A stretch of 64,000 bases of DNA from contig CASDTX010000015.1 of the NCBI GenBank assembly GCA_949283695.1, positions 59,862 to 123,861 on the forward strand. The letters run 5' to 3'. The number at the start of each line of letters is the position of its first letter. Position 1 is the stretch's first letter. Positions 1 through 64,000 of this stretch are shown here, piece by piece. Source of the stretch: an uncultured Eubacteriales bacterium (GTDB taxonomy: Bacteria > Bacillota > Clostridia > Lachnospirales > Lachnospiraceae). A program made the position numbers and the translations under genes. The notes beneath the pieces were generated by a model that worked only from the letters and a program-made list of their open reading frames with translations, made no database searches and was not told the origin of the DNA.

Positions 1-1
1 T

Positions 2-604
2 GCCACTGACGTCTGCCAGATCGAGGAGCTGGTGCGCTTAGGTGAGCTGACGAAGCGTGCATGGGACCACAATGTCCAGGTCATGGTGGAAGGCCCGGGC
101 CACGTACCGCTTGATCAGGTGGCGGCCAATATGGAAGTACAGAAGAGCATCTGCATGGGAGCTCCCTTCTACGTGCTGGGCCCTCTGGTAACAGATATCG
201 CGCCCGGCTATGATCACATCACAGCAGCCATCGGCGGCGCGGTTGCCGCTATGAACGGAGCTGCCTTCCTCTGCTATGTTACACCGGCAGAGCATCTGGC
301 GCTCCCCAACGTAGAAGATGTACGGCAGGGAATCATCGCCTCCCGGATCGCGGCCCATGCGGCGGACATCGCCAAAGGGATTCCCGGAGCCAGAGATCTG
401 GACGACCGTATGGCGGACGCCAGAAGGAACCTGGACTGGGATGAACAGTTTGCCTGCGCCCTGGATCCCGGAACCGCTAAGGCCATCCGGGACAGCCGAA
501 GCCCGGAGGACGACCACAGCGACACCTGCAGTATGTGCGGGAAATTCTGTGCGGTCCGCAGTATGAATAAAGCGCTGGCAGGAGAATATATCGATATCCT
601 ATGA
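2..604 (+). CDS. thiC: Phosphomethylpyrimidine synthase ThiC, 3' end only
   Basis: This is the C-terminal part (about 200 residues) of ThiC, the radical SAM enzyme that converts aminoimidazole ribotide to hydroxymethylpyrimidine phosphate for thiamine synthesis. The frame is open from base 2, so the gene begins outside the window. Family signatures are the stretch [11 protein letters not shown], the segment [20 protein letters not shown], and near the end [13 protein letters not shown], whose three cysteines (CX2CX4C) bind the 4Fe-4S cluster. It ends in TGA at 602-604. Any TPP riboswitch would lie upstream, outside the window. A terminator-like hairpin follows at 699-763. Confidence 0.96.
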
Positions 605-640
605 TCACTGGCAGCCTCTTGTACGCCAACGCTGTAATCA

Positions 641-667
641 CCGGAAGTGCCAAAAGGCACATTCCGG
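641..667. other. Strong stem-loop downstream of thiC
   Basis: CCGGAA-GTGCC, loop AAAA, GGCAC-A-TTCCGG forms an 11-bp stem with one bulge. It has no T-tract, so it is not a classical terminator. It lies within a 24-codon open frame (601-675) that starts at an ATG overlapping the thiC stop (ATGA). That frame matches nothing I recognise and may be noise or the remnant of a lost gene. Confidence 0.45.
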
Positions 668-698
668 GATTGTAAGCGGTCACCACATCCATAAAGAA

Positions 699-763
699 CA
701 GGATACCCCCATGAAATCCGGTGTCTTTTCATACACGGGTTCCATGCAGGGTATCCTGCTTTT
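699..763 (+). terminator. Rho-independent terminator of thiC, possibly bidirectional
   Basis: The inverted arms CAGGATACCC (699-708) and GGGTATCCTG (749-758) are followed on the plus strand by CTTTTT. The long loop can itself pair. On the minus strand the same hairpin lies just beyond the dctP stop and could also end that operon, although the T-run there is poor. Confidence 0.65.
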
Positions 764-797
764 TCATGTTTCCTGTTCAATTGTCCCAGGATCCGGA

Positions 798-1790
798 TTA
801 CTCTGCATAGAGTCTGTAAATCTCCGGATCCACCACTTCCCGGATCTCCTCATACACAGGCTCGGCCGCCTGGATCATCTGCTCTCTGACCTCATCTTCC
901 AGCGCAATGATCTCTGTTCCGCTGTCCCTGATCGTCTGAATTCTGTCGTCGATCCTCTCATCAGACTGCGCCCTCGCGTATTCCTTCGCGATGGCCTCTG
1001 CTTCGATGAGAATCTGCTGATCTTCCTCTGAAAGTTCTGAGAAGAAGGATTCACTCACCACCAGCGAAATCAGGTGGGGCACATGGTTCGTCTCAATGAT
1101 ATAATCCTGCTGCTCATAGAGCCGGTTGGATACAATCACCTCGTAAGGATTCTCCTGCGCGTCAATGGTATGCTGCTGAAGCCCGATGTATACTTCACTG
1201 AAATTCATAGGCGTCGGGTTCGCTCCCAGCTCCTTCCAGAAACTGAGCTGATAGGCATCCTCCATGGTACGGATCTTCTGCCCTTTGAAATCCGCGAACT
1301 CTGTCACCTCTCTGTTTGTTGACATCACGCGGAACCCCTGGTCTGCGTATCCCAGCAGCTCGAATCCTGCCTCCCGGTAAGACTCCTTGATCTTCTCCAG
1401 AAATTCCGGCTGGTCCACCGTCTCTCTGACCGCCTCGATATCCCCGAACACACAAGGAGCGTCGAAAACTGCCGTATCATCAATAAAGCTGACCTGCGGC
1501 GCTGTATTCTGGATCACAAACGGGATATCTCCGTCATAACAGCTTTCCAGAAGTTCACGGTCGCCGCCGAGCACGCTGTTCGGGTAGACGTTGATCTTAA
1601 TTCTGCCTTCACTCAGCCGGTCTACTTCTTCGGCAAATTTCTCCGCGTAAATCTGGGTCACTGTATCCTCCGGGCTGGCCGTTCCCAGCGGGTATGCATA
1701 ACGCTGCTCTCCGTCATCGGCAGAACACCCTGCAAGGATGCCGGCGGCAACAATCACGGCGGCGGCGAATCTATAGGTTCTCTTTCTCAT
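798..1790 (-). CDS. dctP: TRAP transporter solute-binding lipoprotein, DctP family
   Basis: This 330-residue extracytoplasmic receptor belongs to a tripartite ATP-independent periplasmic (TRAP) transporter and captures an organic acid for the membrane subunits. It has a lipoprotein signal peptide with lipobox LAGC (Cys22), as expected for a Gram-positive receptor. DctP signatures include the segment KIRTMED with the arginine that normally salt-bridges the ligand carboxylate, then NFSEVYIGLQQHTIDAQENP. The start has an AAGGAGG site (GAAGGAGGCAGTT ATG). It is the last gene of the operon, 41 bases after dctM. Carriage with aroD and a ydiB-like gene suggests quinate, shikimate or a related hydroxy-cyclohexane acid as ligand. 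This is inference, since TRAP ligands cannot be read from sequence alone. Confidence 0.93.
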   Translation of the reverse strand: MRKRTYRFAAAVIVAAGILAGCSADDGEQRYAYPLGTASPEDTVTQIYAEKFAEEVDRLSEGRIKINVYPNSVLGGDRELLESCYDGDIPFVIQNTAPQVSFIDDTAVFDAPCVFGDIEAVRETVDQPEFLEKIKESYREAGFELLGYADQGFRVMSTNREVTEFADFKGQKIRTMEDAYQLSFWKELGANPTPMNFSEVYIGLQQHTIDAQENPYEVIVSNRLYEQQDYIIETNHVPHLISLVVSESFFSELSEEDQQILIEAEAIAKEYARAQSDERIDDRIQTIRDSGTEIIALEDEVREQMIQAAEPVYEEIREVVDPEIYRLYAE

Positions 1791-1831
1791 AACTGCCTCC
1801 TTCTGTCCTGATAATTACACCCAACCTGTCA

Positions 1832-3121
1832 TCACAGCAGCACCAGGCTGACCGCCGGAACAAATGTGATCACCAGCAGCGCCGCAAGGAAATACAGAAT
1901 CATCGGCATCGCGTGCTTCGCGACCTGCATCAGCGGCACTTCGGTCAGCGAGCTGGCGACGAACAGATTGACCCCGATGGGCGGTGTGACGAAACCGATG
2001 GCCAGATTCACGACCATCATCACGCCAAAATGAATGGGATCCATGCCGATGGACTCCACGATCGGAAGCAGGATCGGCGTCAGGATCAGAATTGCCGGCG
2101 TTGTGTCCATCACCATTCCAACGATCAGCAGGAATGCATTGATCACAAGAAGCAGCACCACAGAATTCGTGAAATGCGACAGGATCCAGCCGCTGATCGC
2201 CTGAGGAACCTGCATCAGAGTCAGCACTCTTGAAAATGCGATCGCCGATGCAAGGATAAAGAGGATCGGCGTATAGGTACGGATCGCTTCGACCAGAATC
2301 CCCCAGATATCCCTGACCCGTATCGTTTTATAGATCAGCATGCTGATCAGCAATGCATAAAACACCGAGATCACTGCCGCCTCCGTCGGAGACGCGATTC
2401 CAGTATAGATGCACCCGAGGATAATCACCGGACTCAGCAGGGCGAACGCACTGTCTTTGAGCACCTTGATCAGGCCTTTCTCGTGAAGCGCGCCGACTAC
2501 GACCATCTTTTTCTTCTGATCTTCTCCGTTCTTCTTACAATAATAAAAGGCATACACCATCAGCAGAGCACCGATCAGAAGCCCCGGGATAATACCTGCG
2601 ATAAACAGATCGCTCACTGACGCCCCGGAGGCAGAACCGTACATGATAAACGGGATACTCGGCGGGATGATCACGCCAAGTCCTCCTGCCACTGCGACCA
2701 GCGCGGTGGTAAACCGTTTCTCATATCCCATCTCCACCAGAATCGGTATGGTCATACTTCCCACTGCCGCCACAGTCGCCGGTCCAGACCCGGATATGGC
2801 TCCATAGAACAGACAGGTCACAATCACCGCACAGGGCATCCCTGCCGTCCGCTTTCCCATAAAGTACGCGAACACATCAAACAGCTTCCTGGAGATGCCG
2901 CCCCGGGCCATGATGATTCCAGACAGCACGAACATCGGAACTGCCAGCAGCGGGAAGCTGTCAAGGCCTCCCAGCATGGAGCGGATCACATAGGTCGCAC
3001 TGGCCGTGAACGACGGGTCCACGGCGCCCGGAAGCACAGAGACGATCCCAAGAGAGATGGAGACCGGGATCGCGATTACCAGGCAGATTACAAATATCAG
3101 AAACAAAACAACTGCCGGCAT
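1832..3121 (-). CDS. dctM: TRAP transporter large permease, DctM family
   Basis: This 429-residue large membrane subunit catalyses the sodium-driven transport step of the TRAP system. It is almost entirely hydrophobic, consistent with about 12 membrane segments. DctM family features include GGISRKLFDVFAYFMGKRTAGMPCAV, the glycine-rich SGSGPATVAAVGS, PPSIPFIMYG and GFVTPPIGVNLFVA. A longer frame runs to 3208, but the start is placed at 3121 because a strong site (GGAAAGGGGGAGAACTGAG) lies immediately upstream and the sequence then begins directly with the first membrane helix. The ATG is one base past the dctQ stop, so the two are probably translationally coupled. Confidence 0.94.
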   Translation of the reverse strand: MPAVVLFLIFVICLVIAIPVSISLGIVSVLPGAVDPSFTASATYVIRSMLGGLDSFPLLAVPMFVLSGIIMARGGISRKLFDVFAYFMGKRTAGMPCAVIVTCLFYGAISGSGPATVAAVGSMTIPILVEMGYEKRFTTALVAVAGGLGVIIPPSIPFIMYGSASGASVSDLFIAGIIPGLLIGALLMVYAFYYCKKNGEDQKKKMVVVGALHEKGLIKVLKDSAFALLSPVIILGCIYTGIASPTEAAVISVFYALLISMLIYKTIRVRDIWGILVEAIRTYTPILFILASAIAFSRVLTLMQVPQAISGWILSHFTNSVVLLLVINAFLLIVGMVMDTTPAILILTPILLPIVESIGMDPIHFGVMMVVNLAIGFVTPPIGVNLFVASSLTEVPLMQVAKHAMPMILYFLAALLVITFVPAVSLVLL

Positions 3122-3122
3122 C

Positions 3123-3632
3123 TCAGTTCTCCCCCTTTCCTCTGATCGTCTGGAATTCCACGATCCAGCGCTGCAGCACACGAACCGCGGACAAAGTAAA
3201 TCCCACAAGCGGGGCCGCCTGTAGAAAGTACATGGGGATCCCCATTGCAGGGCTGGTCTGTCCGTTCGCTGCTGCGGACATCAGATATTTCCATGCGAAG
3301 GGAAGCAGGTAGACGAATAAAATCAGCTCAAATGTATGATTCACTACTTTGAATACTGCTTTCCCCCGCCTTGGGAAAATTGCCACGAACTGTTCGATCT
3401 TAATCGAGATGCATCTCTTCGTACAGTAGCTGACGCTCAAGAACCCTACCCAGATGAAAATATAACGGGTCAATTCTTCCGACCAGGACAGAGACGCGCC
3501 CAGCACATACCGGCAGAATACCTGTACACCCATGATGACTGCCATGGCGGCCAGGGCCGCCACAAGCAGTACCTCTTCCAGATACTCATCTATCCAGTTC
3601 AATACCTTTCTCACCATAACAGTCTCCCGCAT
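3123..3632 (-). CDS. dctQ: TRAP transporter small permease, DctQ family
   Basis: This small membrane subunit of the TRAP transporter has four predicted helices. Family features are WSEELTRYIFIWVGFLSVSYCTKR and the charged region after it. Two starts are possible. The ATG at 3632 overlaps the aroD stop as TAATG. The ATG at 3617 (MVRKVLNWIDEYLEE) is preceded by GGGAG at a better distance. Either way, dctQ follows aroD without a gap, which ties the transporter to the dehydroquinase in one transcript and is the main argument that the TRAP ligand belongs to the quinate/shikimate group. Confidence 0.92.
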   Translation of the reverse strand: MRETVMVRKVLNWIDEYLEEVLLVAALAAMAVIMGVQVFCRYVLGASLSWSEELTRYIFIWVGFLSVSYCTKRCISIKIEQFVAIFPRRGKAVFKVVNHTFELILFVYLLPFAWKYLMSAAANGQTSPAMGIPMYFLQAAPLVGFTLSAVRVLQRWIVEFQTIRGKGEN

Positions 3633-4393
3633 TATAAGCTCTTATGAAGGAGACTCAGCACGGTCTTCAGGTCCTCTGCCCCCATCTGTCCCGGTGCAGA
3701 AGCTTTTCCAACTGCTCCGAATGTCAGAGCGGAGCCGAACACCTCTCCGCAGAGACGGCTGATCACGCCTGTTCCTGACATGGACATTGTGATAATGGGA
3801 CGGTCCGCATACTCTGCCGCCATCTCTTCTGTGGCAGAGAGAAGGGTGAGCACGTCTTTTTTACTCTGCGGCATTACCGCGATCTTGGGGATATCCGCGC
3901 CCAGCTCCTGCATTCTGCGCAGACGGGATACGATCTCGTCTTTGTCAGGAGTTTTATGAAAATCATGGTTGGAAGCCACAACCTTAACCCCGCACGCATG
4001 AGCGGTCTCTACCACTGCTTTCACAGCTTCATCCCCGGTAAACGCCTCAATATCCACCAGATCGATCAGACCGGTCTTCGCCGCGTTCTGGTTCAGCTCC
4101 ACATACGCGTCTGTCTCAATCGCTTTCTCTCCGCCTTCTTTTGACGTGCGGAAAGTAAACAGAATCGGAGTCTCTCCCAGTACTTCTCTGAGTGCTTTCA
4201 TGGTCTCTTCTGTCTTCGCGAAGTCAAAAATATCCTCATACCAGTCCACGCGCCATTCTACAACGTCTGCCGCTGTCGTCCGAATGGTCTCTGCAGCTTT
4301 CAGGATTTCTTCTCTTGTGACACCGACAATGGGCACACAGATCTTCGGGATACCTGTACCGATTTCTACATTTCTTACTTTTACGGGATTCAT
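3632..4393 (-). CDS. aroD: Type I 3-dehydroquinate dehydratase
   Basis: This 253-residue type I dehydroquinase interconverts 3-dehydroquinate and 3-dehydroshikimate through a Schiff base. All catalytic positions of the well-studied enteric enzyme fall at the same numbers: E46 and R48 (EWR), R82, H143 (SNHDF), the Schiff-base lysine K170 (DIPKIAV), R213 and Q236. It has a strong AGGAGG site. In biosynthetic clusters aroD usually sits with aroB, aroC or aroK, but here its partners are a YdiB-like dehydrogenase, an MFS carrier and a TRAP transporter. I therefore infer a catabolic role (quinate to dehydroshikimate), while the reaction itself is certain from sequence. Confidence 0.97.
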   Translation of the reverse strand: MNPVKVRNVEIGTGIPKICVPIVGVTREEILKAAETIRTTAADVVEWRVDWYEDIFDFAKTEETMKALREVLGETPILFTFRTSKEGGEKAIETDAYVELNQNAAKTGLIDLVDIEAFTGDEAVKAVVETAHACGVKVVASNHDFHKTPDKDEIVSRLRRMQELGADIPKIAVMPQSKKDVLTLLSATEEMAAEYADRPIITMSMSGTGVISRLCGEVFGSALTFGAVGKASAPGQMGAEDLKTVLSLLHKSL

Positions 4394-4414
4394 TCTGATT
4401 TCCTCCTAACCTTT

Positions 4415-5596
4415 TTATTTTCCTGCGTTTTTCAGCAGTACGCCGTATTTCATATTCACGAACAGCGCCAGTACGATTCCGATCACTGTGATCACAATAT
4501 TCATCATAATTACACCGGAAGCAGTCATATTCGAAGCCGCTGTCAGGATCGTGTAGTTGCAGAGACTGGACGCGATCATAACAAGGCTTGTCAGTGTTCC
4601 CTTAATCTTCGGGAACAGATCATTTGCAACAGCGGTCACCATCTGAAGAACTCCGCCGGCTCCCGCATATCCGACTACGAACGCACCTACATAGCAGATC
4701 ATCGGACTCTTGATCAGGTATACAAGCACCAGCATCACCAGGGAGATCACCGGATAGATCACCAGGAAACGTACCTGCTTGAACTTCGTAATCAGGATAC
4801 TGGTAATAAACAGAGCCACCAGTGTTCCCGCAGAGTAATAGGTCTGCATCATGGAAACATCCTCAGACGCAATTCCAGCCACCTGGGTACCGAATGTCTG
4901 CGCACAGTTCAGCCACAGCTGGAACGTAGCCGTACATGTGAATCCTATCAGAATCAGGGCAACACTTTCAACTGAAAAATGTGCATTTTTCAAATTATCC
5001 AGGAAGGACTCGCCCTTGCCCACGCCTTCAACCTTCGGCAGCGGAGCGAAGATGGCAAGTACACCCAGAACCGCGATCGCGATACCGCAGACCAGAGGCA
5101 GCGTCAGGTAAGACATTGAAGTTCCCACACACAGTCCAAGGAAGAACGGCATCAGGAGCTGCGCAACAGAGATAAACAGCTTGATTCCCATGGTCGCAAT
5201 ACCTGTATATTTGTAAATAATCTCTGCAACCGCCGGATAGGTGGCTGTATCAAGGAAGGAGTTCGCGATGCCTCCGAGGACCGCCGCCACATAAGCGATG
5301 GACATGCTCGGCGAGAATGCGATTCCCACGAAGAAAATTACATAAGATGCACAGCCGATCAGCACAGAAATCCTTCTTCCGAACTTATCAGACATGGGAC
5401 CCGCGAAGGGCAGTGATATCAGACGTCCCAGCCCCAGAGCCGCCGCCACAGCAGTAACACCCATAACATCAGACATGCCCCACTGCTCTGCCAGAAGTTC
5501 TTTCACGAGCTGCTGGCTTAAGATTGAACAGCCGATGCCGTGGATAAAATAGTTTAAATAAAGGATCAGCGCACTGGGCAGATATTTTTTATTCAT
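4415..5596 (-). CDS. MFS transporter, probable quinate/shikimate-type carrier
   Basis: This 393-residue Major Facilitator Superfamily protein has about 12 hydrophobic segments. The loop 2-3 signature GPMSDKFGRRISVLIG is clear, with the related motif weaker in the second half. The ribosome site is GAGGGAGACGAATT ATG. It lies 32 bases downstream of the ydiB-like gene and 21 bases upstream of aroD. Position suggests a proton-coupled importer of quinate or shikimate, or an exporter of a reduced end product, with the TRAP system doing the other job. Specificity cannot be read from sequence. Confidence 0.88.
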   Translation of the reverse strand: MNKKYLPSALILYLNYFIHGIGCSILSQQLVKELLAEQWGMSDVMGVTAVAAALGLGRLISLPFAGPMSDKFGRRISVLIGCASYVIFFVGIAFSPSMSIAYVAAVLGGIANSFLDTATYPAVAEIIYKYTGIATMGIKLFISVAQLLMPFFLGLCVGTSMSYLTLPLVCGIAIAVLGVLAIFAPLPKVEGVGKGESFLDNLKNAHFSVESVALILIGFTCTATFQLWLNCAQTFGTQVAGIASEDVSMMQTYYSAGTLVALFITSILITKFKQVRFLVIYPVISLVMLVLVYLIKSPMICYVGAFVVGYAGAGGVLQMVTAVANDLFPKIKGTLTSLVMIASSLCNYTILTAASNMTASGVIMMNIVITVIGIVLALFVNMKYGVLLKNAGK

Positions 5597-5628
5597 AATT
5601 CGTCTCCCTCTTCTCTCTCTATGGTTTC

Positions 5629-6504
5629 TTATTCGTATTTAATATCCAGTACTTCTTTCATATGATCGATCGGCATATGCTTTCCTGTCCACAGATAGAA
5701 TGCCGCGTCTCCCTGGAAGAGCATCATTCCAAGGCCGTTCATAGTCTTGCAGCCTGCTTCCTTCGCCATCTTAAGCAGAGCCGTCTCCCGCGGAGCGTAG
5801 ATCGTATCTGTCACGATCAGATCCGGGCGGAAGAATGACTTGTCCGGAATCACGGACATGCCTTCCAGCGGTTTCATGCCCACGCCTGTCGCCTGTGCGA
5901 AGAGATAACTGTCCGCGATCTCTTCTCTTAACTTCTCTTTATCTTCCAGATCATAGAGATTCACCACACAGTCTGTATTGCTGCGGATCGTCTCGACCGT
6001 CTGCTCTGCTGCTTCCCAGAATTTATCCTTGATATTGAAGATGGACATCTCTTTCACTCCGTCCAGCGCGGCCTGAACCTCGATTGCTTTCGCGGCACCG
6101 CCTGCCCCTGTGATTGTCATCTTCTTCCCGATCACGTCGATATTGTTATCTTTCAGTGACTGCATGTAACCGATTCCGTCTGTAATATGTCCGATCAGTT
6201 TTCCGTTGTCATTTACGATCGTATTGACCGCGCCGCACATCTGAGCTGCCGGGGAAAGCTCGTCCAGGTATTTGCCCACAACGGTCTTGTTCGGCATGGA
6301 TACATTGGAACCTACCATCTTTAATGCGCGCAGACCTTTGACCGCGTCTTCCAGAGTGCTGTTGTCAACCTCGAATGCAAGGTACGCATAGTCCAGCCCC
6401 AGTGCTGCGAATGCTTCATTATGCATTGCCGGTGAACTTGAGTGTCTGATCGGATATGCCATCAGACCGATTAATTCTGTGTGTCCTGTGATTCTTTCTG
6501 CCAT
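5629..6504 (-). CDS. ydiB: Quinate/shikimate dehydrogenase, YdiB-like AroE family
   Basis: This 291-residue member of the shikimate dehydrogenase family resembles enteric YdiB more than AroE: LIGLMAYPIRHSSSP at the N-terminus, LKMVGSNVSMPNK with catalytic Lys73, GAVNTIVND, TDG with Asp109, and the C-terminal pattern AGCKTMNGLGMMLFQGDAAFYLWTGK. YdiB oxidises both quinate and shikimate, using NAD or NADP. Two details stand out. The usual NTDG motif reads ITDG. The loop after the dinucleotide fold (SIFNIKDKF) lacks the NADP-binding arginine of AroE (NRT/NRR), suggesting NAD use. The gene leads the operon and has an AAGGAG site. It faces a LysR gene across a 260-base regulatory region. Confidence 0.93.
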   Translation of the reverse strand: MAERITGHTELIGLMAYPIRHSSSPAMHNEAFAALGLDYAYLAFEVDNSTLEDAVKGLRALKMVGSNVSMPNKTVVGKYLDELSPAAQMCGAVNTIVNDNGKLIGHITDGIGYMQSLKDNNIDVIGKKMTITGAGGAAKAIEVQAALDGVKEMSIFNIKDKFWEAAEQTVETIRSNTDCVVNLYDLEDKEKLREEIADSYLFAQATGVGMKPLEGMSVIPDKSFFRPDLIVTDTIYAPRETALLKMAKEAGCKTMNGLGMMLFQGDAAFYLWTGKHMPIDHMKEVLDIKYE

Positions 6505-6627
6505 GATTTTTCTCTCCTTTTTCTCTCTGTGCTCTTCTTAATCTTCTTAATATAGAAGGCAGTCCTTTGTGATCGTCCGGCTCTGTGAGCCTGGGGCCCG
6601 CATATTTTTATGCCGCACCCGTTTGTT

Positions 6628-6645
6628 AAATATCAAACAATCTCT
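6628..6645. promoter_or_regulatory. Motif shared with the flavoenzyme promoter region (copy 1)
   Basis: AAATATCAAACAATCTCT lies in the divergent region between the ydiB-like gene and the first LysR gene. A near-identical string, AAATATCAAACAACTCTCT, occurs at 8653-8671 upstream of the 2-enoate-reductase-like gene. The surrounding GTTAA is also shared (GTTAAATATC here, GTTAATCAAATATC there). This looks like a common regulator site linking the two transcription units. Confidence 0.45.
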
Positions 6646-6701
6646 ATGCTTTAATTATACGGCATTTCATGTTATACTTCTAATATATCTTTTATCGTTT
6701 T

Positions 6702-6722
6702 TTGATAGCTTTATACTATCAA
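6702..6722. promoter_or_regulatory. LysR-type operator
   Basis: A perfect 7-bp inverted repeat, TTGATAG-N7-CTATCAA, contains ATAG-N7-CTAT and fits the T-N11-A rule for LysR regulators. It lies 44 bases upstream of the LysR start and within the region divergent from the ydiB operon, the classical position for autoregulation plus control of the divergent operon. The second LysR gene has a similar site at 8561-8577. Confidence 0.6.
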
Positions 6723-6765
6723 TAATAGGACTGCCATTGTGCATAATATACGCAGGAGGATTTTC

Positions 6766-7650
6766 ATGACATTGAATCAGCTTACTTATTTTCAGACAGT
6801 CGCGCACTGTCAGCATTTCCGTCTTGCCGCGGCCCGGCTGAATATTTCTCAGCCTTCTTTAAGCCGCTCCATTGCCAACCTGGAGGAGGAGCTGGGAATT
6901 ATCCTATTTGAACGCCACGGGCGCACAATCTCCCTGACAAAATACGGACGTATCTTTCTGGAACACACAGAACGCATCCTCTCGGAGGTAAGTCTGGCGG
7001 AAAAGCAGATGAAAAAACTGGCCGGCAGTGCCGGCCACGTTGATATTGCTTATGTATTCCCGCTGGCTTCCCACTATATTCCGCACATGGTCCGGCGCTT
7101 CTTAAGCAGGGGCCGCAATCAGGACATTACGTTCAGTTTCCATCAGAGCCATACCGCAGATCTGATCACCGGGCTGAAAGCCGAGCGATACGATGTCATC
7201 TTCGGTTCCTATGTGGAAAATGAGCCAGATATTCAGTTCATTCCCATCCTCAGCCAGGAGATGATCATCATCACACCGCTTGGGCATCCCCTCGCCTCCC
7301 GGAAGGATCCGGGCCTTCATGATCTGGAACACTATCCGATCATCGGCTATGACAAAACCTCCGGGCTTGGTCAGTTCACCCGGCGCACCTATGCTTCCTA
7401 CTCGCTTCAGCCGGATATCATCTGCGAATCTCCCGATGAGAACGCCATTGCCTCTCTCGTGGCAGAGAATTTCGGCATTGCCCTTGTGGCAGATGTGGAT
7501 GTCCTTTCCCATTTCCCGCTGGAGAAACTGCATCTGACAGACGTCAAGCTGCGGCACACCGTATATCTTGCCTATCTGAAAGGGCAGTATCAGATTCCTG
7601 CGGTGAAAGATTTCATTCACTTTATCCGCAAAGAGGGCGCGAATCTTTAG
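6766..7650 (+). CDS. LysR family transcriptional regulator
   Basis: This 294-residue LysR regulator has an N-terminal winged helix-turn-helix (MTLNQLTYFQTVAHCQHFRLAAARLNISQPSLSRSI) followed by a substrate-binding effector domain. The ATG at 6766 is chosen over a GTG at 6739 because AGGAGGA lies just before it and LysR proteins start at this residue. It is divergent from the ydiB-MFS-aroD-TRAP operon and is therefore its likely activator, with a pathway intermediate as probable coinducer. Its stop overlaps the stop of the next, convergent LysR gene by 4 bases. The two regulators are paralogous but clearly diverged. Confidence 0.93.
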   Translation: MTLNQLTYFQTVAHCQHFRLAAARLNISQPSLSRSIANLEEELGIILFERHGRTISLTKYGRIFLEHTERILSEVSLAEKQMKKLAGSAGHVDIAYVFPLASHYIPHMVRRFLSRGRNQDITFSFHQSHTADLITGLKAERYDVIFGSYVENEPDIQFIPILSQEMIIITPLGHPLASRKDPGLHDLEHYPIIGYDKTSGLGQFTRRTYASYSLQPDIICESPDENAIASLVAENFGIALVADVDVLSHFPLEKLHLTDVKLRHTVYLAYLKGQYQIPAVKDFIHFIRKEGANL

Positions 7651-8528
7651 ACTCTGCTGCGCTTCACGTACCTGGAGAAGTGTTCCGCCACAGGCGGCTG
7701 ATATTTCCCCTTTGGCCTGGCCATATACACATACCGCTTCTGCTCCAGGTTCTTAAGCTGCAGCACATCTACTTCCAGCTGATTCAGAATCGGGATCTCC
7801 GGCATCACGGCGATCCCGAACCCCTGAGCGATCAGCCCTGCCATAGCCCCGTCCTCCTCGATCTCACAGACGATCTGCGCATGGATCTTAGCCTGCCGGA
7901 ACAGCCTCTCTATCATCGGACGCAGACCGCTGTTCCTCGTATAGAAGATCTGCGGATATGCCGCCGTCTGCTCCAGATCTACAGACGTCCTGACTGAGAG
8001 CGGATGTCCTTTGGGCACTACCACGACCAGATTCTCGGTCCCCACAGCGGTAAATTCGATCTCTTCTTCCTGCTCCGGCATAGAGCAGAATCCGACATCA
8101 AAGCGCTCTTCCTTCAATCCCTGTATAATCTCTGACGTATTTCCCACCGTGAAATGGAACTGAACATTCAGTTCTTCGTTTGCCCGGATGAAATCTCTGA
8201 CAATCTGAGGAACAAAACTCGTTCCTAAGGTATAAATGTAAGCCAGCTCTATCACTCCTTCTGTCTGTCCGGTTAAGCTCTGTACCTTCCGCACTCCCGT
8301 ATCCAGAATACGGAGCGATTCTTCCGCATATTCCCGGAAGAGCTTTCCATATTTGGTCAGCACAACGCCCCGTCCCTGCTTCACGAACAAAGGAGCTCCC
8401 AACTCTTCTTCCAGACATGCGACGGCATGGCTTAAGGTCGGCTGAGAGATATTAAGTTCCCCCGCCGCTTTCGTGTAATGTTCCTCCTCTGCCAATCTGC
8501 AGAAGTAACGAATTTGATTTAGATTCAT
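7647..8528 (-). CDS. LysR family transcriptional regulator (second copy)
   Basis: This 293-residue LysR protein begins MNLNQIRYFCRLAEEEHYTKAAGELNISQPTLSHAVACLEEELG, a standard helix-turn-helix. The effector domain follows. The start at 8528 is set by AGAGGTGATT upstream and by family length; an upstream in-frame start at 8558 lacks a site. It is divergent from the flavoenzyme gene at 8736, so it probably controls that gene and itself. An ATAG-N7-CTAT operator sits at 8561-8577, directly in its own promoter region. It is convergent with the first LysR gene. Confidence 0.93.
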   Translation of the reverse strand: MNLNQIRYFCRLAEEEHYTKAAGELNISQPTLSHAVACLEEELGAPLFVKQGRGVVLTKYGKLFREYAEESLRILDTGVRKVQSLTGQTEGVIELAYIYTLGTSFVPQIVRDFIRANEELNVQFHFTVGNTSEIIQGLKEERFDVGFCSMPEQEEEIEFTAVGTENLVVVVPKGHPLSVRTSVDLEQTAAYPQIFYTRNSGLRPMIERLFRQAKIHAQIVCEIEEDGAMAGLIAQGFGIAVMPEIPILNQLEVDVLQLKNLEQKRYVYMARPKGKYQPPVAEHFSRYVKRSRV

Positions 8529-8560
8529 ATAATCACCTCTTTTGATAAAATAGCACAATT

Positions 8561-8577
8561 TATAGATGTTTTCTATA
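8561..8577. promoter_or_regulatory. LysR-type operator
   Basis: TATAG-N7-CTATA is a perfect inverted repeat, followed by a second CTAT half-site about 8 bases on. The core ATAG-N7-CTAT is the same as in the site at 6702-6722. It lies between the second LysR gene and the flavoenzyme gene. Confidence 0.55.
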
Positions 8578-8652
8578 GATTTCTATAAAAATATTTATTT
8601 GTTTTATGTATCGTTTTTCTTTATAATACGCATTGTAAACGGATCGTTAATC

Positions 8653-8671
8653 AAATATCAAACAACTCTCT
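8653..8671. promoter_or_regulatory. Motif shared with the ydiB promoter region (copy 2)
   Basis: AAATATCAAACAACTCTCT matches 6628-6645 with one inserted base. It lies about 65 bases upstream of the flavoenzyme start codon, in promoter range. It supports common regulation of the flavoenzyme and the ydiB operon. Confidence 0.45.
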
Positions 8672-8735
8672 TAACCCACTGACCCCAATTACCGGACACA
8701 GAAATTTCTATTAATAAAATAGGAGATCCATTATT

Positions 8736-10736
8736 ATGAGAAAAGAATACAAACATATTTTTGAACCTTTCACTGTCCGCCGCATGACCGTAAAGAACCG
8801 GATTATGATGACGCCAATGGGAACAAACTACGGCGAACAGAGCGGTGAAATGAGTTTTCTTCATATTAATTATTATGAGCAGCGCGCAAAGGGCGGCACA
8901 GGCCTGATCATCGTTGAGAATGCCAGCGTTGATTCTCCGGAGGGCTCCAACGGAACCACACAGCTGCGCATTGACCACGACAACTATATTCCCCGTCTGT
9001 TCAAGCTGACGGAGACCGTCCACAAACATGGCGCCTGTATCGGCATCCAGCTGAATCATGCCGGAGCGTCTGCACAGTCTGCCCGCACCAACATGCAGCC
9101 TGTCTCTGCGTCCGACATCCCGTCGAAAGAAGGCGGCGAGATCCCCCGTCCTCTGGAAAAAGAGGAAATCATGCGCATTGTGAAAAAATATGGAGAGGCA
9201 GCCAAGCGCGCACAGACCGCAGGCTTCGACACGGTGGAGATCCACGCCGGCCACTCCTATCTTCTGAGCCAGTTCCTGTCCCCGCTCACCAATAAGAGAA
9301 CCGATGAATTCGGCGGTTCCCCGGAAAACAGGGCCCGGTTCGCACGTCTCGTTCTGGAGGAAGTCCGCCGCCAGGTAGGCCCCTTCTTCCCCATCTTCCT
9401 GCGCATCAGCGCGGATGAGTTCCTGGAAGGCGGCAACACACTTGACGACTGTCTGGAATACCTGCAGTACATGCAGGAAGAAGCAGATGTGCTGGATGTA
9501 TCCTGCGGACTGAACGGATCGATCCAGTATCAGATTGATGCCAATCATTTCCCGGACGGGTGGAGGTCTTACATGGCCCGCGCCGTGAAGGAACGGTTTG
9601 GCAAGCCTTGTGTGACAATGGGAAATATCCGCAGCCCGAAAGTGGCGGATGATATCCTGGCAAGGGGGGATGCAGATCTGATCGGTATCGGGCGCGGGCT
9701 CATCGCAGATCCGGAATGGGTAAACAAAGTTGATTTCGGAAATGTGTGCGATATCCGGAAATGTATCTCCTGCAACATCGGCTGCGCCGGAAACCGAATC
9801 GGCATCAACCGCCCGATCCGCTGTACCGTGAACCCGGCCGTACCGGACGGAGAAGTCTACAAGAAGCGGAAAATCACAAAGCCCTGTAATGTCGTAGTTA
9901 TCGGCGGCGGCACTGCCGGCATGGAGGCTGCCTGCACGGCTGCTGAAGTCGGATGTACCACATTTCTGCTGGAAAAGAAGCCTTATCTGGGAGGCCTTGC
10001 CGCTGAAATCTCCAGGATTCCGGACAAGAAGCGGCTCTCCGACTTCCCGAACTATCTGATCCACCGCACAAATAAGCTGCGTAATCTGTTCTCTTTCACC
10101 AATATGGAAGCAGATGTGGAGTTCATTAAGAGCTTAAAGCCGGATGTCATTGTCAATGCGACCGGTTCCTCCCCGCTCCTGCCGCCCATAAAAGGCCTTC
10201 TGGAGAACATTGACCGGGCCGGAAGCAAAGTATCATCGATCCTGAACATGATCGAACATGTACAGGAGTACCCGCAGGATCTGACCGGCAAGAAAGTCGT
10301 TGTCATCGGCGGCGGCGCTGTCGGACTTGACGTTGTAGAATTCTTTGCACCGAGAGGCGCGGAAGTGAGTATCGTGGAAATGATGCCTGTCATTGGAAAC
10401 GGCATTGACCCGGTATCGAAGGTGGATATCAATACACTGATGAAGAAGTATCATGTACGGCAGATGCCCAACACAGCGCTTCAAGAAGTCCGCTCCGACA
10501 GTTTCCTCGTAGAGACAGCCGACGGAGAGCAGGAATTATCGTTTGACTATGGGTTTGTATGCCTGGGTATGAAAGCAGTGCATCCCGTGCTTCAGCAGCT
10601 GAAAGACGCTTTTGAAGATGACAGCCATATCGAGATTGTCAACATCGGCGACAGTGTCCGTGCCAGAAGAATCATCGAAGGGATCGAGGAAGGAAGAAAC
10701 ATCCTCAATACACTGGAGAAACGCGGATATCTCTAA
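8736..10736 (+). CDS. 2-enoate reductase-like NADH:flavin oxidoreductase (FMN, 4Fe-4S, FAD)
   Basis: This 666-residue multidomain flavoenzyme belongs to the 2,4-dienoyl-CoA reductase/2-enoate reductase/BaiCD-BaiH group. Residues 1 to about 340 form an Old Yellow Enzyme TIM barrel for FMN, with EIHAGHSYLLSQFLSPLTNKRTDEFGGSPENRARF. Four cysteines, C343, C346, C350 and C363 (CX2CX3CX12C), bind a 4Fe-4S cluster. The C-terminal half has two dinucleotide folds (VVVIGGGTAGMEAA and VVVIGGGAVGLDVVEFF) for FAD and NAD(P)H. Such enzymes reduce a C=C bond conjugated to a carbonyl or carboxylate in anaerobes. In this context 3-dehydroshikimate, an enone and an enoate at once, is an attractive substrate. 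Cinnamate-, bile-acid- or dienoyl-CoA-type substrates remain possible. The site AGGAGA precedes the ATG. Confidence 0.92.
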   Translation: MRKEYKHIFEPFTVRRMTVKNRIMMTPMGTNYGEQSGEMSFLHINYYEQRAKGGTGLIIVENASVDSPEGSNGTTQLRIDHDNYIPRLFKLTETVHKHGACIGIQLNHAGASAQSARTNMQPVSASDIPSKEGGEIPRPLEKEEIMRIVKKYGEAAKRAQTAGFDTVEIHAGHSYLLSQFLSPLTNKRTDEFGGSPENRARFARLVLEEVRRQVGPFFPIFLRISADEFLEGGNTLDDCLEYLQYMQEEADVLDVSCGLNGSIQYQIDANHFPDGWRSYMARAVKERFGKPCVTMGNIRSPKVADDILARGDADLIGIGRGLIADPEWVNKVDFGNVCDIRKCISCNIGCAGNRIGINRPIRCTVNPAVPDGEVYKKRKITKPCNVVVIGGGTAGMEAACTAAEVGCTTFLLEKKPYLGGLAAEISRIPDKKRLSDFPNYLIHRTNKLRNLFSFTNMEADVEFIKSLKPDVIVNATGSSPLLPPIKGLLENIDRAGSKVSSILNMIEHVQEYPQDLTGKKVVVIGGGAVGLDVVEFFAPRGAEVSIVEMMPVIGNGIDPVSKVDINTLMKKYHVRQMPNTALQEVRSDSFLVETADGEQELSFDYGFVCLGMKAVHPVLQQLKDAFEDDSHIEIVNIGDSVRARRIIEGIEEGRNILNTLEKRGYL

Positions 10737-10752
10737 ACAGCATACCAAAGAC

Positions 10753-10796
10753 AAAGAATCGCCAGTTCCGGCAAATGCCGGTTCTGGCGATTCTTT
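10753..10796 (+). terminator. Bidirectional Rho-independent terminator
   Basis: A long stem, AAAGAATCGCCAG-TT-CCGGC with loop AAAT, pairs with GCCGG-TT-CTGGCGATTCTTT. It lies 16 bases past the flavoenzyme stop and just before the glyA stop on the other strand. It is A-rich before and T-rich after, so it can end both convergent units. Confidence 0.85.
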
Positions 10797-10826
10797 CTGT
10801 CCTATTTTGGATTTCAGTCCATTTGC

Positions 10827-12062
10827 TTAGCAAAGCGGATATTTCTCTGTCAGCTCTGCCGCCATCTTCTTCGCAGCTTCCACGTTTTCTTCACTCTCGA
10901 TCACCATGGCAATAATCTCAGCGATCTTATCCATATCTTCTTCTTTCATGCCGCGGGTCGTCACTGCCGGTGTTCCCAGTCTTACGCCGCTTGTGACGAA
11001 GGGAGATCTGGGATCGTTGGGAATGGTATTCTTGTTGCAGGTAATATGTGCGTCGTCCAGACGTTTCTCCAGTTCTTTCCCGCTGACATTCTTCTCCGTC
11101 AGGTCAACCAGCATCAGATGGTTGTCTGTATCTCCGGATACGATCTTCACGCCGCGCTTTTTCAGTCCTTCGCAGAGCGCTTTCGCATTCTTCACTACCT
11201 GCATCTGGTACTCCTTGAATTCTGGCTGAAGTGCTTCTTTGAAGCAGACTGCCTTCGCCGCGATCACATGCATAAGCGGGCCGCCCTGGATTCCAGGGAA
11301 GATCGCTTTATTGAAGTTGAACTTCTCATTCATTTCATTGCTGCTTAAGATCATGCCTCCGCGGGGTCCTCTCAGCGTCTTGTGGGTTGTCGTTGTCGTC
11401 ACATGCGCATACGGGATCGGGCTTGGATGAAGCCCTGCAGCCACCAGTCCTGCGATATGAGCCATATCTACCATCAGATATGCGCCGACTTCGTCCGCGA
11501 TCTCGCGGAAACGTTTGAAATCAATCGTACGTGCGTAAGCACTTGCCCCTGCAATGATCAGCTTCGGCTGGCACTCTTTTGCAATAGCAAGCACCTGATC
11601 GTAATCAATCACGCCTTCTTCATTAACTCCGTAAGGAACCACATGATAGTACTTTCCAGACATGTTGACCGGTGAACCATGTGTCAGGTGGCCGCCGTGA
11701 TCCAGATTCATCCCCATGTAGGTATCTCCCGGCTGGAGAATGGCAAACAGCACTGCCATATTCGCCTGTGCGCCGGAATGAGGCTGCACATTGGCATACT
11801 CGCAGCCGAACAGTTCTTTTGCCCGCTCTCTGGCAAGCTCTTCCACAACATCTACACACTGGCATCCGCCGTAATACCTCTTCGCCGGATATCCTTCTGC
11901 ATATTTATTGGTCAGGGGACTTCCCATAGCTGCCATCACTGCTTTGCTGACCCAGTTCTCAGATGCGATCAGCTCGATATGCGAGTTCTGGCGTTTCATC
12001 TCAGCCTGAATCGCATCTGCGATCTCCGGGTCTACATTCTTGATTTCGTCAAAGTCGTACAT
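10827..12062 (-). CDS. glyA: Serine hydroxymethyltransferase
   Basis: This 411-residue PLP enzyme interconverts serine plus tetrahydrofolate with glycine plus methylene-tetrahydrofolate. Landmarks are [31 protein letters not shown], the folate/PLP region [18 protein letters not shown], and the PLP lysine in [14 protein letters not shown]. The start at 12062 follows GGAGGAAATCAG and gives the usual family length; an upstream start at 12086 has no advantage. It appears monocistronic, with a promoter at 12161-12189 and a terminator at 10753-10796. Its leader carries a long hairpin (12096-12136). Confidence 0.97.
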
Positions 12063-12095
12063 TCTGATTTCCTCCATTATCCTCATTTTTACTTT

Positions 12096-12136
12096 GCGTC
12101 AGTATCCAAAGATGTATTGCCCCTTGGCGCTGACGC
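12096..12136. repeat. Hairpin in the glyA leader, weak member of the gene-end hairpin family
   Basis: Plus-strand arms GCGTCAG-tat-CCAAAG and CTTGG-cg-CTGACGC form an imperfect 41-base palindrome. Read on the minus strand it contains GCGCCAAGGGGCAATAC, resembling the core CAAGGGGCAACAC of the copies at 42.8, 48.0 and 62.0 kb. It lies 60 bases after the ABC exporter operon and, if the promoter call is right, within the 5' untranslated region of glyA. Confidence 0.5.
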
Positions 12137-12160
12137 GAACTGCGAAAAAGCATTAACGAC

Positions 12161-12189
12161 ATTATAACACAGCAGCTGCCCTGCGTCGA
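12161..12189 (-). promoter_or_regulatory. Candidate sigma-A promoter of glyA
   Basis: On the minus strand TCGACG, a 17-base spacer and a perfect TATAAT lie about 100 bases upstream of the glyA start. The -35 box is only moderate. It overlaps the end of the ABC exporter operon by position. Confidence 0.5.
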
Positions 12190-12195
12190 TGTTTT

Positions 12196-14145
12196 TTACT
12201 CCAGTTCGAACGCTCCGGTATACAGCTGATAGTACTGCCCTTTTAATTCCAGCAGTTCTTCATGATTTCCTCTCTCGATGATGCGGCCGTGATCCAATAC
12301 AATGATGATATCGGAGTTTTTAACCGTGGAGAGCCTGTGCGCGATCACAAACACGGTTCTTCCTTCCATCAGTGCATCCATTCCCCGCTGTACAATGGCC
12401 TCTGTCCGGGTGTCAATGGAGGAGGTTGCCTCATCCAGGATCATGACCGGCGGATCTGCTGCCGCCGCCCGGGCGATGGAGATCAATTGCCGCTGGCCCT
12501 GGGACAGATTGGCTCCGTTCTCTGTCAGAATGGTCTGATAGCCGTCAGGCAGCCGGGTGATGAAATCATCGGCGCCCGCCAGTTTCGCCGCTTCGATGCA
12601 CTCTTCCTCCGTGGCGTCAAGCCTGCCGTAGCGGATATTGTCCATCACGGTTCCGGTGAACAGGTTGGTATCCTGCAGCACAATCCCCAGCGAATGACGG
12701 AGATCGCTTTTGCGGATCTTATTGATATTGATGCCGTCGTAGCGGATCTTTCCGTCTGCGATATCGTAGAACCGGTTGAGCAGGTTCGTGATCGTCGTCT
12801 TTCCCGCGCCGGTGGCGCCCACGAAGGCCACCTTCTGTCCCGGCCTGGCATGAATGGATATGTCGTGCAGGACGGTTTTGCCTTTCTCATAGGCAAAGTC
12901 CACGCCAGAGAGCTGCACATCTCCCGTCAGCCTGGTATAAGTGACGGTTCCCTCCGCCTGGTGAGGATGTTTCCATGCCCAGATCCCTGTCCGCTCTGCG
13001 CACTCCGTCAGCCTGCCGCTGTCCCGCTCTCCGCTGTGCTGCTCCCCACTGTCCTGCTCTCCGCCGGAGCCGGGTTCCTCACGGACATTGACCAGAGTCA
13101 CATATCCGCTGTCCTGTTCCGGCGCTTCATCCATCAGTCCGAAGATCCTCTCCGTGCCGGCCATTCCCATGACTACTGCATTGACCTGATGAGAAACCTG
13201 GCCGATGTTTCCTGCAAACTGCTTCGTCATATTCAGAAACGGCACCACAATGCTGATCCCGATGGGAAGCCCGGAGACGCTGACATTGGGGACATTCCCC
13301 AGCAGCAGCAGGCCCCCGGCGAACGCGACCGCCACATAGAGAATATTGCCGATATTATTCAGAATGGGCCCCAAGATATTGGCATATTGATTCGCCTTTC
13401 TTGCCTCTTCAAAGAGCGTGTCATTGAGCTGGTCAAAGTCATCCTTGCTCTCCTCCTCATGACAGAAAACCTTGATCACCTTCTGCCCATACATCATTTC
13501 TTCAATGAATCCTTCCACCTTGCCAAGCGCATTCTGCTGACGGAAGAAGTATTTCGCGGAACCGCCGCCTACCTTCTTAACGATGAAAGTCATCAAAGCA
13601 ACTCCTCCAACTACCACAAGCGTCAGCCACACACAGTAATACACCATAATACCCAAAATCGTAACAACCGTGATGCCGGATACCAGAAGCTGCGGAAAGC
13701 TCTGGGAGATCATCTGGCGCAGCGTATCAATATCATTGGTATAATAACTCATAATATCGCCGTGGTTGTTGGTATCAAAATATTTCACGGGAAGCCGCTG
13801 CATTTTGCCGAACATCTTCTCCCGCATCTTTTTCAGCGTTCCCTGTGTCATAATGGCCATGAGCTGATGAAATGCAAAGCCCGCGGCCAGAGACAGCAGG
13901 TAAAATACGGCGAGAATGCTGACCAGCCGCAGGATTTCCCCGCTGACCGCTCCCCACTCTCCGCTCTGCCAGCTCTTCTCGATGACTGCGATAATATTCT
14001 GCATGAAGATCGATGGAACGGAACTGACCGCCGCATTGAAGATGATGCAGGCAATGGTCACAGGCATCATAACAGGATAAAACTCAAGCATGGTCTTCAA
14101 AAGTCTGCGGACAATTCCCTTACTTTCTTTACGCGCCAATCTCAT
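12196..14145 (-). CDS. ABC exporter half-transporter, permease fused to ATPase (subunit 2)
   Basis: This 649-residue type I ABC exporter half has six membrane helices followed by a nucleotide-binding domain with Walker A GATGAGKTT, signature LSQGQRQ and Walker B VMILDEATSSID. The start at 14145 follows AAGGAGGGGA and lies 17 bases inside the preceding ABC gene, implying coupling and a heterodimer. Between the two domains is an unusual 50-residue linker (about residues 360-410) with three copies of a GEQDS/GEQHS/GERDS unit; most relatives have a short linker here. The substrate is unknown: peptides, lipids or drugs are typical of the family. Confidence 0.92.
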   Translation of the reverse strand: MRLARKESKGIVRRLLKTMLEFYPVMMPVTIACIIFNAAVSSVPSIFMQNIIAVIEKSWQSGEWGAVSGEILRLVSILAVFYLLSLAAGFAFHQLMAIMTQGTLKKMREKMFGKMQRLPVKYFDTNNHGDIMSYYTNDIDTLRQMISQSFPQLLVSGITVVTILGIMVYYCVWLTLVVVGGVALMTFIVKKVGGGSAKYFFRQQNALGKVEGFIEEMMYGQKVIKVFCHEEESKDDFDQLNDTLFEEARKANQYANILGPILNNIGNILYVAVAFAGGLLLLGNVPNVSVSGLPIGISIVVPFLNMTKQFAGNIGQVSHQVNAVVMGMAGTERIFGLMDEAPEQDSGYVTLVNVREEPGSGGEQDSGEQHSGERDSGRLTECAERTGIWAWKHPHQAEGTVTYTRLTGDVQLSGVDFAYEKGKTVLHDISIHARPGQKVAFVGATGAGKTTITNLLNRFYDIADGKIRYDGININKIRKSDLRHSLGIVLQDTNLFTGTVMDNIRYGRLDATEEECIEAAKLAGADDFITRLPDGYQTILTENGANLSQGQRQLISIARAAAADPPVMILDEATSSIDTRTEAIVQRGMDALMEGRTVFVIAHRLSTVKNSDIIIVLDHGRIIERGNHEELLELKGQYYQLYTGAFELE

Positions 14146-15874
14146 TCCCCTCCTTATTCTGGGAAGTGTATATCTCCCGGTATATTTCATTCGTCCGCAG
14201 CAGTTCCTCGTGAGTGCCGACCGCGTTGATTCTGCCGCCATCCATTACGATGATCCGGTCCGCATCCTCCACAGAAGCCGTCCGCTGGGCAATGATGATC
14301 TTTGTCGTCTCCGGAATATACTCCCGCATGGCCCGGCGGATCTTCGCGTCTGTCTTCGTGTCCACCGCGCTGGTAGAGTCGTCCAGAATGAGGATCTTCG
14401 GTTTCTTCAGAAGGGCCCGCGCAATGCAGAGCCGCTGTTTCTGTCCCCCGGATACATTCGAACCGCCCTGTTCAATGTAAGTGTCGTATCCGTTGGGGAA
14501 CTGGGTGATAAATTCATCCGCACAGGCCATCCTGCAGGCCTGAATCAGCTCTTCGTCTGTCGCTTCCTTGCTGCCCCAGCGCAGGTTCTCCCGGATCGTG
14601 CCGGAGAACAGAATATTCTTCTGCAGAACCACAGCCACCTGATTCCGAAGGGTTTCAATATCATACTCCCGCACATCTCTCCCGCCCACGCTGACGGATC
14701 CTTCTGTCACGTCGTACAGCCTGGAGATCAGCTGAATCAGAGAAGATTTGGACGATCCGGTTCCCCCGATGATTCCCACGGTCTCTCCCGAATGTATGTG
14801 AAGATCGATTCCTCTGAGCACCATCCGCTTCGCCGCTTTGGAATATTTGAAGCTGACATGGTCAAACGAGATCGAACCGTCTTTCACTTCATAGATCGGA
14901 TGTTCCGGATTCGCAAGCGTACTTTTTTCTTCCAGCACCTCTACGATACGCCTGCCGGATTCCCCGGCCATGATGATCATCGCAAATACCATGGACAGCA
15001 TCATCAGACTGTTAAGCATCATGAAACTATAGGTCAGAAGCGCGGATAACTGCCCCACATCCAGATCAAGGCCCTGTGACGTAATGATCGAATAAGAGCC
15101 AAACGTCATCACAAACACCATAACCGTATAAATACAGAACTGCATCAGCGGATTATTCAGCGCCAGAATTCTCTCCGCTCTGGTAAAATCCGCGCACACA
15201 TCCTCTGCCGCACAGTCAAACTTCTTCTGCTCATAATCCTCCCTCACATAGGATTTTACCACGCGCATTGCTTTGATATTTTCCTGAATTGAACTGTTCA
15301 GCCTGTCATATTTTCGGAATACTTTTTTAAACAAGGGCATCGCCTTATAGATCACAATTGCAAGTCCAGTGCCCAGCACCGGGATCACAAACAGGAAAAT
15401 CACCGCCATCCTTCCGCCCATAACAACTGCCATCACGAAAGCAAACACCAGCATCAAAGGCGCCCGGATCGCCGTGCGGATCAGCATCATATAGGCATTC
15501 TGCACATTCGTAATATCCGTAGTCATACGGGTGACCAGAGAAGATGTCATAAACTTATCAATATTCTCAAAAGAATATCCCTGAATACTGTAGAACATAT
15601 CCTTTCTCAGATTCCGTGCCAGTCCACAGGACGCGGTAGAACAGGTCATCCCGGCCAGCGCACCGAACAGAAGAGAAAACGCCGCCATCCCTATGAGCAG
15701 AAGGCCATAACGCAAAAGACTGTTCATATCACATCCGGCTTTCACTTCATTTACAAGAGAAGCAATCACAAAAGGAATCGTACATTCCAGCACCACTTCC
15801 CCACTGACCAGGATCGGTGTAGCAATGGATGTACGCTTGTATTCCCGGATACTTCCCGCCAGCTGTCTTATCAT
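14129..15874 (-). CDS. ABC exporter half-transporter, permease fused to ATPase (subunit 1)
   Basis: This 581-residue partner half of the same heterodimeric exporter has an N-terminal transmembrane domain, then Walker A IIGGTGSSKSS, signature NVSGGQKQR and Walker B ILILDDSTSAVD. Two departures from the consensus are visible: GSSKS replaces GSGKS in Walker A, and an aspartate follows the Walker B aspartate where a catalytic glutamate is normal. In heterodimeric exporters one ATP site is degenerate, and this subunit appears to supply those non-canonical residues. The start at 15874 is preceded by AGAAGGAAT. A perfect 34-bp palindrome lies upstream. Confidence 0.92.
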   Translation of the reverse strand: MIRQLAGSIREYKRTSIATPILVSGEVVLECTIPFVIASLVNEVKAGCDMNSLLRYGLLLIGMAAFSLLFGALAGMTCSTASCGLARNLRKDMFYSIQGYSFENIDKFMTSSLVTRMTTDITNVQNAYMMLIRTAIRAPLMLVFAFVMAVVMGGRMAVIFLFVIPVLGTGLAIVIYKAMPLFKKVFRKYDRLNSSIQENIKAMRVVKSYVREDYEQKKFDCAAEDVCADFTRAERILALNNPLMQFCIYTVMVFVMTFGSYSIITSQGLDLDVGQLSALLTYSFMMLNSLMMLSMVFAMIIMAGESGRRIVEVLEEKSTLANPEHPIYEVKDGSISFDHVSFKYSKAAKRMVLRGIDLHIHSGETVGIIGGTGSSKSSLIQLISRLYDVTEGSVSVGGRDVREYDIETLRNQVAVVLQKNILFSGTIRENLRWGSKEATDEELIQACRMACADEFITQFPNGYDTYIEQGGSNVSGGQKQRLCIARALLKKPKILILDDSTSAVDTKTDAKIRRAMREYIPETTKIIIAQRTASVEDADRIIVMDGGRINAVGTHEELLRTNEIYREIYTSQNKEGNEIGA

Positions 15875-15895
15875 ATTCCTTCTTCCTTTCTCAAT

Positions 15896-15929
15896 GGGGA
15901 CAGGCACTTTTGCAAAAGTGCCTGTCCCC
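15896..15929. repeat. 34-bp perfect palindrome, REP-like element copy 1
   Basis: GGGGACAGGCACTTTTG followed by its exact reverse complement, between the polC stop and the ABC operon start. A second copy with the same outer sequence and a slightly different centre (CACCTTTG) is at 62433-62504. Both are preceded, in gene direction, by GTGAAC and sit just past a gene's stop codon. As RNA it would form a 17-bp hairpin without a T-run. Confidence 0.85.
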
Positions 15930-15942
15930 GTTCACATTTTGA

Positions 15943-18900
15943 TCACAAATCAAACAGCGACAACTGATTGCTCTGCGGCAGATCTCCGAACAGTCCCAGA
16001 TCGGACATCAGGTCTATGACTGTCTTGCTGACTTTTGTCCTCTGGCGGAAATCATCCAGTGACAGATAAGGGCCGTCCTTGGACGCTTCTTCCACTGCCT
16101 CTGCCGCTTTATCGCCCATTCCTTCGATGCTTGCCAGCGACGGCATCAGTTTCCCGTCGATGATCTGGAACATTCTTGCCTTCGCCCGATAGAGGTCGAT
16201 GGGCATGAATTCGAGTCCTCTGGCGTACATCTCCTGCACAATTTTCATGTCTTTCATGACATCTTGTTCTTTCTTGCTCAGTGTGTCGCTGCGCTTTTTA
16301 TAGTCCTGCATATAATAATTCAGTTTCTCTTTGCCCTGGCACATGATCTCATAGGTGAACGCATCTGCGCGGATACTGAAATACGCCGCGTAGTAGGCCA
16401 GTGGATAATTGATCTTGCAGTAGGCAATCCGGTATGCCATCATGACATAGGCCGCTGCGTGGGCCTTGGGGAACATGTAGCTGATCTTCTTGCAGGACCA
16501 GATATACCAGTCCGGCACGTCCTGCGTCTTCATGGCCTCCTCCCACTCGGGTTTTAATCCTTTTCCCTTACGCACGCTCTCCATGATGGTGAACGCCAGT
16601 GCGCTTTCCACGCCTTTGTTGATCAGATAAATCATGATATCGTCACGGGTACAGATCGCGGTAGAGATGGTTGCCTTCCCGGATTTGACCAGTTCCTGCG
16701 CATTGCCCAGCCACACATTGGTTCCGTGAGAAAGTCCTGAAATCCGGATCAGATCTGAGAGGGTCTGAGGTTTCGTGTCCTCCACCATCTGGATGACAAA
16801 ATCGGTTCCGAACTCTGGAACGCCCAGACAGCCCAGCTTGCACCCGTCGATATCTTCCGGCTTAATTCCCAGCACTTCTGTCCCGTGGAACAGTTCGATG
16901 ACCTTCTTGTCGTCCAGCGGGATCTCGGTAGCGATAAACGGATGATCTGCATTGTATTCATTCTCCATGGCATCTGAAGTAATATAATCCTCCAGTGTAC
17001 GGATCATGGTCGGATCATCGTGCCCCAGGATATCCAGTTTCAGCAGGTTGTGGTCAATGGAATGGTAGTCAAAATGTGTGGTTGTAATCCCGCACTCCAT
17101 ATCATTGGCCGGATGCTGGACCGGCGTGAATTCGTTGATGCTGTGCCCGTGAGGCAGCACCACGATTCCGCCCGGATGCTGTCCGGTACTGCGCCGGATC
17201 CCGGTGCAGCCTTCTGTGATCCTCTCGATCTCACATTTCCGTTTTCTCTGCTCATGGTCTTCGTAGTAATTCTTGACGAAACCGTAGGCCGTCTTGTCAG
17301 CCAGCGTTCCTATGGTCCCGGCCTTGAACGTGTGTCCCTCGCCGAAAAGGACCTCTGTATACTTGTGGGCTTTCGCCTGATAATCTCCGGAAAAGTTCAG
17401 GTCAATATCCGGTTCCTTATCTCCCTTGAATCCAAGGAATGTTTCGAAAGGAATATCGAATCCGGCCTTTACCAGCTTCTCCCCGCACACCGGGCAGTTC
17501 CGGTCCGGCATATCATATCCGCAGCCGCCCGCGAACGCCTTTACCTCCTCGGATTCAAAATCACTGTAATGACAGTTCTTGCAGTAATAGTGCGGACTTA
17601 ACGGATTCACTTCGGTAATCCCGGCCATGGTAGCTACGAAGGAGGACCCGACAGAACCACGGGATCCTACCAGGTAGCCGTCCGCATTGGACTTCCACAC
17701 CAGTTTCTGCGCGATGATATACATCACCGCGTACCCATTTGAAATAATGGAATTCAGCTCTTTCTCCAGCCGCTCTGACACTTGTCTGGGCAGATCTTCC
17801 CCGTACATTTCATGGGCTTTCCGATAACAGATATTCCTTAATTCCTGGTCCGAATTCTCAATTACCGGCGGACATTTATTGGGATTTACCGGCGAGATCT
17901 TCTCGATCATGCCCGCGATCTTCACCGGATTATCAATGACAATCTCCCTGGCCTTGGCAGCGCCCAGATACGCGAACTCGTCCAGCATCTCTTCCGTAGT
18001 CCTGAGAAAAAGCGGCGCCTGCTGATCCGCATCGTCAAACCCTTTTCCCGCCATAATGATCCGCCGGTACACCTCGTCCTCCGGATCCAGGAAATGTACG
18101 TCGCAGGTGGCGACGACCGGTTTGCCGAACTTCTCTCCCAGCTCCACGATCTCCCGGTTGATGTCCTGAAGATCTTCCTCAGAACGGATATCCGGCGTCC
18201 GGTCGCTTTCGATCATGAACCGGTTATTCCCCAGCGGCTGGATCTCATAATAATCATAGAAATCCGCCAGACGTGCAATCTGCTCTGCAGACCGTTTCTC
18301 CAGGATCGCCTGGTACAGTTCCCCTGCCTCACAGGCACTGCCGATGAGCAGCCCCTCTCTGTGCTCATTCAGCAGGCTCTTGGGGATCCGCGGTCTCCGT
18401 GCGTAGTAAGTCATATGAGACTCTGTGATCAGCTGGTAAAGATTGTATCTGCCGATATCGTTCTTTGCCAGAATGATGATATGATGGGTCGGCATCTTGC
18501 GGATCGCATTTACGTTCCGGTCTCCGTATCGGTTCACTTCTTTTAAGGTTGTAATATCATCCTTTTTGAGCATCTCCACAAACTTCACGAAGATTTCAGC
18601 CGTAGCTCCCGCGTCGTCCACTGCTCTGTGATGGTTCTCCAGAGAGATATTCAGTGCCTTTGCCACCACATTCAGCTTATACTTCGACAAGGTTGGCAGA
18701 AGTACCCGGGCGAGCGCCACTGTATCCACGTAGGCGAACTGATCCTGCAGTCCCAGATTCCGGCAGTTCTCTTGTATAAATCCCACGTCAAACCCAGCGT
18801 TGTGCGCCACCAGAACGCCGTCTCCGACGAAGGCGAGGAACTGCGGCAGGATCACATCAATGGACGGAGACTCCATAACCATCTCATCGGTGATACTGGT

Positions 18901-20574
18901 CAGGTTCGTAATCTCGAACGGAATCGGGCACTGGGGATTCACAAACGTGCTGAACCGGTCCACAATCTGACCGTTTACCACCTTGACCGCTCCGATTTCG
19001 ATAATCTTATCCCGGATCGAACTGAATCCTGTGGTCTCAATATCGAAGACAATATAGGTATCATCCAGTGTCTCTTGGCCGGCGTTCACCGCGATTTCTG
19101 TCAGGTCGTCTACCACATACCCTTCCACGCCGTAGATCACTTTGAACGGATCGTCCTTGTCCAGTGTCTCGATGTAATGATTCGCATCCGGGAATGCCTG
19201 TGCCACTCCATGGTCTGTAACCGCAATCGCCGGGTGTCCCCAATCATGAGCGCGCTTTACAATATCCTTCACTTCGGATACCCCATCCATGTCGCTCATC
19301 TTCGTATGGCAGTGAAGTTCCACTCGTTTCAGCGGGCTTAAGTCCTTCCTGGAAACGGTGAAGTCGCCGATCTTTTTGATCCCGGTGACCGATCCGATGG
19401 TCAGCTCTCCATCGAATTTATCAATGGTCGTCACACCCTTGATCTTGACAAACGCGCCCTTCTTCAGTTCTCCCAGAATCTCCGGCAGCTGGTCATTTCT
19501 GGCAAACATCTTCACCGTAATCGTATCCGTGAAGTCCGTGACTGCAAACATGATGATCGTCTTCTCGTTGCGGATCTCTCTCGTGTCAAAATTAATGATC
19601 TTCCCGTGGACAGTGATCTCGCCCATCTCCGTAACGACTTGATCCAGGGCAATGGGTTCGTCGTCAAAGCTTTTCCCGTAGATCAGGTTCGGATCATCCC
19701 CCGTCTTGACCGGACGATAGAAGTCTTTCTTCTTGAAGCTTCCTCTCTGGGATCCGCCTCTTCCCGTTCCTCTCCTTCCGCCCTCAGTTCCTCCGTTCTT
19801 TCCGGAACCGCTTCTGGAGGATGTCCCCGCCGGGTCTGCCCCGCCGCTTTTCTGACCGTTCCTCTTGCCGGAAGAACGGTCGGACCTGGAAGCGGCACCC
19901 TCTGCGGTTCCTGATCCGTTCTGCCCGGCTGCCTCCGGATCTCCGTCCTTTCCGGCATCCGGATCCTCGCCCCGCTGTCTGGCCCGGCGTTCAAAGATGG
20001 CATTGATCTCCTGCTGAATCCGCTGTTCGTCATACTCTCTGGTCCCATTCCCCTCCGGTTCCAGACAGACGGCGCGGATATCTGCCTGGATATGAAATCT
20101 CTCGGAAAAGATGTGCTTCAGAAAGTCCAGGATCTCCTCCCTGCGCCCTTCTGCCACAATCGAATCCAGCAGTTCCAGACAGATCACACCGCCCTCTTCA
20201 TACCGGATCTTCGCCTGTGCGAACATGCTGGAAGCCAGGACACTGCTCTCCGAGAGCTCCAGGATCATACTGTCACGGTACTCGTTCATGAGCGCCTCCG
20301 GCGTATACTGGCCTGACAGAGCATAGTCTTCCTCAATGCGCACATCCACAGCCACACGTCCGAAGAGCTGATCCTTGATCCGCTGCTCCATAAGCCGGAT
20401 CTGTTTCTTCTGGATCAGATGACGGCTGAAGATATGTACATGAAGAAAATCACGGCGTGAATTCGTCGTGATCTTCTTTACCTCTACATCCGCAAACAGG
20501 ATCTGAATATCTTCCTCCACCTTCAAGGTGGGAAACACATAGAAAAACCGTTTCTCGTTCTTTACCTGTTCCAA
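15943..20574 (-). CDS. polC: DNA polymerase III alpha subunit, Gram-positive PolC type
   Basis: This replicative polymerase of low-GC Gram-positives has about 1543 residues. In order: an N-terminal domain, a low-complexity Gly/Ser/Arg-rich linker (about residues 200-295), an OB fold, a split PHP domain (ELHCHTKMSDMDG), an inserted DEDDh proofreading exonuclease beginning VFDIETTGFSS, a zinc-binding module (CKNCHYSDF to CPVCGEKL), the palm with EPDIDLNFSGDYQ, and fingers. A TTG at 20574 is preferred as start: AAAGGAG lies 8 bases before it, directly after the ispG stop, whereas a TTG at 20601 lies inside ispG with no site. The linker is longer and more repetitive than usual. Confidence 0.95.
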   Translation of the reverse strand: MEQVKNEKRFFYVFPTLKVEEDIQILFADVEVKKITTNSRRDFLHVHIFSRHLIQKKQIRLMEQRIKDQLFGRVAVDVRIEEDYALSGQYTPEALMNEYRDSMILELSESSVLASSMFAQAKIRYEEGGVICLELLDSIVAEGRREEILDFLKHIFSERFHIQADIRAVCLEPEGNGTREYDEQRIQQEINAIFERRARQRGEDPDAGKDGDPEAAGQNGSGTAEGAASRSDRSSGKRNGQKSGGADPAGTSSRSGSGKNGGTEGGRRGTGRGGSQRGSFKKKDFYRPVKTGDDPNLIYGKSFDDEPIALDQVVTEMGEITVHGKIINFDTREIRNEKTIIMFAVTDFTDTITVKMFARNDQLPEILGELKKGAFVKIKGVTTIDKFDGELTIGSVTGIKKIGDFTVSRKDLSPLKRVELHCHTKMSDMDGVSEVKDIVKRAHDWGHPAIAVTDHGVAQAFPDANHYIETLDKDDPFKVIYGVEGYVVDDLTEIAVNAGQETLDDTYIVFDIETTGFSSIRDKIIEIGAVKVVNGQIVDRFSTFVNPQCPIPFEITNLTSITDEMVMESPSIDVILPQFLAFVGDGVLVAHNAGFDVGFIQENCRNLGLQDQFAYVDTVALARVLLPTLSKYKLNVVAKALNISLENHHRAVDDAGATAEIFVKFVEMLKKDDITTLKEVNRYGDRNVNAIRKMPTHHIIILAKNDIGRYNLYQLITESHMTYYARRPRIPKSLLNEHREGLLIGSACEAGELYQAILEKRSAEQIARLADFYDYYEIQPLGNNRFMIESDRTPDIRSEEDLQDINREIVELGEKFGKPVVATCDVHFLDPEDEVYRRIIMAGKGFDDADQQAPLFLRTTEEMLDEFAYLGAAKAREIVIDNPVKIAGMIEKISPVNPNKCPPVIENSDQELRNICYRKAHEMYGEDLPRQVSERLEKELNSIISNGYAVMYIIAQKLVWKSNADGYLVGSRGSVGSSFVATMAGITEVNPLSPHYYCKNCHYSDFESEEVKAFAGGCGYDMPDRNCPVCGEKLVKAGFDIPFETFLGFKGDKEPDIDLNFSGDYQAKAHKYTEVLFGEGHTFKAGTIGTLADKTAYGFVKNYYEDHEQRKRKCEIERITEGCTGIRRSTGQHPGGIVVLPHGHSINEFTPVQHPANDMECGITTTHFDYHSIDHNLLKLDILGHDDPTMIRTLEDYITSDAMENEYNADHPFIATEIPLDDKKVIELFHGTEVLGIKPEDIDGCKLGCLGVPEFGTDFVIQMVEDTKPQTLSDLIRISGLSHGTNVWLGNAQELVKSGKATISTAICTRDDIMIYLINKGVESALAFTIMESVRKGKGLKPEWEEAMKTQDVPDWYIWSCKKISYMFPKAHAAAYVMMAYRIAYCKINYPLAYYAAYFSIRADAFTYEIMCQGKEKLNYYMQDYKKRSDTLSKKEQDVMKDMKIVQEMYARGLEFMPIDLYRAKARMFQIIDGKLMPSLASIEGMGDKAAEAVEEASKDGPYLSLDDFRQRTKVSKTVIDLMSDLGLFGDLPQSNQLSLFDL

Positions 20575-20588
20575 ATCAACAGCTCCTT

Positions 20589-21644
20589 TTATTTGTTCCA
20601 ATTCAGAAGTTCCTGACGCAGAGTGTCAAGCAGCTCCTCTTCTTTTACCTTCTTAACGATCTGGCCCTTCTTAATCAGCAGCCCTTCACCGATGCCGCCT
20701 GCAATGCCGATATCCGCTTCCTTGGCCTCCCCGGGCCCGTTCACCGCGCAGCCCATGACCGCTACTTTAATGTCCAGCGGGATGTCCGCCACCATCTTCT
20801 CTACCTGATTTGCCAGGCCGATCAGATCGATCTTTGTCCGTCCGCAGGTCGGGCAGGACACAACCTCGATGCCCCCTCTGCGCAGATCCAGTGTCTTTAA
20901 GATCAGTTTCGCCGTCCGGATCTCCTCGCAGGGATCTCCCGTCAGTGAGACGCGGATGGTATTGCCGATGCCCTCATACAGAATGATCCCCAGCCCTACG
21001 GAAGACTTCACATTGCCCGAGTATACGGTGCCGGATTCTGTAATCCCTACATGGAGCGGATAAGGACATTCTCTGGCGATCAGTTCATGGGCCTTGACGC
21101 ACATCATGACATCGGAAGACTTGATGCTGACAACCAGATTGTCATATCCCATCTCTTCGATCATATGCACCTTGTCGAGGGCGCTTTCTACAATTCCCTC
21201 TGCCGTCACGCCGCCGTATTTCTCCAGAAGAGGCTTCTCCAGAGAGCCGCTGTTGACGCCGACACGGATTGGAACCTGATACTCTTTCGCCTTGTCAACA
21301 ACCGCCTGGACTTTCTCTCTGGAGCCGATATTGCCCGGGTTGATGCGGATCTTGTCAGCGCCGTTCTCAATGGACGCAATGGCAAGCCTGTAATCAAAAT
21401 GAATATCCGCCACCAGCGGAATATGAATCCGAGACTTGATCTCTCGGAGTGCTCCGGCTGCTTCCATCGTCGGAACCGCACAGCGGATGATCTCACATCC
21501 GGCCGCCTCAAGGGCCAAAATCTGAGCCACTGTAGCTTCCACATCCTCTGTCTTCGTATTGGTCATGGACTGGATCGCCACCGGGTTGCTGCCGCCGATC
21601 TTCACATTGCCGATTGTGATCACTTTCGTCTGTTCTCTGTACAT
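20589..21644 (-). CDS. ispG: 4-hydroxy-3-methylbut-2-enyl-diphosphate synthase
   Basis: This 351-residue IspG (GcpE) is the iron-sulfur enzyme of the MEP isoprenoid pathway that reduces the cyclic diphosphate to HMBPP. It opens with the TIM-barrel region [19 protein letters not shown]. The C-terminal cluster ligands appear in [14 protein letters not shown] and [18 protein letters not shown]. The site AAAGGGGACAGAAG precedes the ATG. It lies directly upstream of polC (14 bases between its stop and the chosen polC start). In many Clostridia ispG and polC are neighbours, so this is a normal arrangement. Confidence 0.97.
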
Positions 21645-21702
21645 CTTCTGTCCCCTTTCTCTTCCTCCGGAACAACCGGGTCCCGGCCTCTATTACAACA
21701 GA

Positions 21703-21725
21703 AGAGTCCCGCAAAACGGAACTCT
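21703..21725 (-). terminator. Short inverted repeat after the small membrane protein gene
   Basis: AGAGTCCCG and CGGAACTCT flank a 5-base loop (one mismatch). On the minus strand it lies just past the stop at 21732 and about 60 bases before ispG. The T-run is weak, so it may only attenuate. Confidence 0.35.
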
Positions 21726-21731
21726 CCTCTA

Positions 21732-22133
21732 TTATCTCTGCTCTCTCTCAAACACCATCTGATCTCCATATTCCCGCTCAGTCAGGGTCAGGATATCCCT
21801 CTCAATACTATAGTCATACGATCCGGACAGCATACCCTCTGTATAAGCCGAATCCGTGTGCACGGTGAAAACCTTGGTCTTCGTATCCACAGTATAGGTC
21901 ATAACGGTATTCTCCTCGCCGTCATCCCCGGATCCGGTCAGATTCAGTTCTCCGTCGTCCCGGATCTCCAGGACAGCCCCGCTGTCCTCGCTGATCCAGG
22001 TTCCTTCCAGCGGATTGCCCGTGAACAGCTTCACAAGAAAGAAGACAGCGATGATGACGATGATGACAGAAGATACGGTCAGTACCGTCCGCCAGAGTGT
22101 GCTTCTTTTTTCTTCATTATTCTCAAAGATCAT
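21732..22133 (-). CDS. Small membrane-anchored protein of unknown function
   Basis: This is a 133-residue protein with a short cytoplasmic start (MIFENNEEKRSTLW), one hydrophobic helix at about residues 15-38, and an extracellular domain of some 95 residues rich in beta-type, acidic sequence (GTWISEDSGAVLEIRDDGELNLTG, DILTLTERE). The pattern of a G-W strand followed by alternating strands recalls the small lipocalin-like DUFs found in Clostridia, but I cannot name a family. A good site, GGAAGGG, precedes the ATG. It sits at the head of the ispG-polC group and may be cotranscribed. Confidence 0.75.
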   Translation of the reverse strand: MIFENNEEKRSTLWRTVLTVSSVIIVIIAVFFLVKLFTGNPLEGTWISEDSGAVLEIRDDGELNLTGSGDDGEENTVMTYTVDTKTKVFTVHTDSAYTEGMLSGSYDYSIERDILTLTEREYGDQMVFEREQR

Positions 22134-22249
22134 AAGATAATCCCTTCCTTTTTCTGTCTTCCATTATACGGATTTCATCCGATGCTGTCAACGCTTCCTA
22201 AGGCAGGTAATCCCGATCTCGTCCAATCTTTTAAAAAATAAAGTCGCTT

Positions 22250-23107
22250 TTACTCTCCGCCCAGTTTGGATGCCGTGAACCAGCCTGCCGCAAATGTGAG
22301 GATCCCAACCGCCAGATTCAGGACTGAAAATCCGCTCCAGTCTATCTTCAGAAGGATGGCAATCGGAGATGCCAGAATCAGTCCGATAATCGCATAGTAC
22401 GCATGAATCTCAGCTCTTGCGAAGATGAATTCAATCAGCTTCGCAATCAGGAAGATCCCGAGCACAACGCCGATGCCGAATGGAATCAGAATTCCGCACT
22501 GCGCGAGAAGCCCTTGCATGTCAAATCCGATCAGGGCATCAATGAACCCATTGATGGTCTTCAAGATGGTATCGTAATACCCCAGGAGCATCAGCATCAT
22601 GCTTCCGCTCACACCCGGAACCACCATAGTTGCCGCAGCGATGATCCCGACCAGAAGCAGCTTCACGACATTCACAAGGCCAAAGCTTACATCTGCCGCA
22701 TTTCCCCCGGTCTCTCCCATCACTGCCATCGCGATAACAACAGCGAAAAACACAAGAAACGCAAGGATCTTTCCCACAGATACCGAATGTCCTTTGACCT
22801 TCTTAAAAATAAACGGAAGGCTTCCCGCGATCAGCCCGCAGAACGCGAAATTCGTGGGAATGGGATGGTATTCCAGCAGATACTCAAACAGTCTGGAAAG
22901 CGCCACAATGGCGATTCCGGCCCCCACAAAAATCGGAATCAGGAGCTTCATGCTCTCCTTAAACTCTGATTTCAGATGTGTGATTGCATGGATCAGTTTG
23001 TCGTACAGTCCCATGGCGACCATCATCGTGCCGCCGCTCACGCCTGGTATGATATTCGCAATTCCGACTACCAGGCCCTGCAGCATTCTCTTTATCATCT
23101 CTATCAT
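22250..23107 (-). CDS. DUF368 membrane protein, candidate polyprenyl-phosphate translocase
   Basis: This 285-residue polytopic protein has the DUF368 hallmark repeated twice: GLVVGIANIIPGVSGGTMMVAMG near the start and MVVPGVSGSMMLMLLGYYD in the middle, suggesting an inverted-repeat membrane fold. DUF368 proteins have been linked genetically to recycling of undecaprenyl phosphate across the membrane, so a role in envelope lipid-carrier recycling is likely. The start may be the ATG at 23098, better spaced from AGGAG than the one at 23107. It lies 10 bases after hisC on the same strand. Confidence 0.87.
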   Translation of the reverse strand: MIEMIKRMLQGLVVGIANIIPGVSGGTMMVAMGLYDKLIHAITHLKSEFKESMKLLIPIFVGAGIAIVALSRLFEYLLEYHPIPTNFAFCGLIAGSLPFIFKKVKGHSVSVGKILAFLVFFAVVIAMAVMGETGGNAADVSFGLVNVVKLLLVGIIAAATMVVPGVSGSMMLMLLGYYDTILKTINGFIDALIGFDMQGLLAQCGILIPFGIGVVLGIFLIAKLIEFIFARAEIHAYYAIIGLILASPIAILLKIDWSGFSVLNLAVGILTFAAGWFTASKLGGE

Positions 23108-23117
23108 TCTCCTATCT

Positions 23118-24182
23118 TTATTTTCCTGCCTTCTCTCTGAGGAAATCCAGCAGCTTCTCCATTTCCCCCTTCGTCCCTACAGTAATTCTCAGATACTGTC
23201 TGATCTTCTCATCATTCCAATGTCTCACATAGATACGGGCTTCCTTCAGCTCTTCGAACAGCTGCCCCGCGTCGTACGCAGGATGGCGGACGAACAGGAA
23301 GTTCGCCCGCGAATCCGTGAACTCAAATCCCAGGGCGGCAAGCTCTTCTTTGAACCATTCTCTCGTTTCTACTATCTTACGGATATTGTTTTCGAAATAT
23401 TCCTGGTCCTTCACCGCCGCCGCGCCGCAGATCAGGGCCGCCCGGCTCATGGTATAAGAATTGAAGGAATACTTCACGTCATTTAAACAGCGGATCAGAT
23501 CCGGATTGGACACCGCATATCCGATCCGCATCCCCGCCATGCTCCGGGACTTGGAAAATGTCTGCGTGACGATCAGGTTGTCATACTTCCCGATCAGCTC
23601 CATGGCAGACCGCCCCGCAAAGTCCACGTACGCCTCGTCCACAATCACAATGGAATCCCGGTTATGGCGCAGAATATCCTCTATGAAATCCAGTTCCTCA
23701 TAAATCGCTGTGGGCGCATTCGGATTGGGGAAAATGATTCCCCCGTTCTCACGGTAATAGTCCTCCCTGCGGATCCGGAAGCCTGAATCCAGCGAAGGGC
23801 ATACGTAAGGGATTCTGTACAGCTCTGCCCATACTTTATAGAAGGAATATGTAATATCCGGGAAGAGCACCGGCTTGGAGGAATTGAAAAATGTCAGGAA
23901 ACACAAGGACAGCACATCGTCTGACCCCACACCTACAAAAATCTGGTCCTCTCCCACCCCATAGTTCTCAGCCAGCGCCTGCACAAGTACGCTGGACGCA
24001 GGATCCGGATACAGGCGGAAATCCGCCGGGTCCAGAGAATCCAGCGCGGTCTTCACTCCCCGCGCCGGGGGATAGGGGTTTTCATTGGTATTTAATTTCA
24101 CCACCTGCTCCTGGGGCTGTTCCCCTGGGACATAAGGCTCCACGGTCCGGATCTTCTCTAAAAGTTCTGCTCTGACTGCCAT
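23118..24182 (-). CDS. hisC: Histidinol-phosphate aminotransferase-like enzyme
   Basis: This 354-residue class I/II PLP aminotransferase has the HisC pattern: KLNTNENPYPPARGV at the substrate site, VFVGVGSDDVL, IFPNPNAPTAIY, VDEAYVDFAG, and the PLP lysine in TQTFSKSRSMAGMRIGY. HisC catalyses the glutamate-dependent amination of imidazole acetol phosphate, but isolated copies outside a his operon may also act on aromatic 2-oxoacids. No other his gene is nearby, and the neighbour upstream is another aminotransferase, so assignment to histidine synthesis is likely but not certain. Confidence 0.88.
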   Translation of the reverse strand: MAVRAELLEKIRTVEPYVPGEQPQEQVVKLNTNENPYPPARGVKTALDSLDPADFRLYPDPASSVLVQALAENYGVGEDQIFVGVGSDDVLSLCFLTFFNSSKPVLFPDITYSFYKVWAELYRIPYVCPSLDSGFRIRREDYYRENGGIIFPNPNAPTAIYEELDFIEDILRHNRDSIVIVDEAYVDFAGRSAMELIGKYDNLIVTQTFSKSRSMAGMRIGYAVSNPDLIRCLNDVKYSFNSYTMSRAALICGAAAVKDQEYFENNIRKIVETREWFKEELAALGFEFTDSRANFLFVRHPAYDAGQLFEELKEARIYVRHWNDEKIRQYLRITVGTKGEMEKLLDFLREKAGK

Positions 24183-24192
24183 GCTGCTCTCC

Positions 24193-25383
24193 CTATAACT
24201 GATACTCTGCTGCCAGTTCTTTGAACTTCGGCAGGGAATTCACGATGGTCTCATATGCTACACAGTAAGCGATCCGCACGTATCCCGGACACCCGAAGGA
24301 TGTTCCCGGCACGATCAGGATATTGTACTTCTTCGCTGCCGCGCAGAACGCCTTCTCGTCTGCCACCGGCGACTTCACAAACAGGTAGAACGCTCCCTCC
24401 GGCTTAATGCACTCGAATCCCAGCTCTTTCAATCCGTTGTAAAGCGTCTCTCTGTTCTTGTTATAGAAAGAAATATCCGTCTTCTCGTTTAAGCAGGCCT
24501 TCACTACCTTCTGCTGAAGGGTAGGCGCATTGACAAATCCCAGGATACGGGTCGCCACATTTGCTGCCGCAATCAGATTCTCACTGTCTGCCGCCTCGTC
24601 CGGAATCACAAGGTATCCGATTCGCTCTCCCGGAAGAGAGAGGGATTTGCTGTAAGAATATCCCACGATGGTATTGGCATAATATTTCGTCAGATATGGC
24701 ACCTCAACACCGTCATATGCAAGTTCCCGGTACGGCTCGTCAGAGATCAGATAAATGTCTGTCCCGTACTCTGCCTGTTTCTTCTCCAGGACAGCAGCCA
24801 TGGCCTGAATCGTCTCTTCAGAATAGACAACTCCCGTCGGATTATTCGGTGTGTTCACAATAACCGCTCTTGTCTTCGGAGTGATCTTCTCCTCGAACTC
24901 ATCCAGCTTCGGCTGGAATGTTTCCGTATTCGGAGAAACCTCGACCAGCACCCCGTCATAGTTATTCGTATAGCTTCTGTACTCTCCGAAATAAGGAGCA
25001 AACACGATCACTTCATCCCCCGGATTGAGCAGTGCTTTGAGGATCACGTTCAGCCCTCCCGCAGCGCCTACGGTCATGGTGATATTCTTCGCGGCGAACG
25101 CCGTCCCGAACCGCTCGTTCAGCAACTCTGCCACTGCCTGGCGCACGTCCTCATATCCGGCATTGCTGTTCGTATACCCGTGGAGCACCACCGGGTCTTC
25201 CTCGCTTAACAGATCTATGATCGCCTGCTTCACAGACTCCGGTGCCGGAACGTTGGGGTTCCCCAGGCTGAAATCATAGACATTCTCCGCTCCGTAGATC
25301 TTCGCCAGCCGGTTGCCTTCTTCGAACATAGCGCGGATCGCCGAACTGTTTGCCACCATATTTTCCATTTTCTTTGATATCAT
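24193..25383 (-). CDS. Class I/II pyridoxal-phosphate aminotransferase (aspartate type)
   Basis: This 396-residue fold-type I aminotransferase has the conserved DFSLGNPNVPAP, the GAAGGLNV turn, VNTPNNPTGVVYSEE, SDEPYRELAYDG and the PLP lysine in GYSYSKSLSLPGERIGYL, with the substrate arginine near the end (RIAYCVAYE). It resembles enzymes annotated as aspartate or aromatic aminotransferases in Clostridia. The ATG at 25383 is 8 bases after AAGGAG and is better than a GTG at 25392, which is too close to that site. It lies 5 bases after the DUF2156 gene and 10 before hisC, so all are probably one transcript. Confidence 0.9.
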   Translation of the reverse strand: MISKKMENMVANSSAIRAMFEEGNRLAKIYGAENVYDFSLGNPNVPAPESVKQAIIDLLSEEDPVVLHGYTNSNAGYEDVRQAVAELLNERFGTAFAAKNITMTVGAAGGLNVILKALLNPGDEVIVFAPYFGEYRSYTNNYDGVLVEVSPNTETFQPKLDEFEEKITPKTRAVIVNTPNNPTGVVYSEETIQAMAAVLEKKQAEYGTDIYLISDEPYRELAYDGVEVPYLTKYYANTIVGYSYSKSLSLPGERIGYLVIPDEAADSENLIAAANVATRILGFVNAPTLQQKVVKACLNEKTDISFYNKNRETLYNGLKELGFECIKPEGAFYLFVKSPVADEKAFCAAAKKYNILIVPGTSFGCPGYVRIAYCVAYETIVNSLPKFKELAAEYQL

Positions 25384-25388
25384 ATCTG

Positions 25389-26288
25389 TCACTCCTTTTC
25401 TCTTACGTCGCCCTTCTCCTCCAGGAATGCCGGCCGGTAGGAAAGCTTCGCCCGGCGAAGTCCTTCGGCACCGGTGTCCTCTTCCCGGTTCACGTACTTA
25501 TAATCCATACATTCGTGCTGTACGAACTGCTGGTTAATCATGGGATATGCCCCATCCACATCTGGGAACGCTTTCTCAATGTGCACAACAAAAGTATCCT
25601 CGCAGAGGGGTTCCCCGACCGTAAACGCCACGATCTGTCCTCCTGTTTTGAGCACGCCGCCTTTCAGTCCCAGCTCCTTATAGAGCCGGAGTGAATTCAG
25701 CGTCACACACATCTCTGCGTTCTTCTCAATATCATCATCACATCCGTTCTGATTCCGCCATTTCAGAGCCATCTGGAAGCATGCCTCAACATTCTCATCA
25801 CAGAGCGGCTCATAGGACCAGTCCGGATACAGCGTCTTAAACTTATTGATATGATTGCGCTTTCCATGGAGCTTCTTGCCGGCCAAAGCCGCCAGTTTCT
25901 CTGTCTCGTAGACATAATCCGCATAATCACGGTTGTAGTCCACGGTGAAACGGCCCGGATACCATGCTTCCAGCTGTGCAAACATCTCCGGAGTCACGTT
26001 GTACAGTATAAAAGGCCACCCTTTTTCCCTGCAATACTCCATCAGGAATTCAAGCGCTTTCTTAACATGTTCCAGTTCACCTGCCGGATAAGAAAACGCT
26101 GTTCCCTCGTCTTCACTCCTGAACACAAGCGCGTCCTCGATCACCGCATATTTCACTTTATAATGTCTGGACCAGAGGTAGACGTTCACAAAAGTACGTT
26201 CGCAGCTCCTGCTGGGAGACTTGGAAAAATATGAAGAAATCAGCTCCTGATCCTCCAGTTCCGGCCGTTTAAATACTGGTTCTGTCAT
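25389..26288 (-). CDS. DUF2156 domain protein (LPG synthase C-terminal-like)
   Basis: This is a 299-residue soluble protein of the GNAT-like DUF2156 family, the domain that in MprF transfers lysine to phosphatidylglycerol. Here it stands alone, without a membrane part. Typical stretches are WSRHYKVKYAVIEDALVF, ADYVYETEKLAALAGKKLHGKRNHINKF and VEACFQMALKWRNQNG, ending in KLSYRPAFLEEK. Function is unknown for the stand-alone type; an acyl or aminoacyl transfer is inferred from fold only. It follows prfA by 6 bases (site GGAGG overlapping the prfA end). Confidence 0.87.
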   Translation of the reverse strand: MTEPVFKRPELEDQELISSYFSKSPSRSCERTFVNVYLWSRHYKVKYAVIEDALVFRSEDEGTAFSYPAGELEHVKKALEFLMEYCREKGWPFILYNVTPEMFAQLEAWYPGRFTVDYNRDYADYVYETEKLAALAGKKLHGKRNHINKFKTLYPDWSYEPLCDENVEACFQMALKWRNQNGCDDDIEKNAEMCVTLNSLRLYKELGLKGGVLKTGGQIVAFTVGEPLCEDTFVVHIEKAFPDVDGAYPMINQQFVQHECMDYKYVNREEDTGAEGLRRAKLSYRPAFLEEKGDVREKE

Positions 26289-26294
26289 ATTGAA

Positions 26295-27365
26295 TTAATC
26301 CTCCATCTTCGCAAGTTTCGCAGTCTGGTCCGCAGCGATCAGACTGTCGATGATCTCATCCAGATCCCCGTTTAATACGGAATCCAGCCGGTGCAGCGTC
26401 AGTTTGATTCTGTGGTCCGTCACACGTCCCTGGGGGAAATTATACGTACGGATCTTCTCGGAACGGTCTCCGGTTCCGATCTGGCTTCTTCTGGCCTCCG
26501 CCTCTGACGCCTGCTGCTTCTCCAGTTCCAGCTCATACAGTTTCGACCGGAGCAGGCGGAAAGCCTTCTCCTTATTCTGAAGCTGGGACTTCTCAGTCTG
26601 GCTGTAGATCACGATGCCCGTCGGATAATGGGTCAGACGTACCGCAGAGTCTGTCGTATTGACACACTGGCCGCCGTTGCCTGACGCGCGCATCACGTCG
26701 ATGCGGATATCCTTCTCATCGATCACAACATCGACTTCCTCTGCTTCCGGCATGATCGCCACAGTCACCGTGGAAGTATGAATTCTTCCGCCGCTCTCTG
26801 TCTCCGGCACTCTCTGGACACGGTGCACGCCGCTCTCGTATTTCAGTCTGGAGTAAGCGCCCTGGCCTGTGATCATGAACACACATTCCTTGAATCCGCC
26901 GATGCCGTTCTCATTCAGCGAGATCAGCTCTGTCTTCCATCTTCTGCCGTCCGCATAATGCACATACATCCTGTAGATCTCAGCAGCGAAAAGGGCCGCC
27001 TCGTCGCCGCCTGCACCGGCACGGATCTCCACGATAACATTCTTGTCATCATTCGGATCTTTCGGAAGAAGCAGAATCTTTAACTCCTGCTCCAGCTCTT
27101 CTGCCCGTTTCTTTGCTTCATTTAATTCTTCCTTTGCAAGCTCCCGCATCTCCTCGTCAGACTCTTCCTCGAGCATAGCCAGGCTGTCCTCGATATTCTG
27201 CCGGCATTTCCTGTACTCATTGTACGCCTCCACAAGGGGTGCAAGGTCGCTCTGCTCTTTCATCAGCTTCCGGAACCGCTGGGGATCGTCTGCCACCCCC
27301 GGTTCCTGCAGTTCTCCCATGATCTCCTGATAGCGGACCACAAGATCTTCTAATCTGTCAAACAT
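26295..27365 (-). CDS. prfA: Peptide chain release factor 1
   Basis: This 356-residue RF1 recognises UAA and UAG stop codons and triggers peptide release. The catalytic GGQ is in [22 protein letters not shown], the glutamine of which is methylated by PrmC, encoded just upstream. The helical N-terminal domain is followed by the [14 protein letters not shown] region. Ending [27 protein letters not shown] is typical. It follows prmC by about 80 bases with an AAGAGGATAG site. The arrangement DUF1385-prmC-prfA is conserved in Clostridia. Confidence 0.97.
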
Positions 27366-27444
27366 CTTCTCTATCCTCTTCTACTTTTTTTAAACCAACG
27401 ATTTCTCTTTCGCATCCTCAGTGTCCGCAATCTCGCCTCCCGCA

Positions 27445-28377
27445 TCATTTCTGCGAGGCTGATCCGGACAGTTCCTCTCCACTATACACGCCGCAGACCA
27501 CACGGTCAAGCCCCGCCAGATCCTTTTTCACCCGGATCCCGGTATAGCCTGCCTTCTGCATGATGCCGCAGACGTCCTCTGCCTGGTCATACCCGATCTC
27601 AAAGAGCAGATGCCCGCCCGGCACCAGATATGCTCCTGCCTCGTCTGTGATCCTGCGGTAGAAATACAGCCCGTCCGCTCCGCCGTCCAGCGCCTCTCTG
27701 GGATCATGAATCCGGACCTCCTCCTGAAGCTTCTCGATCTCTGCGCTTCGGATATAGGGGGGATTGGAGAGAATCATCTGGAACTTGCCCTCCACATGCT
27801 CGAACAAGTCCCCCTGTACAAACTCCGCCCGGATCCCCAGCATGCCGGCATTCCCGGCCGCCGTTTCCAGCGCCTTCGCCGAGAGATCTGCCCCGACGCC
27901 TTCCGGCGCGGCTCCATTTCCCTTCGTCCCGGCATAATGAAGCACACTCAGCAGAATGCATCCGGAACCTGTGCACAGATCCAGGATCCGCCCGCCGCCG
28001 CTGCAGGCTCTCCACGGCCCGCTCCCGCTCTCTTCCTTCAGCAGGTTCAGAGCCTCTTCCACCAGAGTCTCCGTGTCCTGCCGGGGGATGAGCACGTCTT
28101 CACTTACCCGGAAGGGAAGTCCCATGAACTCCTGTATGCCGGTGATGTGCTGCAGAGGGACCCTTTCCGCGCGCCTGGTAATTGCACGCGCATACTCCTT
28201 CTGCCAGTCAGAAGTCATCTTCCGGTCCGGATCTGCGTAGAAGGAAGCCCGGCTGATGCCGGTCACATATTCCAGCAAGTACCACGCATCCAGGCCGGCC
28301 TCAGGCACCCCGGCAGCCTCCAGCTGTCTCCGTCCCTCCGCATAAGCGTCCCAGATACGGACCGTTCCCGCCGTCAC
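27445..28377 (-). CDS. prmC: Peptide chain release factor N5-glutamine methyltransferase
   Basis: This is a 310-residue SAM-dependent methyltransferase (HemK) that modifies the GGQ glutamine of release factors. The N-terminal helical domain is followed by a Rossmann fold with ILDLCTGSGCILLSVLHYAG and the catalytic NPPY in MILSNPPYIRS. A GTG start at 28377 overlaps the DUF1385 stop as GTGA, so the two are translationally coupled. It is some 25 residues longer than the E. coli enzyme, including a Gly/Ser-rich insertion before the SAM motif (EESGSGPWRACSGGG). Confidence 0.95.
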   Translation of the reverse strand: MTAGTVRIWDAYAEGRRQLEAAGVPEAGLDAWYLLEYVTGISRASFYADPDRKMTSDWQKEYARAITRRAERVPLQHITGIQEFMGLPFRVSEDVLIPRQDTETLVEEALNLLKEESGSGPWRACSGGGRILDLCTGSGCILLSVLHYAGTKGNGAAPEGVGADLSAKALETAAGNAGMLGIRAEFVQGDLFEHVEGKFQMILSNPPYIRSAEIEKLQEEVRIHDPREALDGGADGLYFYRRITDEAGAYLVPGGHLLFEIGYDQAEDVCGIMQKAGYTGIRVKKDLAGLDRVVCGVYSGEELSGSASQK

Positions 28378-29288
28378 AGGTTCTCCCTCTGCCAGGTCCG
28401 CCAGTCAAACACTTCCTCCACCGCGCGGATCCCGACTTCAATCATGCTGTCGTCCGGTTCTTTCGTCGTCATATTCTGCACCCACAGTCCTGGCTTGCTC
28501 AGCAGATTAATCAGCACATGATCGCTGTTCCCTGCCAGCCGGATGATCTCATAAGACACCCCCGCGATCAGGGGCAGGAGTGCAATCCGCAGGAGGACCC
28601 GCAGGATCTGAGATTCTGCTGTAATAAAGAAACAGAAAATAATACTCACAATCATCACAAAGAACAGGAAACTGGTTCCGCAGCGCTTATGCTGTTTGGA
28701 ACTTCTGCGCACATTCTCTACGTTTAGTTCCAGCCCGTTCTCAATGCAGTTGATGCACTTATGTTCTGCTCCATGATACATAAACGTTCTTTTGATATCC
28801 TCTGTCCTGGAAATGAGGAAAATATAGAGGAGAAAAATCACCAGACGAATCACACCCTCAAATACGGTCATCACTGCCCGCGACTGGGTATGCCGTGCCG
28901 CCAATCCGCTCAGGACATAGGGCAAGACCATAAAAAGCGCCGCCGCAATGATCACGGCAAGAACCACCGTCAGATTCATAAAGATCTTGTCCTTCTTCTC
29001 CTGTTTCTCAGCTTCTTCCTTTGTCAGCACTTCTCCTTCTTCTTCCTCAAAGAAATTCGCGGAATACATCAGCGTTTTCATGCCCAGCACCATGGAGTCC
29101 ACAAAGTTAAAGATTCCCCGGATGAACGGGATCTTAAGCGGCGTCTCCCAGGGGATCACGCTGTGATAATCCTGAACATCCACAACGATCTCCCCGCTGC
29201 TTTTGCGCACTGCCACTGAGTACTTCTCTTCGTTTTTCATCATGATGCCTTCCAGGACCGCCTGTCCGCCTATTTTTGATGATTTCAT
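28374..29288 (-). CDS. DUF1385 membrane protein
   Basis: This 304-residue membrane protein of the DUF1385 family (YqhQ-like) begins with the conserved SSKIGGQAVLEGIMMKNEEKYSVAVRK. It has helices near residues 100-120 and 140-165 and further ones after residue 205, and the conserved MYHGAEHKCINCIE with His/Cys residues that could bind a metal. No biochemical role is known to me. It is regularly encoded with rpmE, prmC and prfA in Firmicutes, as here. Its 3' end overlaps prmC by 4 bases. Confidence 0.92.
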   Translation of the reverse strand: MKSSKIGGQAVLEGIMMKNEEKYSVAVRKSSGEIVVDVQDYHSVIPWETPLKIPFIRGIFNFVDSMVLGMKTLMYSANFFEEEEGEVLTKEEAEKQEKKDKIFMNLTVVLAVIIAAALFMVLPYVLSGLAARHTQSRAVMTVFEGVIRLVIFLLYIFLISRTEDIKRTFMYHGAEHKCINCIENGLELNVENVRRSSKQHKRCGTSFLFFVMIVSIIFCFFITAESQILRVLLRIALLPLIAGVSYEIIRLAGNSDHVLINLLSKPGLWVQNMTTKEPDDSMIEVGIRAVEEVFDWRTWQRENL

Positions 29289-29325
29289 ACTGCCTCCTGG
29301 TTCTCTCTTCTGCCTGTCATAACGG

Positions 29326-29356
29326 ATGCCTGGCCCTCACAGGAAAGGCCAGGCAT
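29326..29356. other. Perfect hairpin between rpmE and DUF1385
   Basis: ATGCCTGGCC and GGCCAGGCAT flank an 11-base loop. No T-run follows on either strand. It lies between the rpmE terminator and the DUF1385 start and would form in the DUF1385 leader if transcription reads through. Confidence 0.4.
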
Positions 29357-29377
29357 CTGTTTATGTTCCTCTTACAG

Positions 29378-29414
29378 AAAGAGGCTGAGATGCTCCCACC
29401 TCAGCCTGCTCTTT
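29378..29414 (-). terminator. Rho-independent terminator of rpmE
   Basis: On the minus strand AAAGAG-ca-GGCTGAG pairs with CTCAGCC-TCTTT across a short loop, right after the rpmE stop, followed by CTGTAAGAGG. The stem is good, the U-tract modest. Confidence 0.6.
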
Positions 29415-29420
29415 GTATTC

Positions 29421-29621
29421 TTATTTAATACCATATTTCTTGTTGAACTTGTCAACGCGGCCGCGTGCCTGTGCTGCCTTCTGCTGTCCTGTATAGAACG
29501 GATGGCATTTGGAGCAGATTTCAACGTGGATGTTCTCCTTTGTAGAACCTGTTACAAATGTGTTTCCACAGTTGCAGGTCACTGTTGCCTGATGATATTT
29601 CGGATGGATTCCTTCGCGCAT
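29421..29621 (-). CDS. rpmE: 50S ribosomal protein L31, zinc-binding form
   Basis: This is a 66-residue L31 with the cysteine-containing zinc motif: CNCGN and, downstream, [10 protein letters not shown], then [19 protein letters not shown]. It is the C+ (zinc) version rather than the cysteine-free paralogue, so it may serve as a zinc store. ATG at 29621 follows AGAGGTGA; a GTG nine bases earlier is less likely. It has its own promoter (29675-29703) and terminator. Confidence 0.97.
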
Positions 29622-29674
29622 GATTTTCACCTCTCTATTTAAAATTATTAATTTAATCTCTAAACAGCTTTCTC

Positions 29675-29703
29675 ATTGTAGCATAAGATAGTTTCAATTG
29701 CAA
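29675..29703 (-). promoter_or_regulatory. Sigma-A promoter of rpmE
   Basis: On the minus strand TTGCAA, a 17-base spacer and TACAAT lie about 55 bases upstream of the rpmE start. Both boxes are close to consensus. Confidence 0.7.
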
Positions 29704-29710
29704 CTCTTTT

Positions 29711-31060
29711 TTAGATAAACTTCTGACGGATCACCTGGTACACCAGTTCCGCGTTGGATCTCGTTCTTGAAAACATATTCAGCAGATTATCCACTGCCTC
29801 GTCGGCCTTCATGCCGTTCATGCCGCGGCGGATGATGTAGACTGCTTCCTGCTCTTCCTTATTTAATAAGAGATCCTCTCTTCTGGTTCCGGATTTCGGG
29901 ATGTCAATGGCCGGGAACACTCTCTTTTCCTGGAGTTTCCGGTCCAGAATCAGCTCCATATTTCCGGTTCCCTTGAATTCTTCGTAAACCACATCATCCA
30001 TCTTACTTCCGGTATCCACCAGCGCGGTTGCAAGGATCGTCAGGCTTCCGCCCTCTCTCATATTTCTCGCTGCCCCGAAGAACCGCTTCGGGCTGTAGAG
30101 CGCCGCCGGGTCAAGTCCTCCGGAAAGCGTTCTTCCGGACGGCGGCACAATCAGGTTATATGCGCGGGACAGTCTTGTAATACTGTCTAAAAGGATCATG
30201 ACATCCTTGCCGTGCTCCACCAGACGTTTCGCTCTGGCGATCACCATCTCAGACACTCTCTTATGATGCTCCGGAAGCTCGTCGAACGTAGAATGAATCA
30301 CCTCAACGTTCGGACCTTCGATGGCTTCCTTAATATCCGTAACCTCCTCCGGCCGCTCATCGATCAGGAGGATCAGAAGATGCATGTGCGGTTCTGCCTT
30401 CTGAACCGAGAGGGCTACTTCCTTGAGAAGGGTCGTCTTTCCGGCTTTGGGCGGTGATACAATCATCCCGCGCTGTCCTTTCCCGATCGGAGAGACCAGA
30501 TCCATGATCCTCATCGCCGTGCTGCTGCCCGGCGTCTCCAGACGGATCCTCTGATTCGGGAAAATGGGCGTAAGATCTTCGAAGTTCTTGCGCTTCATGG
30601 CCTCTGCCGGACGCATCCCGTTAATCGTGGACACATACAAAAGGGCACTGAATTTCTCTCCCTGATTTTTCACTCTTGTATTTCCGATCAGGATATCCCC
30701 GGTCTTTAAGCCGAACCTGCGGATCTGGGCCGGAGATACATACACGTCATTTTCCCCGGGCAGATAATTATCGCTTCGGATAAATCCGAATCCATCCTGC
30801 ATCACTTCCAGGATTCCGTTGGCCGTATGTCCGCTGTCCAGCTGCTCGATATCTGTCTCTGCTTTCTTCTCCCGCAGTTCCTCTTTCACTTCTTCTTTCG
30901 CCTCTGTGGCTGCTTCCTGCTGTTCCTCTTTTTCATCAAGGGCTAACATAGCGTCAATCAGAGCACTCTTTTTGAGCGTGGAGACACCTTTCATCTTTCT
31001 CGCTTTCGCAAGGTCTTTAAGCGTTGCCAGAGGAAGTGATTCATACTTTTCTCTCGTCAT
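29711..31060 (-). CDS. rho: Transcription termination factor Rho
   Basis: This is a 449-residue hexameric RNA helicase that ends transcription. It has an N-terminal Rho_N helix bundle ([25 protein letters not shown]), a charged Glu/Lys linker at about residues 40-75, the RNA-binding cold-shock-like domain ([28 protein letters not shown]), Walker [11 protein letters not shown], Walker [14 protein letters not shown], and the Q/R loops. The charged linker is short compared with the long inserts of some anaerobes. A perfect-consensus promoter lies 170 bases upstream (31230-31258), leaving a 160-base leader with no gene; Rho is commonly autoregulated by attenuation. Confidence 0.97.
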
Positions 31061-31229
31061 ATCCTTTTCCTTTCATTACAAAAACAAATCTTAAAAGCTG
31101 CAAATCAAACTCACGCAGAACGCGCCTGTCCGCTTTCATCTGTATCTTTATATCTTCTGCTTATTAAATGCTTCGGGAATTTTCGTCTGAATTGACTTAA
31201 AATCGATAACGTGCATTAAATATGCGATT

Positions 31230-31258
31230 ATTATACATTTCGTCTGCGCACTTGTCAA
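31230..31258 (-). promoter_or_regulatory. Consensus sigma-A promoter of rho
   Basis: On the minus strand TTGACA, exactly 17 bases, TATAAT: a perfect consensus promoter. Its -35 box (31253-31258) overlaps the -35 box of the divergent malic enzyme promoter (31252-31257), so the two promoters cannot easily be occupied together. Confidence 0.8.
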
Positions 31259-31395
31259 GACAGGGTTGAAAGTGCTATGATGTAAACCAGTGGCGGCAGC
31301 CACGACAGGCACTCGGTGCGGCTTTGCGAATAGCGCAGGCTGAACTGCTGCGATGTGCCAGATGTAAGATAGAACGATAAAAGTGAGGTAATCAG
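31252..31395 (+). promoter_or_regulatory. Promoter and structured leader of malic enzyme
   Basis: TTGTCA (31252-31257), an 18-base spacer and TATGAT (31276-31281) form a promoter. The leader of about 110 bases then holds a run of small hairpins: GTGGC-ggca-GCCAC (31290-31303), GCAC-tcg-GTGC (31309-31319), TGCG-aatag-CGCA (31325-31337) and GCAG-N6-CTGC (31335-31348). It may be a regulatory RNA element; I do not recognise a named riboswitch. With the rho leader this explains the 335-base gap between the two start codons. Confidence 0.5.
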
Positions 31396-32544
31396 ATGTC
31401 AAACAGGGATCAAGCACTTCAGATGCATGAGGAGTGGAACGGTAAAATAGAAACAACGGCTAAGGCACGGGTGAATTCCCGGGAGGATCTGTCCATCGCC
31501 TACACCCCGGGCGTGGCGGAACCATGCAAGGTGATCGCAGAGAATCCGGAAGCAGCATACACCTATACGATGAAAGCGAACACAGTTGCTGTCGTGTCCG
31601 ACGGCAGCGCGGTTCTGGGGCTGGGCAATATCGGCGCCCTGGCTGCCATGCCGGTCATGGAGGGGAAAGCGGTTCTCTTCAAAGAGTTCGGCGGCGTCAA
31701 CGCAGTTCCGATCTGCCTCGACACCCAGGACACGGAGGAGATTATCCGCACAGTTGTCAATCTCGCTCCCGCCTTCGGAGGCATCAACCTGGAAGACATC
31801 TCTGCTCCCCGCTGCTTTGAGATAGAAACCCGGTTAAAGGAGCTGCTGGACATCCCGGTATTTCACGATGACCAGCACGGGACTGCGATCGTAGTTCTGG
31901 CCGGGATCATCAACGCTCTGAAAGTGACCGGGAAGAAGAAGGAAGACTGCCGCATTGTCGTAAACGGTGCCGGAAGTGCAGGCGTCGCCATCACGAAACT
32001 CCTTCTCACTTACGGATTTCCGCGTATTACGATGTGCGATATTAACGGCATCATCTCCAAGAATTCCGAAGGACTCAACTGGATGCAGAAGGAAATGGCA
32101 GAAGTCACCAACCTGGAAGGCCGCACCGGAACACTGACAGATGCGCTTAAAGGCGCCGACATCTTCGTAGGTGTCTCCGCCCCGGGAATTGTCTCTCAGG
32201 AGATGGTCGCATCCATGAACAATGACGCGATCCTCTTCGCCATGGCCAATCCGGTGCCGGAGATCATGCCCGATCTGGCCAAAGCCGCAGGGGCAAAGGT
32301 CGTTGGAACCGGACGTTCGGATTTCCCGAACCAGGTCAACAATGTGGTCGCCTTCCCCGGGATCTTCAAGGGCGCTCTGGAAGGCCGCGCATCCCAGATC
32401 ACGGAAGAGATGAAGCTGGCGGCAGCAGAAGCCATCGCAGGCCTGGTACCGGAAGAAGAACTGAACGAGGACAATATCCTCCCGGAGGCGTTCGACCCAA
32501 GGGTGGCAGAGACGGTCAGCCGCGCGATCAAGGAACATATCTGA
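31396..32544 (+). CDS. NAD-dependent malic enzyme
   Basis: This 382-residue malic enzyme, the short bacterial type, oxidatively decarboxylates malate to pyruvate. Signatures are SIAYTPGVAEPCKVIAENPE, the metal-binding region VFHDDQHGTAIV, the dinucleotide fold VNGAGSAGVAITKLL, and FALANP-like FAMANPVPE, with DFPNQVNNVVAFPGIFKGAL. The start follows GTGAGG. It is the first gene of a plus-strand set with the radical SAM gene, whose start overlaps its stop as TGATG. Confidence 0.95.
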   Translation: MSNRDQALQMHEEWNGKIETTAKARVNSREDLSIAYTPGVAEPCKVIAENPEAAYTYTMKANTVAVVSDGSAVLGLGNIGALAAMPVMEGKAVLFKEFGGVNAVPICLDTQDTEEIIRTVVNLAPAFGGINLEDISAPRCFEIETRLKELLDIPVFHDDQHGTAIVVLAGIINALKVTGKKKEDCRIVVNGAGSAGVAITKLLLTYGFPRITMCDINGIISKNSEGLNWMQKEMAEVTNLEGRTGTLTDALKGADIFVGVSAPGIVSQEMVASMNNDAILFAMANPVPEIMPDLAKAAGAKVVGTGRSDFPNQVNNVVAFPGIFKGALEGRASQITEEMKLAAAEAIAGLVPEEELNEDNILPEAFDPRVAETVSRAIKEHI

Positions 32545-33470
32545 TGGACCGTTGGGACGGCAGACGCTATCATTCGCTGGACTTTGAACTGAAGCATACG
32601 TTCGGTGAGAAAGTATATAAAATCACGTTAAACGGCGGCATGACCTGCCCGAACCGGGACGGAACGGCCGGGAATGGCGGCTGTATCTTCTGCAGCGCGA
32701 AAGGTTCCGGTGATTTTGCAGGGAATGCGGCGCTCTCCGTGACCGAACAGCTGCGCGCGGGGAAGGAACAGCTCCTGTCGAAACGGCCGGTGCACTCCTA
32801 CATTGCATACTTCCAGGCTTTTACCAACACTTACGGACCGGTAGAGTATCTGGAGCGGATCTTCACTGAGGCAGTGCAGGATCCGGAAGTCAAGGTTCTC
32901 TCCATCGCCACCCGTCCGGACTGTCTGGGCGAAGATGTCCTCCGCCTGTTGAGCCGGCTGAACCAGATCAAACCGGTATGGGTAGAACTGGGGCTTCAGA
33001 CCATCCATCCGGAAACCGCCCGCTTCATCCGCAGAGGGTATGAGCGCAGCGTCTTTGACGAGGCTGTGAAGAATCTGCGCCGGATCGGGATCACGGTGAT
33101 CGTCCACGTGATTCTCTTTCTCCCCGGCGAGACAGAAGAAATGATGCTTGAAACGATCGACTATCTGAATCGGTGCGACATCCAGGGGATCAAACTCCAG
33201 CTTCTGCATATCCTAAAAGGGACGGATCTGGCGCAGATCTACGCAGAGACTCCCTTTTTCGTTCCGGATCTGGAAGCGTATCTTCGGATGCTGGGAATGT
33301 GCATCGCCCGGCTGCGTCCGGATCTGGTGATCCACCGGCTGACCGGAGACGGTCCGAAGGAACTTCTCATCGCGCCTCTGTGGACCGGCGCAAAACGGAC
33401 AGTACTGAACCGTCTGCACCAATACCTCAAAGGAAATGATATATGGCAGGGAAAGGAATATTATGGCTGA
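32544..33470 (+). CDS. YhcC-type radical SAM protein (TIGR01212 family)
   Basis: This 308-residue radical SAM protein opens with the family hallmark RWDGRRYHSLDFELKHTFGEKVYKITLNGGMTCPNRDGT, followed by GGCIFCSAKGSGDF. The cluster cysteines are C-X14-C-X2-C, a spacing typical of the YhcC group rather than CX3CX2C. Function is unproven; relatives are suspected of tRNA or cofactor modification. Its ATG overlaps the malic enzyme stop by one base, implying coupled translation, though a functional link is not obvious. Confidence 0.92.
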   Translation: MDRWDGRRYHSLDFELKHTFGEKVYKITLNGGMTCPNRDGTAGNGGCIFCSAKGSGDFAGNAALSVTEQLRAGKEQLLSKRPVHSYIAYFQAFTNTYGPVEYLERIFTEAVQDPEVKVLSIATRPDCLGEDVLRLLSRLNQIKPVWVELGLQTIHPETARFIRRGYERSVFDEAVKNLRRIGITVIVHVILFLPGETEEMMLETIDYLNRCDIQGIKLQLLHILKGTDLAQIYAETPFFVPDLEAYLRMLGMCIARLRPDLVIHRLTGDGPKELLIAPLWTGAKRTVLNRLHQYLKGNDIWQGKEYYG

Positions 33471-33975
33471 AACATTTACACTCTATAAACTGATCATACT
33501 GTACATGCTGAAGAAAGTGGACTTCCCCCTCTCCACTTCCCAGATCTCGGAGTTCGTCCTGGACAAAGAATACACTTCCTATTTCCGGCTCCAGGAGGCG
33601 CTGTCTGAACTGGCTGCGTCGGGGCTGATACGGACGGAAAACACCCATAACCGCACTCTGTATCATCTGACAGAAAACGGTGCCCAGACCATCCACTATT
33701 TCGGCAATAAGATCTCGCCTGCCATCCGCAGGGATATTGATGAATTCTTGAAAGAAAAGCAGTATGATCTGAAAGAGGAAACTTCGATCAAGTCCGATTA
33801 TTATCTGACAACAAGCAAGGAATATGAAGTGCGGTGCCAGATCGTAGAAAACGGCTCCAGCCTCATCGATCTCAAACTCACCGTTCCGACCGAGAAAGAA
33901 GCGGAAGCCATTGCCAATCACTGGGATTTAAACAGCCAGGAGCTATATGCTTTAATCCTGGCGAATCTTCTGTAA
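33463..33975 (+). CDS. DUF4364 family winged-helix protein
   Basis: This is a 170-residue protein of the DUF4364 family, common in Clostridia. The N-terminal part (LYKLIILYMLKKVDFPLSTSQISEFVLDKEYTSYFRLQEALSELAASGLI) is a winged helix and suggests a DNA-binding regulator. The rest is a small mixed domain. ATG at 33463 has AAAGGAAT upstream and overlaps the radical SAM stop by 8 bases. Its 3' end overlaps the convergent rarA coding end by 24 bases. Confidence 0.87.
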   Translation: MAETFTLYKLIILYMLKKVDFPLSTSQISEFVLDKEYTSYFRLQEALSELAASGLIRTENTHNRTLYHLTENGAQTIHYFGNKISPAIRRDIDEFLKEKQYDLKEETSIKSDYYLTTSKEYEVRCQIVENGSSLIDLKLTVPTEKEAEAIANHWDLNSQELYALILANLL

Positions 33976-35268
33976 ATATTCCCTGATCTGTTTCTCATAG
34001 CCAAGCACGCCGGGTTCATAGAACCTGGCGTTTTTGATTTCATCCGGAAGATACTGCTGCTTCACATAATGCCCCGGATAATCATGGGCATACTTGTAGC
34101 CGACGCCATGTCCCAGTTTCTGAGCGCCTTTATAGTGCGCGTCCTGCAAATGGACGGGAACTGTGGTCTGATACTGCTCCACAGCCCGGTTCGCCGCAAA
34201 AATCGCATTCGATGCGGCGTTGCTCTTCGGCGCGCAGGCGATATAGGTCACCGCCTGAGACAGAATGATCTGAGCTTCCGGCATACCCACCCTCTCCGCT
34301 GCCTGGGCCGCGGAGACGGCAACCGTGATTGCCATGGGATCTGCATTCCCCACATCCTCTGAAGCACAAATCATAATCCTTCGGGAAATGAACTTCACAT
34401 CCTCCCCTGCATACAGCATTTTCGCCAGATAGTAGACCGCCGCGTCCGGGTCAGAGCCCCGCATACTTTTAATAAAGGCGGAAATGATATCATAGTGGCT
34501 GTCCCCTCTTTTATCATAATTTACCACACGTTTCTGGATACATTCGGAAGCCACATCCATGGTAATGTGGATCAGCCCGTCCGCACTGCGCTCCGTCGTC
34601 AGTACCCCAAGTTCTGCCGCGTTCAGCGCATTTCTGGCATCCCCTCCGGAGAGATCTGCCAGGAATTCTAACGCATCCTCGTCGATCCGGGCACGGAAGC
34701 TTCCCATGCCTTTCTGCTCGTCTTCCACGGCACGTCTCAGAAGGATCTTAATATCTTCCTTATCCAGCGGTTTCATCTCAAAGATACTGGAACGAGAAAG
34801 GAGCGCGCTGTTCACCTCGAAATACGGATTCTCCGTGGTGGCTCCGATCAGGATCACGGTTCCGTCCTCCACGAACGGCAGAAGATAATCCTGCTGCCCC
34901 TTATTAAACCGGTGGATCTCATCGATGAAAAGGATCGTCTTCTTCCCATACATGCCTTTCAGATCCTTTGCCGCCCGTATTACCTCTTCCATGTCTTTCT
35001 TCCCGGCCACGGTCGCGTTGATCTGCCGGAAATCTGCGCTGGTCGTGTTGGCGATCACTTTGGCCAGTGTGGTTTTCCCGGTCCCCGGCGGCCCGTAGAA
35101 GATCACAGAGCTTAGCTTATCTGCCTTAATCGCACGGTAGAGAAGCTTATCCTTCCCGATAATATGCTGCTGCCCCACAACCTCTTCCAGAGATGTGGGC
35201 CGCATCCTGGAGGCAAGCGGCGCCTCTTTCTCCTGCTCCTTTTCTCTCATATAATCAAACAGATCCAT
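33952..35268 (-). CDS. rarA: Replication-associated recombination protein A (AAA+ ATPase)
   Basis: This 438-residue MgsA/RarA/WRNIP1 family ATPase acts at stalled replication forks. It shows LASRMRPTSLEEVVGQQHIIGKDKLLYRAI, Walker A FYGPPGTGKTTLAKV, Walker B ILFIDEIHRFNKGQQDYLLP, sensor 1 LIGATTENPYFEVN and the C-terminal tetramerisation part. GGAGGAG precedes the ATG, which lies 14 bases inside tcdA, so they are coupled. Its last 24 bases are shared with the convergent DUF4364 gene. Confidence 0.95.
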   Translation of the reverse strand: MDLFDYMREKEQEKEAPLASRMRPTSLEEVVGQQHIIGKDKLLYRAIKADKLSSVIFYGPPGTGKTTLAKVIANTTSADFRQINATVAGKKDMEEVIRAAKDLKGMYGKKTILFIDEIHRFNKGQQDYLLPFVEDGTVILIGATTENPYFEVNSALLSRSSIFEMKPLDKEDIKILLRRAVEDEQKGMGSFRARIDEDALEFLADLSGGDARNALNAAELGVLTTERSADGLIHITMDVASECIQKRVVNYDKRGDSHYDIISAFIKSMRGSDPDAAVYYLAKMLYAGEDVKFISRRIMICASEDVGNADPMAITVAVSAAQAAERVGMPEAQIILSQAVTYIACAPKSNAASNAIFAANRAVEQYQTTVPVHLQDAHYKGAQKLGHGVGYKYAHDYPGHYVKQQYLPDEIKNARFYEPGVLGYEKQIREYLQKIRQD

Positions 35269-36025
35269 TGTTTCTCCTCCTGCTGTTCTCTCCCTGCTCA
35301 GTACCGTATCCTGCCAGCTCCCGGATCACTTCACCCGCGATCAGAAGCCCTGCCACCGGCGGGACGAAAGAGATGCTCCCCGGCACACTCCTGCGTGTCC
35401 CCGGATCTTCCCCGGTCTTTCTGCCCTTCACGTCCACAGGCATTTCCCTGGAATACAGTACTTTCAGATGCGGGATTCCCCGCTTCTTCAGTTCCCTTCT
35501 CATCACGCGGCAGAGCGGACACACACTGGTATCCTCCAGATCCGCGATCTTAAAGAGCTCCGGATGCAGTTTATTCCCGGTCCCCATACTGCTGATAAGC
35601 TTCAGATTCCACTGATCTGCCAGAACAGCCAGGGCAATCTTCGCACTCACTGTATCGACCGCATCGATCACATAATCCGGCTGGCCTGTCTGTTCAAAAA
35701 TCGTCTCAATATTGTCCGGCAGAACAAACTGTTCAAACGTCTCTACCCGGATCTGCGGATTGATGTCCCGGATCCGCTCTTTCATTACTTCCGTCTTATA
35801 TCTTCCAACCGTACTGTGGAACGCAATAGACTGCCGGTTAATATTCGTCAGCGACACCCGGTCATTGTCGATCAGGATCAGCCTTCCCACACCGCCGCGG
35901 GCCAGCGCCTCAATGCAGTGGGACCCTACACCGCCCACGCCGAACACCATAACCGAGGCGTTCTTCAGACGCTCGACCCCTTCTGTTCCAATCAGAAGCT
36001 CTGTTCTTGAATATTCACTGATCAT
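35255..36025 (-). CDS. tcdA: tRNA threonylcarbamoyladenosine dehydratase (TcdA/CsdL)
   Basis: This 256-residue E1-like (ThiF/MoeB) enzyme uses ATP to cyclise t6A37 in tRNA. Landmarks are RTELLIGTEGVERLKNASVMVFGVGGVGSHCIEALARGGVGRLILIDND, TNINRQ and DAVDTVSAKIAL. A CPLC pair (VCPLCRVMRREL) lies in the position expected of the family. It is coupled to rarA; the pair is often adjacent in Clostridia. Confidence 0.94.
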   Translation of the reverse strand: MISEYSRTELLIGTEGVERLKNASVMVFGVGGVGSHCIEALARGGVGRLILIDNDRVSLTNINRQSIAFHSTVGRYKTEVMKERIRDINPQIRVETFEQFVLPDNIETIFEQTGQPDYVIDAVDTVSAKIALAVLADQWNLKLISSMGTGNKLHPELFKIADLEDTSVCPLCRVMRRELKKRGIPHLKVLYSREMPVDVKGRKTGEDPGTRRSVPGSISFVPPVAGLLIAGEVIRELAGYGTEQGENSRRRNNGSV

Positions 36026-36123
36026 CGTCCTCTATCCTTTCATCCTCACGCACCGTTCCGTACACTCGTACATCGTTTCGAAAATAACTGCGCGATTGAT
36101 CCAATGATTAATCGAACGATATA

Positions 36124-36879
36124 CTAGTCCATGAGAAGTTTATCCAATGTCACAAACTCATACCCCTCGTCTTTCAGGATATCCACGATCTGCAGTGCCG
36201 CCTCCACTGAGGTCTCATAGCAGTCGTGCATGAGAATGATATCATTTTCCTCCACGTCCGTCACTACCTTCCGCACAATTTCAGCAGTATTTTTCGTCAC
36301 CCAGTCACTGGAATCCACTGTCCACTTCACATACAGCTTATCCGGCTCTTCCTCTCCCTGAGGAAATGCCCCGAACGGCGGCCGCACCAGGAAGGGGGAG
36401 GCTCCGGTGATCTCCTCGATCAGCTGATCCGTCATCCCCAGCTCTTCCTCTGCCCCGCTGCTGCTCAGCTTCGCAAGATTCACATGGTGATACGTATGAT
36501 TGCCGATCAGATGGCCTTCTGCGTACATCCGGCGGACCAGGGACTCATTGCCGTCCTGGCTGATATTGGCGCCGATCAGGAAGAAGGTCGCCTTCACGCC
36601 GCGCTCCTTCAGCCCGTCCAGCAGAACCGGCGTCCATTCCGCATCCGGCCCGTCATCGAAAGTAATGGCGATCAAGGGGGCCGTCCCGGGAACAGAATCC
36701 ATCGCAGACTCCCTATCAGCAGAATCCGCAGCGCTTAGAGCTGCAGTCTCCGCTTCCAAGGCCTGCGGCTCCCGGTATAGGGGAACTGTCAGAAACAGCC
36801 AGACCAATCCCAGTGCCTGGAGCCTTGGCTTCAGGTTTCTGCTCCCCGGCCCGATCTTTCTTCCTGCTCTCTTCTTCAT
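36124..36879 (-). CDS. Polysaccharide deacetylase (NodB family), membrane-anchored
   Basis: This is a 251-residue CE4 deacetylase with a single N-terminal hydrophobic segment (about residues 20-35) that anchors or exports it. NodB motifs are complete: TFDDGPD with Asp75 and Asp76, H128-X3-H132 in GNHTYHH, RPPFG at 166-170, DSSDWV, and LMHD with His218. It is expected to remove acetyl groups from peptidoglycan or another surface glycan. The segment between the anchor and domain is Ala/Ser/Glu-rich. It is the last gene of a minus-strand stretch; 98 bases separate it from tcdA. Confidence 0.93.
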   Translation of the reverse strand: MKKRAGRKIGPGSRNLKPRLQALGLVWLFLTVPLYREPQALEAETAALSAADSADRESAMDSVPGTAPLIAITFDDGPDAEWTPVLLDGLKERGVKATFFLIGANISQDGNESLVRRMYAEGHLIGNHTYHHVNLAKLSSSGAEEELGMTDQLIEEITGASPFLVRPPFGAFPQGEEEPDKLYVKWTVDSSDWVTKNTAEIVRKVVTDVEENDIILMHDCYETSVEAALQIVDILKDEGYEFVTLDKLLMD

Positions 36880-36937
36880 GCTTCCACTGCTCCGCTGCTG
36901 TCTTCACCCAATTATATGCCGGTGCGGATGTCCTGAT

Positions 36938-37798
36938 TCACACTCCGCTGCCCGGCTGGCCGGATGTTCTCTTTATCTTGCGATATTCAGAAGGGCTGAT
37001 CCCTTTCTGCTTCTTAAATGCTTTCGAGAAATAGAGATTGTTCTCAAAGCCCACAGAATAGGCGATGGCCGAAACCGAAAGCCCGGTTTCCTTCAGCAGG
37101 TGGCAGGCCTGCTTGATCCGGTATTCGGTCAAATATTCTTTGGGCGATTTTCTCATGTAATTCTGAAAGGAACGGAACAGGTGACTGCGGCTGATGCCTA
37201 CATAAGACGCAATATCCTCCACTGTGATGGCATAAGAATAGTTCGTTCCGATATAGCTCTCCGCCTTTTCCACATAGGTAAGCTGGATATCCTTTTCCTG
37301 CTCCTTCCTTCCGGAATAATGCATAAACACTGCCAGAAGGCTGTAAAGCTCCCCCGTCATAGCCACGGACGCCTCATAGGTATTTCCTTTCACCCGGTAG
37401 ATCCGTTCCAGCCCGTCCCGGATCTCCTCCTCGGGGATCTTCCCCCGCAGGATATACGGAGACTCCCTGCTGAAGTCCGTGCTGCGGATAATCGAGGCCG
37501 CATCAGCGCCCATAAATCCGGCCCAGGAATACTCCCAGGGTTCTTCCCGGTCCGCCTGATACTGAAGCTCTGCCCCGGGGTAGAGAATAAAGGTATCTCC
37601 CGCTTCCAGCCGCCTGGAGAAGCTGCCCACCGTGTAGGTGCCGCTCCCGGACAGAATATGATGGATACAGTAGTGATCCCTCACCCCCGGTCCCCACTGA
37701 TACTCTGGCTCGCACTTCTGATAGCCCGCGTTATAGACAGACAGAGAATTCAGAAAATTCTCTCCCATTTTATAAGAATACTTATATGATCCTTCCAT
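36938..37798 (-). CDS. AraC family transcriptional regulator
   Basis: This 286-residue regulator has an N-terminal cupin sensing domain (HHILSGSGTYTVGSFSRRLEAGDTFILYPGAELQYQAD) and a C-terminal double helix-turn-helix (VEDIASYVGISRSHLFRSFQNYMRKSPKEYLTEYRIKQACHLLKETGLSVSAIAYSVGFENNLYFSKAFKKQKGISPSEYRK). It is divergent from galK across a 250-base region, so it is probably the activator of the galactose genes. GGAGGAGCAGG precedes the ATG. Confidence 0.93.
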   Translation of the reverse strand: MEGSYKYSYKMGENFLNSLSVYNAGYQKCEPEYQWGPGVRDHYCIHHILSGSGTYTVGSFSRRLEAGDTFILYPGAELQYQADREEPWEYSWAGFMGADAASIIRSTDFSRESPYILRGKIPEEEIRDGLERIYRVKGNTYEASVAMTGELYSLLAVFMHYSGRKEQEKDIQLTYVEKAESYIGTNYSYAITVEDIASYVGISRSHLFRSFQNYMRKSPKEYLTEYRIKQACHLLKETGLSVSAIAYSVGFENNLYFSKAFKKQKGISPSEYRKIKRTSGQPGSGV

Positions 37799-37916
37799 CC
37801 TGCTCCTCCATTTTCCGCAGCCGCCGAAGCCGGCTGCCCAAACTGCAGCGCCGGTATATCAGGGGCAGCCCCCTCATGCCGCCTCCTTTCGGCGCTAACG
37901 ATATTATAACCTTTCT

Positions 37917-37952
37917 GCAGATTCTGTGCACAACATTTTTACATAAATCTGC
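37917..37952. promoter_or_regulatory. Candidate AraC operator in the galK promoter region
   Basis: GCAGATT and AATCTGC form an inverted repeat 22 bases apart, in the region between the divergent AraC and galK genes. A palindromic GTGCAC lies between the arms, and GACGTC repeats follow at about 37967-37979. No clear -35/-10 pair is assigned. The rest of this 253-base region shows nothing else definite. Confidence 0.35.
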
Positions 37953-38051
37953 ACGTAATTTTTATGGACGTCAGACGTCTTTTATTTTATACTGGAAACA
38001 GATTACAGCGTGAATCATATTTTCAAATTCCAGACAGAGGAGGATCACGAA

Positions 38052-39224
38052 ATGAAACAGAAACTTTTTGACAGATTTGCAGAACTTTTCGGCAGCAGTG
38101 ACGGTGCCCGCTTCTACTTTTCCCCGGGACGCGTCAATCTCATCGGCGAGCATACAGATTACAACGGCGGGCATGTTTTCCCCTGCGCGCTGACGATGGG
38201 AACCTACGGAGCTGCCCGCAAAAGGGATGACCGCAAGATACATTTTTATTCTATGAACCTGGACAAATTCGGCGTGGTTGAGGCCTCTCTCGACGATATG
38301 ACCAACAAGCCGGAATATAACTGGGCGAACTATCCTCTTGGAGTTGTCTGGGCATTTCATGAGAAAGGCTATGACCTGAAGAGCGGTTTCGATATGGTGA
38401 TCTGGGGCAATATCCCGAATGGATCCGGACTTTCCTCTTCTGCCTCTCTGGAAGTGCTCACCGGCGTCATCCTGACGGACCTGTTCGAGATCACAGATCT
38501 GTCGATGACGGACCTTGCTTTCATCGGACAGTATTCTGAGAACAATTTCAATGGATGCAACTGCGGAATCATGGATCAGTTCGCAGTTGCCATGGGGAAG
38601 AAAGACAACGCGATCTTCCTTGACACAAACACAATGAACTATGAATATGCTCCCATCAAACTGGACGATGCCAAGATCGTCATCACGAACAGCAAGGTCA
38701 AACACAGTCTCGTAGACTCCGCGTACAATGACCGCCGCCGGGAGTGCACAGAGGCACTTGCAGCACTGAAAACAAAGCTCGATATCACTTCCCTGGGTGA
38801 TCTGACTCCGGAGGAATTCGAGGCAAACAAAGATCTCATCAAAGATCCGGTACAGTTAAAGCGTGCGAAACATGCTGTCTATGAGAATCAGCGCACCATC
38901 GACGCTGTGGCTGCGTTAAAGGAGGGGGACATCGCAGCGTTCGGCGGACTTATGAACCAGTCCCATATTTCCCTGCGCGATGATTATGAAGTATCCTGTG
39001 AAGAGATTGATCTTCTGGTGGATCTTGCCTGGAAGATCCCGGGCGTCATCGGTTCCCGTATTACAGGCGGAGGATTCGGCGGATGTACGGTCAGCATCGT
39101 GAAAAATGACGCGGTAGATACCTTTATTGAAAGCATCGGGAAGACTTACAAGGAAAAGGCCGGCCATGAGGCCGAATTCTATACCGTGGACATCGGCAGC
39201 GGCGCGTCCCGACTGGACGGCTGA
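38052..39224 (+). CDS. galK: Galactokinase
   Basis: This is a 390-residue GHMP kinase that phosphorylates galactose at C1, the first step of the Leloir pathway. Signatures are GRVNLIGEHTDYNGGHVFPCAL, the ATP loop NGSGLSSSASLEV, and GGGFGGCTVSIV near the end. GAGGAGG precedes the ATG at 38052; the frame is open further upstream but without a site. It is followed 120 bases later by galT. Confidence 0.97.
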   Translation: MKQKLFDRFAELFGSSDGARFYFSPGRVNLIGEHTDYNGGHVFPCALTMGTYGAARKRDDRKIHFYSMNLDKFGVVEASLDDMTNKPEYNWANYPLGVVWAFHEKGYDLKSGFDMVIWGNIPNGSGLSSSASLEVLTGVILTDLFEITDLSMTDLAFIGQYSENNFNGCNCGIMDQFAVAMGKKDNAIFLDTNTMNYEYAPIKLDDAKIVITNSKVKHSLVDSAYNDRRRECTEALAALKTKLDITSLGDLTPEEFEANKDLIKDPVQLKRAKHAVYENQRTIDAVAALKEGDIAAFGGLMNQSHISLRDDYEVSCEEIDLLVDLAWKIPGVIGSRITGGGFGGCTVSIVKNDAVDTFIESIGKTYKEKAGHEAEFYTVDIGSGASRLDG

Positions 39225-39344
39225 TCTGCAGGATCATTGATCCGGCACACTTGTTTCATCTGACAATTGAATGCATGACAGAACCGGGAGCAGCTGACCG
39301 GAACCACCGGCTGCACCGGTTTCTTATCAGGGAGGGAAATCACT

Positions 39345-40835
39345 ATGCTCTATGAAGCGATCACAAAACTTGTTCAGTACGGAATCAGCACAGGTCTGAC
39401 TCCTGAATCCGAGCGCATCTATACAACCAATCTTCTTCTGGATCTGTTCCACGAAGACGACTATGAGGAGGTCGACTGCAGCACCGAGAATATCGAGCTG
39501 GAAGACGTGTTAAAGGAGCTTCTCGACGAGGCAGTCAAGCGCGGAATCATTGAAGACAGCATTACATACCGGGATCTGTTCGACACGAAGCTGATGAACT
39601 GCCTGGTACCCCGTCCGGCGCAGATCCACGCTGATTTCTGGAAGAAATACGAAGAATCACCTCAGGCTGCCACTGACTACTACTATAAGCTGAGCCAGGA
39701 CAGTGACTACATCCGCCGCTACCGGATCAAAAAGGACCGCAAGTGGACCGTTGATACCGAATACGGCACACTGGACATTACCATCAACTTATCCAAACCG
39801 GAGAAGGATCCCAAAGCGATCGCAGCTGCAGGCGCTGCAAAGTCTTCTTCCTATCCGAAATGTCAGCTCTGTATGGAAAACGAAGGGTACGCGGGCCGTG
39901 CAAACCATCCGGCCAGAGAGAATCACCGAATCATTCCCATCACAATCCAGGGAAAGAAATGGGGATTCCAGTACTCTCCTTATGTATATTATAATGAGCA
40001 CTGCATCGTATTCAACGGAGAACACATCCCGATGAAGATCGACCGGAGTGCATTTGCCAAGCTGTTTGATTTCCTGAAGCTCTTCCCGCACTATTTCCTT
40101 GGCTCCAATGCAGATCTCCCGATCGTCGGAGGTTCGATCTTAAGCCACGATCATTTCCAGGGCGGGAACTACACCTTCGCCATGGCAAAAGCTCCCGTGA
40201 TCGAAGAATTCCAGGTTGCAGGGTACGAAGATGTAACTGCAGGCATCGTCAAATGGCCGCTCTCTGTGATCCGTCTCCAGAGCACCGATCCGGAGCGCAT
40301 CATTGATCTGGCAGATCATATTCTCGGGAAATGGCGTTCTTATACGGACGAAGCAGCGTTCATCTTCGCTGAAACCGACGGAGTGCCGCACAACACGATC
40401 ACGCCGATCGCCCGCAGGAGGGGAGATCTGTTTGAGCTGGATCTCACGCTGAGAAATAATATTACCACCGAGGAGCATCCGCTGGGTGTCTATCATCCGC
40501 ACGCAAACCTGCACCACATTAAGAAAGAGAACATCGGTCTGATCGAGGTGATGGGACTTGCAGTACTTCCGGCCCGCCTCAAAGGAGAGATGGAGCTCTT
40601 AAGAGAATACATTCTGGAGGGAAAAGATATCCGCAGCAGCGAGCAGATCGCAAAACATGCGGACTGGGTAGACGAATTCCTGCCCGCCTACACCGATGTC
40701 AGCGCAGACAATATTGACCATATCCTGGAGCAGGAAGTCGGAAAAGTATTCTGCCAGGTACTGGAAGACGCAGGCGTATATAAATTTACCGACGAAGGTC
40801 TGGCAGCGTTCCGCAGATTTATCAGCGTACTTTAG
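39345..40835 (+). CDS. galT: Galactose-1-phosphate uridylyltransferase, class II
   Basis: This 496-residue GalT of the Firmicute class exchanges UMP between UDP-glucose and galactose-1-phosphate. Family regions are YPKCQLCMENEGYAGRANHPARENHRIIPI, PYVYYNEHCIVFNGEHIPMKI, VGGSILSHDHFQGGNYTFAMAKAP and HPLGVYHPHANLHHIKKENIGLIEVMGLAVLPARL. GGGAGGG precedes the ATG. With galK upstream and galE at 54 kb it completes the Leloir route. Confidence 0.97.
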   Translation: MLYEAITKLVQYGISTGLTPESERIYTTNLLLDLFHEDDYEEVDCSTENIELEDVLKELLDEAVKRGIIEDSITYRDLFDTKLMNCLVPRPAQIHADFWKKYEESPQAATDYYYKLSQDSDYIRRYRIKKDRKWTVDTEYGTLDITINLSKPEKDPKAIAAAGAAKSSSYPKCQLCMENEGYAGRANHPARENHRIIPITIQGKKWGFQYSPYVYYNEHCIVFNGEHIPMKIDRSAFAKLFDFLKLFPHYFLGSNADLPIVGGSILSHDHFQGGNYTFAMAKAPVIEEFQVAGYEDVTAGIVKWPLSVIRLQSTDPERIIDLADHILGKWRSYTDEAAFIFAETDGVPHNTITPIARRRGDLFELDLTLRNNITTEEHPLGVYHPHANLHHIKKENIGLIEVMGLAVLPARLKGEMELLREYILEGKDIRSSEQIAKHADWVDEFLPAYTDVSADNIDHILEQEVGKVFCQVLEDAGVYKFTDEGLAAFRRFISVL

Positions 40836-40889
40836 AATTCTGCTGAGCCAGACAAGACCTGACGAACATTCTGAATATGCATGAAAATG

Positions 40890-40911
40890 GGGCTGCCTTT
40901 TCAGGCAGCCC
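40890..40911. terminator. Terminator between galT and the GH35 gene
   Basis: GGGCTGCCT and AGGCAGCCC flank a 4-base loop. On the minus strand it is followed by CATTTTCAT; on the plus strand by TGCTATG and then a later T-run. It probably serves both convergent genes. Confidence 0.65.
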
Positions 40912-40938
40912 TGCTATGTATCTTCTTGTTTTTCTCGA

Positions 40939-42723
40939 TTATGACTCTGTAAAATAGACGGGTCTGTCCCTGGTAGGAAGTGCTTCCGGAAAGATCCCTT
41001 CTGTCTCGAATATGACAATCTCGTTCCTTCCTTTGTGAAGAAATACACCGGGAACGTACAGATAGCCCACAGGCCCTCTGTTCCAGTATCTTCCGATATT
41101 CCGCCCATTTACGAAAACGCAGCCCTTCCCAAAACTTCTCAGATCCAGAAATGTATCCCGGGGCCTCTCTGCCAGAAGTTCATATCTGAGAAATACCGGC
41201 ATCTCATCTGTGCATCCCTCTCCGTCAGCCTCAAATGGAATCCCGCTGATCTCCTTCAGATCCAGTGCATATTGCTCCCAGCCGCTCTCGAAATGAATAT
41301 CCACCATCACGCCGCCCCAGATTCCTTTCTTCTGAGTCGGTGCTGCCAGCCGGGGGCCGTAGTTGACCCGCCCCAGATTCTCCGCAAGGATCTCCAATAC
41401 GTTCGTCCCTCTCCGGAATTCCATTGTGATTTCCTCGCCGATCTCATCGCCGCACTGCGCAGCGATATAAGTTCCGTTCAGATAGATCTTCACACGGTCC
41501 CCGGCCCGGACCACTTTCACCTTCATCAGAGCGCCGAAGCCTTCCACTTCCGTCCGGTACAGGATATAGCCATACCCGCTCCCCGCCTCTTCCATCGGCA
41601 TGGGGTGCGCACTGTTCTGCCGTATACTCAGTCTGTCCAGACAGCTTCTCAGAGAAGCGCTTCCGGTGAGCGGCGCCGCGTCATACCCGGCACGGGATCT
41701 GTCCCGGGGCGGAAGCGTCTCCTGCTCCGGGAATCGTTCATGGACTGCCTCCTGTATCCGATAGAACTTCTCCGTCGGTTCGCCCCACTCTGTAAGCACT
41801 GCGTCATAATCGTATGACGTAATCTGCGGAAGTTCTTGGTCGCCGTTTGCAGAACAGCCGTTATAGAACCCGAAGTTCGTGCCGCCCTGGAACATATATA
41901 GATTCACAGACGCCCGCTGAAGTACAGCCTTCACTTCTTCCGCCGCGTCTCTGGCGTCTCGCCGGATCACAGCCTCTCCCCAGCAGTTAAACCACCCGTC
42001 CCAGAATTCCATGCACATCAGGGGCAGTTTCTTGCCGTGCTTCTCCATAAAACGCTCCAATGCGTCCAGATTCTCCGCGGAGCCGGAGCCAAAATTAACC
42101 GTCGGCAGAACCCCGTCCTCAATCAGGCTTCCCGCCTCCAGCGCAGCATCCCACCCGCCGTCTGAAGTAAACAGCTCCACACTGGCGCCGCACTCTCTCA
42201 TCATGCGCACGAGAGCTCTGAGGTAAGACTTCTCATTCCCATACGATCCATACTCATTCTCCACCTGCATCATCAGCACCGGGCCGCCCTCTGTGATCTG
42301 AAGGCTCTTGATTCTCGCAAAGAGAACCTCATAATACGCCCGCACCTTCGAAAGGAAGAGAGGATCCTCCGTCCTTACCTTCAGATCCGGATACCGCAGA
42401 AGCCATGCCGGAAGCCCGCCGAACTCCCATTCCGCGCAGATATAGGGAGCCGGCCGCAGAATTACCCACAGTCCCATCTTCTGAGCCAGCCGCACGAACG
42501 CTTCTACATCCTTCTCCTCAGAGAAGTCAAAGACTCCTTCTTCCGGTTCGTGCAGATTCCATGGAATATAAGTCTCCACTGTGTTAAACCCCATGGCCTT
42601 CAAATTATACAGCGTGTCTTCCCAATACTCCCGGGGAATGCGGAAGTAGTGGACCGCCCCTGACAGGATCCGGAACGGCCTGCCGTTCAGCAGGAACTCT
42701 TCCCTTATTTCAAATGTATTCAT
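40939..42723 (-). CDS. Beta-galactosidase, glycoside hydrolase family 35
   Basis: This 594-residue GH35 enzyme has the TIM barrel at residues 1 to about 330: ILSGAVHYFRIPREYWEDTLYNLKAMGFNTVETYIPWNLHEP, the acid/base glutamate in MMQVENEYGSYG, the nucleophile glutamate in MCMEFWDGWFNCWG, and FQGGTNFGFYNG. Two jelly-roll type domains follow. There is no signal peptide, so it acts in the cytoplasm on an imported galactoside and feeds galactose to galK/galT. It is transcribed with kduD and kduI, suggesting pectic or galactan-type side chains as substrate. Confidence 0.95.
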   Translation of the reverse strand: MNTFEIREEFLLNGRPFRILSGAVHYFRIPREYWEDTLYNLKAMGFNTVETYIPWNLHEPEEGVFDFSEEKDVEAFVRLAQKMGLWVILRPAPYICAEWEFGGLPAWLLRYPDLKVRTEDPLFLSKVRAYYEVLFARIKSLQITEGGPVLMMQVENEYGSYGNEKSYLRALVRMMRECGASVELFTSDGGWDAALEAGSLIEDGVLPTVNFGSGSAENLDALERFMEKHGKKLPLMCMEFWDGWFNCWGEAVIRRDARDAAEEVKAVLQRASVNLYMFQGGTNFGFYNGCSANGDQELPQITSYDYDAVLTEWGEPTEKFYRIQEAVHERFPEQETLPPRDRSRAGYDAAPLTGSASLRSCLDRLSIRQNSAHPMPMEEAGSGYGYILYRTEVEGFGALMKVKVVRAGDRVKIYLNGTYIAAQCGDEIGEEITMEFRRGTNVLEILAENLGRVNYGPRLAAPTQKKGIWGGVMVDIHFESGWEQYALDLKEISGIPFEADGEGCTDEMPVFLRYELLAERPRDTFLDLRSFGKGCVFVNGRNIGRYWNRGPVGYLYVPGVFLHKGRNEIVIFETEGIFPEALPTRDRPVYFTES

Positions 42724-42764
42724 CTCCTCTTCCTCCTCTCTGTCTGTTCCTACTATCTAAGATA

Positions 42765-43682
42765 TCAGTTTTTCTCAGGAAGTTCAATCTTAAATGGAGG
42801 AGGCTGAAAGTCCACTGCCGCCGGCGCCGATGAACAAGAGCAACACGCCTCAACCTGCACTGCATGCTTATTGCGGCCGCCGTTATACTCCGGCTGTTTT
42901 CCGATATAAGCAAGGATACCGCCGTCCACATACAGAATGTGGCCGTTCACAAAATCAGATGCTTCTGACGCAAGAAATACCGCCGGTCCCTGCAGATCTT
43001 CCGGATTGCCCCATCTTGCGGCCGGTGTCTTAGAGACGATGAACTGGTCGAAGGGATGTCTGCTGCCATCTGCCTGCCGCTCGCGAAGGGGAGCTGTCTG
43101 CGGGGTTGCAATATACCCGGGGCCGATGCCGTTGCACTGAATATTGTACTCTCCGTATTCAGAACAGATATTCCTTGTCAGCATCTTCAGTCCGCCTTTG
43201 GCTGCCGCATAGGCGGATACAGTCTCGCGTCCAAGCTCACTCATCATAGAACAGATATTAATGATCTTTCCATGCCCTTTCTCGATCATTCCCGGGATCA
43301 CTGCCTTAGAGACAATGAACGGTGCGTTCAGGTCAACGTCAATGACTTTGCGGAACTCGGATGCTTCCATCTCTAACATCGGCTTTCTCATAATAATGCC
43401 CGCATTATTCACAAGGATGTCAATGATTCCGACTTCCTCTTTAATCTGCGCAACCATTGCTTTTACCTGTTCCTCGTCTGTCACATCGCATACATAGCCG
43501 TATGCCTGAATCCCTTTTTCCTGATAAGCGGTCAGTCCTATCTCCACCTTCTCCGGGCTGATGTCATTGAAGCAGATCACTGCTCCTGCCTCCGCGTACG
43601 CAGCCGCAATTCCGAATCCGATTCCATAAGAAGCTCCTGTTACAAGTGCGATTTTACCTTCAAGTGAAAAGTTTGCCATCAT
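42765..43682 (-). CDS. kduD: KduD-like short-chain dehydrogenase with C-terminal extension
   Basis: This is an SDR of the 2-deoxy-D-gluconate/2-keto-3-deoxygluconate 3-dehydrogenase type. It has the cofactor motif TGASYGIGFGIA, NNAG, a catalytic serine in the ICSM region and Y-X3-K in SAYAAAKGG. It normally acts next to KduI in hexuronate breakdown. Relatives end near the sequence DGGILAYIGKQPE; this one continues for about 40 residues with a cluster CCSCSS and Pro-rich tail. That tail is encoded by sequence matching the gene-end hairpin element (42817-42852), so I infer an element insertion that removed the original stop. The start may be either of two adjacent ATG codons. Confidence 0.88.
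   Translation of the reverse strand: MMANFSLEGKIALVTGASYGIGFGIAAAYAEAGAVICFNDISPEKVEIGLTAYQEKGIQAYGYVCDVTDEEQVKAMVAQIKEEVGIIDILVNNAGIIMRKPMLEMEASEFRKVIDVDLNAPFIVSKAVIPGMIEKGHGKIINICSMMSELGRETVSAYAAAKGGLKMLTRNICSEYGEYNIQCNGIGPGYIATPQTAPLRERQADGSRHPFDQFIVSKTPAARWGNPEDLQGPAVFLASEASDFVNGHILYVDGGILAYIGKQPEYNGGRNKHAVQVEACCSCSSAPAAVDFQPPPFKIELPEKN
42817..42852. repeat. Gene-end hairpin element inside the kduD 3' end
   Basis: GCGCCGATGAACAAGAGCAA followed by CACGCCTC aligns with GCGTCGGTGGACAAGGGGCA/ACACAGCTC at 61993-62022 and with the copy at 47986-48030. It lies within the extra C-terminal codons of the SDR, on the opposite strand to the gene. Confidence 0.5.
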
Positions 43683-43712
43683 TCTCTCTCCTTTTCCTGT
43701 ATCTTCTGACCG

Positions 43713-44576
43713 CTATCTCAGCGTCCGGTTATCAATATTGTCCATGTCTCCGTAATCCTGATTCTCTCCGCACATTCCCCAGATGAACGTATATGCCCTG
43801 GAGCCGCAGCCGGAATGAATGGACCAGCTCGGTGAAATGACTGCCTCTTCGTTCCTCATAATGATATGCCTTGTCTCGGACGGTTCTCCCATATAATGGA
43901 CGACGAACGCATCCTCCGGCAGATCAAAGTACAGATAGACCTCCATCCTTCTGTCATGCGTGTGGGCCGGCATAGTATTCCATACACTTCCCGGCATCAG
44001 TCTGGTCATACCCATGGCCAGCTGACAGCTCTCCACCTGTCCGGCAACAATGTACTTATTGATCACCCTGTGGTTCGAATCTTCCAGCGTCCCGCACTCA
44101 ACCTTGTTCTCATCCTTGATGATCACAACCCCTTCTCCAGCTTCACCCTCCGGCTTGATATGTACCGTTGGATACGCGATATGCGCCGGTGCGCTGTTCA
44201 GATAGAATTTCGCCGGCTCAGAGGGATCTTTGCTCTCGAAAGAGATCGCTTTCGCCCCTCTTCCGATATACATTCCTTCTCTTGCCTTAATATCATACGC
44301 GCGGCCGTCAACTGCAACGACGCCGTCTCCTCCGATATTAATCAGCCCCATTTCCCTCCTCTGCAGGAAATATTCCGCCCTCAGCTCCTGTCCGGCTGTC
44401 AGTTCAAGCTGTCCGCTGACCGGCACTGCTGCGCCTGTGATGATACGGTCAATGTGGCTGTAAACAAGATTGATTTTGTCAGTTTCGAAAAGATTCTGGA
44501 TCAGGAACTCCTCTCTGAGTCTGTCCGTTGTGTAATGCTTCACGTCTTTCGGTGAAGCGGCTGTTCTTACTTCCAT
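43713..44576 (-). CDS. kduI: 5-dehydro-4-deoxy-D-glucuronate isomerase
   Basis: This 287-residue KduI isomerises 4-deoxy-5-ketouronate, from unsaturated uronates of pectin or glycosaminoglycans, to 2,5-diketo-3-deoxygluconate, which KduD then reduces. Cupin metal ligands appear in NTMPAHTHDRRMEVYLYF, and other family parts are LINIGGDGVVAVDG, YIGRG and SWSIHSGCGSRAYTFIWGMCGENQDYGDMD. AAGGAGG precedes the ATG. It leads the kduI-kduD-GH35 operon and is divergent from an AraC gene, its likely regulator. No uronate lyase or KDG kinase is in the window. Confidence 0.96.
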   Translation of the reverse strand: MEVRTAASPKDVKHYTTDRLREEFLIQNLFETDKINLVYSHIDRIITGAAVPVSGQLELTAGQELRAEYFLQRREMGLINIGGDGVVAVDGRAYDIKAREGMYIGRGAKAISFESKDPSEPAKFYLNSAPAHIAYPTVHIKPEGEAGEGVVIIKDENKVECGTLEDSNHRVINKYIVAGQVESCQLAMGMTRLMPGSVWNTMPAHTHDRRMEVYLYFDLPEDAFVVHYMGEPSETRHIIMRNEEAVISPSWSIHSGCGSRAYTFIWGMCGENQDYGDMDNIDNRTLR

Positions 44577-44673
44577 GATGTTCCTCCTTATGATTTCTTC
44601 TTTCAGGTCTCGCCTTTAGATAGAAGTATAGCATTCGTTTTATTCCATTTCTTGTTTTTTATTGACTTGAATC

Positions 44674-44702
44674 TTGAAAATATTGAACACTAAATCTATA
44701 AT
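44674..44702 (+). promoter_or_regulatory. Sigma-A promoter of the AraC gene
   Basis: TTGAAA, a 17-base spacer and TATAAT lie 62 bases upstream of the AraC start, in the region divergent from kduI. Both boxes are near consensus. Confidence 0.7.
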
Positions 44703-44763
44703 AAAAACAGCGCCGGTGTACAAGAGACGCCGACGCCAGTGTTTCATGAAAGGAGGAATTACC

Positions 44764-45630
44764 ATGAAAGCATGCCCTTCTTGCAAAGATTCGATGCGCA
44801 GCTGCATGGAGTCGCACACCTTTGCTTACGCGCATCTGTACAGCGATGAGAAAGCCATGGACATGCACATTCATGACTGCTATGAAGTTTATTATTCCAT
44901 CTCCGGCGGGAAACAGTTTCTCATTGATAACTGTTTCTACACCATTGAAAAAGGAGATATTTTCCTGATCAACCAATTCGAGAGTCATTACCTGTCTCAG
45001 ATTGACAGCCAGACCCATGAAAGGATCATCCTTTCTATTGCGCCGGATTATCTGAAACGTCTCTCCACCGAGAAAACAGACCTGGACCGCTGCTTTCAGT
45101 TCCGCGATACCCGCATGCCCCACCGGCTGCATCTGAACCCGGAGGAACAAAGCCGCTTTCTGTACTATATCCACCGATTTGCAGAGAATCAGGGGCTGGG
45201 GGAAGATATTATCGATGAGGCTGTGTTCCTGGAACTGATGGTCTTCTTAAACCGTGCTTTTGACAGAAGGTGCCGGACTCTGGAAGAAGAAAGCACATCC
45301 GGCGCTCCCGGGTACCGTTCCCAGGTCGATGAGATTCTCTCCTACATCAATACTCATATTCAGGGAAGCCTTTCCCTGGAAGAACTGTCTTCGCACTTTT
45401 TCCTGAGCAGTTCCTATATCTGCCGTATCTTCAAGGCTGCTACAGGTACGACGATCAACAAATACATTACGGCAAAAAGAATCACTCTGTCCAAGTCGCT
45501 GCTCAGTCAGGGATATTCTGTCAATGAGGCTTGTGAGGCCTGCGGATTCAATGATTACAGCAATTATCTGAAAGCATTCACAAAAGCCGTCGGCATCTCT
45601 CCCAAGAAATACGCGCAGTTCAATTCCTGA
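44764..45630 (+). CDS. AraC family transcriptional regulator
   Basis: This 288-residue regulator has a cupin sensing half (HIHDCYEVYYSISGGKQFLIDNCFYTIEKGDIFLINQFESHY) and a C-terminal double helix-turn-helix (LSLEELSSHFFLSSSYICRIFKAATGTTINKYITAKRITLSKSLLSQGYSVNEACEACGFNDYSNYLKAFTKAVGISPKKYAQ). The start at 44764 is fixed by AAAGGAGG. It begins with a small Cys-rich stretch (MKACPSCKDSMRSC), unusual for the family and possibly metal- or redox-sensitive. Being divergent from kduI, it probably controls the kduI-kduD-GH35 operon. Confidence 0.93.
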   Translation: MKACPSCKDSMRSCMESHTFAYAHLYSDEKAMDMHIHDCYEVYYSISGGKQFLIDNCFYTIEKGDIFLINQFESHYLSQIDSQTHERIILSIAPDYLKRLSTEKTDLDRCFQFRDTRMPHRLHLNPEEQSRFLYYIHRFAENQGLGEDIIDEAVFLELMVFLNRAFDRRCRTLEEESTSGAPGYRSQVDEILSYINTHIQGSLSLEELSSHFFLSSSYICRIFKAATGTTINKYITAKRITLSKSLLSQGYSVNEACEACGFNDYSNYLKAFTKAVGISPKKYAQFNS

Positions 45631-45706
45631 TCAGAACGCAGCTTTGACATGCCGGGGCTGTATGTTCCCGGCTGATGATCTATTATAAAGGAGGTAAAAT
45701 ACTCTT

Positions 45707-45982
45707 ATGAAACAATGTATGGATTCTGACAATCTTCACCGCCGTCTGAAGAAAATCATCGGACAGGTACAGGCGATTGACCGCATGATTGATGAAGATA
45801 TCCCCTGCGAGGACATCCTTTCTCAGATCAATGCCGCGAAATCGGCGCTTCACAAAGCCGGCCAGATCGTGCTGGAAGGCCATATCAACCACTGCGTGCG
45901 GGATGGGATTGCCCACGGAGATGTAGATCAGACAATCGCAAATTTCACAAAAGCAGTAGAACGGTTTGCCAATATGAAGTAG
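45707..45982 (+). CDS. csoR: CsoR family metal-sensing repressor
   Basis: This is a 91-residue all-helical CsoR/RcnR (DUF156) repressor. The copper-sensor fingerprint is present with exact spacing: Cys34, His59, Cys63 (C-X24-H-X3-C). Such proteins bind DNA without metal and release on Cu(I). AAAGGAGG lies upstream of the ATG. The efflux ATPase follows after an 80-base region holding its promoter and two palindromes, the likely operator. Confidence 0.93.
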   Translation: MKQCMDSDNLHRRLKKIIGQVQAIDRMIDEDIPCEDILSQINAAKSALHKAGQIVLEGHINHCVRDGIAHGDVDQTIANFTKAVERFANMK

Positions 45983-45987
45983 TTCTC

Positions 45988-46040
45988 TTGACAGCCCATA
46001 CCTGTATAGGTATATAATATACCCATATAGGTATGGGTAT
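45988..46040 (+). promoter_or_regulatory. Promoter and CsoR operator of the metal ATPase
   Basis: TTGACA (45988-45993) and TATAAT (46013-46018) are 19 bases apart; TATATA at 46011 would give 17. Two palindromes overlap this promoter: ATACCTGTATAGGTAT (45998-46013), and ATACCCATA with TATGGGTAT (46019-46040). Their GC-tract flanked by TA resembles CsoR operators. The long spacer could make the promoter weak without activation. Confidence 0.7.
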
Positions 46041-46062
46041 ATTTTGAGAGGAGGAACTTTCC

Positions 46063-47931
46063 ATGCAGAAACTAGAAAAACTTCTGGAGTGGGGAGGGAT
46101 GAGAAGAGATGTTGCTTTCCTGATCATCTCCGGTGCCGCCCTTATATTCAGTATCTTCGGCATATCCCCCTTCCCATTCGATATGGCGTGGACTGCTATT
46201 ATTTTATGCGGGATCCCGATTATCCTGGAGGCAGTCATCGGCCTGGTCACAGCTTTTGATATCAAAGCAGACGTTCTGGTTTCCATCGCGCTTATTGCGT
46301 CTGTCATTATCCGGGAAGATTTCGCAGCCGGGGAGGTCGCCTTCATTATGCAGCTCGGTGCTCTCCTGGAGGACCTTACTGTGGCCAAGGCGAGGGCCGG
46401 CATCGAGAAACTCGTTCACCTTACCCCGCGTACTGCGAGAAAGCTGACTGGTGAAAAGGAAGAGATTCTGCCCGCGGAATGCGTGCAGACAGGCGATATC
46501 CTGCGTGTACTCCCCGGCGAGGCGATCCCGGTGGACGGTGTGATTCTCTCCGGTGAAACATCGGTGAATCAGGCGGTCATGACAGGAGAATCTCTTCCTG
46601 TAGACAAAGGCCCCGGCGATGAGGTGTCCAGCGGAACCGTCAATCAGTTCGGCGCTTTTGAGATGCGGGCATCCAAGGTAGAAGAAGACAGCTCCATCCA
46701 GCGCATGATCCGGCTCGTGCAGTCTGCGGATGCAGGGAAGGCAAAGATCGTGGGCATTGCCGACCGCTGGGCGACCTGGATTGTGGTGATCGCGCTCAGC
46801 GCGGCAGCGATTACCTGGCTTGTTACGGGTGAGATTATTCGAGCTGTGACTATTCTCGTTGTATTTTGCCCCTGTGCTCTTGTCCTGGCTACTCCTACCG
46901 CCATTATGGCAGCCATCGGAAATGCCACAAAGCATGGATTTCTCGTACGGGAAGGGGATGCCCTGGAACGACTCTCTTCTGTGAAAACCATTACATTCGA
47001 TAAAACCGGTACTCTGACCTGCGGAATTCCCCAGGTAACAGCGGTCAGGAACTTCCGGTCCGAATACAGTGAGCAGGAGCTCTACCGGCTGGCTGCCAGT
47101 TCTGAGCTGAACTCTGAGCACCCGCTGGGGAAAGCGATCGTGCGCTGCTGCCAGAAAGAAATCGGTCCTGCTCTGCAGACTCCGGATGATTTCCGTATGA
47201 TTCCGGGACGGGGTGTGCAGGCGGCTGTATCCGGACAGATCATCCTGGCCGGAAATCCCCAGCTGTTCACAGAGAACGGCATTTCATTTCCAGAGAAGAT
47301 TCTTCACGAAGCAGAGACTTATCTGAAGGAAGGGAGCACGGTGATCTATCTCGCGGTCAATGGAATGCCTGCCGGATTCATCGCTCTTGCGGATACCCTG
47401 CGTCAAGATTCTGCAGCCACCATCGATGCGGTCAGATCCTGCGGCGCAACCCCGATCCTTCTTACCGGTGACCATGAAAACGCAGCGCTTCATATTGCCA
47501 GGGAACTGGGGATTGACGAGGTCCACGCCGGCTGTCTGCCGGAAGATAAGATCCGCTGGATTGAAACCTTAGAAAAGGCCCAGCGTCCGGTATGCATGAT
47601 CGGAGACGGCATCAACGATGCTCCTGCACTGAAAACCGCATGCGTAGGAATCGCAATGGGCGGAATCGGAAGCGATATCGCCGTAGATGCAGCGGATATC
47701 GTCCTTGTGAACGACGATATGAAAGAACTCCCCCACCTGCTTCGGCTTTCCAGGCGGATGATGGGTACGATCCGGCTGAATCTGACCTTCTCAATGACAC
47801 TGAACTTCGCAGCAATCGTTCTTGCCATCACCGGAATCTTAAATCCGGTAGTCGGTGCTCTGGTACATAATGCAGGAAGCGTACTGGTCATTGTAAACTC
47901 TGCCTTTCTGCTGACATGGAAGAACGAATAA
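46063..47931 (+). CDS. Heavy-metal translocating P1B-type ATPase
   Basis: This 622-residue metal efflux pump shows the actuator TGES (174-177), the membrane metal motif CPC (269-271, FCPCALVLATPTA), the phosphorylation site DKTGT (313-317) and GDGINDAP. It has no N-terminal HMA or His-rich metal domain. The last helix region HNAGSVLVIVNS is more like Zn/Cd/Co pumps than CopA, whereas the CsoR neighbour has a copper fingerprint. Metal specificity is therefore open: Cu(I), Zn or a related ion. GAGGAGG precedes the ATG. Confidence 0.93.
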   Translation: MQKLEKLLEWGGMRRDVAFLIISGAALIFSIFGISPFPFDMAWTAIILCGIPIILEAVIGLVTAFDIKADVLVSIALIASVIIREDFAAGEVAFIMQLGALLEDLTVAKARAGIEKLVHLTPRTARKLTGEKEEILPAECVQTGDILRVLPGEAIPVDGVILSGETSVNQAVMTGESLPVDKGPGDEVSSGTVNQFGAFEMRASKVEEDSSIQRMIRLVQSADAGKAKIVGIADRWATWIVVIALSAAAITWLVTGEIIRAVTILVVFCPCALVLATPTAIMAAIGNATKHGFLVREGDALERLSSVKTITFDKTGTLTCGIPQVTAVRNFRSEYSEQELYRLAASSELNSEHPLGKAIVRCCQKEIGPALQTPDDFRMIPGRGVQAAVSGQIILAGNPQLFTENGISFPEKILHEAETYLKEGSTVIYLAVNGMPAGFIALADTLRQDSAATIDAVRSCGATPILLTGDHENAALHIARELGIDEVHAGCLPEDKIRWIETLEKAQRPVCMIGDGINDAPALKTACVGIAMGGIGSDIAVDAADIVLVNDDMKELPHLLRLSRRMMGTIRLNLTFSMTLNFAAIVLAITGILNPVVGALVHNAGSVLVIVNSAFLLTWKNE

Positions 47932-47950
47932 ACAGCTATCTTTCAAAAGA

Positions 47951-47982
47951 GACAGGACAGCATCCTCTCCTGCTGTCCTGTC
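47951..47982 (-). terminator. Perfect hairpin, terminator of the DUF5684 gene
   Basis: GACAGGACAGCA and TGCTGTCCTGTC flank an 8-base loop. On the minus strand TCTCTTTTG follows, suiting termination of the convergent DUF5684 gene. On the plus strand no T-run follows, and the hairpin element at 47986 begins at once. Confidence 0.6.
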
Positions 47983-47985
47983 TCC

Positions 47986-48030
47986 AGCGCCGGCGGCCAA
48001 GGAGCAACACGCCCCTTGGCCACCGACACT
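47986..48030. repeat. Gene-end hairpin element, best palindromic copy
   Basis: AGCGCCGGCGGCCAAGGAGC and GCCCCTTGGCCACCGACACT flank AACAC. The arms pair with a few mismatches over about 20 bp. It lies between the stops of the metal ATPase and the DUF5684 gene. The consensus with the 62.0-kb copy is AGCGTCGGTGGMCAAGGRGC. Confidence 0.7.
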
Positions 48031-48051
48031 ATCATTTGCTGCAAAACAAAA

Positions 48052-48510
48052 TCAGAAACGAATCCTCACTCTCTGATACTGTGCGCTGCCGAAGCCGAGA
48101 ATCATCATAAATACCGGCTCCAGTAGCCACAGTCCGATTGCGAACGCAGTTCCTTTCCCGAAGCTTCTCGCCATATTCAGGCTATAGCCAAGGGCAATTA
48201 CAACCGTGGCCAGTCCACAGATTGTCCCTATTATTCCATACATGCTCCATGCATTTCCATTGGCCGCATTTTCTGCCATATTGCCGATCACTGTAAACAC
48301 CAGCCATACCCAGAACATGGAGGTCGTCCATCCGATCTTATAGGCTGTATAGTCTCTGTAGAACGGAATGATAGATTTCCAACCCGCCTCTCCTGCTTTC
48401 TGAAAAACCATCCATCTGGCAATCACTGTCAGCAAGATCCAGATCAGCCCGAATGTCAGATTAATGATGCCTCCGATCAGCCCAAATATCGATGAAATCA
48501 GCCATATCAT
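48052..48510 (-). CDS. DUF5684 membrane protein
   Basis: This is a 152-residue membrane protein with about four helices and the conserved soluble loop VFQKAGEAGWKSIIPFYRDYTAYKIGW, typical of DUF5684 proteins (some are called signal-peptidase-associated). Function is unknown. GGGAGG lies upstream of the ATG. The gene seems to stand alone, convergent with the metal ATPase. Confidence 0.85.
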   Translation of the reverse strand: MIWLISSIFGLIGGIINLTFGLIWILLTVIARWMVFQKAGEAGWKSIIPFYRDYTAYKIGWTTSMFWVWLVFTVIGNMAENAANGNAWSMYGIIGTICGLATVVIALGYSLNMARSFGKGTAFAIGLWLLEPVFMMILGFGSAQYQRVRIRF

Positions 48511-48626
48511 AGCAATTCCTCCCTGCTGTTATCTTTTCTTATTTCAACATTAGAACCGTGCCCTCTTCGTCTAATGGCACAGTTAGATCATAGCAGGGGG
48601 ATTCCTGTGTGTCAAGATTCGCCCTG

Positions 48627-49307
48627 CTATTCAGCATCGAATCCGAACTTCTCCCGGACTTTCTCCATTCTCGCATCGAATTCCTCATAAAATCCACTCT
48701 CATCCGCCGCCAGATATGCAGTCTCATAAAACGTCCGCAGCACATACAATGTCAGGATCCTGACATGTTCTTCACTCAATGTCTCCTGCCCATCTTCACA
48801 CTGGCTGAGGAAACTGTGCCAATTCAGAATATATGCCTCGTATGCCTTCAGATTGGGGATGCCAAGCCATTTCTTGATCTTAACCTTTCCCCGGTCCTGT
48901 TTCCTGCATTCATGGATCTGGATAAAATAGCGGAACCCGTTCTCCTCATAGTAGCGCCCCAGGGGGAAGAGCCTGCAGATCCCAGGGCGAAACTTGTGCA
49001 CCGAGCACCGTCCGATTCCATCCAGGAAGGGACAGGCATCGGTATCTGCGCGCATTTTCAGATTCGGAAGGATCATCCCGTCCACCACATTCAGCTCAAT
49101 GCTTCCTTCTTCCAGCAGGGCCTGGAATCCCTTCCGGATCCCTCTCTGCAGCCGCCAGATGTCCATGGGATCCAGGATCACAGAACTGCCCATCCCTCTG
49201 CAGCAGGCGGAACAGCCCTCGCAGTCCCGGCAGTCTGCTTTCACCATATCCCCTGATGAATACAGTCTTCCATCAGAGATTTCCTTTAAATCCACATTTC
49301 GTTTCAT
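48627..49307 (-). CDS. YkgJ family cysteine-cluster protein
   Basis: This 226-residue protein carries an eight-cysteine pattern: DCRDCEGCSACCRG near the start, then ACPFLDGIGRCSVHKFRPGICRLFPLGR and HECRK. Members are predicted to bind zinc or an iron-sulfur cluster; function is unknown. GAGGGAT precedes the ATG, overlapping the nrdG end, so it is probably the last gene of the nrdD-nrdG transcript. Confidence 0.9.
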   Translation of the reverse strand: MKRNVDLKEISDGRLYSSGDMVKADCRDCEGCSACCRGMGSSVILDPMDIWRLQRGIRKGFQALLEEGSIELNVVDGMILPNLKMRADTDACPFLDGIGRCSVHKFRPGICRLFPLGRYYEENGFRYFIQIHECRKQDRGKVKIKKWLGIPNLKAYEAYILNWHSFLSQCEDGQETLSEEHVRILTLYVLRTFYETAYLAADESGFYEEFDARMEKVREKFGFDAE

Positions 49308-49312
49308 AAGAA

Positions 49313-49858
49313 TTATCCCTCTATTCCGCGCTTGACTTTCGGCTCCCAGAGGACCACATGCCCCGTCTTCAGACTTTTGTCCACGTCGATCACTCTCTGG
49401 TTGGACGAGCCTCTAAATGCCAGCCGGATATCCTTCAGTGACTCCACGAATCTTCCGTCCACCAGCACGTCTATCATAGACAGCATTTCGTCCGTATATG
49501 CACAGCGTGCACGGCTCTCCTCCATCAGTTCCCGGTCAAACAGATATCCGGTATAGCACCAGACATTCTTCTTCGGATACCTGGCGTGAACCTTCCGCAG
49601 CAGCCCTACAAGGACCTCCTGATTCTGAGGCTCGAAAGGCTCGCCGCCCAGGAGGGACAGACCGTTGATATAAGACGGCGCAAGCGCTTTGAGCAGCTCT
49701 TCTTCTGTCTCATCCGTATATTCTCTTCCGTAATGGAATTCCCATGTGTCTTGGTTAAAGCATCCCGGACAGTGATGGCTACATCCGGAAACAAAGAGGG
49801 AGACTCTGACTCCCTCTCCGTTGGCAATATCACATTTTTTGATTTCTCCGTAATGCAT
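49313..49858 (-). CDS. nrdG: Anaerobic ribonucleotide reductase activating protein
   Basis: This 181-residue radical SAM activase installs the glycyl radical on NrdD. The cluster motif is CX3CX2C in VSGCSHHCPGCFNQDTWEF, followed by LSLLGGEPFEPQN. It lies 18 bases after nrdD with an AGGAGA site. Confidence 0.96.
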   Translation of the reverse strand: MHYGEIKKCDIANGEGVRVSLFVSGCSHHCPGCFNQDTWEFHYGREYTDETEEELLKALAPSYINGLSLLGGEPFEPQNQEVLVGLLRKVHARYPKKNVWCYTGYLFDRELMEESRARCAYTDEMLSMIDVLVDGRFVESLKDIRLAFRGSSNQRVIDVDKSLKTGHVVLWEPKVKRGIEG

Positions 49859-49876
49859 CTTCTTCTCCTAACACTC

Positions 49877-52036
49877 TTACAGATGCAGAACCCGCTCCTT
49901 GATCTCCTGCGTTCTGCCCTGGTTCCAGAACTGCGTTCCGATATAGCCGCAGGTACGTCTTGCCACATTCAGTGTATCCTGATTGCGGTTGCCGCAGTGA
50001 GGGCATTCCCACACAAGCTTCCCGTCCTCTGTGGTCACGATCTGGATCTCTCCGTCATAGCCGCACTCCTGGCAGTAATCGCTTTTCGTATTCAGCTCTG
50101 CGTACATGATGTTGTCATAGATAAAGCGAATCACCTGAAGTACTGCCGGAATATTATCCTGCATGTTCGGTACTTCCACATAGCTGATCGCGCCGCCGGT
50201 AGAAAGTGCCTGGAACTGAGACTCAAATTTCAGCTTCTCAAATGCGTCGATCTCCTCACACACATGAACGTGATAGCTGTTCGTGATATAACTCTTATCC
50301 GTTACGCCCGGAATGATGCCAAACCGTTTCTGGAGGCATTTCGCGAACTTATATGTGGTACTCTCGATCGGTGAGCCGTAGATGCTGAACGCAATGTTCG
50401 TCTCCGCCTTCCATTGATCGCAGGCCTCGTTCATATGCTTCATCACATCCAGAGCGAAGGGGGTTGCCTCCGGATCTGTGTGAGACTTTCCGGTCATGTA
50501 TTTCACACACTCGTACAGGCCAGCATACCCGAGAGAGATCGTAGAATATCCGCCGTAAAGCAGCTTATCAATGGTCTCTCCCTTCTCCAGGCGCGCAAGA
50601 GCGCCGTACTGCCAGAGAATCGGAGCCGCGTCAGAGAGGGTTCCCTTCAGGCGGTTGTGTCTGCACATCAGCGCACGGTAGCAAAGGTCCAGTCTTTCGT
50701 CGAAGATCTTCCAGAACTTCTCCATATCTCCGCCGGAAGACAACGCTACGTCCACCAGATTGATCGTTACAACTCCCTGGTTGAAACGGCCGTAGAACCT
50801 GTAATTTCCGTTCTCGTCCTTCCACGGACTCAGCGCGCTCCGGCAGCCCATAACCGGGAAGCAGTTTCCTTCCTTTAGTTCTCTCATCTTCTTCTCAGAA
50901 ATGTAATCCGGCACAAGCCGCTTCGACGTACACTTTGCCGCCAGCTCTGTCAGATAATAATAGGGAGTATCCTCCTCGATATTGTCTTCCTCAAGCACAT
51001 AGATCAGCTTCGGGAACGCCGGAGTCACCCAGACTCCCGCCTCATTCTTCACACCCTGGTAGCGCTGTCTTAATGTCTCCTCAATGATCATGGCAAGGTC
51101 TTTCTTCTCTGCCTCGCTTTTCGCCTCATTCAGATACATGAATACCGTAAGGAACGGTGCCTGGCCGTTGGTCGTCATAAGTGTAATGACCTGATATTCA
51201 ATAGTCTGAACGCCCTTGGTGATCTCCTTTTTCAGTCGTCCTTCCACGATCTCGTTTAACTTCTCTTTCGGACATTGGAACCCGATCAGCTGCATCTCCT
51301 TCTCGACTTCTGCGCGGATCTTATCTCTGGAAACCTGTACAAACGGTGCCAGATGTGCAAGGGAGATACTCTGCCCGCCGTACTGGTTGCTGGCCACCTG
51401 CGCGATGATCTGCGTGGCAATATTACAAGCAGTGGAGAAGCTGTGTGGCTTCTCAATCATGGTCCCGCTGATAACAGTCCCGTTCTGAAGCATATCCTCC
51501 AGATTCACCAGGTCACAGTTGTGCATGTGCTGTGCATAATAATCGGAATCATGGAAATGGATGATTCCTGCCTTGTCGGCCTCCACAATGTCTTCCGGAA
51601 GCAGCATTCTCTGTGTCAGATCCCGGCTGACCTCGCCCGCCATATAGTCTCTCTGCACGCTGTTTACCGCCGGATTCTTATTTGAATTCTCCTGCTTTAC
51701 ATCCTCATTGTTGCACTCAATCAGAGAGAGGATCCGGTTGTCCGTTGTATTCGCCTTCCGCACGAGAGAACGTTTGAAACGATACCTCACGTACCGTCTC
51801 GCCAGATCGAAAGCTCCGGTAGCCATGATCTGGTTCTCTACCATATCCTGGATCTCCTCCACAGATACCGCACGATTTAGTTTATTGCATTTGAACTCTA
51901 CGAACTCTGCGATATCCTCTATCTGCGCGTCTGTCAGGCTTCTTCCGTCGGATGAGGTGTCCGCTTTTGTCACAGCGATTACGATCTTCTTAATGTCAAA
52001 TACTTCTTCTGCGCCATTTCTCTTAATGATCTTCAT
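49877..52036 (-). CDS. nrdD: Anaerobic ribonucleoside-triphosphate reductase
   Basis: This is a 719-residue class III reductase that makes dNTPs without oxygen. It has an N-terminal ATP cone (MKIIKRNGAEEVFDIKKIVIAV) for allosteric control, the catalytic barrel, a C-terminal zinc site (CQECGYDGE and CPHCGN), and the glycyl radical in RTCGYIG (Gly697). GAGGAG precedes the ATG. It is upstream of nrdG. Candidate NrdR boxes are at 52113-52158. The 374-base gap up to alsT holds this regulatory region and the alsT terminator only. Confidence 0.97.
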   Translation of the reverse strand: MKIIKRNGAEEVFDIKKIVIAVTKADTSSDGRSLTDAQIEDIAEFVEFKCNKLNRAVSVEEIQDMVENQIMATGAFDLARRYVRYRFKRSLVRKANTTDNRILSLIECNNEDVKQENSNKNPAVNSVQRDYMAGEVSRDLTQRMLLPEDIVEADKAGIIHFHDSDYYAQHMHNCDLVNLEDMLQNGTVISGTMIEKPHSFSTACNIATQIIAQVASNQYGGQSISLAHLAPFVQVSRDKIRAEVEKEMQLIGFQCPKEKLNEIVEGRLKKEITKGVQTIEYQVITLMTTNGQAPFLTVFMYLNEAKSEAEKKDLAMIIEETLRQRYQGVKNEAGVWVTPAFPKLIYVLEEDNIEEDTPYYYLTELAAKCTSKRLVPDYISEKKMRELKEGNCFPVMGCRSALSPWKDENGNYRFYGRFNQGVVTINLVDVALSSGGDMEKFWKIFDERLDLCYRALMCRHNRLKGTLSDAAPILWQYGALARLEKGETIDKLLYGGYSTISLGYAGLYECVKYMTGKSHTDPEATPFALDVMKHMNEACDQWKAETNIAFSIYGSPIESTTYKFAKCLQKRFGIIPGVTDKSYITNSYHVHVCEEIDAFEKLKFESQFQALSTGGAISYVEVPNMQDNIPAVLQVIRFIYDNIMYAELNTKSDYCQECGYDGEIQIVTTEDGKLVWECPHCGNRNQDTLNVARRTCGYIGTQFWNQGRTQEIKERVLHL

Positions 52037-52112
52037 CTTGTTCTCTCCTCACTGGTTATATTTGGAACATCCCTGATCTTAGGGCTGCATATCCGTCTGG
52101 AAATCATTCTAA

Positions 52113-52158
52113 TACAAAATATAGTATAATGCAATCCCCAAAACACATGATCATGTAT
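52113..52158. promoter_or_regulatory. Candidate NrdR boxes upstream of nrdD
   Basis: TACAAAATATAGTATA (52113-52128) and the palindrome ACATGATCATGT (52145-52156) have centres 31 bases apart, the spacing expected of paired NrdR boxes. The first includes a TATACT -10-like string on the minus strand. Match to the NrdR consensus is only partial. Confidence 0.35.
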
Positions 52159-52308
52159 TTTCAGAACACCCCTTTCTTTCCACGAGGTTGTTCAAGAAAC
52201 GGAATCTATTTTATTTCTTTGTTCTACAAATCCTGACCGTTCCCATAATTATCAGTCATTTCTGTCTGCAGCAGCGGTGTACTAGTATTTCTCAGTAGAA
52301 ATGAAACA

Positions 52309-52349
52309 GGCAGTTCCCACTCCCCAATATATGGAAGTCCGGAACTGCC
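52309..52349 (-). terminator. Rho-independent terminator of alsT
   Basis: On the minus strand GGCAGTTCC and GGAACTGCC form the stem with a 23-base loop, followed by TGTTTCATTTC. It lies 60 bases after the alsT stop. Confidence 0.65.
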
Positions 52350-52410
52350 CGTCTATGTTCTTCTTAGAAACCTCTCTGTCTCATTTTTTCTTCTTTACCC
52401 GCTTCGCGGA

Positions 52411-53823
52411 TTACTTCTTTGCCTTTAATCTGGCGAAATAATCTTTTGATTCCTTTGTAACCACGCCGTTCAGTGCCAGCAGTGCCACCAGGTTCGGGAA
52501 CGCCATCAGCGCGTTGAAAATATCCGCGATATTCCACACAGCCGCCACGGTCATATACGGTCCGATGAACACTGCCAGAATATACAGCCAACGGTAACTC
52601 TTCACTGCAGAAGTCCTGCGGTTAAACAAATATTCCACACATCGTTCGCCGTAATAATTCCATCCGAGGATCGTCGTGAACGCGAAGAACACCAGACAGA
52701 TCATCAATGCAAACGACGCTGCTGCGGGCGGGAACGGAAGTCCCTTCCGGAATGCATCCATAGTGATCTCCACACCTTCCAGGTCCGGATTCATCCAGGA
52801 TCCTGCAATCACCACCGATATTCCGGTCATGGTGCAGACTATGATCGTATCAATGAAGGTTCCGGTCATAGATACCAGGCCCTGGCGTGCCGGCTCTTTC
52901 GTAACGGCAGCCGCTGCGGCGATGGGTGCGCTTCCCAGTCCTGACTCATTGGAGAAGATTCCCCTCGCGATTCCCTGCTGCATCGCAGACACCATACTTC
53001 CCATAGCGCCGCCTGCAAGTGCGCTTCCTGTAAACGCGGATTTCACAATAGTCACAATTGCCCCCGGAACCGCCTCGATATTGGTAATGATAATAATCAG
53101 TCCCAGCAGAATATACAGCACTGCCATAAACGGAACCACAATCTCGGAAACCTTTGCGATCCTTCGTATGCCGCCGATTACCACCAGCCCGACACAAAAT
53201 GTCAGAATCACACAGGTGATGACCGTGGACCAGGAATAACTTCTGCCAAAGATCAGAACCGTGTTGACTGCGTCCGGATCAAAGAAATTCGTAACCGCAG
53301 ATGCAATACTGTTCACCTGGGTAAATGTTCCGATTCCGAAAAGTCCTACGCATGCGCCGAAAAACGCAAATATTTTCGCCAGCCATCTCCAGTTCCTGCC
53401 CATGCCGTTCTCAATATAATAGAACGGTCCGCCCAGAACATGTCCGTTTTCATCCACGGTTCTGTACTTAATCGCCAGAAGCCCTTCTGCATATTTTGTC
53501 GCCATTCCGAGAAAAGCGGCAACAATCATCCAGAACAGCGCGCCCGGTCCTCCGGCAGCCAGCGCAGTAGCCACACCGGCGATATTTCCCGTACCGATCG
53601 TCGCCGACAGCGCGGTACACAGCGCCCCGAAGCTGCTGACCTCCCCATGGCCTTCTTCTTCATTTTTCACCATGAATTTAAATGCTTTGCCCAGATGCCT
53701 GACCTGCAGAAGGCCCAGCCTGACTGTGAGCAGAAATCCTGTGAACAGGATCAGAATAATGAGCGGAAGCCCCCACACAGCTCCCTGCACGACTGTGATG
53801 ATTTGATTGATTTGATCTAACAT
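52411..53823 (-). CDS. alsT: Sodium:alanine/glycine symporter (AGCS family)
   Basis: This 470-residue secondary transporter imports alanine or glycine with sodium. Family segments include GPGALFWMIVAAFLGMATKYAEGLLAIKYR, GPFYYIENGMG, GIGTFTQVNSIASAV and MQQGIARGIFSNESGLGSAPIAAAAA. GGAGGTAAAGGA precedes the ATG. A glycine riboswitch lies immediately upstream, which points to glycine as the physiological substrate. Confidence 0.96.
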   Translation of the reverse strand: MLDQINQIITVVQGAVWGLPLIILILFTGFLLTVRLGLLQVRHLGKAFKFMVKNEEEGHGEVSSFGALCTALSATIGTGNIAGVATALAAGGPGALFWMIVAAFLGMATKYAEGLLAIKYRTVDENGHVLGGPFYYIENGMGRNWRWLAKIFAFFGACVGLFGIGTFTQVNSIASAVTNFFDPDAVNTVLIFGRSYSWSTVITCVILTFCVGLVVIGGIRRIAKVSEIVVPFMAVLYILLGLIIIITNIEAVPGAIVTIVKSAFTGSALAGGAMGSMVSAMQQGIARGIFSNESGLGSAPIAAAAAVTKEPARQGLVSMTGTFIDTIIVCTMTGISVVIAGSWMNPDLEGVEITMDAFRKGLPFPPAAASFALMICLVFFAFTTILGWNYYGERCVEYLFNRRTSAVKSYRWLYILAVFIGPYMTVAAVWNIADIFNALMAFPNLVALLALNGVVTKESKDYFARLKAKK

Positions 53824-53837
53824 TCCTTTACCTCCAT

Positions 53838-53952
53838 CCTTTTGCCTGAGAGACTCACGGCACTGCTCCGGACCCCCGGCCGCACCGCTTACACCTTCGG
53901 CGCCCTTTCTTGCAGAAAGATCAACAGACTCTGCAGAAGAGACTCTCCTGAG
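53838..53952 (-). ncRNA. Glycine riboswitch
   Basis: On the minus strand the conserved glycine aptamer core is visible: a 5' GGAGAGTCTC, the joint GGGCGCCGAAGGTGTAAGC, and the 3' TCTCAGGCAAAAGGA. There is room for only one aptamer. The ribosome site of alsT (GGAGG) begins two bases after the conserved 3' end and no terminator hairpin intervenes, so control at translation start is likely. Confidence 0.9.
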
Positions 53953-53963
53953 TAATAATTGTT

Positions 53964-54016
53964 TTGTGCTTTAGCACAACATAGTACAGGATAGCACGGG
54001 AATGGAAGAAATGCAA
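53964..54016 (-). promoter_or_regulatory. Promoter of the glycine riboswitch and alsT
   Basis: On the minus strand TTGCAT (54011-54016), 17 bases, TATCCT (53988-53993). Just downstream is a perfect palindrome, TTGTGCTTTAGCACAA (53964-53979), which is a 5' hairpin or an operator. Confidence 0.55.
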
Positions 54017-54024
54017 GTAAAAAT

Positions 54025-54044
54025 GGGGCTATCTTCATAGCCCC
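54025..54044 (-). terminator. Rho-independent terminator of galE
   Basis: On the minus strand GGGGCTAT-GAAG-ATAGCCCC is followed by ATTTTTACTT, 35 bases after the galE stop. Confidence 0.85.
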
Positions 54045-54078
54045 ACCAGATCATTCGAAACTGTCCGCGTATCTGTTA

Positions 54079-55095
54079 TCAGTCGTTATATCCGTTCGGA
54101 TTCTGGCTCTGCCATCTCCAGGAATCCTCGCACATTTCCTCCAGTCCGCGCTCTGCGGTCCAGTGGAGTTCTTCTTTTGCCTTAGAAGCATCGCAGTAGC
54201 AGGTTGCGATATCGCCTGCCCGGCGCGGCTTGATCTGATACGGAATCTCTTTGCCGCAGGCTTTGCCGAATGCCTTCACCATGTCAAGCACGGAGTAACC
54301 GTTTCCGGTTCCCAGATTGTAGACAGAGACACCTTCTTTTTCTTTCAGTTTCTCTACCGCGCGCACATGACCAACTGCCAGATCTACCACATGGATGTAA
54401 TCACGGACTCCTGTTCCGTCCGGCGTATCGTAATCATTTCCAAACACGCCCAGGCACTCCAGCTTGCCGATCGCAACCTGTGTGATATAGGGCATCAGAT
54501 TGTTCGGGATTCCCTTCGGATCCTCGCCGATCAGTCCGCTCTTGTGGGCGCCGATCGGATTGAAGTAGCGCAGAAGCACCACATTCCACTCCGGATCTGC
54601 CGTATGCAGGTCTGTCAGAATCTGCTCCAGCATCCACTTCGTCCATCCATAGGGGTTCGTACAGGTACCCTTCGGGCATTCTTCTGTGATCGGAATAAAT
54701 GCCGGATCTCCATATACCGTTGCGGAAGAGCTGAAGATGATGTTCTTCACGCCATGATTTCTCATGACATCGCAGAGTGTGATTGTCCCGCCGATATTGT
54801 TCTCGTAGTATTCCAGCGGCTTGCGAACAGACTCGCCAACTGCCTTCAGTCCTGCAAAGTGGATCACGGATTCTACATCTTCTTTGTCAAATACTTCGCT
54901 TAATGCCTCCCGGTCCCGAATATCTACCTGGTAGAACCTGAGGTCTTTTCCAGTAATCTGCTTTACTCTTTCCAGAGCCTTTTCTGATGCATTGTACAGG
55001 TTGTCAACCACTGCCACATCATATCCTGCGTTTAAGAGTTCTACACATGTGTGGCTGCCGATAAAACCGGCGCCTCCTGTTACTAAGATTGCCAT
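54079..55095 (-). CDS. galE: UDP-glucose 4-epimerase
   Basis: This 338-residue SDR epimerase interconverts UDP-galactose and UDP-glucose. It starts [24 protein letters not shown] with the NAD motif, and has the catalytic serine in [11 protein letters not shown]3-K in [11 protein letters not shown], and [19 protein letters not shown] precedes the ATG at 55095; a longer frame upstream has no site. It completes the Leloir pathway with galK and galT, but 14 kb away under its own control. A palindrome lies in its promoter region. Confidence 0.97.
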
Positions 55096-55145
55096 GATCA
55101 ATTCCTCCTTCAGCTGTTCCGCCGTTTCCGGCCTCATCGTTTTTA

Positions 55146-55163
55146 CGTGTTTAGTATAACACG
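55146..55163. promoter_or_regulatory. Candidate operator at the galE promoter
   Basis: CGTGTT-TAGTAT-AACACG is an 18-bp palindrome. On the minus strand its centre contains TATACT, a plausible -10 box, so a repressor bound here would block galE. No good -35 box is evident. Confidence 0.4.
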
Positions 55164-55227
55164 CGCCGCAGAAAAAAGCTTTATATTTTTAGTTCATATA
55201 ATGGTAAAAATGTTGCATAGCTGCCGT

Positions 55228-56148
55228 TCAGTCCCAGAGATTCTGGGGATACAGTCCGCTGTCCTTCAACGCCTGCACTGCTGCGACTACGACTGGTTTA
55301 TCTTCTTTATAAGTCACTCCATACCACTTGTCTTCGGACTCCAGTACCCGCACCGCTGCACGCCCTTCTTCCAGGAGGGTGCTCACTACAGCCGGCAGGA
55401 AATATTCGCATTTCATAGGATTCTCCTTCAGCCCTTTCTCCAGAAATGCCGGGAATCCCTCTTGGATCTCATCCAGAATGCTGTGCGTGAAGCCCCACAT
55501 ATTCATGGACACGAGCGTATCTCCGTCTATAGCCGTCCAGGTGTTTCCGTCATCTTCTGAGTACTCGATCCCGCCGCCGCGCTTCTCGATCCTTGTGCGC
55601 TCTGTCACACTGACCAGTTCTTTCTTCTCATTCAGGCCGCAGACTCCTCTTGCCACATGGCCGTTATCTGTAACTGTATTTTTCAGCCGGTATGCCACCA
55701 TGGTATAACGGTATTTTTCGTCATCTTCATGGGTCGTCAGATAATCATAGATCGTCTGGAACGCATGACGCCCATAATAGTCATCTGCATTGATCACAGC
55801 AAAGGGGCCGTCAATCTCGTCCATCGCGCTCAGTACCGCATGGGCCGTTCCCCATGGCTTCACACGTCCCTGCGGAATCTCAAACCCTTCCGGTATGTTG
55901 GAAAGCTCCTGGAAGACATACGCCACTTCCATCACCTGCTCGATCCGTCTGCCGACTGCCTCTTTAAAATCCGCTTCATTTTCCTTCTTAATAATGAACA
56001 CAACCTTCTCAAATCCGGCGCGCTTCGCGTCATAAATCGAGAAATCCATGATAATATGTCCTTCTTGATCCACTGGATCGATCTGCTTCAATCCACCGTA
56101 TCGGCTCCCCATCCCTGCTGCCATAATGACTAAGACCGGTTTCTTCAT
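55228..56148 (-). CDS. Sugar-phosphate nucleotidyltransferase
   Basis: This is a 306-residue nucleotidyltransferase. The N-terminal MKKPVLVIMAAGMGSRYGGLKQIDPV is the GxGxR-type nucleotide loop, KPWGTAHAVLSA and FAVINADDYYGRHAF carry the metal-binding aspartate, and SMNMWGFTHSILDEIQEGFPAFL follows. It probably makes an NDP-sugar (UDP- or dTDP-glucose type), but substrate is not certain; it differs from standard GalU. Start at 56148 is fixed by GGAGG. It has its own promoter and a hairpin-bearing leader. Confidence 0.87.
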   Translation of the reverse strand: MKKPVLVIMAAGMGSRYGGLKQIDPVDQEGHIIMDFSIYDAKRAGFEKVVFIIKKENEADFKEAVGRRIEQVMEVAYVFQELSNIPEGFEIPQGRVKPWGTAHAVLSAMDEIDGPFAVINADDYYGRHAFQTIYDYLTTHEDDEKYRYTMVAYRLKNTVTDNGHVARGVCGLNEKKELVSVTERTRIEKRGGGIEYSEDDGNTWTAIDGDTLVSMNMWGFTHSILDEIQEGFPAFLEKGLKENPMKCEYFLPAVVSTLLEEGRAAVRVLESEDKWYGVTYKEDKPVVVAAVQALKDSGLYPQNLWD

Positions 56149-56218
56149 AACTCCATAACCTCCTGAAAATCCTGTACTTCGCTGCCGTTTCCAGATCATG
56201 CTCCCGTGAACAGCAGCC

Positions 56219-56297
56219 GTTTCACCGCGGCGATTCCTCTCTGCCGGGAGAGGAATGAAACCGTAATTATTGTATGATAAATATGCCTCTTTTTCAA
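56219..56297 (-). promoter_or_regulatory. Promoter and leader hairpin of the nucleotidyltransferase
   Basis: On the minus strand TTGAAA (56292-56297), 17 bases, TACAAT (56269-56274). The leader then folds into GTTTCA-TTCCTCTC-N6-GAGAGGAA with outer TGAAAC (56219-56261). The 312-base gap between this gene and eno holds only this region and the eno terminator. Confidence 0.6.
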
Positions 56298-56378
56298 GAT
56301 TGAACTTGCTCCATTCCCAATGTGATGTATCAATTCAGCCATCTGCGTCAGTGACGGATTTATGCTTGCATAAAAAGG

Positions 56379-56419
56379 CAGCACCGCACAGGAAGCTGCG
56401 TGCTTCCCTGGCGGTGCTG
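56379..56419 (-). terminator. Rho-independent terminator of eno
   Basis: On the minus strand CAGCACCGC pairs with GCGGTGCTG, with an inner AGGGAAGC/GCTTCCT stem, followed by CCTTTTTATG. It lies 42 bases past the eno stop. Confidence 0.85.
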
Positions 56420-56460
56420 TTTTCTAATTGTACAGATTTCATTGCCGTGTTATTTCATAA

Positions 56461-57822
<1,362 letters not shown>

Positions 57823-57862
57823 TCAGGCATATCAGGGAAGAAGGAGTTTTCATGAGTTATTC

Positions 57863-57921
57863 ACATATAGTTAGTTTTATCTAACTATATGTATCTTACC
57901 AGGATTCTCATTTTCATTCAA
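57863..57921 (-). promoter_or_regulatory. Candidate eno promoter with palindrome and Fur-like repeats
   Basis: On the minus strand TTGAAT (57916-57921), 17 bases, TAAGAT (57893-57898). A 12-bp-arm palindrome, ACATATAGTTAG-N6-CTAACTATATGT (57863-57892), starts just after the -10 box. GATTCTCAT occurs twice on the plus strand (57903 and 57938), recalling AT-rich iron-regulator sites. The 396-base gap 57757-58152 contains no gene that I can support. Confidence 0.4.
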
Positions 57922-58065
57922 GACATTTATCAAGATTGATTCTCATTTATGAAAATTTCTTTCTAATAGGAGTTTTTTTCTACCTGTATTCATTTCCAGT
58001 CAGTACAGTTTTTATTCATATTAACATCGCAGACAAGAGACCTTATTTCCTTCTGTAGTTTTCTT

Positions 58066-58130
58066 AGCATCGGTGGCAAGGGACTTAAACTTATCCTTCA
58101 TCGACCGTATTCCCCTTGTACACTGACACT
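58066..58130. repeat. Gene-end hairpin element with enlarged loop
   Basis: Left arm AGCATCGGTGGCAAGGGA and right arm CCCCTTGTACACTGACACT (reverse complement AGTGTCAGTGTACAAGGGG) flank about 28 bases. The arms match the family consensus AGYGTCGGTGNNCAAGGGG. It lies 22 bases past the end of the aldolase remnant. Confidence 0.55.
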
Positions 58131-58152
58131 GTTAATAATAGAAAAACCGCGC

Positions 58153-58505
58153 TTATAAAAGCGCGGCCAGTTTCTCCACATTCTCTGCCCGGGTGGCCCA
58201 GCTCGTCGCGAACCTGACCACCGTATGATTCTCATCTGCTTTCTCCCAGAAGCTGAACATCACCTGCTTCTTCAGCTCTGCCATCTTCTCATGATCCAGC
58301 ACAACAAAGATCTGGTTCGTAGGGGATTCTATCCAGAACCTGTATCCCTTCTCTCTCAGAACCTGCCTCAGCATATCCGCCGTCTGAATGGCACTGCGGA
58401 TCTTTTCCTTCGCCGATTCACAGTACTTGTCTGCCCCATATCCCGGAAGCTGTTCCAGATTGGTTTCTGCCAGGGCTTTGAGTAGTCGTTTTCAAAATAC
58501 AGCAT
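58153..58505 (-). pseudogene. Threonine aldolase remnant with large internal deletion
   Basis: Reading on the minus strand from an ATG at 58505, the sequence begins MLYFENDYS, as threonine aldolases do, then shifts frame to KALAETNLEQLPGYGADKY and CESAKEKIRSA, the normal next part, and then jumps straight to the C-terminal end (REKGYRFWIESPTNQIFVVL and FSFWEKADENHTVVRFATSW). About 220 central residues, including the PLP lysine, are missing, along with some 8 codons and the frame near the start. It cannot be active. The ATG overlaps the flavin reductase stop (TAATG), so the original gene was coupled to it. Only the last 73 codons form an open frame. Confidence 0.85.
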
Positions 58506-59227
58506 TACTGTTCCGCCTTTCTCCTCTTGCTCCCTGCCAGTTTCTTCCTGGTGCCGGCAGTCTGTTTCTTGCTTCCAGTACTCTGTTTTCTTCCCTCTGC
58601 CGGGTGCTTCTTGCCTCCGGCGGCCTGCTTCCTGTTACCGGCTGGTTTCGTTCCAGCTCTCCCCGGTTTCTTCACGCTGTATCCGAAGGTTCCAATCTTC
58701 TTCCCCAGTCCCAGATATTCTCCGTGAGAGTAAGCAAGAAGCTTTGTTTGATTCAGATCAAACCTTCCCTTCTCGTCCAGATACGCTTCATCGATCTGTA
58801 CCGCGGTCACCTCCGCAAGGAACATATGGTGGCTTCCCAGTTCCCGGATCTCCCGGACCTTACACTCAATATTCACCGGAGATTCTCCGATCACCGGCGC
58901 ATAATCAAGGGAAACCGGCTTCTTCTCTGTCAGACGGCATTCGCTCCATTTGTCCACATCCCGTCCCGAGCGGACACCGCAGTAATCCGTCGCTGCCGCC
59001 AGCTTCTCTGTCGTCAGGTTAATCACGAATTCTCCGCTTTCCTTGATCATATGGTAGGAATGCCGCTCTGGTCTTACTGAGATATAGACCATGGCAGGGT
59101 TTGTACACACCGTTCCCGTCCACGCCACTGTCACAATATTGGTATTCCCCGCTCGGTCCGCCGTACTGACCATGACAGCCGGAAGCGGATAGAGCATATT
59201 CCCCGGTTTCCACGTCTGCTTCTTCAT
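58505..59227 (-). CDS. Flavin reductase-like FMN-binding protein with lysine-rich repeat tail
   Basis: This 240-residue protein has residues 1 to about 185 forming a split-barrel flavin reductase/flavoredoxin domain (MLYPLPAVMVSTADRAGNTNIVTVAWTGTVCTNPAMVYISVRPERHSYHMIKESGEFVINLTTEKL). It likely binds FMN and transfers electrons. The last 50 residues are a basic tail of about six heptads of the type AGxxKKx (AGNRKQA, AGGKKHP, AEGRKQS, TGSKKQT, AGTRKKL, AGSKRRK). The tail is absent from most relatives and resembles a histone-H1-like nucleic-acid-binding segment. GGAGG site; 9 bases after the pyrophosphatase. Confidence 0.9.
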   Translation of the reverse strand: MKKQTWKPGNMLYPLPAVMVSTADRAGNTNIVTVAWTGTVCTNPAMVYISVRPERHSYHMIKESGEFVINLTTEKLAAATDYCGVRSGRDVDKWSECRLTEKKPVSLDYAPVIGESPVNIECKVREIRELGSHHMFLAEVTAVQIDEAYLDEKGRFDLNQTKLLAYSHGEYLGLGKKIGTFGYSVKKPGRAGTKPAGNRKQAAGGKKHPAEGRKQSTGSKKQTAGTRKKLAGSKRRKAEQ

Positions 59228-59236
59228 CGGTTCCTC

Positions 59237-60889
59237 CTACTGCTGCAGCGCTCCCACTAATGTAGGCACCAGCTGTTTCTTTCTGGATACGACGCCTTTG
59301 AGCATAATCCGGTCTGTATCGTCCGGCAGGTCATAGGCATTCACAATCTTCTCCCGCGCTTCCGGTCCCCGGCATAAAAGCTCCGATGACTCTGTAATAA
59401 TATTCGTGAGCATGAAGAAGATCATATTCAGCCCGTGGCTGCGTCTCGCTTTCTCCAGGTGGGGCTCCACGATCTCTTTGATTTCATCCAGTTCTTCCAT
59501 ACTCATGGAATTCACCTGTCCCACGCCAAAGACAGTTTCATTTACCGTGAATTGTTTGAAATCAAGGAAGCAGATCTCTTCTGCACTCTTTCCCTTCAGA
59601 TTGCTTCCCGCATTGAACATATCCTGTGCAAGGCTCTCAATCTCGATGCCGGCAATCTGTGCCAGAGTTCTGGCCGTATGCTCGTCCAGCGGAGTGCAGG
59701 TTGGAGAGCGGAACATCAGCGTATCAGAGATAATCGCCGAGCACAGAAGTGCGGCCTGAACCGGTTCGATCTGGATCCTTTCCTCCTGGCAGATCTGATA
59801 CACGATCGTCGCCGTACATCCCACAGGCTGATTCCGGAAAAATACCGGTCCCATCGTCTCAATGCTCTGTCCCAGTCTGTGATGGTCGATAATCTCCAGT
59901 ACGTCCGCCTCGTCGATCCCTTCCACAGCCTGGCTCTTCTCATTGTGATCGACCAGGATCACCTGCTTTTTCTTCGCGTTGAGAAGACGTCTTCTGGAAA
60001 TCAGTCCCACAAAGCGTCCCTTATTATCCACGATCGGGAAATCACGGAATCTCTTCTTGGCCATTACTTCCCGGGCGTCATCTACGTAGTCTTTCATTTT
60101 AAATGTAACCAGACTGTCTCTTGTCATAAAATATTTCACCGGAATACTCTGGTTGATATGCTGTGCTGCCGTAAACGTGTCAAGCGGCGTACGGATAATC
60201 ACAATCTGTTTCTCCTCTGCCTGACGTATGATCCGCTCTGAGATCGGCGCATTCTGGCATACAACCATGCAGCTTGCGTTCCGGTCCACAGCACACTGCT
60301 GGGCATCCTTGCGGTCGCCCATAATGACCAGATCATCCTGGTCGATAAAGTCAGACATCAGGATCCGGCTGGATGCGGCAATCGCAACCTTTCCTTTCAG
60401 AAGGTAACTGTGCTCATTTCCCGTCACCACTTCCCCGTCAACGGCCCGGGCGATATTCCTGTACTGAGTACGTGCCTTGGACAGAATCGTGCTGTCGTAC
60501 ACATCCATGTAGGTCTTTGCAATATCTCCGATGGTAATAACCCCTTCCAGTTTCCCATCTCTTGTCACAGGCAGGGTATGTATATTATATTCCCGCATTT
60601 TCTCCCATGCGGTACGGATGGAAACACTGCTTTTCAGTCCTTCTACTTCTTTCAGCTCCACATCCTGGATCTGTTCCCGAAGGTCGGACAGAAGCTTGGG
60701 CTGCTTCACGCCAAAGCGTTCCAGCACATACTGCGTTTCCTCGTTCAGCTGCCCTGCGCGGCGCGCCTCGTGCGGACGCCCGGTCATTTTTGTCTTAACC
60801 GCAGCGTACACAATCGCGGAACAGATCGAATCCGTATCCGGGTTCTTGTGTCCTACTACATATATTTTTCGATCTTTTTCTTTGCTCAT
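59237..60889 (-). CDS. Manganese-dependent inorganic pyrophosphatase with CBS and DRTGG domains
   Basis: This 550-residue family II pyrophosphatase hydrolyses pyrophosphate in the cytoplasm. The DHH domain is split: VVGHKNPDTDSICSAIVYA at the start, then an inserted regulatory block of a CBS motif, a DRTGG domain and a second CBS motif, then LVDHNEKSQAV, EIIDHHRLG and the DHHA2 domain (with SRKKQLVPTL). The CBS pair binds adenine nucleotides or diadenosine polyphosphates in known relatives. The start at 60889 follows AAAAGGAG. It is the first gene of a set with the flavin reductase and the aldolase remnant. Confidence 0.94.
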   Translation of the reverse strand: MSKEKDRKIYVVGHKNPDTDSICSAIVYAAVKTKMTGRPHEARRAGQLNEETQYVLERFGVKQPKLLSDLREQIQDVELKEVEGLKSSVSIRTAWEKMREYNIHTLPVTRDGKLEGVITIGDIAKTYMDVYDSTILSKARTQYRNIARAVDGEVVTGNEHSYLLKGKVAIAASSRILMSDFIDQDDLVIMGDRKDAQQCAVDRNASCMVVCQNAPISERIIRQAEEKQIVIIRTPLDTFTAAQHINQSIPVKYFMTRDSLVTFKMKDYVDDAREVMAKKRFRDFPIVDNKGRFVGLISRRRLLNAKKKQVILVDHNEKSQAVEGIDEADVLEIIDHHRLGQSIETMGPVFFRNQPVGCTATIVYQICQEERIQIEPVQAALLCSAIISDTLMFRSPTCTPLDEHTARTLAQIAGIEIESLAQDMFNAGSNLKGKSAEEICFLDFKQFTVNETVFGVGQVNSMSMEELDEIKEIVEPHLEKARRSHGLNMIFFMLTNIITESSELLCRGPEAREKIVNAYDLPDDTDRIMLKGVVSRKKQLVPTLVGALQQ

Positions 60890-61037
60890 CTTAATCTCCT
60901 TTTTGGATTCTGTGTTCTTTTTAAAGCTTGCCATCTTTTTCCGCGATAGTCAACCCGATTTTTTGTATATCATGCCTCTTTCTATGAATATTTTTTGATA
61001 CATCTCAACATTTCTGCCAACGTCCTGTTCAGATCAG

Positions 61038-61067
61038 TTGTTTTTTCCCGCCCGAATATGATATACT
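61038..61067 (+). promoter_or_regulatory. Promoter of the S1-domain gene
   Basis: TTGTTT, an 18-base spacer and TATACT lie 45 bases upstream of the start. The -35 box is moderate. Confidence 0.5.
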
Positions 61068-61111
61068 AGGGACATTGAAATTAATATCAAACTAAGTTGA
61101 GGTGCTGTACA

Positions 61112-61849
61112 ATGAGTGAAGAAATGAATGTAGAACTGCAGGCAAATGAACCCGCTGAGGAACAGGCAGCTGAAGCTGCTGAAACCAGCGCGGCAGAAAC
61201 CACAGAAACAATGGCTGATTACGAAGACCATTTTGACGATGCCAATCCCTGGAACCGGGTTATGGAATACATGGAGAACAAGACTGTACTCCCGCTGAAA
61301 GTCGAGGGCGTAGTAAATGGCGGTGTCATCGTTATGGTCGAAGGATTGAGAGGATTTGTTCCTGCCTCCAAGCTGTCGCTCTCTTATATCGAAGATCTCG
61401 AGACCTATCTGCTCAAAGATATTGAGGCTCAGGTCATCGACGTAGATCAGGCGAACAACCGTCTTGTTCTTTCCGCACGTGAGATACTCAAAGAGAAAGA
61501 GCGGAAAGCCCGCCAGGAGCAGATCGCAAACCTGAAGATCGGAACCGTCCTGAGCGGAACCGTTGAGACCCTTCAGAACTACGGCGCATTTGTCAAACTG
61601 GAGAACGGTCTGTCCGGACTGGTTCACGTATCCCAGATCTCCCAGAAGCGTGTAAAGCTTCCGTCAGACGTACTCAATGTAGGCGATGAAGTAACGGTGA
61701 AGGTGATCGGAATCAAAGACGGCAAAGTCAGCCTGAGCATGAAAGCGCTTGAAGAAGTAAAAGAAGAGCCTGAAGAAAAAGTCGTTATCCCGAAGAGCGA
61801 GAACATCGGAACAAGCCTTGGAGATCTCTTTAAAAACATCAAACTGTAA
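61112..61849 (+). CDS. S1 domain RNA-binding protein (RpsA-like, two domains)
   Basis: This 245-residue protein has an acidic, Ala/Glu/Thr-rich N-terminus (residues 1-45), then two S1 folds: VLPLKVEGVVNGGVIVMVEGLRGFVPASKLS and IGTVLSGTVETLQNYGAFVKLENGLSGLVHVSQIS. It ends in an acidic linker and a short conserved-looking tail (GTSLGDLFKNIKL). It is shorter than ribosomal protein S1 and probably a translation or RNA-decay accessory protein. ATG at 61112 follows GAGGTG. Confidence 0.9.
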   Translation: MSEEMNVELQANEPAEEQAAEAAETSAAETTETMADYEDHFDDANPWNRVMEYMENKTVLPLKVEGVVNGGVIVMVEGLRGFVPASKLSLSYIEDLETYLLKDIEAQVIDVDQANNRLVLSAREILKEKERKARQEQIANLKIGTVLSGTVETLQNYGAFVKLENGLSGLVHVSQISQKRVKLPSDVLNVGDEVTVKVIGIKDGKVSLSMKALEEVKEEPEEKVVIPKSENIGTSLGDLFKNIKL

Positions 61850-61863
61850 AAATGTAATCGAGC

Positions 61864-61894
61864 AGGGAGGGAGCGAATCGCTCCCTCCCTTTCT
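61864..61894 (+). terminator. Rho-independent terminator of the S1-domain gene
   Basis: AGGGAGGGAGCGA and TCGCTCCCTCCCT form a 13-bp stem around one base in the simplest drawing, followed by TTCT. It lies 15 bases past the stop. Confidence 0.8.
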
Positions 61895-61991
61895 GTCGAG
61901 TAAGTAAGAAGACTTTCACCTCAAGCTTCTATTTGTTCTCTGTCAAGCATAAATTCTTTTCCTTTTATACTTTTTAGCATTTCTCATGTTT

Positions 61992-62028
61992 AGCGTCGGT
62001 GGACAAGGGGCAACACAGCTCTGACGCT
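61992..62028. repeat. Gene-end hairpin element overlapping a stop codon
   Basis: AGCGTCGGTGGACAAGGGGC, then AACACAGCTCT, then GACGCT: outer arms AGCGTC/GACGCT. The DUF2325 stop (minus strand TAG, 62027-62029) shares its last bases with this element. Confidence 0.6.
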
Positions 62029-62308
62029 ATGCACAGACATTTCCCAGGATCTCCTCCAACGCATTCTTGCTGCTGGAGTGGCTGCGGACTACATTTGCAT
62101 TACATCTTTCCGCTTCCTCCACGGCACACCGCACCATTTTGTGCGACACCGTATTCGTAAAAAGCACAATCAGATCCGGACTCCCGATCTGTTTGCCGAG
62201 ACTTGCCGGCATCTGCGTGAAAACCTTCGCCTTACAATTAAACTGCTTGCAGATTTTTTTATACTGGCTGACCATCCTGTCATGACCACCTATAATAACA
62301 ACACTCAT
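62027..62308 (-). CDS. DUF2325 domain protein
   Basis: This 93-residue small Rossmann-like protein of the DUF2325 family has MSVVIIGGHDRMVSQYKKICKQFNCKAKVF, DLIVLFTNTVSHKMV and the conserved SHSSSKNALEEIL. Function is unknown. AGGAGG precedes the ATG. The gene stands alone. Its stop falls within the hairpin element at 61992. Confidence 0.9.
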   Translation of the reverse strand: MSVVIIGGHDRMVSQYKKICKQFNCKAKVFTQMPASLGKQIGSPDLIVLFTNTVSHKMVRCAVEEAERCNANVVRSHSSSKNALEEILGNVCA

Positions 62309-62432
62309 ACAGAACCTCCTGAACCAAATAATCGCGTGATTTTATCGGTTAGTTTATGCTAACTCATAGAAGTATCATACACGGAATGCAGGAAAATATC
62401 AAGCATATTTTGATATTGGTTCTCATTTTATA

Positions 62433-62504
62433 TTGTGAAGAATTTGTGAACGGGGACAGGCACCTTTGCAAAGGTGCCTGTCCCCGTTCACAAATTCTTC
62501 ACAA
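62433..62504. repeat. 72-bp perfect palindrome, REP-like element copy 2
   Basis: Every base from 62433 to 62468 is matched by its complement from 62469 to 62504. The core is GGGGACAGGCACCTTTG plus its reverse complement, flanked by GAATTTGTGAAC and GTTCACAAATTC. The stop codon of the HIT gene (62499-62501) lies inside the right arm, so the palindrome includes the end of the gene and its mirror copy. The core is shared with 15896-15929. Confidence 0.9.
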
Positions 62505-62918
62505 ATTCTCTTTGATCTTCTGGATCATCTCTTCATATTCTTCCTCTGTGAGATAGGTCTTCTGTGGATTCATCTGGAATACTCCGCCCCATTCGTCTCC
62601 GCCTTTATATTTGGGCACGAGATGCATATGCAGATGACATCCGGTGTCTCCGTACGCGCCGTAATTTACTTTGTCGGGATGGAACGCTTTATGCAGTGCG
62701 TTTGAAACTCTTGCCACGTCGTCCATAAATGCATCCCGTTCTTCTTTCGAGATATTCACGATCTCGCTGACATGATCCTTGTATGCCACTATACATCTTC
62801 CTGGTTTGCTCTGCTCTTTAAACAGAATCAATGAGCTCACGCTCAGATCGCAGATGTAGATTCCGAACTGATCCAGCAGTTCTCCGCGCATACAGTAGCC
62901 GCAATTTTGGTCTTTCAT
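62499..62918 (-). CDS. HIT family hydrolase
   Basis: This 139-residue histidine triad protein carries the nucleotide-hydrolase motif HLHMHL in GDTGCHLHMHLVPKY. A CX2C near the start (NCGYCMRGELL) is a zinc-type feature of some HIT proteins. The start at 62918 follows GAGAGG; an ATG seven codons earlier has a poorer site. The C-terminal codons and stop lie in the 72-bp palindrome. Confidence 0.93.
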   Translation of the reverse strand: MKDQNCGYCMRGELLDQFGIYICDLSVSSLILFKEQSKPGRCIVAYKDHVSEIVNISKEERDAFMDDVARVSNALHKAFHPDKVNYGAYGDTGCHLHMHLVPKYKGGDEWGGVFQMNPQKTYLTEEEYEEMIQKIKENL

Positions 62919-62998
62919 AAACAAAGCCCTCTCTTTCATCGTTTTTCTTGATTATACCACTGCAGCAGCGGAAAAACTATGAGAATCTGCCATCTTTG

Positions 62999-63853
62999 TC
63001 ACGACATTCCCACCAATACAACACATTGGCTTCCTCTCTCTTCATATACTTTCTCGAACTGCTCCCGGTCGTACTCTGCCTCTCCTGCAAGTGGATCCGC
63101 GATTGTGACCGTCTCTGAATCATAGCCGATCAATACAGCCCCGTGATCATACATCCCCCAGTCAACATATGTTCCGCTCTCCGTGTACCAGCCTCCTTCT
63201 ACGACCCGGTCGTGCATGTCGATGGTGCACCATACGACAACCGGGATATCTTCACTGACCAATTCATACAATTCTTCCGGAGAGCTGCCTGTGCCGTCTT
63301 CCGCAGTCATAAGGCTTCCACAGTCGGCCAGATAACTGTCCGCAGCCGTAATAATTGCGCCTGTTCCGCAGGTGATTCCATACTCGGTCGCCGGATCCCC
63401 CAGGAAATACTGATTCAGATCATTTCCATACAGCAGTCCGTCAGCTCCATAATAAGTGCCCTCTGACGGCAGTGTGGGAAGGTATCTGGCTGCCATCTCT
63501 GTTTTGTCCACAGAGAACCCATAGTAATGAAGCACCATAGTCAGCGCAGTGATCTCGCACCCTGTAGGAAGTTCAGGCATCTGATAGATTATGGGGAATT
63601 CCTCGATCAGATAATGTTCCGGAAATGTCTCGTCCCCGTCGGATACGATTTCATCAGCTGCCAGAGAACGTCCTTCCGCCTCTGCCTGTATCTGAAGTTC
63701 AGCCCCTGTCTCAGCATCATGATCTGCCCCGCAGCCGCTCAGAAGCGTCAATACGGACAAGACAGCTGCGAGACTCCTGCCCCACTTTTTCACTTTTCGG
63801 CCTTCTGGTTTTTCTTTCTCATTCCCCGCGTCCCGTGTCCAGAATAATTGCAT
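62999..63853 (-). CDS. C39-like cysteine peptidase family lipoprotein
   Basis: This is a 284-residue exported lipoprotein with a hydrophobic signal (about residues 24-40) and lipobox LLSGC (Cys41). The domain after residue 85 is a C39_2 papain-like fold: the candidate nucleophile Cys99 in ELPTGCEITALTMVLHYYG, the candidate His in MYDHGAVLIGYD, and TIADPLAGEAEYDREQF. Such surface proteins are common in Clostridia; the target is unknown. AGGAGG lies 5 bases before the ATG. Confidence 0.9.
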   Translation of the reverse strand: MQLFWTRDAGNEKEKPEGRKVKKWGRSLAAVLSVLTLLSGCGADHDAETGAELQIQAEAEGRSLAADEIVSDGDETFPEHYLIEEFPIIYQMPELPTGCEITALTMVLHYYGFSVDKTEMAARYLPTLPSEGTYYGADGLLYGNDLNQYFLGDPATEYGITCGTGAIITAADSYLADCGSLMTAEDGTGSSPEELYELVSEDIPVVVWCTIDMHDRVVEGGWYTESGTYVDWGMYDHGAVLIGYDSETVTIADPLAGEAEYDREQFEKVYEERGSQCVVLVGMS

Positions 63854-63878
63854 TCACTGCCTCCTAGTATAATAATGG

Positions 63879-63898
63879 TGTAGTCATTATTGACTACA
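63879..63898. promoter_or_regulatory. Operator palindrome upstream of the C39-like lipoprotein gene
   Basis: TGTAGTCATTATTGACTACA is a perfect inverted repeat (8-bp arms, 4-base centre) 26 bases upstream of the start. On the minus strand it overlaps a plausible promoter, with TTGTAG upstream and TATTATACT downstream. The regulator is not in the window. Confidence 0.5.
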
Positions 63899-64000
63899 AG
63901 TTAATAGTTACATTTTCTAAATGAATAACTGAAGGAGAGTTTCCCTCCCCATCAGAAGTTATTGTTCCTTACCGTGTCTGAAGCTTCCATAATGCACCAG

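Follow-up and report, generated by a model that had tools for sequence, protein, structure and literature searches.

The window analysed here, a 64,000-nucleotide stretch of the genome of an uncultured Lachnospiraceae bacterium, harbours at positions 798–10,736 a gene cluster that is read, with a probability of about 60%, as a shikimate-responsive system for hydroaromatic acids with a reductive branch. This conserved uptake gene set most likely hydrogenates the ring of a plant acid rather than forming an aromatic compound, a reading that draws on gene content, conservation, linkage, regulator kinship and a 13-mer common to two promoters, all established here. Fruit, coffee and leaves supply the gut with large amounts of quinate and shikimate, and lactobacilli and hydroaromatic fermenters have long been known to reduce or ferment both acids anaerobically; the chemistry expected of the cluster is the same, namely the formation of saturated hydroaromatic acids without oxygen. 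To our knowledge, the reductase genes of this non-aromatic route have never been named, and no ene-reductase tied to quinate/shikimate genes was found in the titles and abstract openings of the open-licence literature searched. If the reading is true, a missing step in the oxygen-free breakdown of plant acids would gain a name, and the cluster supplies named candidates for the route across many genera, three of which may have a complete set for opening the ring. Hosts aromatise cyclohexane-carboxylates to hippurate, and the origin of the microbial cyclohexane-carboxylates becomes directly testable through the cluster.

Gene content, regulators and the flavoenzyme

Profile searches and alignments found all of the genes named by the initial annotation present and intact: a minus-strand operon for a YdiB-like dehydrogenase, an MFS carrier, AroD and a full TRAP transporter, together with two LysR regulators and a 666-residue flavoenzyme. 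The operon genes, from DctP through YdiB, are separated by −1 to 41 bases. The transporter is formed by the solute-binding protein DctP (798–1790, minus strand; PF03480, 254.9 bits; TIGR00787 over cut-off; closest solved relative 7bbr, 1.4e-44), the large permease DctM (1832–3121, minus strand; PF06808, 361.8 bits; ATG start checked) and the small permease DctQ (3123–3632, minus strand; PF04290, 112 bits). The type I 3-dehydroquinate dehydratase AroD (3632–4393, minus strand) scores 282.9 bits with PF01487 and 262.6 bits with TIGR01093 (cut-off 139.3); it shares 57.5% identity with E. coli AroD, and in the alignment of the two both the His motif (NHDFHKTP) and the Schiff-base Lys motif (PKIAVMPQS) are kept. 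The MFS carrier (4415–5596, minus strand; PF07690) is YdiN/YdiM-like, with 30.6% identity to YdiN and 32.1% to YdiM of E. coli. The last gene of the operon (5629–6504, minus strand) encodes a protein that exceeds the cut-off of NF001313, misses that of the quinate/shikimate dehydrogenase model NF009390 by 10 bits (339.4 versus 349) and shares 48.4% identity with E. coli YdiB versus 26.8% with AroE. It carries the YdiB-type Asp in the NAD motif (NIKDKFW aligned with NRRDEFF), a motif also present in another AroE-like gene of this genome. The dehydrogenase is YdiB-like, nearer to YdiB than to AroE, and is predicted to oxidize quinate and shikimate. The term 'island' used in the initial annotation holds in the sense of a conserved module and fails in that of a stretch of foreign composition, which is ruled out by a GC content of 0.512 against 0.513 for the window.

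Both regulators, LysRa (6766–7650, plus strand; divergent from the operon) and LysRb (7647–8528, minus strand; divergent from the flavoenzyme gene), have as their best solved match 5ted, the structure of Lmo0488, with E-values of 1e-39 (runner-up 3.2e-25) and 7.5e-46 (runner-up 2.4e-26), respectively; a control LysR protein gave no match to 5ted at 1e-5. Lmo0488 of Listeria is the shikimate-binding regulator QuiR. LysRa and LysRb are relatives of it with a homologous effector domain, and shikimate sensing is predicted for both. A putative operator, GTTTGTTAAATATCAAACAA (6621–6640, plus strand), lies between ydiB and lysRa and is found with at most two changes in all eight genus-level sequences, being identical in five. 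It shares the 13-mer AAATATCAAACAA with a second putative operator (8643–8665, plus strand) between lysRb and the flavoenzyme gene, in which the ATATCAAACAA half is complete in three of the eight sequences. The window contains the 13-mer at two places and no others, one in each divergent promoter, versus a mean of 0.00 in 100 shuffles, a significance that is after the fact since the count was made once an alignment had drawn attention to the element. A longer 18-mer version is not shared, and the exact promoter pattern was present in 5 of 79 loci, all from the window's own group. A promoter scan, with 12 sites close to the 9.3 expected (sd 3.4), adds nothing.

The flavoenzyme (8736–10,736, plus strand) is composed of an FMN barrel (PF00724), a four-Cys 4Fe-4S site and an FAD/NAD domain (PF07992). 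In alignments with relatives, His170, His173 and Tyr175 are invariant or nearly so and Cys343, Cys346, Cys350 and Cys363 are invariant. By domains and fold it is an ene-reductase of the Old-Yellow-Enzyme type, multidomain and of the 2-enoate reductase class; the substrates of related enzymes are cinnamates, bile acids and acyl-CoA, which speaks against the reading proposed here. It shares the FMN barrel–4Fe-4S–FAD/NAD plan of clostridial 2-enoate reductase, BaiCD, 2,4-dienoyl-CoA reductase and 2-naphthoyl-CoA reductase and differs from them in being only about 25–29% identical to solved or K-12 class members, in scoring under the BaiCD cut-off and in carrying a conserved loop of its own at about residues 264–277 (38-row comparison, in which one locus appears twice, as L063 and L076). 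The predicted structure has a pLDDT of 89.4, with low confidence in the loop at 260–275.

Conservation and linkage across genomes

A failure of the flavoenzyme to co-occur with the operon in relatives had been named beforehand as a refuting result, and the search turned up no such failure. In a sample of one genome per genus, orthologs are present in 24 of 299 Lachnospiraceae genera, and AroD lies, by coordinates, within 10 kb in 16 of these 24. When AroD, YdiB or shikimate kinase is considered, the figure rises to 21 of 24, the remaining three loci being close to contig ends or broken. The same linkage occurs in all five of the genomes found in other families of the class, which gives 26 of 29 overall in many different gene orders; a chance neighbourhood is rejected on these grounds, and membership of the flavoenzyme in a quinate/shikimate gene set is supported.

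Among the 38 genomes in which the surroundings of AroD were read, the flavoenzyme is present in 12 of the 12 that combine TRAP, MFS and AroD versus 3 of the 26 others (Fisher p 1.7e-7, uncorrected for kinship). The 40 neighbourhoods comprise the 39 best-scoring outside the own genome and a hand-chosen, lower-ranked second copy from genome G148, without which the contrast is 11/11 versus 4/27. ThiC and GlyA, which flank the cluster in the window, occur in none of the 40. Two observations count against the reading: at one locus (L012) AroD has no adjoining TRAP genes, and an extra flavoenzyme copy in G036 (L056) lacks all the shikimate and transport genes that were searched for in its surroundings, although another copy in that genome does have partner genes.

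Proposed route and alternative explanations

From this gene set we infer the transported substrates, the substrate and direction of the flavoenzyme, its product and the electron balance. The TRAP system and the MFS carrier would bring in quinate and shikimate, YdiB would oxidize C3 with NAD+ to give 3-dehydroquinate or 3-dehydroshikimate, and AroD would dehydrate dehydroquinate to dehydroshikimate. The flavoenzyme would then act in the reductive direction, with NADH as hydride donor and FAD, 4Fe-4S and FMN as successive carriers to the ring C=C of 3-dehydroshikimate (or shikimate), and would yield a saturated ring acid, whose ketone could be reduced by YdiB or another dehydrogenase to dihydroshikimate. 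Quinate oxidation and enone reduction together are redox-neutral, so that a net uptake of electrons (2 H for each quinate or shikimate) would come only after reduction of the ketone; the role as an electron sink proposed in the initial annotation depends on this further step. Saturation of the ring would block the two aromatizing exits from dehydroshikimate, dehydration to protocatechuate and dehydrogenation to gallate, neither of which leads any further in a cell that lacks ring-cleaving oxygenases. Of these oxygenases, the intradiol type (PF00775) was found in 0 of 16 genomes, the own, which is only 79% complete, and 15 relatives.

A role of AroD in catabolism alone is rejected. No dehydroquinase other than the window AroD was found in its own genome, where a type II enzyme was searched for and not found, absences that are weak because the assembly is only 79% complete. 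Of the 16 genomes in which the set is linked, 12 have the linked AroD as their sole type I enzyme; type II (AroQ) was detected in none of the 14 searched (all but G118 and G287), so that 10 of the 14 tested for both types showed no dehydroquinase besides the linked AroD. AroB is present in 16/16 and AroC in all 14 tested. AroD therefore probably serves biosynthesis as well as catabolism, and a drain on dehydroshikimate would compete with the former. These counts also favour a salvage explanation, in which imported quinate or shikimate is led by AroD and the dehydrogenase to chorismate and aromatic amino acids, with the flavoenzyme a minor or unrelated partner; a shikimate-kinase/chorismate-mutase gene close to the flavoenzyme in many loci points the same way. 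Salvage is nevertheless unlikely, as it gives no role to a flavoenzyme that recurs as partner whatever the gene order and that has a QuiR-like regulator of its own. In four Lachnospiraceae genera (loci L057, L058, L060 and L061) the shikimate-kinase/chorismate-mutase gene adjoins the flavoenzyme without AroD or YdiB, and because of this context a prephenate- or chorismate-like substrate is possible.

Two further explanations concern the chemistry of the flavoenzyme. BaiCD, a bile-acid flavoenzyme that acts oxidatively, is its top-scoring NCBIfam model (NF041087), and dehydroshikimate is chemically able to aromatize, which would fit an enzyme that desaturates or aromatizes a hydroaromatic acid. 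The score of 467 bits is, however, far under the cut-off of 825, on which ground identity with BaiCD was rejected; the two closest folds are reductases (2-naphthoyl-CoA and 2,4-dienoyl-CoA reductase), though amine dehydrogenases come next, and none of the 16 genomes encodes an intradiol dioxygenase to consume the aromatic product, leaving an oxidative role very improbable. The enzyme might instead reduce a hydroxycinnamate, such as caffeate released from chlorogenate, in co-regulation with use of the quinate half. Annotations of clostridial 2-enoate reductases of the same class include cinnamate and 2-butenoate reductase (PMC5882074), and chlorogenate joins caffeate and quinate (PMC12248444). 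Against this, the annotations of the window's cluster genes include no cinnamoyl esterase, and the flavoenzyme accompanies YdiB, AroD or shikimate kinase also at loci that lack the transporters; reduction of a hydroxycinnamate is accordingly given little credence.

Related systems and extended clusters

The reductive reading can be taken further, if tentatively and at less than even odds: the flavoenzyme may be the first named 3-dehydroshikimate ene-reductase and may catalyse the committed step by which quinate and shikimate are broken down without oxygen along a non-aromatic route, in which saturation prevents aromatization. In some genera, C5 oxidation might then yield a cyclic 1,3-diketone for IolN-type opening and an aldolase cut of the HMG-lyase type, while in the window organism the route might end with a reduced hydroaromatic acid whose excretion serves as an electron sink. 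Three other genera (G148, G036 and G179) do add a ring-opening set to the cluster. The IolN-family cyclic-diketone hydrolase of G148 scores 534.3 bits with NF041098 (cut-off 245), and G036 and G179 have relatives of it at 90–94%; zinc dehydrogenases, a TIM-barrel isomerase-like protein and an HMG-CoA-lyase-like protein accompany it, the last under the cut-off of the HMG-lyase model, and together they could open the saturated ring. The Thermotoga-type inositol path, IolM–IolN–IolO, is similar in its hydrolase, zinc dehydrogenases and TIM-barrel protein. The extended clusters differ from it in that their zinc dehydrogenases fall under the IolM cut-off and that the set shares its operon with AroD, the flavoenzyme and the HMG-CoA-lyase-like protein. 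An IolN-type hydrolase was not found in the 79% complete window genome.

In the E. coli ydiN–ydiB–aroD locus, as in the window, an MFS carrier, a quinate/shikimate dehydrogenase and AroD, all related in sequence, adjoin each other. Unlike the window, it has neither TRAP genes nor a flavoenzyme among the annotated neighbours in 20 kb, and continues with ydiF, ydiO and ETF-type genes. The likeness to the qui genes of Listeria, a QuiR regulon that converts quinate and shikimate to protocatechuate, lies in the kinship of the LysR pair with Lmo0488; unlike in Listeria, no Lmo2234-like gene was seen in the window genome as assembled. Some relatives do harbour an Lmo2234-like TIM-barrel protein in side clusters with a second flavoenzyme, YdiB and an MFS carrier, and the flavoenzyme of these clusters shares only about 33% identity with that of the window.

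Gene set and linkage of the flavoenzyme

A reductive quinate/shikimate cluster is the main inference from the sequence at window positions 798-10736, and gene linkage and regulation support it well. The gene set reported by the initial annotation is right, and every gene is present and intact in the window, which lies in an assembly of 2.9 Mb with a completeness of 79%. DctP, DctM, DctQ, AroD, the MFS carrier and YdiB follow one another in this order on the minus strand, separated by -1 to 41 bases; beyond YdiB come LysRa (plus strand), LysRb (minus strand) and the 666-residue flavoenzyme (8736-10736, plus strand). In E. coli K-12, ydiN, ydiB and aroD lie adjacent to one another, with products 31, 48 and 58% identical to the MFS carrier, YdiB and AroD of the window.

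A scan of named genomes found flavoenzymes with 85-92% identity in nine metagenome assemblies, most of them named Mediterraneibacter and several with names pointing to chickens. The order YdiB-LysRa-LysRb-flavoenzyme is kept in all seven with sufficient contig, and none of the nine matches the outer neighbours of the window cluster (ThiC, GlyA and an ABC protein). At E <= 1e-150, the flavoenzyme has a match in 24 of 299 Lachnospiraceae genomes (one per genus, its own included); AroD lies, by position, within 10 kb in 16 of these, and the count rises to 21 once YdiB and a shikimate-kinase/chorismate-mutase fusion are included. As for the remaining three, the gene of G163 sits at the start of its contig, in G202 a distance of 1.3 kb separates it from a contig end, and in G005 it is broken. 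Across the class, 6 of 391 genomes match, the window genome included, and in the five others, which all belong to other families, YdiB or AroD lies no more than about 4 kb away. Co-occurrence of the flavoenzyme with the operon in relatives, as predicted earlier, thus holds, with a partner gene nearby in 26 of 29 genomes when Lachnospiraceae and the other families are combined. This is so across widely varying gene orders, such as TRAP-AroD-MFS beside LysR-flavoenzyme-YdiB, AroD-YdiB-flavoenzyme, doubled flavoenzyme-YdiB-MFS and kinase-flavoenzyme. A second flavoenzyme copy in G036 (locus L056) has no AroD, YdiB or kinase-fusion neighbour. Read from the side of AroD in 38 genomes, the flavoenzyme occurs somewhere in the genome in 12/12 with TRAP, MFS and AroD together versus 3/26 of the others (Fisher p 1.7e-7, kinship among genomes ignored); ThiC and GlyA are in none of 40 AroD neighbourhoods.

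In G005, a genome without AroD, the flavoenzyme ortholog (L065, 1743-4992) has three in-frame stops, an apparent decay of the module. Another locus (L055, 1993-10713) carries in a single run two YdiB-like genes, an MFS carrier, the kinase/mutase fusion, a TIM barrel and flavoenzymes of both clades described below.

Regulators and promoter elements

The best solved relative of both LysR proteins is 5ted (chain name Lmo0488), with a lead over the next match of about 19 (LysRb) and 14 (LysRa) orders of magnitude; we take it to be QuiR with bound shikimate, which regulates quinate/shikimate genes in Listeria. A single control LysR, from an AroD neighbourhood without flavoenzyme, had no 5ted match at 1e-5. 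Both divergent promoter regions share AAATATCAAACAA, with no third site in 64 kb and a mean of 0.00 in 100 shuffles; a longer 18-mer form is not common to both. Among eight genus-level sequences, the putative operator between ydiB and lysRa has at most two changes in all eight, and that between lysRb and the flavoenzyme gene is complete in three. The exact pattern is found in 5 of 79 loci, all in the window's own group. The simplest reading is a single shikimate-sensing circuit that controls the flavoenzyme as well as the import operon.

The flavoenzyme and the proposed route

The protein combines Old-Yellow-Enzyme and pyridine-nucleotide/FAD domains with a four-cysteine motif in between, and by alignment carries His170, His173 and Tyr175 at the positions with which Old Yellow Enzymes bind and protonate their substrate. 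The predicted model (pLDDT 89.4) is closest in fold to 2-naphthoyl-CoA reductase and 2,4-dienoyl-CoA reductase, then to amine dehydrogenases; identity as BaiCD was rejected (467 bits against a cut-off of 825). Q264, Q266, D268, D274, W276 and R277 are near-invariant within its own clade but differ in four second-clade proteins and FadH; Q264, Q266, D268 and D274 fall in a low-confidence loop of the model (260-275) that might serve as a lid for a polar acid. PMC5882074 describes clostridial 2-enoate reductases and states that unsaturated free carboxylic acids are not substrates of classical Old Yellow Enzymes, which fits an enone or 2-enoate-type mechanism for the flavoenzyme.

Of the 16 genomes that carry the linked set, 12 have no type I dehydroquinase other than the linked AroD. 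Type II enzymes are absent from all 22 genomes tested, 14 of the 16 among them, so that the linked AroD is the only dehydroquinase found in 10 of 14. Since chorismate synthase (22/22) and dehydroquinate synthase (16/16) are also present, AroD most likely has a part in aromatic biosynthesis too, like aroD of E. coli, and its assignment as a purely catabolic enzyme was rejected. The proposed electron sink needs a correction too: conversion of quinate through dehydroquinate and dehydroshikimate to a saturated ketone is redox-neutral, and net electrons would be consumed only with further reduction of the ketone, e.g. by YdiB, or alternatively if shikimate were taken up and converted to dihydroshikimate.

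In the limited literature set searched, no paper was found that connects quinate or shikimate genes with an ene-reductase. Older work exists on lactobacilli and hydroaromatic fermenters. There is a fair chance that the flavoenzyme is the reductase so far missing from the anaerobic metabolism of hydroaromatic compounds. The accessible part of PMC12248444 contains nothing on reduction of quinate.

Extended and related clusters

In G148 and G036 the TRAP-MFS-AroD-flavoenzyme operon extends into genes for a xylose-isomerase-type TIM barrel, two zinc dehydrogenases, a creatininase-family protein, an HMG-CoA-lyase-like protein and a GntR regulator, and G179 has these enzymes in a different order. 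The putative ring-opening extensions of these three genera (L052, 11408-17318; L066, 9601-15365; L038, 3753-8831) lie within the flavoenzyme-AroD cluster, two with GntR. With the NCBIfam equivalog model for IolN (3-dehydro-scyllo-inosose hydrolase), the creatininase-family protein of G148 scores 534.3 bits, above the cut-off of 245; the zinc dehydrogenases are below the cut-off of their best-fitting model, IolM (183.5 and 191.5 vs 450), as is the HMG-CoA-lyase-like protein for its own (229.4 vs 246). From the chemistry, oxidation of reduced dehydroshikimate at C5 would give a cyclic 1,3-diketone, the substrate type opened by IolN, while C5 oxidation without prior C=C reduction would give gallate; a reductase step would make sense for this reason. 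Hydrolase relatives at or above 90% occur only in these three of 26 genomes, with weaker ones in five. None was found in the window genome (79% complete), so this organism probably carries a short, product-excreting version.

A different flavoenzyme clade (about 31-33% identity) is found in G102, G263, G104 and G556 with an Lmo2234-like TIM barrel, YdiB and MFS. Its clusters (L023, 1966-8468; L030, 9715-16526; L067, 5871-18730) also include a 458-residue membrane-like protein, whose L023 copy has no Pfam or NCBIfam match, and they resemble part of the Listeria qui genes. The Lmo2234-like gene is present in 8 of 27 genomes and was not found in the window genome.

Elsewhere in the window genome, a second TRAP set is followed by a second AroE/YdiB-like gene, 48.4% identical to the cluster YdiB (L053, 899-8058), together with genes that from their translations resemble an enolase-type dehydratase, KDPG aldolase and a sugar kinase. 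Genes at window positions 40939-44576, named likewise, resemble beta-galactosidase, KduD and KduI, and could possibly be a set for the use of plant cell walls (pectin).
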